IMG/VR virus record: IMGVR_UViG_3300010885_007864
Span: 1-28,950 of that record
Length of the DNA: 28,950 bases
Direction: 5' to 3' (one strand)
Source of the DNA: a virus
Both the position numbers and the translations under genes were made by a program. A model generated the notes under the pieces. It had not been told where the DNA came from. It worked only from the letters and a program-made list of their open reading frames with translations, and searched no databases. Every line of letters begins with the position of its first letter. The stretch's first letter is position 1. Positions 1 through 28,950 of this stretch are shown piece after piece.

Positions 1-101
1 TCAACTACTTCCGGCGTACTTTCAGCAACTTCAGGTGTGGCCGTCACATCCGTGGTTGGCGCGGAGTCTACTTCCGCTAGGGCTTGGACTTCTTCAGTCA
101 T
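1..101 (-). CDS. Acidic protein, N-terminus only (possible scaffolding protein)
   Basis: Only the first 33 codons are inside the window; the gene runs off the left edge. The visible part begins MTEEVQALAEVDSAPTTD and is rich in Glu, Asp, Ala, Thr and Pro, a disordered acidic start. It is the last gene of the leftward virion cluster visible here. In podoviruses a scaffolding gene normally follows the portal and precedes the coat gene, and such genes often start this way, so scaffold is my inference from position and composition. I chose the ATG at 101 because AAGG lies about 9 bases upstream; an in-frame ATG at 107 is only 3 bases from the same AAGG. Confidence 0.55.
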   Translation of the reverse strand, partial: MTEEVQALAEVDSAPTTDVTATPEVAESTPEVV

Positions 102-155
102 TAACATGAACCTTTCGATTCCCCAGTGAACCTCGCTGGTACGGTTTTGTCAGCA

Positions 156-395
156 TTATGCTGGAATTTGGGCTTCTTGATAAGCAGCAATTACTTCAGG
201 CGTGTGTACTGTAGCGCAAATAGCTTGTACTTTGGCTTCTTCGGCGCTGTAATCATCGCCAGGCTTAAAGTAATTGCCTTTGATCTGTTCGGCAAATGGC
301 AATCCATCTTCAGTGATGGTCACCACATAGCGCACAGCGACAGTCTGGTCAGCCAGTATTTCAATGCGGTCAACAACGGTTTGTTTTTCAAACAT
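156..395 (-). CDS. Small phage protein of unknown function (79 aa)
   Basis: A 79-aa acidic protein starting MFEKQTVVDRIEIL. The first half reads as alternating beta strands (DRIEILADQTVAVRYVVTIT); the second half ends in a helix, EVIAAYQEAQ. No signal peptide or membrane segment is seen. It sits between the tailspike gene (9 bases upstream) and the probable scaffold gene. A clear AAGGA lies 7 bases before the ATG. Similar short proteins are common beside fibre genes in phage genomes, but I know no function. It could be a small virion protein or a fibre accessory factor; the gene call is firm and the role unknown. Confidence 0.8.
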   Translation of the reverse strand: MFEKQTVVDRIEILADQTVAVRYVVTITEDGLPFAEQIKGNYFKPGDDYSAEEAKVQAICATVHTPEVIAAYQEAQIPA

Positions 396-404
396 GGTCA
401 GTCC

Positions 405-1925
405 TTATGCGCTCAATGAAGTTACGGCAATAGTTACCAAGACACTTACACCAGCAGAAAATGAACCGTCTGTTGCAAGGTTTAAAAAGATACCCGTATT
501 AATACCATTTTGACTTAAACGAGTTCCTGACGGAAAAGCTGAACCGGAAGATTGACCATTTGGAATAGCAATTCCCAAAGATGGATTTCCTCCTCCTACA
601 GATGTACCGCCACAATCAACAGTTATGGTTGCAGACCCGCCGTGTGATGTTGCTGTACATTCAGCCATTACATAGTCAACAACATAATTGCCGGGCACTT
701 TTATGCCACCAAACACGCTGCTTTTAGGGTACGCGTTAATGTTTGCGCTTGCACCAGGGTTTGTAAATGTGTATTGAAATACAGTTCTAGATTGACCGTA
801 AAATTTATTGTTTGGATCACAACTAACATCAGTCAAATAATCAAGCACTGATTGGACGCTTGTTTGAGTAACTTCAGTTGCAGAGGAATCAGGATAAGCA
901 TAAATAAATTCACTTGTTGAAGCCCCTTCTTGACGCATATTTACAAATTTGTTATTTGCACATTTATTTAAAAATAAAGCATATTGACTTGTTGCATCAG
1001 GAATAGTTGCCCAAGGTTGAGCTAATGTTATTTGCGTTGCGGTGTTTGTTGATACACGCCTAACTTGACCCGAACCTGTACCTGCTGTGATTTGCACAGC
1101 GCCATTTGTATATGCGTTTGTAGACCAAGATTTTGTTGTGTCGTTTATAGTCAAAGAAGTGTTTGAACCAGAAGATGTGCCAGTTACTACATTTCCATTT
1201 CCACCAAGCAAAATGTCTGTTCCTGATGCTGATTCAGCACCGATTTGACAAAACATATTACCTTGACCTGTTTGCAGGTTAACAACTGTGCCAAACGATG
1301 CTGCGCGAGTAATGGGGCCAATCATGTTTGCATTGGGGCCGTTGCTACCGCCAGTCCAAAGACCTCCATAAAATTTAAATGCTATTTGAGTTTTATCAAC
1401 GCCCCCAAACAAACCAGTGCTTTCTATTTTGTTGTAGTAAGGTGAAGTTCCTGCGTTGCCTTGACCATAATAAATCGCGCCATATGCTCTACGAGTTTGG
1501 GCTTGGATGCTGAAAGTTCCATAACTAAACGATGTAAGGTCAACAACAATGCTTGCGTCAGTTGAAGCGCTACCAGAACTTACAACTTCAAAGTTTTCAA
1601 GGGCGCAAGACTCGTATGTAAGCAACGACAAATTTTTATTTGTGTCGCCAGTAAACAAAGTACCACCCGCTGAATTCACAAACTTGACCATTGAAACGCC
1701 GGGGCCAGCACCAAAAATGCGAACTTTGGCTCTGCGTAAATAAATGCTTTCTGTAACCTTGTAAGTTCCTGGGGCAAGAAATACGGACAGCCCTGCCGAG
1801 CCCGAATCAATGGCGGCTTGAATTGCTGCTGTATCGTCTGTTGTTCCATCACCAACAGCACCATAGTCTTTGACGTTGACTACAGCACCACTAATCATTG
1901 AATAGGTTGCTTTTGTGAGGCTCAT
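405..1925 (-). CDS. Tailspike / tail fibre with pectate-lyase-like beta-helix
   Basis: A 506-aa receptor-binding protein. Residues 16-40 carry the standard opening of the Pectate_lyase_3 family, VNVKDYGAVGDGTTDDTAAI, which marks the first rungs of a right-handed parallel beta-helix. The central 300 residues are rich in Gly, Ser, Thr and Asn with repeated short strands, as expected for a trimeric spike. The C-terminal ~110 residues look like a separate beta-sandwich (FTNPGASANINAYPKSSVF onwards), probably trimerisation or receptor binding. Tailspikes of this fold cut or bind surface polysaccharide; whether this one is an active enzyme cannot be told from sequence. AAGGA lies about 7 bases before the ATG. 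It is the distal gene of the fibre cluster. Confidence 0.88.
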   Translation of the reverse strand: MSLTKATYSMISGAVVNVKDYGAVGDGTTDDTAAIQAAIDSGSAGLSVFLAPGTYKVTESIYLRRAKVRIFGAGPGVSMVKFVNSAGGTLFTGDTNKNLSLLTYESCALENFEVVSSGSASTDASIVVDLTSFSYGTFSIQAQTRRAYGAIYYGQGNAGTSPYYNKIESTGLFGGVDKTQIAFKFYGGLWTGGSNGPNANMIGPITRAASFGTVVNLQTGQGNMFCQIGAESASGTDILLGGNGNVVTGTSSGSNTSLTINDTTKSWSTNAYTNGAVQITAGTGSGQVRRVSTNTATQITLAQPWATIPDATSQYALFLNKCANNKFVNMRQEGASTSEFIYAYPDSSATEVTQTSVQSVLDYLTDVSCDPNNKFYGQSRTVFQYTFTNPGASANINAYPKSSVFGGIKVPGNYVVDYVMAECTATSHGGSATITVDCGGTSVGGGNPSLGIAIPNGQSSGSAFPSGTRLSQNGINTGIFLNLATDGSFSAGVSVLVTIAVTSLSA

Positions 1926-1934
1926 TTTTAATCC

Positions 1935-2180
1935 TTAAACCGTGTATGTCAAAGAGATAATCATTTGCTCATCTCCGCTGAAATTTATTGCATTGATGTA
2001 GCTGTACGAAAAGTCTGTAAAAATTGCCGTTGCTGCGCTTGCATTTGCGCGAACATTACGAACAGTCAAATCATTGGTTGCAACTTTGACTGTTGCACTT
2101 GATTGCACAATCGGCAAAACCTCCGTACCCGCCAATGGCGTAGTAGCAGAGGTTAGTGCTGATATTTTGCTATTGCTCAC
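1935..2180 (-). CDS. Short fibre-associated protein (81 aa), GTG start
   Basis: An 81-aa protein starting SNSKISALTSATTPLAGTEV, a motif I recognise from N-termini of phage tail fibres (a short adaptor preceding fibre shafts). The C-terminal half (FSYSYINAINFSGDEQMIIS) is beta-rich. The start codon is GTG at 2180, overlapping the TGA of the upstream 172-aa gene as GTGA, which argues for translational coupling. It is followed 9 bases later by the tailspike gene. It may be an adaptor or a fibre domain that exists as a separate chain. No enzymatic motif is seen. Confidence 0.8.
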   Translation of the reverse strand: MSNSKISALTSATTPLAGTEVLPIVQSSATVKVATNDLTVRNVRANASAATAIFTDFSYSYINAINFSGDEQMIISLTYTV

Positions 2181-2695
2181 AAATAATTAACCTCAATTGT
2201 GGCGTTTAAAGGAGGTGCTTGAGAAAAGACTAAATTTGCGCCAGACAATGAATATGTATTTTTTTGCTGGTAAATACCGCTGACATACACATTAGTTGTG
2301 TTCTCATTTGTTGGAGAGCCACCTAAAGCAAATGTAGTGTTTGATCCTGTTCCCGTACTGTTAAAAATTACAGGTGTTTGAATGGCAGTTCCACCTGGCG
2401 CTCCAATGCCCCAAATATTGTCCCAAGAGGAAATTAAAACATTGTTTGAATCGCATAAAACAAATTTATATTGAGAAGTAGAAAGCCAAATTTCACCGCC
2501 ATCTGGTACACGTCCAGCCGAATCCAAAATAATAGGATTTGTACGTGCTGTGCCGCCGCCAGAAGTTGTATACGTGGTCAACGGTGTAGTCGTACCCGCA
2601 GCATAGGTGTACAGCTTGCCGCCGGTCAGTACAGCGCCGGTATTGGTAAAAAACTGGGCCGCAACGCCGCCCACGGGGGAGAGAAATACGGCCAT
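2177..2695 (-). CDS. Tail fibre / head-binding-domain protein (172 aa)
   Basis: A 172-aa two-part protein. Residues ~1-95 resemble the particle-binding N-terminal domain of phage spikes: GGKLYTYAAGTTTPLTTYT, then NPIILDSAGRVPDGGEIWL and a YKFVL strand. Residues ~105-172 hold a small beta domain of a kind frequent in podovirus fibres (NVYVSGIYQQKNTYSLSG, then IEVNYL at the C-terminus). It probably links fibre or spike to the virion. AAGGA precedes the ATG by 7 bases; the stop overlaps the next gene's GTG. Role is inferred from these motifs and the fibre-cluster position. Confidence 0.85.
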   Translation of the reverse strand: MAVFLSPVGGVAAQFFTNTGAVLTGGKLYTYAAGTTTPLTTYTTSGGGTARTNPIILDSAGRVPDGGEIWLSTSQYKFVLCDSNNVLISSWDNIWGIGAPGGTAIQTPVIFNSTGTGSNTTFALGGSPTNENTTNVYVSGIYQQKNTYSLSGANLVFSQAPPLNATIEVNYL

Positions 2696-2705
2696 GTTTT
2701 TGTCC

Positions 2706-3194
2706 TTACGCGCTCAATGCGGCAACTTTAGCTTGAAATGCTTTAACTCGGGCATCAAGGGCCGCTTGATCTGCAAATAATTTAGCTTCTTTGGCATCCA
2801 AATCATCTTGAGTTGTCTGCTGGTGCATTTCGCGGGTGTCTGATGTTTTTTCACGAACACTTAACGCGGTTTCACGAGCCGCACTAGCAGCTTCAAACTC
2901 TTTAATGCTACCGGCCAAATTATCTTGATCGACTTTAAGCGACGCAGCAACAGCTTTTGATTTTTCTTCGCGGTCTTTAGCAGACGCAACCATAGCAGCG
3001 GCTTGATCACGGGCCGTAGCCAGTTCTTGTGCAGCTTTAGCGCGGTCGGTAATAGCATCTTGAGCAGCTGACAAAGCGCCTTGACGAACAGCCAATTCAT
3101 CGCGAAGCATAGCCATGTTAGCCAAATCAACAGGCAATTGCTTGGTGAAATACTCAACATAGTTCAATGCGGGGGTATCGTTAGAGACTTGCAT
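2706..3194 (-). CDS. Coiled-coil virion-region protein (162 aa)
   Basis: A 162-aa protein. After a short head (MQVSNDTPALNYVEYFTKQL), residues ~25-162 are almost entirely Ala, Glu, Asp, Lys and Gln with heptad-like spacing (for example AAQDAITDRAKAAQELATAR), so a long helical coiled coil is expected. No membrane segment or catalytic motif. AGAGG lies about 5 bases before the ATG. It lies between the 101-aa protein and the fibre genes. It may be a fibre shaft, an assembly chaperone or a scaffold-like protein; sequence alone does not decide. The same region is open in another frame for 99 codons, a by-product of Ala/Lys-rich codons. Confidence 0.8.
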   Translation of the reverse strand: MQVSNDTPALNYVEYFTKQLPVDLANMAMLRDELAVRQGALSAAQDAITDRAKAAQELATARDQAAAMVASAKDREEKSKAVAASLKVDQDNLAGSIKEFEAASAARETALSVREKTSDTREMHQQTTQDDLDAKEAKLFADQAALDARVKAFQAKVAALSA

Positions 3195-3203
3195 TTTGAC
3201 CTC

Positions 3204-3509
3204 TTAGGAATAGTAAGTAATGTTGAGTTTAGCGCCTGATGTTGTCTCAATAAATTGAATTTGAGACAAGTCGCCGTCGTACTGCAAAGTGACGCCCGAT
3301 GCTAACGGCATACCGACTGAAGCGGTTGGAGCCACGTTATCATCACGCCAGCGCACATTTTGGCCTTCTGGTGTAATGATGGCGATACGGGGCGTACCCA
3401 CCAAGCCATTCAGATCGCGTTGAGGTACGGTCAACTTGGTCGCAGCGCTCAGACTTGTAATCTGCTGATAGCCCATTACCGAAGTAATTGCTTTTAGGTT
3501 AATTGCCAT
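3204..3509 (-). CDS. Conserved-looking phage structural-region protein (101 aa)
   Basis: A 101-aa protein starting MAINLKAITSVMGYQQITSL. Its body is beta-rich (PRIAIITPEGQNVRWRDDN, then VTLQYDGDLSQIQFIETTSG), reads like a compact beta-barrel or Ig-like domain, and has no membrane segment or known catalytic motif. A strong AAGGAG lies ~7 bases before the ATG and falls inside the 3' end of the 40-aa gene just upstream, so translation of the two is probably linked. I recognise the type from other podovirus-like genomes next to fibre genes, but know no function; a head-tail or decoration role is a guess. Confidence 0.8.
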   Translation of the reverse strand: MAINLKAITSVMGYQQITSLSAATKLTVPQRDLNGLVGTPRIAIITPEGQNVRWRDDNVAPTASVGMPLASGVTLQYDGDLSQIQFIETTSGAKLNITYYS

Positions 3510-3632
3510 TTAGAATCTCCTTCTTTCGGTAAATGACCGAAGTTTAATCAACAACTGATCTGCGTAGGCAACGACAGACTCAAAAAATCCACCGTTAAAA
3601 AATCCACCGCCAAAAAATGGGCCTGGTATCAT
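3510..3632 (-). CDS. Hidden 40-aa Gly/Phe-rich small protein
   Basis: This short gene fills what would otherwise be a gap. The ATG at 3632 overlaps the TGA of the upstream 89-aa gene as ATGA, and its TAA touches the ATG of the 101-aa gene. The product starts MIPGPFFGGGFFNGGFFESV: three FF pairs separated by GGG or NGG, then an amphipathic helix ending in a basic tail (TERRRF). The exact coupling at both ends and the patterned protein favour a real gene. The downstream gene's Shine-Dalgarno sits in its last codons. No function known; the FFxGG pattern could insert into membranes or self-associate. Confidence 0.65.
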   Translation of the reverse strand: MIPGPFFGGGFFNGGFFESVVAYADQLLIKLRSFTERRRF

Positions 3633-3898
3633 GCGTCTTGTGCGCCGTCAAATTCAGGCTTTTGCTTGATGATAGAGTATAACGCCGCACGGTCTGCACC
3701 TGCAACATACTCATCACCAGCGATCTGAACTTTACCTGCGCTCAGTGGCTGTTTGCCAGCATCACGGGCTTCTTTGGAAGCATAGCCGTAAAAGGTCACT
3801 TCAGTGCCTTTGCCTTTAAAGTCTTCTTGGACTGCTCCAATGTTCCAATAAAAAGCTGGAATGCCGTAATCTGTATCGACTGATTTGATGAGTGCCAT
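3629..3898 (-). CDS. Small virion-region protein (89 aa)
   Basis: An 89-aa protein starting MALIKSVDTDYGIPAFYWNI. It is a mixed beta/alpha protein (TEVTFYGYASKEARDAGKQP, then ADRAALYSIIKQKPEFDG) without membrane segments. Its first half looks like a short structural domain; I recognise this type from fibre/baseplate regions of other phages but cannot name it. AGGA lies ~6 bases before the ATG. Its TGA overlaps the ATG of the 40-aa gene (ATGA). It starts 2 bases after the large repeat-bearing protein ends, so it is clearly in the same transcription unit. Confidence 0.8.
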   Translation of the reverse strand: MALIKSVDTDYGIPAFYWNIGAVQEDFKGKGTEVTFYGYASKEARDAGKQPLSAGKVQIAGDEYVAGADRAALYSIIKQKPEFDGAQDA

Positions 3899-3900
3899 GT

Positions 3901-5523
3901 TTATCCTACGAGTAAACGGCGGGTTGTACCGCCAGAATCTTTGATGGTAATGTACCCTGTGGGGGTGAGAATTGTTCCGGTGTATGTGCCAAACCGAATT
4001 GCGCCTGCGCCTTTAGGTGTTAAGTTTAAATCTATATCTGCATCAGAACCAGCTACGGCAAGTATAGGACTTGATCCAGCAACGGCGCTTGTAAACGAAC
4101 CGTAGTTAACTGCGTTTGTTACAGAGAAAAAACCAAATGTGCGAATACCTTGGGGTTGAACACGTACATCAACTGAGCCAGTGGTTTGCAAGTAAAGAGG
4201 TGACGTACCTTTTGAAGTAAGTGATAAACCTATGCTTGCATCACTACCTTGAGCTGAAATTGCTGGCGCTCCACTCGTAACCGAACCCGTTACTTGTACA
4301 TAGTTAACAGCAGAGGCTGTGTGGGCTACGCGTAGCTGTTCAGTAGCGGAACGGCCTCCTGTATAAAACGAAACAGGACTAGCATTGGCACTTAACTGTA
4401 AAGAACCAGAAATTACATATAATCCAGCCGAATTAACTGAGCCCGCAGAGCCTCCATTGACTAATAAAGGTCTAGTGCCGTCTCCAATATCTAAAAGACG
4501 CAATTGAGGGCCGTATGCAGTTGAGAACACAAGACCAGCACTCGTACCGCCAAACAAAGATTTAATCGTAGGCTCTGCACCCACCGTAGCATAAGCAGTA
4601 GCACTACCACTTGAGAATGTAATTGTGGGTTGTTCAACGTAGCCTGAACCCGCCAACGTAATGGTAAAAGCAGTTGTTCTTACTTGCCAAGTTGAACTAA
4701 ATGTTGCCCCAGTGCCAGAACCGCTTGTTGACCCTTGTGATATAGGGTTTGTTGGTAAAACTGTGTATGTGCCGCCGTTTGTAACGGTAAATGTAAGAAT
4801 AGCGCCAGAAGAAACCGTGTCTACTCTAATAACAATAGCTTGCGAAAATGTGCCGCCAGTTAATGTAATAGTGTCAAGTGCTGCATATCCGCTGCCGCCA
4901 CTAACCAATGTAGTGGCTAACGCTAACATTGCCACAGTGCCTGTTGCTTGAACACCGCCAGCAGTTGTTGGAGCTGAAATTGTAATTGTCGGGATAAGCG
5001 TATAAGATCCGCCCGTAAGTCCAGTAATAGCAGTAACAGTACCACCGTTACTAATGTTCACACCACTAGAACCAGCCGCTAGGTCAATGGCTCCTGTGCC
5101 TTTGGATTGGAATACTTGGGAGATGTTTGCATCTGTACCAAGCGATTGAAACTGAACTGCTTTGCCTGCTGCACCGCCAGTGATCTGTTCATAGTTAGCC
5201 GAGCCACTACCACCAATCAGCGTAGTAAAAGTACCCGCAGCAGCAGTAGTACCGCCAATAGCTGGTGGGCTTGCAAGGTATGTGCTAAACCCCGTGCCAC
5301 TAACCGTAGATGATGCGCTGAGTATCGTGAATGCGCCTGTGGATGCTGTGGTTGCGCCAACGGTTGTACTGTCAATTGACCCGCCAGTAATGGTTACCGC
5401 ATTGGCATTTTGTTCTGCCATCGTGCCCACACCAGACAGCGTATGGCTTGCATCCCAAGCTGTAGCACCAGTAGTGCTAAACGAACTATCTGATGGTGTT
5501 GAATGGGTAATGATTACGGTCAT
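3901..5523 (-). CDS. Large beta-repeat fibre-like virion protein (540 aa)
   Basis: A 540-aa Gly/Ser/Thr/Ala-rich protein with visible repeats. A ~40-residue unit occurs at about 109-148, 406-445 and 472-511, with the core pattern NY..(6-10)..GSDA.I...L..KG. In between (170-310) are three looser repeats built on GGSY/GSGY...TIT strands. The C-terminus TPTGYITIKDSGGTTRRLLV is a closing motif I recognise from phage fibre proteins. The N-terminus (STTGATAWDASHTLSGV) also fits fibre-like proteins. It is probably a fibre, neck whisker or capsid decoration. It starts with ATGA overlap on the DUF5856-like gene. No catalytic motif is seen. Confidence 0.82.
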   Translation of the reverse strand: MTVIITHSTPSDSSFSTTGATAWDASHTLSGVGTMAEQNANAVTITGGSIDSTTVGATTASTGAFTILSASSTVSGTGFSTYLASPPAIGGTTAAAGTFTTLIGGSGSANYEQITGGAAGKAVQFQSLGTDANISQVFQSKGTGAIDLAAGSSGVNISNGGTVTAITGLTGGSYTLIPTITISAPTTAGGVQATGTVAMLALATTLVSGGSGYAALDTITLTGGTFSQAIVIRVDTVSSGAILTFTVTNGGTYTVLPTNPISQGSTSGSGTGATFSSTWQVRTTAFTITLAGSGYVEQPTITFSSGSATAYATVGAEPTIKSLFGGTSAGLVFSTAYGPQLRLLDIGDGTRPLLVNGGSAGSVNSAGLYVISGSLQLSANASPVSFYTGGRSATEQLRVAHTASAVNYVQVTGSVTSGAPAISAQGSDASIGLSLTSKGTSPLYLQTTGSVDVRVQPQGIRTFGFFSVTNAVNYGSFTSAVAGSSPILAVAGSDADIDLNLTPKGAGAIRFGTYTGTILTPTGYITIKDSGGTTRRLLVG

Positions 5524-5882
5524 GCTAAGAACTTGAGTTTATACAACGTGCGTAAATAGATTTCGATGATGTTGTCAATTAGCTGCTGCAACGACATATC
5601 GGTCTTGTCAACCACCTCGTACCGGGCCGCTTCAATCTGACTGAGCGAATCTTCCAAGAACTCAATGATGTTAGCGGTTTTCTTAGCCGAGTGCAATGTA
5701 ATCGGCCCCATCAAACCATGCCGGCCTTGATAGCTTTCAGCAAAATCATCAGCCGCATCAATGATGCGATCATAGAAAATGTTAAGTGCCATGTGTTTAC
5801 TAAAACTGCGGGTGTTTAGGTGCACAGAATGAGTTACATCACGGGCCAAAAACAACAGCCCTACAAATTCGTTTGCTTTCAT
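5520..5882 (-). CDS. DUF5856-like helical protein (120 aa)
   Basis: A 120-aa, nearly all-helical protein. FLARDVTHSVHLNTRSFSKH followed by ALNIFYDRIIDAADDFAESY and YQGRHG matches my memory of the DUF5856 family, a phage-restricted family of unknown function. Conserved-looking His, Glu and Asp residues in the first two helices (RDVTHSVHL, DDFAE) recall ferritin-like or Dps-like bundles, but that is speculation. Both ends use ATGA overlaps, with the portal upstream and the repeat fibre downstream, so it is expressed with the late genes. Why a virion operon carries it is unclear. Confidence 0.82.
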   Translation of the reverse strand: MKANEFVGLLFLARDVTHSVHLNTRSFSKHMALNIFYDRIIDAADDFAESYQGRHGLMGPITLHSAKKTANIIEFLEDSLSQIEAARYEVVDKTDMSLQQLIDNIIEIYLRTLYKLKFLA

Positions 5883-8050
5883 TGCGGTTGCTCCATTGTT
5901 TCGTTAGCCATCTCCGGGCCAGTATCAACATCACGGCCTGGCATTTCGTTGATCAAGTCCCCAGACGTAATCATTGAGTGAACAGTGCCCAACACGATGT
6001 CTTGAATCTGCTCTGGCGACATACTGGCTTGGAATGCTTGCATCCGCTTGGTTTCGGCATCAAATGCCTTGACTTGCGCTTCAAAGTCCTTGCGGTGCAT
6101 GTCTTGCACTTCAACAGTTTTGCCCACATCCTGAAGCATTTGATGCATCTGTGCCAATTCTTGGCCCATCGCCTGCATCTGCTGTTGAGCGGCTTGCAAA
6201 GCTGGATTTTCATCGGCATCGGACAGCAATTTGGGATCCATAGTCTTTTGGAACCGTTTTGCCATCTCTTGAGCGCCCGGCCAATCCATGTTCTTGACAA
6301 ACAGATCGCCAGCCACAGTCCACAGTTGCGGGTTGCCCTGCAACAGTTGTGCCATAGCCTCCAAGGCTTCTTGACGTTTGGTCGCGTAACCTGGGCCAGT
6401 GGTCGCCACAACGTCATACTTGCCAACGCCGGGGTTGTAGATTTTTTCCAGTACAACGCCGTTTTGGTCAACAATCTTGTTAACCGGCTCGGGCTGCTCG
6501 GGGTTAATCTTGACCATTTTGGTCTCGCCGTCTTCACCAATGATCCGAGCGATGCGCTGAGTATCGTAAATCTTAGGGATCAGGTCGATCAGCTGACGTG
6601 CAATGTGCCGAACGCCACGAGTCAGGTTGTCGCCATAATGGAACGTGCCCACATCGCCTTCACGCTGGCGCGCAAGAATGGCTTTACCCGAGCGTTCGTT
6701 GCTTCCCATGCCCAAACTGGCGTTATATTGACCGGTTGTGGACTTGATGTCTTCGGCAGCGCCTGCCTTGGCCTGTAGCAGCCCGCTGGAGGCCATTGGA
6801 GGCTGCGCACGCTGGGGTAATGGCAAGACAGCGCCTTGGCCGTCTGTAACGTCTGGATTGACCTCCAGATAAGGCCAATTGTTTGTGTTGGCTGTCTTCC
6901 ATTTGTCTTCGTAACCTTCAAACTGACCACCGTAGCCGATAAATGGCGCTTTTGGCGCCAAGGCCAGCATCTCGGCTTCTTGTGAAACCCAATAGTTGTA
7001 CATGCGCTGGGCATCCTTGGCGTTACGCACCAAGCCCGACACATACAACCGGCCATCGACTTCGAATTCGTTACCAACAATGCGAACTACCGGAATCCAT
7101 TTGCCGGCCCATTCACGTTCTTCGAGAATCTCGTAGCCGTTGATCTTGCAATAGCGCACTTTAGGGCGCTCAGAATCACGAGACTTGACAGGTTTGCCAA
7201 AATGGGCGCGAAGCATCTTGTCTTCGGGCGTTCCTTCAAATGCTGTGGCATTTCCAGGATACAAATTGAGTTTAGTCGTGTCGTAGTCGATGTAGTAATA
7301 GTCGGCAATACGAATCGTGTCTTCGTTTAGCCAATTACTGATCGACTGATCGCCCACACCCAACGATTGCAGCGTCGTAATGGGCGCTGCGTCAGGATAC
7401 ATGCGGGTAAATTCAGCCTTGGTGATGTCTTCCGTGATAAAACACCATTTGGCATCCGCGCCAGTCGGGTCTTGGATGGTTGGATCCATGTAAACGCTAA
7501 AACTGTTGCGTACACGGCCAATTTTGATGTCTTGATCAAAGGTTTTATCGTCGCAATACTCGGTCAACAGCCGAATATAACCTTCGCCATAGGAAACTTG
7601 GTTCTCGCAAGCGGTGTCATAGGCCACATCCGCATCCGAAATGTACTCAATGTGCCGAATCATGCCGTTGAAGATGTCTGCCACTTCAATATCGGCGCTG
7701 TCGTCCACAGGAATGACTTTGGCGCCTGGGCGATTTTGACGCATGTCGTTCGTTACTTGACGGACGTGCTGCGGCAGTTTATTGATGGTCAGTGTAGGTC
7801 GTGCGTTGATCGTTTGACCCTGCACAGCCCCGCGAGTCGCCAAAACGTCGGCCGGCCACTGCCAATGGTTGTCCGGTGAGCCAGCGTAAAACTTCAGGTC
7901 GTCCGTTTCGTCTTCACGTGACTCAGAAAGCGCAGCGACCGCCAAGTCGAGCCGGGCTCGGGCGGTTGCTAGAATGTCAGATGCGCTTTTCTTGGGCTTG
8001 CCGCCCTCAGCCACAGCAGCTGCGGCAACAATACCCGTGACGTCAGCCAT
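5879..8050 (-). CDS. Portal protein, P22 type
   Basis: A 723-aa protein, almost exactly the length of the P22 portal. The N-terminal third has the expected pattern: DDLKFYAGSPDNHWQWP, then RPTLTINKLPQHVRQVTNDM, DADVAYDTACENQVSYGEGY and a VYMDPTIQDPTGADAKW segment, all typical of P22-like portals. The middle is helical with GMGSNERSGKAILARQREGD, and the C-terminus is Gln/Met/Ala-rich, fitting the helical barrel. It forms the dodecameric ring at one capsid vertex through which DNA passes. It overlaps the co-chaperonin gene by 8 bases and the next gene by ATGA. Confidence 0.95.
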   Translation of the reverse strand: MADVTGIVAAAAVAEGGKPKKSASDILATARARLDLAVAALSESREDETDDLKFYAGSPDNHWQWPADVLATRGAVQGQTINARPTLTINKLPQHVRQVTNDMRQNRPGAKVIPVDDSADIEVADIFNGMIRHIEYISDADVAYDTACENQVSYGEGYIRLLTEYCDDKTFDQDIKIGRVRNSFSVYMDPTIQDPTGADAKWCFITEDITKAEFTRMYPDAAPITTLQSLGVGDQSISNWLNEDTIRIADYYYIDYDTTKLNLYPGNATAFEGTPEDKMLRAHFGKPVKSRDSERPKVRYCKINGYEILEEREWAGKWIPVVRIVGNEFEVDGRLYVSGLVRNAKDAQRMYNYWVSQEAEMLALAPKAPFIGYGGQFEGYEDKWKTANTNNWPYLEVNPDVTDGQGAVLPLPQRAQPPMASSGLLQAKAGAAEDIKSTTGQYNASLGMGSNERSGKAILARQREGDVGTFHYGDNLTRGVRHIARQLIDLIPKIYDTQRIARIIGEDGETKMVKINPEQPEPVNKIVDQNGVVLEKIYNPGVGKYDVVATTGPGYATKRQEALEAMAQLLQGNPQLWTVAGDLFVKNMDWPGAQEMAKRFQKTMDPKLLSDADENPALQAAQQQMQAMGQELAQMHQMLQDVGKTVEVQDMHRKDFEAQVKAFDAETKRMQAFQASMSPEQIQDIVLGTVHSMITSGDLINEMPGRDVDTGPEMANETMEQPQ

Positions 8051-8279
8051 TCAGGACTCCTAATACGTGAGGCTCACGCATTACAACATAGTTTTTGCGT
8101 TCGTAGACGAATTCTTGCCCCACACCGAAGTATAAATGATCGCCGATCTTGAGTTCTTTGCACTCCGGGCCAGCGGCTACGACGATGCCAGTTTCAGCAC
8201 TTCCATCCTGCGGCAACACAAATAGCGGATGTTTTTCAACGTCGCGCTCAATAATGAGGCAGTTCTGAAGCGCCTTCAT
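8043..8279 (-). CDS. GroES-like co-chaperonin (Cpn10 fold), 78 aa
   Basis: A 78-aa protein that aligns by eye with GroES. LIIERDVEKH is the first barrel strand; LFVLPQDGSAETG occupies the place of the mobile loop, with FVL matching the IVL tripeptide that binds GroEL. GIVVAAGP matches GxVxAVGxG, KIGDHLYFG matches VGDxVxF, and NYVVMREPHVLGVL matches the last strand (EVLIMSESDILAIV). It is shorter than GroES (~97 aa), lacking most of the roof loop. Expected role: cap the host GroEL ring and help fold a virion protein. It sits between terminase and portal, coupled to the 48-aa gene by ATGA. Confidence 0.8.
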   Translation of the reverse strand: MKALQNCLIIERDVEKHPLFVLPQDGSAETGIVVAAGPECKELKIGDHLYFGVGQEFVYERKNYVVMREPHVLGVLNG

Positions 8280-8422
8280 TTTTTCTTTGCCCTCGGCTTA
8301 GGCGCTTCGCGTTTAACTGAATACGCAATTGCCACGGCTTGAGCTGGTTTTTTACCTGCGGTTAGTTCAGCTTTGACGTTTTTACGAAACGCTTCGGGTG
8401 ATTTTGATTTAACGAGTGGCAT
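8276..8422 (-). CDS. Hidden 48-aa basic phage protein
   Basis: A short gene between the co-chaperonin and the beta-repeat protein. It starts MPLVKSKSPEAFRKNVKAEL and continues with QAVAIAYSVKR and a Lys/Arg-rich end. This pattern (PLVKSKS...F..NV..E...GK...QAVAIAYS) is one I recognise as a widespread small phage protein of unknown function. Its TGA overlaps the co-chaperonin ATG as ATGA. It is highly basic, so nucleic acid contact is possible, perhaps packaging or DNA ejection related. The gene call is strong because of the family match and coupling. Confidence 0.82.
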   Translation of the reverse strand: MPLVKSKSPEAFRKNVKAELTAGKKPAQAVAIAYSVKREAPKPRAKKK

Positions 8423-8430
8423 AGCAATCC

Positions 8431-8883
8431 TTACGCGGGTTGAACATGAAGAATGGCAAAATTAATTACCAAGGCTTCCGAGTACGCATTGTTCGATACG
8501 TTCTTTACGTTAATTGAGCAACTGCCATCAGCAACGGCTGTAATACCAATCAGATACGCATACAGTGTACCGCCTGAGGCAATATTAATGATGATCGTAT
8601 CGTTGGCACTGATTGCGCTGTTGGTCAACGTAAACGCAACTTGGGCGCTAGGCGCAAGCTGGGCGTTTGACATTGTAATGCTTCCGCAGGTCTTATTTAA
8701 CGTTACGCCAGCGGCTTTACTGCCGGTTTGTGTAACCGTGCCATACGATCCGTTTGTATAGCCAAGTTGCTGCGTAGCGTAAATCACCGTGCCTTTAATT
8801 GATTGCGGATTGGTGGCGCCAATAATGCCACCATCAATGTCTTGATCAAGAAACGCAACGCCAATTGGTTTTGTAAAGCTCAT
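8431..8883 (-). CDS. Beta-rich virion-type protein, copy A (150 aa)
   Basis: A 150-aa protein starting MSFTKPIGVAFLDQDIDGGI. I chose this ATG because it begins one base after the terminase stop; an upstream ATG at 8925 would overlap the terminase by 41 bases. The C-terminal ~110 residues have the pattern GVTLN..CG.ITM..A.LA....V.FTLTNS.I...D..I..IASG, ending in a SEALVINFAI strand. A second copy of this domain is at the right edge of the window. The all-beta look and late position suggest a virion decoration or fibre-like domain; I know no proven function. Confidence 0.8.
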   Translation of the reverse strand: MSFTKPIGVAFLDQDIDGGIIGATNPQSIKGTVIYATQQLGYTNGSYGTVTQTGSKAAGVTLNKTCGSITMSNAQLAPSAQVAFTLTNSAISANDTIIINIASGGTLYAYLIGITAVADGSCSINVKNVSNNAYSEALVINFAILHVQPA

Positions 8884-8884
8884 A

Positions 8885-10414
8885 TTAAGACCCCATCCAT
8901 CCAGTTGATATTGCGCCGCGTTCATGGACGACTCGGCGCTCGATTTTAGAATTGTACTCGCCGCGATTGGCTACCGGATACGAGAACGTCAGCGCTATCG
9001 CATCCGCAGCATCCGGCGACGCCAGCCCACGTGCCTTCATGTCTTTTTTAGACTCCAAAAAGATCGAACCCTTGGAATCCGGCTTCATCATAGGCGAAAT
9101 CAGATCAGATTTCAAGAACCTGTCATTTGGGATGCTGGCGCTCTTAAGCCAATCGCGCATATCGCCCCAAATCTGCGCCCGCATATTACCGTACATAGCC
9201 GGGTTGCGCGACTTCCAGCCGAAGTTCACGCCCTTGATCTTGTAGCGCTGCTCCTTTAGCCGATCCACGATGCCCGCGCCCAGCCCGCCCTCGTCGATGA
9301 ATACCATCGCCGGGCGGTATTCCTCAATCGCCTCGATCACATGCCCAACGACCGTCATTGTGTCGTCGCCCCTGTGCCGGATGATCTTCACGATGTCCCG
9401 CCCTTGCCTGATTGCCAGCACTGTTGCGTCAGCCCCGAATCGCGCTGGGTCAACCCCTATCACAACCGGCGCTGACGGGTCTTTGTACTTTTCCCGTTTC
9501 ATGGCATCGTCCACCACCAAACTAGAAATAAACTGGTCATCCCCCGCATTGGGAAACTCACCATACACCTCCACATGCGCCTGACTAGAGTCCGGCCCAT
9601 ATTCGTCGATGATCTGCTGGTAGACCTGCTTGTCCGTCCCCTCGACCGTGCGCGCGTCCACCACCTTGGTTAGCCAGAACTCGCGTTTGCTGTGGAACGT
9701 CTCGTAGAAGTACCCCGTGTTGCGACGCGGGTTGCTAAACGCCAGCCAAAACCGGTTGGGCGTGTTTTCCGTAAAGAATCCAGCCGTCACCGCCCAAATG
9801 GCGTCGTCAATACCTGATGCCTCGTCAAAAGTCACCATCACACCGTCAAAGTTGTGCACACCCGCATAGGCGTCTGGATTCTCAGCCGACCATAGCCTGC
9901 CTTCGACGCCCCAGTAGCGTGTGCCTTTTCTCAAGTCCCGCTCGACCAATTCGGTTAGCCATTTGGCGGGCATCAGCCTGGTGGCCGAAACCTCAAACCA
10001 GTGACTGTTTAGCGACATCGCCAGCCACTTGGTAATCTCAGCCCAAGTGACGCTTCTGAGCTGGGACTCACTGTTAGCCGATACGATCGTCGTCGAGCCA
10101 ATTCTGGTGGACAGCATCCACAGCACAATCCAGCTGACCAACGCCGACTTGCCGATACCCCGGCCAGAACTGACCGAGTGGCGTAGCGTGTTGAAATCCA
10201 CTTGGCCTTTGTTGGCCTTAATTTGATCCGTGATCTCTTGCAGCACTTCGCGCTGCCATTTGCGCGGCCCATCGAAGTTTTCCAGCGGCGTGCCCTTGAC
10301 GCCCCACGGAAACGTGAACCTCACAAACGCCAGCGGATTGTCTTTGTACTGCGGCGCCCATAGCCGCGCCATGAGTTCTTGTTCGTCTTCAGCCGAGTAC
10401 TTAGTCGTTTGCAT
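8885..10414 (-). CDS. Terminase large subunit (ATPase-nuclease)
   Basis: A 509-aa packaging motor protein. Walker A is SGRGIGKS (83-90) and Walker B plus catalytic Glu is VMVTFDE (192-198), followed by the coupling-type segment AFSNPR (225-230). The RNase-H-like nuclease domain has VIGVDPARFGAD (D322), VFIDEGG (D374) and the final acidic site SPDAADA (D468/D471). It cuts concatemeric DNA and pumps it through the portal. Length fits P22-like TerL. It overlaps the preceding small-subunit gene by 14 bases, the usual TerS-TerL arrangement. Confidence 0.96.
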   Translation of the reverse strand: MQTTKYSAEDEQELMARLWAPQYKDNPLAFVRFTFPWGVKGTPLENFDGPRKWQREVLQEITDQIKANKGQVDFNTLRHSVSSGRGIGKSALVSWIVLWMLSTRIGSTTIVSANSESQLRSVTWAEITKWLAMSLNSHWFEVSATRLMPAKWLTELVERDLRKGTRYWGVEGRLWSAENPDAYAGVHNFDGVMVTFDEASGIDDAIWAVTAGFFTENTPNRFWLAFSNPRRNTGYFYETFHSKREFWLTKVVDARTVEGTDKQVYQQIIDEYGPDSSQAHVEVYGEFPNAGDDQFISSLVVDDAMKREKYKDPSAPVVIGVDPARFGADATVLAIRQGRDIVKIIRHRGDDTMTVVGHVIEAIEEYRPAMVFIDEGGLGAGIVDRLKEQRYKIKGVNFGWKSRNPAMYGNMRAQIWGDMRDWLKSASIPNDRFLKSDLISPMMKPDSKGSIFLESKKDMKARGLASPDAADAIALTFSYPVANRGEYNSKIERRVVHERGAISTGWMGS

Positions 10415-10868
10415 TTTGCACTTTTAGTGGGGACAGCCGCGCCTTGAGCGCTGGGCTTGGTTCGTGCGCTATGACGTCCATGACGTCTGTTGCTGCGCGG
10501 CGTTCGGCTTCTGCTAATGCGCCGACAATGGATATGCGCTGATCCACATCGACAGTGATGGACTGCTTGGCTACCCAGCCGTGGACGTTCTGCAAAATTG
10601 CCAGGGAGGCTTTGGCGTCGCCTTCGGCGGCGGCTGCGTGCAACTGCTTGGAGGCGGTCAGCTCACCGTCAGCGCGCCCTTTGGACTCAGCCATCTCAGC
10701 GATGGGATCCATTTCGCAGAGTTGACGATACGCCTTGGGCAGCATTCCGGCTGCGAAGGCTAAGTTGTCGCCCTTCAGCCCGAGCTTGGCGGCGTCATAG
10801 ATGCGGTTAAGCACCGCCTCGGTGGCGCGTATCTCGTTCAGCACAAGTGGCAGTGAATGGAAACTCAT
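10401..10868 (-). CDS. Probable terminase small subunit
   Basis: A 155-aa protein immediately upstream of and overlapping TerL. It starts MSFHSLPLVLNEIRATEAVL; the first ~60 residues are helical with AAKLGLKGDNLAFAAGMLPK as a likely helix-turn-helix, then a helical middle (SKQLHAAAAEGDAKASLAIL) and a helical, charged C-terminus. TerS proteins recognise the packaging site and stimulate TerL. The assignment rests on gene position and fold pattern. An in-frame ATG at 10910 would add 14 residues, but neither start has a good Shine-Dalgarno; I prefer 10868 because the extension (IYHQGTHSRGHTT) looks unlike the protein. Confidence 0.75.
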   Translation of the reverse strand: MSFHSLPLVLNEIRATEAVLNRIYDAAKLGLKGDNLAFAAGMLPKAYRQLCEMDPIAEMAESKGRADGELTASKQLHAAAAEGDAKASLAILQNVHGWVAKQSITVDVDQRISIVGALAEAERRAATDVMDVIAHEPSPALKARLSPLKVQNAND

Positions 10869-11034
10869 AGTTGTATGGCCGCGTGAATGCGTGCCTTGAT
10901 GATATATCAAAAAATAAAAATTAAAAAATCTTTTACAAAAAGCAGTTTCAAAAAAATTGTCTGCAACCGCTCCGTATCAGCAGGCCCTTTGCGTCGGCCC
11001 TACCCCCTCCCCCTCAAGTCGAATCCGGAATGGC

Positions 11035-11444
11035 TGTGGGTCATGTGGACTGCCCACACCAAGTCGCATGGCCTGGTAACAGTGTGGACAATGTGGACAG
11101 CACACTGCCAAGCGCAGGTGGTCCGTACATTGTGGGTCATGTGGGTAATTTATTTTCTATAGCCAACGTTGCCCACAACATGGCGCCAGTGCGCGATGGC
11201 GATTTTGCGTCGATCCAACTTGTGGGCAATGTGGGCTACTTTGGCGGTAGTTCGCAAGAGGTCTACCCCATATAGCGTAATTTTAAGTTAGTGCTTACTA
11301 ACATACCCAATATAGGTTTTATCTTTTATTCAAAAACAATAGCCCACATTACCCACAAACAGCCTCAACCCGCATATCTACTGGCCTCAAGCGTGGGCAA
11401 TCACACGCCAAAACCGCGTCCACAACAAACCCACATCGCCCACT
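11035..11444. repeat. Array of TGTGGGYAA-like 9-mers, mostly tandem pairs
   Basis: Sixteen 9-mers near TGTGGGYAA. Forward copies begin at 11035, 11044, 11083, 11092, 11131, 11140, 11221, 11230 and 11392; reverse copies at 11050, 11169, 11340, 11349, 11416, 11427 and 11436. Six are exact head-to-tail pairs (period 9): 11035/11044, 11083/11092, 11131/11140, 11221/11230, 11340/11349 and 11427/11436. The first three pairs are spaced exactly 48 bases. TGTGGACAA and TGTGGGTAA each differ by one base from the DnaA box complement TGTGGATAA. The last pair ends 9 bases before a -35 element. Binding protein and function are unknown. Confidence 0.75.
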
Positions 11445-11453
11445 AAATAACGC

Positions 11454-11484
11454 TTGACAGTATTTCTACGCTATGGCGTATAAT
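11454..11484 (+). promoter_or_regulatory. Sigma70-like promoter of early operon
   Basis: A perfect TTGACA at 11454-11459 and a perfect TATAAT at 11479-11484, spacer 19 bases, which is longer than the usual 17. Transcription would begin about 11491, 26 bases before the ATG of the first rightward gene. It lies directly downstream of the 9-mer array, so a protein bound to the last repeat pair (11427-11444) could control it. Confidence 0.7.
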
Positions 11485-11516
11485 TACACTTCCCTCAACT
11501 TTTACGGAAAACTGTA

Positions 11517-11786
11517 ATGCCCACTAAATCCATCCTCATGCCTGGTATCCCTTGCGCCAATCGCGGTTACTTGGAGTCCGCAACCGCTATTTATCAAGTT
11601 CGCGGTCTGATTAGCCGCAATCAAGCCAACTCAATTGTCATGGCCTGCGGTCACGATCTACCCGCAACCGTAGAACTATCTCAACGCACACCGAAGGGCG
11701 TTGTTTACATCGCGCTTGACGGCAAAGCACATAGCGAAATCACAACCCGCGCCCACATCCATCGTTTGTATCCCGGATTAGTGTAA
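11517..11786 (+). CDS. Early small protein of unknown function (89 aa)
   Basis: First gene of the rightward early operon, 89 aa, starting MPTKSILMPGIPCANRGYLE. The sequence has a helical middle (TAIYQVRGLISRNQANSIV) and a beta end (GVVYIALDGKAHSEITTR), one CGHD motif and no membrane segment. No family recognised. Only a weak GGAAAA precedes the ATG, while the promoter upstream is near consensus. First genes of phage early operons often encode host-takeover or anti-defence proteins, but nothing in this sequence proves that. Its own follow-on promoter at 11805 separates it from the next gene. Confidence 0.72.
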   Translation: MPTKSILMPGIPCANRGYLESATAIYQVRGLISRNQANSIVMACGHDLPATVELSQRTPKGVVYIALDGKAHSEITTRAHIHRLYPGLV

Positions 11787-11804
11787 ACCCCTATAAAATA
11801 ATTG

Positions 11805-11832
11805 TTGACAGTGCAAGGAAATGCCTTACACT
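11805..11832 (+). promoter_or_regulatory. Second sigma70-like early promoter
   Basis: TTGACA at 11805-11810 and TACACT at 11827-11832 with a 16-base spacer, just after the 89-aa gene. Both early promoters share TTGACAGT at the -35. Predicted start near 11839, followed by an AAGGAAAA leader 25 bases later before the ATG at 11864. Confidence 0.65.
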
Positions 11833-11863
11833 AGAACCATCAGCAACCAACTAAGGAAAAACC

Positions 11864-12064
11864 ATGACAAGCCAAGATTTTGAGAAACTGCGCGAAGACA
11901 CTATGTATCACGCCATCAAGGCGCAACGGTTTGCCGCGCAACTGGACACCGACCCGAACACCGCTAAAAGCACCCGCGTTTGGTTTGCCCTTGCCGATCG
12001 CTTATTTGAGGCGCTCGATCAGTCGGACAACATGCGCCAAGTTATTACACCAACGAAAGCCTGA
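11864..12064 (+). CDS. Early small helical protein (66 aa)
   Basis: A 66-aa protein starting MTSQDFEKLREDTMYHAIKA, mostly helical, with charged residues throughout and no membrane segment. AAGGA lies ~8 bases before the ATG. It is the first gene after the second early promoter and is followed after 3 bases by the 49-aa membrane protein. Another frame is open over nearly the same stretch, but only this frame has the ribosome site. Function unknown. Confidence 0.75.
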   Translation: MTSQDFEKLREDTMYHAIKAQRFAAQLDTDPNTAKSTRVWFALADRLFEALDQSDNMRQVITPTKA

Positions 12065-12067
12065 ACC

Positions 12068-12217
12068 ATGAAACACTCAAAACACAATCTGACCTATGTT
12101 GACATGTACCCCACGCCAGTAGCCAAAGAACCTGCCGCATGGGTTATCTGGTGCGGCGCAGCGCTGACGCTGGCTGGCATTTATGCCGTCATTATTTTTT
12201 CAACTCTTTGGGGTTAA
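12068..12217 (+). CDS. Hidden 49-aa single-pass membrane protein
   Basis: A short gene between two better-defined small genes. It starts MKHSKHNLTYVDMYPTPVAK, a polar head, followed by one hydrophobic segment (about residues 27-48: AWVIWCGAALTLAGIYAVII and on). Only 3 bases separate it from the previous stop, and the next gene begins 2 bases after its TAA, so it fits the operon exactly. Expected topology: single transmembrane helix, orientation unclear. It is made early, so host membrane modification or superinfection exclusion are possibilities; nothing proves either. Confidence 0.65.
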   Translation: MKHSKHNLTYVDMYPTPVAKEPAAWVIWCGAALTLAGIYAVIIFSTLWG

Positions 12218-12219
12218 TC

Positions 12220-12555
12220 ATGCATATCACAATCGACAACGTTTCTCAGTTCCGCAATGAATTTCACCGCGCAGGCCGTGGCGATCAATTCAGTTTTGAG
12301 GCTTTGGGCCTGCTGTTTAACTACCTGGAAGAATGCAACCCGGGCTATGAATTGGACGTCATCGCACTTTGTTGCGAATATAGTGAAGAAATGGTCGAAG
12401 ATATAGCCCGTAGTTATTCAATCGATTTGAACGACGCCGACCCAGAAGCCAACGACTATGACACCCAGTGCCGCGCCATTGTGAGAGCTTATTTAGAAGA
12501 AAACACGCAATTAGTCGGCGAAACCGCCATAGGTTTTATTTATCAACAGTTTTAA
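12220..12555 (+). CDS. Conserved-looking phage protein with LDVIALCCEYSE motif (111 aa)
   Basis: A 111-aa acidic protein starting MHITIDNVSQFRNEFHRAGR. The pattern F..EF..AGR...FS...L..LF.YLEE...YELDVIALCCEYSE is one I recognise from many phage and plasmid hypothetical proteins; function is not known to me. The end ENTQLVG...GFIYQQF also fits this group. I chose ATG 12220 because the longer frame from 12139 reads through the membrane protein in the wrong frame. Acidic, small and early, it could be a DNA mimic or anti-host factor, but that is inference. Confidence 0.78.
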   Translation: MHITIDNVSQFRNEFHRAGRGDQFSFEALGLLFNYLEECNPGYELDVIALCCEYSEEMVEDIARSYSIDLNDADPEANDYDTQCRAIVRAYLEENTQLVGETAIGFIYQQF

Positions 12556-12564
12556 GGGGCCACT

Positions 12565-12774
12565 ATGCTAACCAACATGACACCAACCGAACGTGAACGC
12601 CTTGCATACACTGAGGGCTTCACTGAGGCGGCGCGATTACTCGCCCAATTGGCCGAAGCTGAATTAGACCGCGATCTGTACTTGGAAACCTTGCAAGCCA
12701 TATATGACGGCGTGAATGCAGGCACCCTGACCACGGGCGGGTGCATGGTGCTTGCGGGGAGGGTTATCCCATGA
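12565..12774 (+). CDS. Early small helical protein (69 aa)
   Basis: A 69-aa protein, starting MLTNMTPTERERLAYTEGFT, mostly a long charged helix (ARLLAQLAEAELDRDLYLET). AAGGGG lies ~6 bases before the ATG. Its TGA overlaps the next gene's ATG (ATGA). The form resembles short phage coiled-coil proteins from accessory operons. No function known. Confidence 0.72.
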   Translation: MLTNMTPTERERLAYTEGFTEAARLLAQLAEAELDRDLYLETLQAIYDGVNAGTLTTGGCMVLAGRVIP

Positions 12775-12953
12775 ATCACACCGAAGCCGACTATATCAAC
12801 GCTGGCGCGGCTTTTGAACGGGCGCAAGGCACCGACAAAGCGCAAGCCGTGGCCTATAAACTGCGCGCCATGCTATCCAGTGAACGGCCGGAGGATCAGA
12901 CCTACGCTCGAACGCTGATCGAGCGAGGGCGCGCCGATGCTCGCCGTCTTTAG
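12771..12953 (+). CDS. Early small protein (60 aa)
   Basis: A 60-aa helical protein starting MNHTEADYINAGAAFERAQG, ending with basic residues (RGRADARRL). I chose ATG 12771 because it overlaps the previous stop as ATGA and has GGGAGG ~8 bases upstream; an earlier in-frame ATG at 12741 lacks these. No family recognised. Confidence 0.7.
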   Translation: MNHTEADYINAGAAFERAQGTDKAQAVAYKLRAMLSSERPEDQTYARTLIERGRADARRL

Positions 12954-12996
12954 CCTAGTCTTAGCCGCTTTATTAGCGATTATCTTAAACCTATAA
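12937..12996 (+). CDS. Possible 19-aa hydrophobic peptide
   Basis: ATG at 12937 overlaps the end of the 60-aa gene by 17 bases. The peptide MLAVFSLVLAALLAIILNL is a single hydrophobic helix with no charge and stops just before the terminator. It could be a toxin-like or membrane micropeptide, or chance. No separate ribosome site stands out, so confidence is low. Confidence 0.3.
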   Translation: MLAVFSLVLAALLAIILNL

Positions 12997-13002
12997 TTGA
13001 AA

Positions 13003-13020
13003 AGGGGCCTTACAGCCCCT
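13003..13020. terminator. Hairpin terminator between convergent operons
   Basis: A perfect 6-bp GC stem, AGGGGC (13003-13008) and GCCCCT (13015-13020), with a 6-base loop. It lies between the rightward early operon and the leftward replication operon, 3 bases beyond the primase-helicase stop, and likely serves both strands. T content after the stem is modest on either side. Confidence 0.6.
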
Positions 13021-13023
13021 GTT

Positions 13024-15315
13024 CTATTTCACCAACCGCACCGACATCGGCGGCGGCGCTTCAATCATCCGGCGCAAGTCTGATTTAGCCGTCCCCGCCA
13101 TTTCAGGCGAACAGAAGATATGCTTCTTAGTGCCAAACTCACGCGAAGCTATGCGGCCCATGTCCACCCATCCGGCCTCCTTAAACGCATGCAGAAGCGC
13201 AGGTTGCACGACTTTGACGCTACCCTGTGCAGTACCTTGCAAACGATCGCACAGCGCATGCCAGGGCGCGCCCACCACACCCTTGGAAAACTCACCGATA
13301 CCAGAACGCATCAAGTCCACTAGGAACGACTCAGCGCCACTCATGCCAGCCTCAACCATAATGGCTTTGGCTTCGGTCATAGCAGGGGTTGAGCCAGGAT
13401 TGAACGCCGATACGTCACGCTGATGCAACCAGGCGGCGACTGCGCCCTTACCGCCGGCATTCAACCAGCCCCAGATGGCCTCGCCCTCGGCATCAGTCAT
13501 GCGCGGCGCGTCTGACCAGATCACAAACCATCGGCGGTCATCAGAGGGCAAGTTAATTGCCACGCGTTCATTAGAAAACGCGATTACTTGCAGGCGGTTT
13601 ACTAGGTCATACGGCGCAAGACCCTTACGCTGAACTGACAAGAACTCAGGCGGCGCGGCGATTAGGGGTTTCAGGGTATTCTCAAGCGCCCTTCTATCCT
13701 TGGCCTCAGACTGGCGCAATTCGTTAATGACCAGCACCTCGGTTTCAAGCGCATAGCCCCACTGCGACGTCACCTCTTCATTGCGCACCAGCGACACGTT
13801 ACGCATCGACTCACCGCCGATAGCGTAGAAAAACGGCGCCCACATAGTATCTTTGCCTGACCCGGGGTTGCCGCCATGTAGCACAGCGTGATTGATTTTG
13901 CGGTTAGCGTGCTGAACCTTAAAAGCCATCACGTTTAGGACGTGAGCGCGTTCACGCTCATCGGGGATCATGCGCTCGACATGATCTAGCCACGGCTTGA
14001 CGTTACCAGGCACAGGCACAGGCCGGGCATCACGCCAGCGGTTGCCGAACACAATGCCATCACGCGAACATAGGATCGACTCACCAGCGGCGTAGGTCAC
14101 GCCCTTCAAGATGCGCGCACCCTTAGCCTGGCGGTTTTCGTCAAAGCAGGTACCCGCTTCGATCTTGGGTTTCTTGCCGTGAATACTGTTGCAAGCCACA
14201 TGACGATAGATCGCGTTGAACGAATGGCGGGCCACTTCGTGGCGTTCGATCAGGTCAAAAAAGGCGTCGTCATCTTGCAGGTACGCGAAGCGTTCATACC
14301 AGCCGTCTTTTTCGATGCGCCCTAGTTCTTTGCGCTTGACTTCGGCCACGACTTCAGAGGCCACGTCAGGAAAAGCCGCCGTGGGCGTCAACTTAGCTAA
14401 CGCAGACTCCATCGCGGTCATCAGTAATTCTTCACGCAGGCCGGGCGTATGCTTTGGGCCACCATTGTCGGCCACCCATTGCAGAAACACGGACGATGTG
14501 AAGTCAAGGCAATGCGAATGCAGGCAGCAATACGCTCGGTTAGCCGGCAAATAACGGCCTTCTGGGTTGCCATCGCTGTGTGAGGCGCTGTTTGGGCAGA
14601 TCACGCCAGCCCAGCCCTCTTGATTGGGCTTGGACAACAGCGCGCCTTGCTCAGACAACCAGACCATCACGTCATCGGTGCCGTCATCGCTAATGCGAAT
14701 CGGCTTGTAAGCATCAGCGGCCACGCCGGGCGTCACATTGAGGGCAGTGCATATCTCAGGCAGTGTGAAGTCACGCTCGGGATGAAACTCGACCAGCACA
14801 GAAGCAAACTCATCGCGGCCGGGCTTCAGGTTGACCGAACCAGGCAAGCGAAAATTGCGCACGGCATTGATCGCGCCCTTGTCGGTGTAACCAGCGTCAG
14901 CAATCGCAATGATGGCGGCGCTGAACTCGGCCTTGGTCGGCTGTTCGCTGAAGACATAGCCCCACTGAAACGAACCAGGCGACGTCTCCATTTTCCACGT
15001 CGGCTCAAGTGGGGGAATGTCGGCCTTGGTGCCCACATCATCCAGCACCATCACCAGCACATACTCGCAATTGGCCGCGCTGGCGCTAATGTGACCGTCT
15101 TTAAAGCGATCAAGGATGAACGAGGCAGTATTGCCATAGATCGCCCATGAGGACTTGACCTTGGCATCGGGCAGCATAGCCGGCCATGTGCATTTGATCG
15201 CACCATCGGCGTGATACTGATATTGGGTGTCTTTTAACTGTGGCTTTTGGCGCACCATCAAAAAAGTTTCGCCCTCAGGGGCCAGTTTTGTCAAAAACTC
15301 TGTAAAATCGGACAT
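13024..15315 (-). CDS. Primase-helicase (RepB-like primase + D5/SF3-type helicase)
   Basis: A 763-aa replication protein. The N-terminal domain has VLVMVLDDVGTK (86-97), TSPGSFQWGYVF (111-122) and NFRLPGSVN (154-162), the pattern I know from RepB-like/archaeo-eukaryotic primase domains in phages. A Cys/His cluster follows (C240, H246, C263, C264, H266, H268, C269), possibly zinc binding. The C-terminal helicase has Walker A GGNPGSGKD (481-489), Walker B LVINEL (528-533), sensor VIAFSNE (577-583) and DDRRWFV (592-598), as in the DUF5906/NrS-1-type helicases. It would unwind DNA and lay primers. AAGGAG lies 6 bases before the ATG. Last gene of the leftward replication operon. Confidence 0.9.
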   Translation of the reverse strand: MSDFTEFLTKLAPEGETFLMVRQKPQLKDTQYQYHADGAIKCTWPAMLPDAKVKSSWAIYGNTASFILDRFKDGHISASAANCEYVLVMVLDDVGTKADIPPLEPTWKMETSPGSFQWGYVFSEQPTKAEFSAAIIAIADAGYTDKGAINAVRNFRLPGSVNLKPGRDEFASVLVEFHPERDFTLPEICTALNVTPGVAADAYKPIRISDDGTDDVMVWLSEQGALLSKPNQEGWAGVICPNSASHSDGNPEGRYLPANRAYCCLHSHCLDFTSSVFLQWVADNGGPKHTPGLREELLMTAMESALAKLTPTAAFPDVASEVVAEVKRKELGRIEKDGWYERFAYLQDDDAFFDLIERHEVARHSFNAIYRHVACNSIHGKKPKIEAGTCFDENRQAKGARILKGVTYAAGESILCSRDGIVFGNRWRDARPVPVPGNVKPWLDHVERMIPDERERAHVLNVMAFKVQHANRKINHAVLHGGNPGSGKDTMWAPFFYAIGGESMRNVSLVRNEEVTSQWGYALETEVLVINELRQSEAKDRRALENTLKPLIAAPPEFLSVQRKGLAPYDLVNRLQVIAFSNERVAINLPSDDRRWFVIWSDAPRMTDAEGEAIWGWLNAGGKGAVAAWLHQRDVSAFNPGSTPAMTEAKAIMVEAGMSGAESFLVDLMRSGIGEFSKGVVGAPWHALCDRLQGTAQGSVKVVQPALLHAFKEAGWVDMGRIASREFGTKKHIFCSPEMAGTAKSDLRRMIEAPPPMSVRLVK

Positions 15316-15338
15316 GGTTCTCTCCTTAGTTGGAATTT

Positions 15339-15362
15339 AGCCCCGGTCTAATCACCGGGGCT
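15339..15362. terminator. Strong hairpin between polymerase and primase genes
   Basis: A perfect 9-bp stem, AGCCCCGGT (15339-15347) and ACCGGGGCT (15354-15362), loop CTAATC. In the rightward sense it is followed by TTCTTTTA, a fair U-tract; in the leftward (operon) sense it is followed by AAATTCC, without a U-tract. It may block antisense transcription, or act as an attenuator or RNA-stability element within the operon. Confidence 0.6.
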
Positions 15363-15367
15363 TTCTT

Positions 15368-17284
15368 TTAGCTATAACGCTTTGTAGTCACGCCTTCAGC
15401 CGCCAACGGCAGGCCAGTGGCCCACGCAGGCGGTGTACACATGATTTTGTGGACATGCGCGCCAATCTCTTCAGCGCGATCTTCTGGGCACTCGACAACG
15501 ATCTCGTCGTGAACGTGCAGCACTACATCATCAAGCTGACGCAGCGAATAACGCAGCACATCATGCGCTGTCGCTTGCGTGACATTCTCACAAGCCAGAC
15601 CGCGCCACAGACGGGCGCGGGGCCATTCTGTCGCGTCTGCGGCAGGCTTCCAGGCTGCTTTTGTATATGTCACGTTGCCTTCTTCGTCGAACTTGGCGTT
15701 TGGGTAGCACAGTACCCGGCCAGAGGGCAGACTGTACCAGAGGGTTTGACCGTCGAACAAGTACACAATTCTTCCAGCAGCAAATTCATGCCCTTTGTTT
15801 CTCATCGCACGCAAATACGCGTCCTCTAAGCGTCGCCCATGATCTTGCGCCCACGGATTGGCCCTGCGCCAGCCCTCAACGGCCCGCGCAACCTCACCGG
15901 CGCTCAAATGTATGCCGTAGGCACGCCCGAACACTTCAAAGGCTCCAGCGCCCCCTAGAAAGCCCAGCGCCAACTCCTGAACCTTACCGACCTGGCGTTG
16001 ATCGCCGGTCACTTCATCGTAAGCCACGCGAAAGGTAGCGGCGGCGTTTACTTTGTACGGGTCAAGGCCAGAGCGGAACACGTCTAGCTTAGTCTCACCC
16101 GCCACACAGTTAGACAGCCAAGGGTGCACACGGCCTTCAATGGCCGACCAGTCATAGGCAATCAGAACGTGGCCGGGCTTGGCGATGATCGCCGGGCGCA
16201 ACATTTTTTTCAGAACGTCAGTAATTCGTTTTTCGAATCGTGGCACGATTTCATGGCCTCGAACCATTGCTGCGCGGACGGATTCGGGGTCTTGAGCGCT
16301 TTTACGCGGGAAATTATGGACTTGAGCGCCGTACGACGAAGCGCGCCCTGTTGCACTGCCTCCAGCAAAAACAAAGGCACCTCTAACTCGGGCATCTTCC
16401 TCGTCTGCCAGACTTTTAAGGCGGCTGAACTTCGCAACTGACGACGCCCATAAGTCATCGGCGCACTGTATAACCTCGGCCACATCGGCTGGGACTTCAT
16501 CGTGATTCTCCATAGCAAGCAAGTTAGCCCGCACTGTCTTGTCAATAGAATATTTCTCGCCAGTCCACATGAGTTTCTTGGCTTGTTCGCCGACGCGCTC
16601 CAGCACCCACTCACGCATCTTTGGCGAGCGAACGCTGGTGATCGCGCCTTCGGTCACTTTGGCGACTATCTTCTGTATTTCTTCCATCTCAGCGCCAGCG
16701 TAGCGCACGGCTGCTTCGCACAGCGGCACATCGATCAGGACGCCACGGTCGTTGATGCGCTCGTTGACGTGGTAGTCGAGCAGCTCGTCAGCACTCAGTG
16801 GCCGCATGGCCTTGCTGACCGCACGCATGGCACGCACATCCTGTTCGCAGTAAGCAATCATCTCGGCCATTAGGGTCGGATCGTTGTTGAACGTACCGTC
16901 AGCTTTGGGGATGGACAGCAGCCGAATTAGCTGACTGCCGCGATGGTCTTTCTTCATTGCCGCGCCAGCGAAGCGCCCGACATCTTCAAGGCCACCAGGC
17001 GCACAGTTTGACCGGGCTTGTGCTGCGGTGCAGTAGAACGACTCAAGCGCGTAGTTCTGTTGCAGCACATACCAAAAGATAAGCCGCTCGAAAGCGGCGT
17101 TGTGGGCGTAAATCATGTGCCCTGTGAAGTCAGGTAATGGACCTTCTATCCACGTCTGCACTTCTTCGTCATCAAAGGCGTAGGACATGCACAGCACATC
17201 GGTGCTGGCATCCTGCGCGTAGTTGTACACGCCTTTAGCGCGTAGGTCGCACCGGCTGCGCGTCTCGAAGTCAACCCAGATCAT
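15368..17284 (-). CDS. DNA polymerase, family A with 3'-5' exonuclease
   Basis: A 638-aa phage replicase. Exonuclease: DFETRS (5-10), HNAAFER (~61-67) and YCEQD (~145-149). Polymerase: TGR (~312-314), motif A YDWSAIEGRV (377-386), motif B RQVGKVQELALGFLGG (430-445) and motif C LHVHDEIVVE (~589-598), all in the standard order. It lacks a 5'-3' exonuclease domain, typical of phage enzymes. I chose ATG 17284 (MIWVDFETRS) because it overlaps the stop of a 40-aa membrane-protein gene as ATGA; the in-frame ATG at 17320 would read through most of that overlap and has no good ribosome site. Followed by a hairpin and the primase-helicase. Confidence 0.94.
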   Translation of the reverse strand: MIWVDFETRSRCDLRAKGVYNYAQDASTDVLCMSYAFDDEEVQTWIEGPLPDFTGHMIYAHNAAFERLIFWYVLQQNYALESFYCTAAQARSNCAPGGLEDVGRFAGAAMKKDHRGSQLIRLLSIPKADGTFNNDPTLMAEMIAYCEQDVRAMRAVSKAMRPLSADELLDYHVNERINDRGVLIDVPLCEAAVRYAGAEMEEIQKIVAKVTEGAITSVRSPKMREWVLERVGEQAKKLMWTGEKYSIDKTVRANLLAMENHDEVPADVAEVIQCADDLWASSVAKFSRLKSLADEEDARVRGAFVFAGGSATGRASSYGAQVHNFPRKSAQDPESVRAAMVRGHEIVPRFEKRITDVLKKMLRPAIIAKPGHVLIAYDWSAIEGRVHPWLSNCVAGETKLDVFRSGLDPYKVNAAATFRVAYDEVTGDQRQVGKVQELALGFLGGAGAFEVFGRAYGIHLSAGEVARAVEGWRRANPWAQDHGRRLEDAYLRAMRNKGHEFAAGRIVYLFDGQTLWYSLPSGRVLCYPNAKFDEEGNVTYTKAAWKPAADATEWPRARLWRGLACENVTQATAHDVLRYSLRQLDDVVLHVHDEIVVECPEDRAEEIGAHVHKIMCTPPAWATGLPLAAEGVTTKRYS

Positions 17285-17403
17285 ACAGCGCTCATTTTCC
17301 AGTACATGTATGCCATCCATACAAATACCAAATTAATGATTGGAGGGGCAAAAACTGCAAGAACGACGCACAATATTGCTGCGCCAAAAAATATCGGATT
17401 CAT
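17281..17403 (-). CDS. Hidden 40-aa membrane peptide coupled to DNA polymerase
   Basis: The ATG at 17403 opens a 40-codon frame whose TGA overlaps the DNA polymerase ATG (ATGA at 17284-17281). The peptide starts MNPIFFGAAILCVVLAVFAP and continues PIINLVFVWMAYMYWKM, so nearly the whole length is hydrophobic: one or two short membrane segments with a Pro-Pro kink. The ribosome site is weak. Translational coupling and the membrane pattern favour a real gene. It may anchor replication at the membrane or be an early membrane effector; neither is shown. Confidence 0.6.
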   Translation of the reverse strand: MNPIFFGAAILCVVLAVFAPPIINLVFVWMAYMYWKMSAV

Positions 17404-17406
17404 ACT

Positions 17407-17517
17407 TTACTTTACTGTATAGGTGGGGGCTTCGATTTGGTCGTTATGTTTAAAAATCCATGTTTTATAAACATGTCGTTTTGAACGTGTACAAGAAAGC
17501 CAGAAAATTGTACACAT
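17407..17517 (-). CDS. Possible 36-aa basic peptide
   Basis: ATG at 17517 preceded by GAGG with a 5-base gap, a good ribosome site. Product starts MCTIFWLSCTRSKRHVYKTW, basic, with two Cys, ending TYTVK; its TAA lies 3 bases before the next small gene's ATG. The tight spacing and ribosome site support it; the short length and the palindromes within it argue for caution. No function known. Confidence 0.45.
   Translation of the reverse strand: MCTIFWLSCTRSKRHVYKTWIFKHNDQIEAPTYTVK
17459..17515. promoter_or_regulatory. Two perfect inverted repeats, operator candidates
   Basis: CATGTTT-TAT-AAACATG (17459-17475, 7-bp arms) and GTGTACAA / TTGTACAC (17487-17494 and 17508-17515, 8-bp arms, 13-base gap). 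They lie in the 213-base gap upstream of the polymerase, within the first codons of a possible 36-aa gene. Such symmetric AT-flanked sites are typical for dimeric repressors; hairpin formation in the mRNA is an alternative. A weaker GCCCC...GGGGC hairpin lies at 17543-17564, possibly ending the ssDNA-binding transcript. Confidence 0.45.
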
Positions 17518-17616
17518 GACATCCTCGAACGCTGGCTTAACAGCCCCCGATCAAAAGGTGGGGCCTACTAAAGGCTCAGGAGATAACGTCCCTCACCCTG
17601 TTCAGCCCCGATTTAC

Positions 17617-18252
17617 TTAGACGCTGCGACGACGACGGCCAGCAGGTTCTGGCGCGGGTTCTGGTGCAACGTCATCAGATAACGCGCCATCAAGACCAAC
17701 CCAGTCAATAATTTCAAACACTGGCGTGTAGATTTTTCCATACGACTTGTGCTGATAGTGGTCTTTTTTCAGACGCACGATAGCGACAGGTTTAGTCTGG
17801 TCTTTCTCCACTTGCGTAGCGATTGCCACGCCCAAGATTTGAACCGCTTTCTTGCCACCAGTAGATGTGGTGGTGTAACGCGCTTCCATGTCTTTGTCTT
17901 CACCAGTGGTGCATTTCAAAGACATGCCAATCTGTGTTTCCCAGCCACGTTTAGCGCCTTGTGGAGCGCCGTCCAATTCAGGCAATGGCTCAGAGACGCC
18001 GACCATCTTTTCACCCAACACTTCACCGTCACCCCAAGCGATGTAGCCGTGGATAAACGAGAAAGGATTGATAGCCCAGATGGCGTCGTCTTCCACTTCT
18101 GTCTGATCTGCACCGAAGACCCAATGGCCTGTCTTGTCCATTTTCAGGATGACAGTGCCGCTAGGGCCGACGTCTTTTTCAAGAGCGCGCAAGGATGTAG
18201 ACAAAGAAGAAACGGCTGGCAGATTTGCCGAAGAGAATGTAGTCAATTGCAT
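17617..18252 (-). CDS. Probable single-stranded-DNA-binding / replication accessory protein
   Basis: A 211-aa protein starting MQLTTFSSANLPAVSSLSTS. The centre is beta-rich (GTVILKMDKTGHWVFGADQT, FSFIHGYIAWGDGEVLG) and fits an OB-like fold; later KAVQILGVAIATQVEKDQTK and HYQHKSYGKIYTPVFEIIDW strands follow. It then has an acidic-Pro linker (APEPAPEPAG) and a basic RRRR tail, unlike the acidic tail of bacterial SSB. It lies next to a DUF2800 nuclease and upstream of DNA polymerase; DUF2800 is often beside the DUF2815 ssDNA-binding protein, so I infer the role by position. No direct motif proves it. Confidence 0.62.
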   Translation of the reverse strand: MQLTTFSSANLPAVSSLSTSLRALEKDVGPSGTVILKMDKTGHWVFGADQTEVEDDAIWAINPFSFIHGYIAWGDGEVLGEKMVGVSEPLPELDGAPQGAKRGWETQIGMSLKCTTGEDKDMEARYTTTSTGGKKAVQILGVAIATQVEKDQTKPVAIVRLKKDHYQHKSYGKIYTPVFEIIDWVGLDGALSDDVAPEPAPEPAGRRRRSV

Positions 18253-18261
18253 TTTAAGCTT

Positions 18262-19377
18262 TCACTGTAGTTTAGAAAGGGCAGCGGTTAATTGCTGCCC
18301 GATTTGCAACACTGCTGGGCGAGGATCATCCTCACTTGCCAATGTTGTGCCGGACGATATTGTCACCACTAATTCTGGTGGCAATGCCGTCTTGCTCTTT
18401 TTGAGTAACTTCTCAGCAACTGCTGGAGAAATTACTTCGGGTTCTTTGTAGGGCGCAACGTCAGCCGACAACAGCATCGCTGCTGCTTTAGCTGGGTCAA
18501 CCCACTGTCTTGTGCCGCGCTTGGCAACCAGTTTGTAGCCTGGCACTGGCATGGACTTCTCAAGCAACTGAAGCGCCAACCCGCGAAGGTCTTTGATCCA
18601 ATCTTCCAAGAGGTCTGCATTCTTCAGGTATTTGCCCAGCATGTCAACATTTATTTCTTGCATCTGAAGTTTCAGAGCGCGGTCAACAGCGCCGGTCATC
18701 TTAGGGCACGTCGGCTTGGCCGCGCACCAACGGCAATGCTCACCTGCTGCCAGTTTAGCGTCAGGCAATTGTGCTGCGTTGACAGCCTTGACCAGATCAC
18801 GCTCGAACTGCGCAATGCGTTCCTTGGTCGTGATCCAGCGTTTGATCATGGGCGGCTGGATGATGATGCATTCGATCTCGTCTGCGCCAGAGAACGCCCA
18901 AGCTGCTGATTCGGTACGCATGGCCGCAGCCGCGTAAAACATCAGTTGATCATTTTCTTCAGCATCGACGACAACGCCGTCACCAAACTTCCAGTCAAGA
19001 ACAATGGCACGAGCGCCAATACGACCAACCAAGTCAGTGCTGCCAAATACGCCAGGCAGTAGATCACCGAAGCCAACACGTGTTTCCACTTCATACAACA
19101 TCTCCTTTGTAGGGTCAACTTCGTCAAGCAGCGCCAGCGCCACTGTGATCTTTTCGTCGTACAGGTCTTGTGTTAGCACTTGGTTTTCATAACGCATACC
19201 GATCACATCGACATTCATGTCTTCAAGGATAGCGCTGATGGCATTGTGCAGCAACGTGCCGCGATCAGCGTGTTCGCTGGATGGTTTGGCCGGCATCTTT
19301 TGCACCAGCGCCACAGAGCCGGGGCAGTTGATGACGCGCTTGGCGGTCGAGCCGCCGACAATATTACTGTGCTGCAT
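18262..19377 (-). CDS. DUF2800 family PD-(D/E)XK nuclease, Cas4/RecB-like
   Basis: A 371-aa predicted nuclease. H44 (RGTLLH), D115 (GSTDLVG), D128-x-K130 (IVLDWKFG) and Q144 (NDQLMFYA) lie in the order of RecB/Cas4-type nucleases. Cysteines are at C18 (NCPGS) and C215, C218, C224 (CRWCAAKPTCP), one N-terminal plus three C-terminal, the layout of 4Fe-4S Cas4/AddB nucleases. The family is called DUF2800 in phages. Likely role: DNA end processing in replication or recombination. GGAGG lies 6 bases before the ATG; it overlaps the 70-aa gene by 14 bases. Confidence 0.88.
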   Translation of the reverse strand: MQHSNIVGGSTAKRVINCPGSVALVQKMPAKPSSEHADRGTLLHNAISAILEDMNVDVIGMRYENQVLTQDLYDEKITVALALLDEVDPTKEMLYEVETRVGFGDLLPGVFGSTDLVGRIGARAIVLDWKFGDGVVVDAEENDQLMFYAAAAMRTESAAWAFSGADEIECIIIQPPMIKRWITTKERIAQFERDLVKAVNAAQLPDAKLAAGEHCRWCAAKPTCPKMTGAVDRALKLQMQEINVDMLGKYLKNADLLEDWIKDLRGLALQLLEKSMPVPGYKLVAKRGTRQWVDPAKAAAMLLSADVAPYKEPEVISPAVAEKLLKKSKTALPPELVVTISSGTTLASEDDPRPAVLQIGQQLTAALSKLQ

Positions 19378-19576
19378 TGCGTGCCTCCATCATCGTGTCT
19401 GCCATTCTAAAAGCCGCAGCAGCGATTTTTTGCCTTGAATTGATTTCAGTTATGACATGCTTAAGTAACATGCCTTCCATTGCTTTGGCCGCAAAATAGT
19501 CGCGCAAAGTCATGCCGCGCCCTTGCTCTGCGGGATGGTTAGGCTGTGGAAATGCGGGTGGATTATTGTGCAACAT
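19364..19576 (-). CDS. Small phage protein with MTLRDYFAAKA motif (70 aa)
   Basis: A 70-aa protein starting MLHNNPPAFPQPNHPAEQGR. After a Pro-rich head comes GMTLRDYFAAKAMEGMLL, a motif I recognise from many small phage proteins of unknown function, and a helical end. GGAGA lies ~7 bases before the ATG at 19576; the longer frame to 19693 reads through the neighbouring gene. It overlaps both flanking genes by 14 bases, showing a tight leftward unit. Confidence 0.78.
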   Translation of the reverse strand: MLHNNPPAFPQPNHPAEQGRGMTLRDYFAAKAMEGMLLKHVITEINSRQKIAAAAFRMADTMMEARNAAQ

Positions 19577-19742
19577 TTGTCGTCTCCAAAATTTTATTAA
19601 TGCCATCGCGCAATTGCAGCGCTTGTTCTTTGGTGAGGCCGATGCTAGCGTAAGCGCAATGATGGTGGATGCTAACCCAAGCGCCGTCATCAAACTCGCT
19701 AACGGTGACGCTTGAGGCGCCGACTTTAATTCGTGTGTCCAT
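19563..19742 (-). CDS. First gene of leftward replication operon (59 aa)
   Basis: A 59-aa protein starting MDTRIKVGASSVTVSEFDDG. Beta-hairpin beginning, then a helix TKEQALQLRDGINKIL; three consecutive His (SIHHHCAYA) are noted. AAGGA lies ~8 bases before the ATG. The promoter at 19800-19772 would serve it. No family recognised; a small regulator or replication accessory protein is possible. Confidence 0.72.
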   Translation of the reverse strand: MDTRIKVGASSVTVSEFDDGAWVSIHHHCAYASIGLTKEQALQLRDGINKILETTNVAQ

Positions 19743-19771
19743 TTGACTGTCCTTTAGTTGATTGAGATTGC

Positions 19772-19820
19772 ATCTTAGCACAAAAATATTTGTTGTGCAA
19801 AACTTTTTTACGGGTATACT
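19772..19820. promoter_or_regulatory. Divergent promoters with overlapping inverted repeat
   Basis: Leftward: TTGCAC (19800-19795) and TAAGAT (19777-19772), 17-base spacer. Rightward: TTGTGC (19793-19798) and TATACT (19815-19820), 16-base spacer. An inverted repeat GCACAA (19778-19783) / TTGTGC (19793-19798) overlaps both -35 elements, so one bound repressor could shut both operons. The rightward start would fall at about 19827, one base before the nuclease ATG, giving an essentially leaderless mRNA. Confidence 0.6.
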
Positions 19821-19827
19821 TTACGTT

Positions 19828-20142
19828 ATGAAAGAATCAGAAGTTGAACGGCATTTTGTTTGGGCTATCGAGCGTGCTGGCGGTAAGGCGTGGAAGTTCA
19901 CATCGCCAGGGCGCAAAGGCGTCGCTGATCGGATCGCTTGCTTGCCCAATGGGCAGACGTGGTTTGTGGAGCTGAAAACCAAAGGCGGCAGGCTGTCGCC
20001 CTTGCAGAAGTTGTTTGCCGCTGATATGGCGCTTTTAAATCAACGATACGCATGTTTATGGACTAAGGAGCAGATAGATGAATGGTTGGAAAAAGAAGTT
20101 TGCGTTATCGACGCGCGTCTTGGTAGCAGGCGGCAAGATTGA
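19828..20142 (+). CDS. VRR-NUC nuclease (104 aa), probable leaderless mRNA
   Basis: A 104-aa stand-alone VRR-NUC protein of the PD-(D/E)XK superfamily. It starts MKESEVERHFVWAIERAGGK, then WKFTSPGRKGVADRI (D34), WFVELKTKGG (E48, K50) and LSPLQK (Q61), the complete catalytic set. These enzymes act on branched or nicked DNA such as Holliday junctions; in phages they often lie beside SNF2-like helicases, as here. I chose ATG 19828 because the family pattern begins there; the upstream in-frame ATG at 19762 would lie before the promoter. No Shine-Dalgarno is present. Confidence 0.88.
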   Translation: MKESEVERHFVWAIERAGGKAWKFTSPGRKGVADRIACLPNGQTWFVELKTKGGRLSPLQKLFAADMALLNQRYACLWTKEQIDEWLEKEVCVIDARLGSRRQD

Positions 20143-20242
20143 GTCACGGTGTGTTAATCACCCTAACTTTGTCGAGCAGTACGTTTTTACACGGGAACAA
20201 TTGGAGAAATTTATAAATGAACTCACTAAACAAACAAGTTGA
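20078..20242 (+). CDS. Hidden 54-aa overlapping gene
   Basis: An ATG at 20078 with a strong AAGGAG 8 bases upstream opens a 54-codon frame that overlaps the VRR-NUC gene by 65 bases and DUF3310 by 26. Product starts MNGWKKKFALSTRVLVAGGK, then SRCVNHPNFVEQYVFTREQL and a helical end. It reads as a normal alpha/beta protein and fills a 74-base gap between neighbours. The ribosome site is the best in the operon. No function recognised. Confidence 0.65.
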   Translation: MNGWKKKFALSTRVLVAGGKIESRCVNHPNFVEQYVFTREQLEKFINELTKQTS

Positions 20243-20441
20243 TGGCACACACTACAAGGACATGCCGATTCAGCCAGTCCAGTACATCCACGCCAACGCG
20301 ATGGGCTACTTAGAGGGCAACGTCGTCAAGTACGTGAGCCGCTGGCGCAACAAGAACGGCATTGCCGATCTGCACAAGGCCAAGCACTACATCGAATTGC
20401 TGATCGACCTTGAGAATCGCAACGACGAGTGCGGCAAGTGA
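20217..20441 (+). CDS. DUF3310 family protein (74 aa)
   Basis: A 74-aa protein with the DUF3310 pattern: DGTHYKDMPIQPVQYIHAN, NVVKYVSRWRNKNGIADLHK and AKHYIELLID. DUF3310 proteins are found in many phages, sometimes called nucleotide-kinase-like; the biochemical role is not settled to my knowledge. GGAGA lies ~8 bases before the ATG. Its stop overlaps the helicase GTG start. Confidence 0.9.
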   Translation: MNSLNKQVDGTHYKDMPIQPVQYIHANAMGYLEGNVVKYVSRWRNKNGIADLHKAKHYIELLIDLENRNDECGK

Positions 20442-21757
20442 AGTTGCGTCCGTATCAGGAACTGGCCGCTGATTTTATCTACGAGCATGACCGTGCGATG
20501 GTGTTAGCGCCAGTTGGGGCTGGCAAGACAGCCATCACGCTGACCGGCATGTGGGAGATGCTGCGCGACAAACACGTCAAGCGTTTCTTAGTGTTGGCGC
20601 CCAAGCGCGTCTGCACCGACGTATGGCCTGTTGAGCAGCCTAAGTGGGCGCCGGGCATGTCCATGTCCGTCTGCGTCGGAACACCGCGCCAGCGCCTGCA
20701 AGCCTACGCCGCAGACACGCAGGTAATGGTCATCAACTACGACAACATTCAATGGCTGGTCGAAAACGGCCCGTTAAATTTTGACGGCATTGTGTTTGAC
20801 GAGTTGACACGTCTCAAGAATCCTAGCGGCGCACGATTCAAGGCGCTGCTTAAGATTATGGAGCCGATGCGTGTGCGCTGGGGCCTGACCGGCTCGTTCA
20901 CCAGCAACGGGCTAGAAGACGTGTTCGGCCAATGCAAGATCGTCAATCAAGACCTGCTGGGCCGCGCCAAGGGCGCGTTCATGCAGCAGTACTTTGTGCT
21001 GATGAATCCCGAGTTTGGCGAGTGGGCACCGCGCCCGGGCGCGTTAGACCGGGTGATGCAAAAGATCAAACCGGCCACCTATGTGCTGGAGCCTGGCGAG
21101 TACAAGGACAAACTGCCGCCCTGCCATCAAATCGAAATGAAGTGCAAGATGGACTTGACGCCGTACAACAAGCTCAAGAAAGACTTTGTACTGGACACAA
21201 TTACAGCCGTAAACGCGGGCGTCGTTACTGGCAAATTGCAGCAATTGGCGTCGGGCTTCGTTTACGACACCAAGACAGAGGCCTCCGAAACACCCGGTAA
21301 GTTCACTGTAACACAGACGCCGATCTGGTTTAGCAGCCACAAATTTGATTTACTTGAAGAACTTCTAGAGGAAAACCAACATGCCAATACCATCATTGCT
21401 TACACGTACAAAGAAGAGTTGGCTGAACTCAAACGACGATTTAAAGTCATCACCCTTGACGATGACAACGCCATCGAGCGCTGGAACCGGGGTACTGTTG
21501 AATTACTGGCCGTGCACCCGAAAGCTGCCGGTCACGGGCTTAACTTGCAGCATGGGGGCTGTCACATGGTCTTTCTGTCCCTGCCGTGGAGTCTCGAACT
21601 TTACGAGCAAACCATCGGACGTCTGCACCGCAGCGGGCAGTCAAAAGATGTATGGGTCTACGTGCTTATGACCGAGAAAACTGTGGACGAGAAAATCTGG
21701 GCGGCGCTGCACACCAAACAGGCTATATCTGAAATTGCATTGGAGGCACTCAAATGA
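20438..21757 (+). CDS. SNF2-like DNA helicase / translocase
   Basis: A 439-aa superfamily 2 enzyme. KLRPYQELAADFI is the Q-like opening, LAPVGAGKTA Walker A, IVFDELTRLKN the DExx box (DELT rather than DEAH), LTGSFTSNG motif III, and AAGHGLNLQHGG with YEQTIGRLHRSGQ motifs V and VI. SNF2 enzymes move on duplex DNA; with VRR-NUC in the same operon it may process recombination or replication forks. I chose GTG 20438, forming GTGA with the DUF3310 stop; a GTG at 20429 is also in frame. Confidence 0.92.
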   Translation: MKLRPYQELAADFIYEHDRAMVLAPVGAGKTAITLTGMWEMLRDKHVKRFLVLAPKRVCTDVWPVEQPKWAPGMSMSVCVGTPRQRLQAYAADTQVMVINYDNIQWLVENGPLNFDGIVFDELTRLKNPSGARFKALLKIMEPMRVRWGLTGSFTSNGLEDVFGQCKIVNQDLLGRAKGAFMQQYFVLMNPEFGEWAPRPGALDRVMQKIKPATYVLEPGEYKDKLPPCHQIEMKCKMDLTPYNKLKKDFVLDTITAVNAGVVTGKLQQLASGFVYDTKTEASETPGKFTVTQTPIWFSSHKFDLLEELLEENQHANTIIAYTYKEELAELKRRFKVITLDDDNAIERWNRGTVELLAVHPKAAGHGLNLQHGGCHMVFLSLPWSLELYEQTIGRLHRSGQSKDVWVYVLMTEKTVDEKIWAALHTKQAISEIALEALK

Positions 21758-21960
21758 ATGCTGTACAAAAGTTTTTTACTGATATAATTGAACTCAGCGA
21801 ATCTGAAAAGGCGATGGGCTGGCGCAAACGTCAGATGGTCGAGCAACAAGTTGGCGCTCGTCGCCAGGCGTTTCGTGAGATTGCCACCAAGGTTCAAGCG
21901 ATGCCGTTTAACGACGCAACGATCGACAGTTTTTTAGTTTGGTTGAAGGAACAAGAATGA
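21754..21960 (+). CDS. Small helical accessory protein (68 aa)
   Basis: A 68-aa protein starting MNAVQKFFTDIIELSESEKA, all helical and charged, no membrane segment. It overlaps the SNF2 stop by ATGA and the next start by ATGA, so it is translated in series. It opens a chain of short helical proteins of this operon. Function unknown. Confidence 0.78.
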   Translation: MNAVQKFFTDIIELSESEKAMGWRKRQMVEQQVGARRQAFREIATKVQAMPFNDATIDSFLVWLKEQE

Positions 21961-22124
21961 AACGAATTGATATGTGGAAAGCAAAACTGAAGGCCGCAAG
22001 GTCTGAGGCCAAGCACAAAGAACGGCAAATGAAGTCCGCGATCCGTAGCTACATGCGAACAGACGGCGAAGTGCAAAAGTTGGAGGCACAAATTTATGAT
22101 TACATGGCGAAAACTAAACAGTAA
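21957..22124 (+). CDS. Small basic helical protein (55 aa)
   Basis: A 55-aa Lys-rich helix (MKRIDMWKAKLKAARSEAKH at the start). ATG 21957 overlaps the previous stop as ATGA; an in-frame ATG at 21939 lacks this. Possible nucleic-acid contact by charge only; no family recognised. Confidence 0.7.
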   Translation: MKRIDMWKAKLKAARSEAKHKERQMKSAIRSYMRTDGEVQKLEAQIYDYMAKTKQ

Positions 22125-22281
22125 CTTGAGCCTCAAGTCTGAAGAAGAAGTTTTGGATTTATTAAACCAAGAACGCGCATCCCACAAGCGCGTCACCGTG
22201 CTGGAGCGTTTGCACCAGCGTTACAACACACTGCGCGTCGCTCGTGAGCGCGTAGAACTTTTGAGAGAAGCAACCAAATGA
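22096..22281 (+). CDS. Small coiled-coil protein (61 aa)
   Basis: A 61-aa, almost purely helical, charged protein (NLSLKSEEEVLDLLNQERAS). GGAGG lies ~9 bases before ATG 22096. It overlaps the previous gene by 29 bases and ends in ATGA with the next. Probably forms a coiled coil; function unknown. Confidence 0.68.
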   Translation: MITWRKLNSNLSLKSEEEVLDLLNQERASHKRVTVLERLHQRYNTLRVARERVELLREATK

Positions 22282-22463
22282 GAAACATATTTTCCACACC
22301 CAGCGCCGAGATGCTGGCGCTACGAGAGCTGGAAGAGGCCAAGCGCCGCCTCTTGGAAGCGTATTCATACCGCGAAGAAGCAGATTGCCGCGTGGCCTGC
22401 TATGCAGAAAGAATCCATCGTCTTACGGAGTACCTGCGAAATGTTCAAGAAGAAAACGCCTAA
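22278..22463 (+). CDS. Small coiled-coil protein (61 aa), coupled
   Basis: A 61-aa helical protein starting MRNIFSTPSAEMLALRELEE. The core is charged heptad-like sequence (EEAKRRLLEAYSYREEADCR). ATGA overlap with the previous gene; the next gene begins inside its end. Similar in form to its upstream neighbour but not an obvious duplicate. Confidence 0.7.
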   Translation: MRNIFSTPSAEMLALRELEEAKRRLLEAYSYREEADCRVACYAERIHRLTEYLRNVQEENA

Positions 22464-22605
22464 GTTGTCTGAGACTTCACCATTTGATTGGAAAAAGGAA
22501 GATCGCCCGAGTATCTTTGCACAAGATCTTCGGTTTACTGGCCGGTACACAACCACACCAGTCAATCCACAGCCTTTGTTGCGTAATATTGCGGGGAAGA
22601 TATGA
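22441..22605 (+). CDS. Small basic protein (54 aa)
   Basis: A 54-aa protein starting MFKKKTPKLSETSPFDWKKE, basic and rather Pro-rich, ending LLRNIAGKI. GGAG lies ~11 bases before ATG 22441. I prefer this start over 22402, which lacks a ribosome site. ATGA overlap with the next gene. No family recognised. Confidence 0.62.
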   Translation: MFKKKTPKLSETSPFDWKKEDRPSIFAQDLRFTGRYTTTPVNPQPLLRNIAGKI

Positions 22606-22973
22606 AAACAATCATGGAGATGGCTAGAGAGGTTAAAGCCAATTTATCTGCAACTGAGGATTTTGTAGGTTGGAATTTTACCAATGAACACCTTGAAGCC
22701 TTTGCCAAGCTGGTGCGTGCTGATGAGCGCAATCGCACATGGACGCAAGAGCATTGGACTGAGTACGAGCGCAACATTGCCGCAACCGAGCGTGAGGCGT
22801 GTGCAAAGGTGTGTGACGACAGCGTGGAATATGCTGGTTCAGAGTTAGCGCGTCAAATCCGAGCAAGAAGCCAAACGCCTTGTGTTCACGAGTGGGTGGA
22901 CGACACCAAACTCAAACCGCAGTGGCGCTGTGCTAAGTGCGGCATTGAATATACCAAGGAGAAGAACACATGA
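22602..22973 (+). CDS. Phage accessory protein with possible zinc ribbon (123 aa)
   Basis: A 123-aa protein. The helical first part (NLSATEDFVGWNFTNEHLEA, then ERNIAATEREACAKVCDD) resembles a frequent type of phage hypothetical protein. The C-terminus has CVHEW...WRCAKCG, a Cys-x-His plus Cys-x-x-Cys set that could bind zinc. ATGA overlaps at both ends. Function unknown. Confidence 0.75.
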   Translation: MKTIMEMAREVKANLSATEDFVGWNFTNEHLEAFAKLVRADERNRTWTQEHWTEYERNIAATEREACAKVCDDSVEYAGSELARQIRARSQTPCVHEWVDDTKLKPQWRCAKCGIEYTKEKNT

Positions 22974-23323
22974 AAGAAGCATTAGAAATGGCGCTGACGG
23001 CGTTGGAAGCCAATCAATATCTTGTTGCCGATCACAGACGCCATGTTTACGTTATGGAATACAACAGCATCATTGAAAAGTGCAAAGAAGCCTTGGCACA
23101 GCCAGAGCCGCCACCAGAGTGCAAAACAGAGGCCGAGCAGACTGCGTTTGCATTTGGTTGGAACAAAGCACTGGAGCAGCAGAGACTAGGACAGACAGCT
23201 TATCGCGCTGTAAAAACATATCACGAAGGCAAGCCTGTGTATGTAGCGCAGAAACGCCCACCCAATTGCGGAACTAGTTTTTGCAGTTGCATTGAGTGCA
23301 TTATGGAAACGGAGCAAAAATGA
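22970..23323 (+). CDS. Phage accessory protein, Cys-rich end (117 aa)
   Basis: A 117-aa protein. It starts MKEALEMALTALEANQYLVA and has a helical front common in phage hypothetical proteins, a Pro linker (AQPEPPPECK) and a C-terminus with four Cys (NCGTSFCSCIECI), perhaps metal binding. ATGA overlaps at both ends tie it to its neighbours. Function unknown. Confidence 0.75.
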   Translation: MKEALEMALTALEANQYLVADHRRHVYVMEYNSIIEKCKEALAQPEPPPECKTEAEQTAFAFGWNKALEQQRLGQTAYRAVKTYHEGKPVYVAQKRPPNCGTSFCSCIECIMETEQK

Positions 23324-23499
23324 ACACGTATGAAGACGATGAATTTGCGCGTATTCAAATGGAGCAGCGCATCAGGCAAAACGTTTTGCAAACCTTGCAC
23401 AATGAGAACGAACGGCTTGGCTTGTACGAGGGCGTTTACACAAGCCCGATTCCATTGATTACAGATGAAGAATGGGCGGCGCTTAATGAAGAAAAGTAG
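23320..23499 (+). CDS. Small acidic protein (59 aa)
   Basis: A 59-aa acidic protein starting MNTYEDDEFARIQMEQRIRQ; helical, with a short YTSPIPLITDEEWAAL end. ATG 23320 overlaps the previous stop as ATGA. Nothing more is recognised. Confidence 0.7.
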   Translation: MNTYEDDEFARIQMEQRIRQNVLQTLHNENERLGLYEGVYTSPIPLITDEEWAALNEEK

Positions 23500-23755
23500 A
23501 CATCAAGACATCCGCAACGCGTTGACAGCCTCGGACGATGGCATGACCGTTTTAGAGTTGTCAGTGGCGCTAGAGATGAATTACAAAGCCGTGCAGAAAG
23601 CGATTAAGAACGTGTGGGGCATCTACATCGACCGATGGTCAGTGCCCAAACGCGGTCAGTTTAGCGCAGTTTATATGTGTGTGGATATTCCCCCGGACGC
23701 CCCACACCCGACTGAGCGTTATTTACCCCAAACCCATGCGTCGTCTACTATGTAA
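23486..23755 (+). CDS. Winged-helix-like DNA-binding protein (89 aa)
   Basis: An 89-aa protein. Residues ~5-50 form a helix-turn-helix pattern (MTVLELSVALEMNYKAVQKA, then IKNVWGIYIDRW), followed by a beta wing (FSAVYMCVDI). This looks like a replication or transcription regulator. It overlaps the previous gene by 14 bases; an upstream ATG at 23465 is less likely. It is the only clear DNA-binding regulator candidate in this operon, so it might bind one of the inverted repeats described here. Confidence 0.75.
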   Translation: MKKSRHQDIRNALTASDDGMTVLELSVALEMNYKAVQKAIKNVWGIYIDRWSVPKRGQFSAVYMCVDIPPDAPHPTERYLPQTHASSTM

Positions 23756-23834
23756 TTTTTTGTGGTGGCTGTTCACCGGCATCGTCGGCCTGATGTGGCT
23801 GGCGCTGCTGGCCTACTTAGTTTTGCGCGAGTAA
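23736..23834 (+). CDS. Hidden 32-aa membrane peptide at operon end
   Basis: ATG at 23736 overlaps the previous gene by 20 bases. The peptide starts MRRLLCNFLWWLFTGIVGLM and continues through a single hydrophobic helix to RE. Positive N-end and hydrophobic core fit a one-pass membrane peptide with the N-end in the cytosol. It overlaps the convergent holin gene by 22 bases at the 3' ends. No ribosome site is obvious. Could be an accessory lysis or membrane effector, or chance. Confidence 0.5.
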   Translation: MRRLLCNFLWWLFTGIVGLMWLALLAYLVLRE

Positions 23835-24181
23835 AACAGAGTGCGATCCCCGAACAGGTAAAAGCCAACGGCACTGGCGAAGTTGGACACCGACTCGCTG
23901 GTGCTGTTGTTTAATTCAAGGTAAGCCCAAGTGCCCAGCACAATGACCCCAACAGCAGGGCGCATGAGCCGTACAGCAGCCTCAACCCACGGGTATGAGG
24001 GGTTGGTGCCACCAGCGTCGTTCATGGCTTTAAACATGTCCAGATCAAGCTGGCGCATTTTGACGTACTCGTCTACGTTGACCGGCTTGTAGTTGTCGGT
24101 TTGGATGAAACGCCCAATCAGGGATTTCCCTAAGTCAACGGCCAAAGGGCCAAGGGCGGCGAGAATGGTTAACGGGTCCAT
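23813..24181 (-). CDS. Holin, 3TM type
   Basis: A 122-aa protein starting MDPLTILAALGPLAVDLGKS. Hydrophobic stretches at ~2-22, ~72-90 (RPAVGVIVLGTWAYLEL) and ~96-110 (NFASAVGFYLFGDR), with YPWVEAAVRLMRPAVG and a final basic RKTK, match the GTA_holin_3TM pattern that I recognise. Holins form pores that release the endolysin. I chose ATG 24181: its A/T overlaps the endolysin TAA (TAATG); an upstream ATG at 24211 is within the endolysin. Last gene of the late operon. Confidence 0.85.
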   Translation of the reverse strand: MDPLTILAALGPLAVDLGKSLIGRFIQTDNYKPVNVDEYVKMRQLDLDMFKAMNDAGGTNPSYPWVEAAVRLMRPAVGVIVLGTWAYLELNNSTSESVSNFASAVGFYLFGDRTLFYSRKTK

Positions 24182-24561
24182 TATGGGTATTGCTTCCAGG
24201 GTAATTGCCAATGGGGTCCGTCTTTAAAGCTAGCCCAGTTGCCGCCCCATTCGATGGGGACGCCGACTTGCGCGGAGGCTTGCTTCATGGCGGCTGCGAT
24301 CTTGTCATACAGCGGCCAAGACCAATCAACTTGATCGTCAACCCAAGCCGCCAGGTCAACGGCGTGGCCGGTCAGATGGCGCGACTTCATGGTTTGACTT
24401 GCGCCAGCGTCAACCAGCTTGCGTTGGCGCTCCAGTGTGCGCAGCCCTTCGATAACGGTGAAGTCCACTTCGGACAACTTGATGGCTCGTTCAACTACTT
24501 TGACCAGATCAGGATTTACGCCTTGCAGCCGCGCCTTAGACCGTGGGCCAAGGGTAAACAT
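24181..24561 (-). CDS. Endolysin, M15 L-alanyl-D-glutamate-type peptidase
   Basis: A 126-aa peptidoglycan peptidase. SRHLTGHAVDL gives the M15 motif SxHxxGxAxD with zinc ligands H62 and D69; DGPHWQL gives H117; IEWGG offers catalytic E104. The length and motif order fit phage endolysins of the VanY/T5 group that cut peptide crosslinks. No signal peptide, so it needs the holin. TAATG overlaps join it to both neighbours. Confidence 0.92.
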   Translation of the reverse strand: MFTLGPRSKARLQGVNPDLVKVVERAIKLSEVDFTVIEGLRTLERQRKLVDAGASQTMKSRHLTGHAVDLAAWVDDQVDWSWPLYDKIAAAMKQASAQVGVPIEWGGNWASFKDGPHWQLPWKQYP

Positions 24562-24782
24562 TACTTGTCAGCCTTGTTGTCAAGTTTGTTAAAGATCTGT
24601 TTACAAATTTCTTTAATTTCACCAATGTCGCGGTGATAGTCTTCTTTGGAAACATAATTGTGCGGCAGCGCACGTACATCCGTATCCAGACGTTCAATCG
24701 CTTTGGTGATGTTGTTTAAAACCCAGCCGCCAAAGAAAGCGGCCAAGCCCAAGGCAATGTTAACTAGTTGTTGAATTTCCAT
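24561..24782 (-). CDS. Small one-TM lysis-region protein (73 aa)
   Basis: A 73-aa protein with an N-terminal membrane segment (LVNIALGLAAFFGGWVLNNI) and a charged helical tail (YVSKEDYHRDIGEIKEICKQ). This is the shape of an inner-membrane spanin or XhlA-like helper. The YVSKEDY motif is one I recognise from phage lysis regions. It overlaps the endolysin by TAATG and follows the ejection-like gene by 2 bases. Spanin is inference; no outer-membrane partner was seen. Confidence 0.72.
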   Translation of the reverse strand: MEIQQLVNIALGLAAFFGGWVLNNITKAIERLDTDVRALPHNYVSKEDYHRDIGEIKEICKQIFNKLDNKADK

Positions 24783-24784
24783 TA

Positions 24785-26419
24785 TTACTGTGCCCCTAAA
24801 ACTGGTGCGGCGCGATACATTTGTTGACGCGCCATTTGATTGATTATTGGCGTTGCAGCCGGTTGAACTAAACGATTTTGAACAGCAGGCGACAATGCTA
24901 ACATTCTAGCGCTAGGGCGCATTAAAGTAAGCGCAGCATACCGAGGGTCTTGTGTGTATGCAGCAGCGCCAAGCCCCGCACCACCAAAGGCCAGATCAGT
25001 CGCATTAAACTGAGGCAAACTACCCATTCGTTCTGGCGTTTGTGTAGCCTTAGGAAATGTCGAGCTAAATTCAGCAATCTGCCGCAATTCATTTGTCAGC
25101 GGTTTGTTTTTGCTTAGTTCATTAGCAAATTTCTTAGCATCAACAGTTCCACTTACCGGATTTAGCGCTTTTTCAATTGACCAAGTTTTGGCAATCAATT
25201 CACGCGCTTTAATCATTTCTGGCACTAAGTCTTCGCGACCAATACTGGTGGCGTATTCTTCTAAACCGGTCTGAATCTTTGTCGCTAAACTTTTGGCTGC
25301 TTGTGCTTTAGCCAATGAATCTGGATCAGCAGTGCGCGCGTAAGAGTTATACCAACCCGTCGCATCGTTACGCGCTTTACGCAAATCAAATACCATTTTT
25401 TTAGGGTCTACACCTGGCGCAGCGGGAATGTTTGCCAAAGTGTCTGCGGCTTGCGCTGGTTTGACAGGCAATGCCGCAACTGCTTCATACGCGCCGCCGG
25501 CTGTTTTACGCACATCTTCAAGCACTTTAGGCGAAAGGGTTACGTCGTCAGCTAAACCGATCGCTTTTGCCGCCAAAGCATTAGTTATGTTTTGGTTTAC
25601 TGCACTGGCGTTTTGTGCGGTGCTGATTTTGCCCGCAGCACCTTCAAGCAAACGGTTAACAAAATCGCCCCGTGCTTGCGATGGAGGAATTACATATCCA
25701 GCTTCACGCGCAGCAGTAACGGCTTTTGCCATTTGAGCTGTTTGTTCTGGCCCACGCAAAATATTGCGGATAGGCGCCGCCAACTTACCAACAGCGGGAA
25801 TTGCAGCGCCAATGGCAGCGCCGGTTGTAGCATCTTCAGGGCTAAGCAACGCAGCACTAGCGCCGCCAGTAATCGCCCCGCCCGCTATGCGTGTAGGCAA
25901 CCCACCGCCCGCCATGCCAGAAGTCTGAATAGCGCCGCCAAGCGCAGGCGCAACGCCGCTAACTGCTTTGCCTAATAGACCGCCAACCGGCGCAGTACCC
26001 AGCATTTCGCCAGCAAATTCACCAGTGCCGGTAAGCATAGGATGCTGTTCTTTGTACGCAGCAATGTTTTGTTCTTCTTGCGCTTGACGACGCATGGCGT
26101 CGTTAACTAAACCTTGACCTACTTCTGTAGCGCCCAACGCAGACAAACCTTTACCGACTAGTTTTTGACCGCCAAACATGACATTGCCGACGCCTTTACT
26201 AAGACCAGCAAGCGGCGCAACCATAGCAGATACTTCTGGCGCGGCAGCAGGCTCGGCAACAGTTGACGCAGCGCCATCATCAGTCAACCATTTATCGCCT
26301 ACAAGATATGCTTTAACGCCTTGTTTGTTAGTGGCCGATTGTGTAATTGGTTGCCATTGATCGCCGATTAAAGCGACACGTTCGCCAGTCGTAGGATTTG
26401 TCGCGGTTTGCAAAGCCAT
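24785..26419 (-). CDS. Large Ala/Gly-rich virion protein, ejection-like (544 aa)
   Basis: A 544-aa protein with long Ala/Gly helical runs. N-terminus: twin short repeats GERVALIGDQWQPI and VKAYLVGDKWLTDDG (residues ~11-50), both built on LxGDxW. Residues ~130-210 are glycine-rich, weakly hydrophobic and could cross membranes. The rest is helical and charged. Position after two other helical virion genes and before lysis matches podovirus DNA-ejection proteins (as P22 gp16/gp20), but no direct homology is recognised. AAAGG precedes the ATG. Confidence 0.72.
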   Translation of the reverse strand: MALQTATNPTTGERVALIGDQWQPITQSATNKQGVKAYLVGDKWLTDDGAASTVAEPAAAPEVSAMVAPLAGLSKGVGNVMFGGQKLVGKGLSALGATEVGQGLVNDAMRRQAQEEQNIAAYKEQHPMLTGTGEFAGEMLGTAPVGGLLGKAVSGVAPALGGAIQTSGMAGGGLPTRIAGGAITGGASAALLSPEDATTGAAIGAAIPAVGKLAAPIRNILRGPEQTAQMAKAVTAAREAGYVIPPSQARGDFVNRLLEGAAGKISTAQNASAVNQNITNALAAKAIGLADDVTLSPKVLEDVRKTAGGAYEAVAALPVKPAQAADTLANIPAAPGVDPKKMVFDLRKARNDATGWYNSYARTADPDSLAKAQAAKSLATKIQTGLEEYATSIGREDLVPEMIKARELIAKTWSIEKALNPVSGTVDAKKFANELSKNKPLTNELRQIAEFSSTFPKATQTPERMGSLPQFNATDLAFGGAGLGAAAYTQDPRYAALTLMRPSARMLALSPAVQNRLVQPAATPIINQMARQQMYRAAPVLGAQ

Positions 26420-26428
26420 GTCGTGCCT

Positions 26429-27658
26429 TTAATCAGGAGTAAAACCAGAAGGAGGCGCAATCGTAGGCGCAACAGCTTTTGTTGCCCCGCCTTTAGTTGG
26501 TGTTTTAAATGATTTGTAACCTTGTTCGGGATTGTACGTGCCGGTCAATGCTTCGGCGTCGTCCAATTGAATTTTCCGCAAACGCTCCAACTTTTTCAGT
26601 GCGGTTTCAGCATTGTCTGTAGTAAGCGGGATAAAAGGTTTTAGGCGAGGACTTTCCGACACAGTAACGGCGGCGCCGCTTCGGTCATGCATGATCATCG
26701 AACCAATGTCTGCAATTGCAGCCCGCGTCACCGTGCCTTCAGGGTCTAAGCGATTCAATGCAATATCAGGCGTATAGGCTTTAAGCCCAACAGCAGTTTT
26801 GCTACCTTTTTGCCCCGCCACTTCCAAACCTTTTAGCAGATCAATTGCATCAGATAATTTACCGATAGACGCTGCTGCGCCCGTAATAGCTTTTTGCGCA
26901 TGGACAGGCACTGGTTTTAATTCACCGCCCGCTACTTTTCGGTCTAACTCTTGTTGGGCAATAGCAATCCGCTGACCTTCAAGTCCTACGCGCTGACCTT
27001 CGTAGCCGGCGCGCTGTTGTGCGATTGCATTGGCCGCACGCTGAGCTTCGGACATTTGTTCTTTATACAGTTCACCGGGCGTAAACTTGCCGCTAATGTC
27101 TGTCGTGCCAGTTTGCACGCCTTTACCGGGGATGGTAATAGCGTGAAATTTAGGCGTTAACTTGTCAGCCTCGATGGCAATGCCAGCAGCCCAATCTTTG
27201 ACTTTTGCAGGATCATTACCCAACTGTTGAAGTTGCGCGAGATCGTCAGCCACATCAATGCCAGTCTGACGTGAAAAATTCGTAAGAATTTGCGCTGCTG
27301 CTTGTGGATTTGCAAAAACTTGATTAGCCGCGCCTTTGATTAGCTCGTGTTGCGTTTTAGCTTGAGTCAGTTGCGCAGTTTTTTGTTCTTGAGATTGCTT
27401 TTGCACAGCCATTGCTTGACGACCTAAGCCTTGTGCCATAAGTCGAGACGAGACGTCTTGCGGCGTGCCGCCGCCTTTCCATGCTTCAGATTCAGCAGCC
27501 GCAGCCTGTTGCTCTCGCAAAGCATTTTGAAGTTGAATATCGCCAAGCTGACGCGCTTGCGCTTGCTGCGCCAAAGTGTTTTGACGTTCTTGGCCTTGAG
27601 TATAGCCTTGAAAAAAGTCTTGCCGTGGAATCAAGGCATTGAAGTTAAGTTCTGGCAT
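26429..27658 (-). CDS. Large Gln/Ala-rich virion protein, ejection-like (409 aa)
   Basis: A 409-aa helical protein starting MPELNFNALIPRQDFFQGYT. Residues ~25-120 are Gln/Ala-rich (TLAQQAQARQLGDIQLQNAL), 190-240 is a further helix with RAGYEGQRVGLEGQRIAIAQ, containing an EGQRx repeat. The end is polar and Pro-rich. AAGGA lies 6 bases before the ATG. Together with its neighbours it probably forms internal, DNA-delivery proteins; this is inferred from position and composition. Confidence 0.72.
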   Translation of the reverse strand: MPELNFNALIPRQDFFQGYTQGQERQNTLAQQAQARQLGDIQLQNALREQQAAAAESEAWKGGGTPQDVSSRLMAQGLGRQAMAVQKQSQEQKTAQLTQAKTQHELIKGAANQVFANPQAAAQILTNFSRQTGIDVADDLAQLQQLGNDPAKVKDWAAGIAIEADKLTPKFHAITIPGKGVQTGTTDISGKFTPGELYKEQMSEAQRAANAIAQQRAGYEGQRVGLEGQRIAIAQQELDRKVAGGELKPVPVHAQKAITGAAASIGKLSDAIDLLKGLEVAGQKGSKTAVGLKAYTPDIALNRLDPEGTVTRAAIADIGSMIMHDRSGAAVTVSESPRLKPFIPLTTDNAETALKKLERLRKIQLDDAEALTGTYNPEQGYKSFKTPTKGGATKAVAPTIAPPSGFTPD

Positions 27659-27667
27659 ATTTAATCC

Positions 27668-28465
27668 TTAGCCCATCGAGTATTGTGCAGCCGCAGCGCC
27701 TAAACCGCCAACGTCTTGAAACCCACCCGAGCCAGACGGCTTTAGCCAATTGCTAAGTGCATTACCTGCGCTAGTCCAGTTGGCGTTGCTGACGCCGCCG
27801 ATTGCGCTACCTAGATTACCATACGCCGACTGGTTGGCTTGATACGCGCCAAGCCCAGCGTTTGCGCCGGTGTAGCCCTGATTGATCAAAGCGTTGCCCA
27901 CATTTTGACCGTATTGCTGCCCCGCTGCACCTAAAGTATTGGCCGCAGACTGACCGACGCCAGCTAAAGATTGCAATGGCCCCAGACGTGCTTGGCGTTC
28001 AGTTTGATAGCGATTGAATGCGTTGCCGTATTCTTGAGATGCTGAGTTTTGCGCGTAATCTTGCATCGCCTTAAGTGACGTACCCGATACTGCGCCGCCA
28101 CGAGCGCCCATTTGATGACCTAATGCTTGTTGACCTTGCTGCAAACGGAATTGATAACCAGGGTCTTGCTGGAATTGATTCATTCCAAACGGCGTATAGT
28201 TTGTCGCCAATGGCGTCAATGCGTTTAGTGCGGTTTGACCAGCCTGCAACCAAGGTTGCTGCTGCGCTTGCTGCGCTTGCCACATCTCGCGCTGAAGTTT
28301 TGTGGCCTCATTGGTAGCTGCCTGCGTTTGCGCAGTAGCTTGTTGTGCAGCACTAGAGGCTTGACCGCCTTCTAATGCGCCACCAAGCAAACCGCCGAGT
28401 GCGCCGCCCACACCCGGAAGAAGTAAGTTGCCGCCAATCGCGCCTAATGCTTGTATCAAACCCAT
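27668..28465 (-). CDS. DNA-ejection-like protein, gp7 position (265 aa)
   Basis: A 265-aa protein starting MGLIQALGAIGGNLLLPGVG, a Gly-rich hydrophobic head (residues 1-35), followed by Ala/Gln helices (QREMWQAQQAQQQPWLQAGQ) and a DPGYQFRLQQGQQAL segment that I recognise from phage injection-type proteins. The C-terminus is Gly/Asn-rich. First of three ejection-like genes; AAAGGA lies 7 bases before the ATG. Likely carried in the virion and injected with DNA; function inferred. Confidence 0.78.
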   Translation of the reverse strand: MGLIQALGAIGGNLLLPGVGGALGGLLGGALEGGQASSAAQQATAQTQAATNEATKLQREMWQAQQAQQQPWLQAGQTALNALTPLATNYTPFGMNQFQQDPGYQFRLQQGQQALGHQMGARGGAVSGTSLKAMQDYAQNSASQEYGNAFNRYQTERQARLGPLQSLAGVGQSAANTLGAAGQQYGQNVGNALINQGYTGANAGLGAYQANQSAYGNLGSAIGGVSNANWTSAGNALSNWLKPSGSGGFQDVGGLGAAAAQYSMG

Positions 28466-28481
28466 AATATTGTCCTTTGCG

Positions 28482-28598
28482 CTATTCTAAAAGCAGGTTG
28501 TTATTTGATGCGGCTTGCATAATGACCCAATTAGTGCCGTCAGACACCATTGTCGCCCAATTGCCGATTACATTCAAGAGGATCGTTGCGTGTTCCAT
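28482..28598 (-). CDS. Hidden 38-aa peptide resembling a fibre C-terminus
   Basis: ATG at 28598, nine bases after the stop of the beta-rich copy B gene, opens 38 codons: MEHATILLNVIGNWATMVSD, then GTNWVIMQAASNN. The GNW.TM.SDGTNWVIM pattern is one I recognise from the ends of phage fibre-like proteins. It may be a separate small virion protein or a domain detached from its upstream neighbour. No ribosome site is clear. Confidence 0.5.
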   Translation of the reverse strand: MEHATILLNVIGNWATMVSDGTNWVIMQAASNNNLLLE

Positions 28599-28607
28599 GT
28601 TTATACT

Positions 28608-28950
28608 TTAAGCAGTAACCGATTTGATGACTGCAAAATTCAATACCAGCGCCTCACTGCGAGACGTTGCTGAGATGTTTCGCAAATGAATGCGGCATGA
28701 CCCGCTGGCTACGGTATCCACGGTGACAACGTAAGTGTTGGTGGTTGCTGCGCTGGCTATGTTAACAATCATCACATCGGTAGCCGCAATGCTGGAGTTG
28801 GTCAAAGTAAAACTTACAGATGTGGTAGCAGCCAAAGATGCTGCGTTCATTGTGATTTGACCACAAATATTGTTTAGCGTTACACCAGTGGATTTGCTTG
28901 TGCTTTGGGTTTGAGCGCCGCCAGCGCCTGTTGCGTAACCAACTCCAGCA
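28608..28950 (-). CDS. Beta-rich virion-type protein, copy B (partial)
   Basis: The C-terminal 113 codons of a gene that continues beyond the right edge. The sequence is clearly related to copy A at 8431-8883: GVTLNNICGQITM against GVTLNKTCGSITM, then VSFTLTNSSIAATD against VAFTLTNSAISAND, and SEALVLNFAVI against SEALVINFAIL. No frame breaks are seen. Probably a virion decoration or fibre-like protein. The start is not visible. Confidence 0.8.
   Translation of the reverse strand, partial: AGVGYATGAGGAQTQSTSKSTGVTLNNICGQITMNAASLAATTSVSFTLTNSSIAATDVMIVNIASAATTNTYVVTVDTVASGSCRIHLRNISATSRSEALVLNFAVIKSVTA

Follow-up and report, generated by a model that had tools for sequence, protein, structure and literature searches.

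A tandem 9-mer array that varies with the winged-helix wing of a phage primase-helicase is a candidate iteron origin

We found that an array of tandem 9-mers in the genome of a lake phage varies in sequence, from one relative to the next, together with the wing of the phage's own primase-helicase and with no other protein tested. The array is very probably an iteron-type replication origin, for which the primase-helicase would serve as initiator through its C-terminal winged helix. The window that we analyzed is the entire IMG/VR record, 28,950 bp.

The array lies in a region of 648 bp (10869 to 11516) that is intergenic and divergent, as a sequence-only reading of the same DNA had described it. 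A strict search of this region with the pattern TGTGG[AG][CT] found 14 boxes, including 5 tandem pairs with a 9-bp step. In 2,000 dinucleotide shuffles, the mean was 0.5 boxes and the maximum was 4, with no tandem pairs at all, and any other 648-bp stretch of the record had at most 4 boxes and no pair. The tandem 9-mers and their coordinates, as given in the earlier reading, were borne out when we rechecked them: there are six head-to-tail pairs with an exact 9-bp step, four on the plus strand (11035/11044, 11083/11092, 11131/11140, and 11221/11230) and two on the minus strand (11340/11349 and 11427/11436), and the pairs at 11035, 11083, and 11131 are spaced 48 bp apart. Single boxes are found at 11050 (minus), 11169 (minus), and 11392 (plus). 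The left-arm pairs point to the right and the right-arm pairs point to the left, with AT-rich sequence (11269 to 11343) in between. Multiple short iterons around an AT-rich stretch are also characteristic of SaPI Rep-type origins. The features of the array, its surroundings, and the primase-helicase gene are as follows.

8885 to 10414: large terminase gene (TerL), next after the terS-like gene.
10401 to 10868, minus strand: small-terminase-like gene (terS), left neighbor of the array region.
10899 to 11013, no strand: conserved element beside the terS start, made up of an AT-rich block (10899 to 10962) and GGCCCTACCCCCTCCCC; from the sequence and the relatives.
11035 to 11148, plus strand: left arm, with three tandem 9-mer pairs (11035 to 11052, 11083 to 11100, and 11131 to 11148) at the 48-bp step; homologous pairs in relatives.
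11050 to 11058, minus strand: inverted box overlapping the left arm; from the sequence.
11169 to 11177, minus strand: single inverted box TGTGGGCAA; from the sequence.
11221 to 11238, plus strand: tandem pair TGTGGGCAA TGTGGGCTA, homologous to TGTGGACAA TGTGGACAT in L004.
11269 to 11343, no strand: central AT-rich stretch between the plus and minus pairs, a candidate unwinding element; AT fraction of 0.68 to 0.80 in 25-bp bins.
11287 to 11302, no strand: palindrome GTTAGTGCTTACTAAC within the central AT-rich stretch; from the sequence.
11340 to 11357, minus strand: right-arm tandem pair TGTGGGTAA TGTGGGCTA, in the opposite orientation to the left arm; from the sequence, and the right half in relatives has mostly minus boxes.
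11392 to 11444, no single strand: degenerate boxes, CGTGGGCAA at 11392 (plus) and a pair at 11427 to 11444 (minus); from the sequence.
11454 to 11484, plus strand: promoter-like TTGACA-N19-TATAAT, read from the sequence; it abuts the right end of the array and points into the small early genes.
From 11517, plus strand: small rightward early genes, to the right of the array region.
13024 to 15315, minus strand: 763-amino-acid primase-helicase with an AEP-like N terminus, a DUF5906/D5 helicase, and a C-terminal winged helix; the putative cognate initiator.
13060 to 13338, minus strand: predicted winged-helix domain (residues 660 to 752), likely iteron binding; mean pLDDT of the model, 84.
13120 to 13161, minus strand: wing segment (residues 719 to 732, MGRIASREFGTKKH); the box sequence covaries with its residues 723, 726, and 728.

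The element at 10899 to 11013 is strongly conserved next to the terS start and is a landmark in 125 of 204 relatives. The AT-rich block that the sequence-only reading had set beside the array is real, but it belongs to this element, which is possibly part of the origin or else a packaging, termination, or unwinding element. A promoter scan with spacings of 16 to 18 bp made no call at 11454 to 11484, where the 19-bp spacing is atypical. The early genes between the array and the primase are small, rightward, and cassette-like, and they vary strongly among the relatives. Querying annotated phages directly with the DNA of the region gave no match.

We collected relatives by scanning viral contigs with the primase and with the terminase, which yielded hundreds of related contigs; for array comparison, we used 204 distinct terS-upstream regions. 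In nearly all of the ~200 distinct relatives, an array occupies this position, but its letters differ. The array words are TGTGGACAA, TTTGGGTCA, TGTTGGCTA, TGTGRGTCA, TGTGGGYAA, and TTTGACAA, and further TGTAGTCAT/TTAGTCAT, TGTAAGCAA, and TGTAAACAA. Across the relatives, boxes within 300 bp of the conserved GGCCCTACCCCC landmark are predominantly plus boxes, and those in the following 200 bp are predominantly minus boxes. Comparison with related phages, which had been proposed as a check, shows that the place and architecture of the array are kept while its word changes. The other check proposed on sequence, GC skew, showed no turn at the array, either in the window or in the relative MW202483.1 (L173), a complete circular genome of 38.8 kb from a spring that is annotated as Podoviridae.

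To identify the protein that the array word tracks, we assigned arrays to hand-made classes and compared each with the class of its nearest neighbor. Neighbors by primase had the same class in 85 of 94 cases, compared to 55 of 108 for TerS, 48 of 100 for TerL, and 16 of 43 for PolA. Class agreement for TerS was about as poor as that for the other nonprimase genes, and at some loci near-identical TerS proteins are accompanied by different arrays. Along the primase, agreement rose from 0.60 at the N terminus to 0.94 over residues 667 to 763. The C terminus faces the array, and part of this rise could reflect linkage. TerS adjoins the array and PolA adjoins the primase; hence, simple linkage fails to explain the primase agreement. 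Moreover, a gene family located between the array and the primase (101 loci) showed an agreement of only 0.69, which speaks against linkage as the sole cause of the primase signal. We also compared arrays at 165 loci by their repeated 7-mers, which removes the dependence on hand-made labels. Array similarity to the nearest neighbor was 0.588 for the wing, 0.260 for TerS, 0.266 for TerL, and 0.215 for PolA (random, 0.174). With neighbors of >80% primase identity left out, it was 0.449 for the wing versus 0.13 to 0.20. Five further proteins gave values of 0.24 to 0.33, compared to 0.50 to 0.58 for the wing at the same loci. Chimeric metagenome assemblies may be expected to weaken such an association, not to create it.

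The primase-helicase gene is 1.6 kb from the array. Profile searches identified a D5/SF3-type helicase domain (DUF5906, E value of 5e-12; NrS-1 primase, E value of 3e-10), and NrS-1 primase, a relative of solved structure, was also the top Foldseek match, with further matches to SaPI5 PriRep1 and to D5-type helicases. The protein probably has an AEP primase domain: at the N terminus, RepB_primase was below the cutoff (E value of 0.02), and Foldseek matched the AEP domain of S-2L PrimPol (E value of 8e-6; TMt, 0.63). The C-terminal domain had no Pfam match. Its model has winged-helix topology, with residues 723 to 730 forming the wing between two strands (pLDDT, 84), and its structural matches are mostly winged helices from many families, with Z scores of at most 6.1. 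The support extends only to the fold class. The P4 origin-binding domain was absent among the structural matches listed for the C-terminal model in a low-sensitivity search. The wing of RFX1 reads the major groove. The tail of a virus primase-helicase has been likened to RFX1, as has the origin-binding domain of P4 (PMC10516667).

Particular wings go with particular boxes. TGTGGACAA boxes pair with the wing GRLKSRxxD[TNS]KK, TTTGGGTCA boxes with GRVASxDx[QP]SKK, TGTTGGCTA boxes with GRLASRxx[QG]TKK, and TGTGRGTCA boxes with GLLKSRA[HN][TP]TKK. Positions 728 and 726 covary most strongly, and residue 723 is exchanged in both of the closest A/C pairs. For independent contrasts, we used a tree of primase residues 1 to 640 only, leaving out the C-terminal domain. 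On this tree, the state of base 6 underwent at least 24 changes. In 21 supported, independent contrasts of D728 with base 6, 15.8 agreed and none opposed (P of ~3e-5); in 21 contrasts of K723 with base 4, 19.3 agreed and 0.1 opposed (P of ~4e-6). The K723 rule has five exceptions, including the window, where an I722-A723 wing occurs with TGTGGG, as in L101. L047 (half TGTGGACAA and half TTTGGGTCA), L188, L308, and L423 are exceptions to the match of wing and box, and a subclade with I722-K723-D728 has mixed boxes. In the TGTGRGTCA class, a 10-bp step occurs along with L721; we had considered this as independent support and rejected it, since it arose only once on the tree. When dominant words were predicted for 24 unseen arrays, 5 of the 6 predictions for arrays whose exact wing was known were correct, compared to 2 of the 18 for arrays with a new wing, where the word count is dominated by a second palindrome, which is part of the reason; similarity was 0.33, versus 0.11 for random. 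These comparisons point to box and wing having switched together many times. Since the box letters follow the wing of the primase-helicase, it is probably this phage protein that binds the boxes.

The window itself looks as though it has been caught in mid-switch. In the relatives nearest to it (L003, L006, and L023), the wing residues are K723/D728, and there are 9 to 16 TGTGGA boxes versus 1 to 3 TGTGGG boxes. In contrast, the window has A723/G728 and 4 TGTGGA versus 10 TGTGGG boxes. Homologous boxes on both strands differ at base 6, as for TAGCCCACATTACCCACAA at 11340 in the window and TAGTCCACAATATCCACAA in L006. The K/D wing and TGTGGA boxes are also seen in two further close relatives, L359 and L360. 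By parsimony, the window lineage would be the one that changed; its wing has apparently switched, together with most but not all of its boxes (TGTGGA to TGTGGG).

The sequence-only reading regarded the arrangement as outside the standard origin forms. However, phage P4 and SaPIs offer precedents, with iteron origins that a primase-helicase reads. The C-terminal domains of SaPI Rep and SCCmec Cch2, which are self-loading helicases, bind short origin repeats (iterons), with the origin downstream of the gene (PMC7581432). SaPI Rep/PriRep and Cch2 consist of a primase with a D5/SF3-type helicase, a build that the phage protein probably shares, and PriRep1 is among the fold matches reported above. 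Unlike those systems, the phages studied here are podoviruses (one named relative is so annotated), have ~10 to 17 boxes arranged as 9-bp tandem pairs at least 1.6 kb from the gene, and switch box sequence repeatedly among close relatives. P4 alpha is also a primase-helicase with origin iterons; according to the passages on P4 in PMC4234260 (citing Yeo 2002) and PMC10516667, its winged-helix domain binds the origin repeats. The P4 primase, in contrast, is of the TOPRIM type (PMC4234260). Because SaPI Rep and Cch2, which are of the same general kind as the phage protein, read their origin repeats with the C-terminal domain, and P4 alpha does so with a winged helix, the array is best read, by analogy, as an iteron origin of the P4 alpha/SaPI Rep kind, with what appears to be unusually frequent switching of specificity.

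Variation of iterons between relatives has precedents. In the ICP1 satellite PLE, iteron change escapes the origin-directed nuclease Odn, and the initiator and iteron specificity vary between relatives (PMC8263062). PLE differs in having three semipalindromic ~30-bp iterons bound by RepA rather than many 9-mers, and here the wing changes within one primase-helicase family. Geminiviruses are plant viruses with a different replication protein and rolling-circle replication. They resemble the phages studied here in that their iterons differ between close viruses, with each Rep recognizing its own (PMC12548392).

The array, its conserved place, its variation with the wing, and the fold class come from computation; from these, we infer that direct binding, melting, and the start of replication occur at the array. 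The C-terminal winged helix would recognize the 9-bp boxes, both neighbors of each pair, on oppositely oriented arms to either side of the AT-rich center. Assembly into a D5/SF3-type helicase would follow, and the protein would melt the AT-rich stretch and prime synthesis before handing over to the phage family-A polymerase. The comparative data give the candidate-origin reading good, if indirect, support.

Host DnaA, the primase-helicase, and a phage repressor had each been put forward as the binder. Covariation favors the primase-helicase, and a repressor is not what the 9-mers track. Host DnaA is disfavored, and a DnaA-box origin is very improbable even though, as had been pointed out, the variants TTGTCCACA and TTACCCACA are each one base from TTATCCACA; TGTGGACAA, the complement of TTGTCCACA, is one base from the E. 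coli box. Against this, TTATNCACA does not occur in the whole record, most classes (such as TTTGGGTCA, TGTTGGCTA, and TTTGACAA) are not DnaA-box-like, and the letters of the boxes vary among close relatives along with the phage wing residues. A phage-encoded protein with a DnaA helix-turn-helix (HTH) was considered as a general binder and rejected, since such small proteins are present in only 6 of 358 loci.

The array might instead be an operator by which the primase-helicase or another early protein controls divergent early and terS promoters, with replication starting elsewhere. The promoter-like sequence at the right end of the array, the intergenic and divergent setting, and the palindromes GTTAGTGNNTACTAAC in some arrays are consistent with such a role. 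We consider it improbable: the array covaries with the primase-helicase and with no small early protein, the early genes differ widely between relatives, and inverted arms around an AT-rich center suit an origin better. The array may have a dual use, as an origin and in control of the early promoter. Packaging sites are often directly upstream of terS, where this array is found, so that it might be a pac or cos site read by the small terminase subunit. This is the remotest of the alternatives, since class agreement with TerS neighbors is barely above that for TerL despite the adjacency of terS, and arrays differ at loci with near-identical TerS.

From sequence alone, a likely origin and a likely initiator can be named for a large phage group whose members are uncultured and mostly from fresh water. 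Some 200 origin repeats, each naturally matched to a recognition wing, become available for study, with many independent switches among them. How a winged-helix wing picks DNA bases, and why phages change origin specificity so often, become testable. We tentatively raise the possibility, which we regard as rather doubtful, that antagonism drives the joint switching of iteron and wing, with co-infecting phages, satellites, or origin-directed homing nucleases punishing a shared origin type. If so, the phage group would maintain origin classes that rotate and are incompatible with one another; they would form a kind of immunity grouping based on the replication origin, with a recognition code that could be read from the wing of the winged helix.

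Several individual loci have features of their own. In L173, an annotated homing endonuclease (27644 to 28090) lies between terS and the origin array, and the first 500 bp upstream of terS in L059 include an inserted stretch that may resemble it; by analogy with ICP1, an origin-directed nuclease is conceivable for these insertions. L047 has TGTGGACAA boxes in the terS-proximal half of its array and also TTTGGGTCA boxes, with a primase wing of the TTTGGGTCA type, and its array is either a recombinant origin or an assembly chimera. A stand-alone 98-amino-acid protein with a DnaA HTH (PF08299, E value of 1e-17) is encoded in L173 (31423 to 31719), L174, and L175, with weaker matches in L177, L178, and L184. 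The word GTTAGT (class G) was rejected as an iteron word, being a separate palindrome. This palindrome, of the form GTTAGTG..TACTAAC and 16 to 20 bp long, resembles an operator for a dimeric regulator of its own, and a separate repressor may act on such palindromes inside the array. There is one copy in the window (11287 to 11302), there are 5 to 6 copies in L112, L122, and L125, and it is also found in others.
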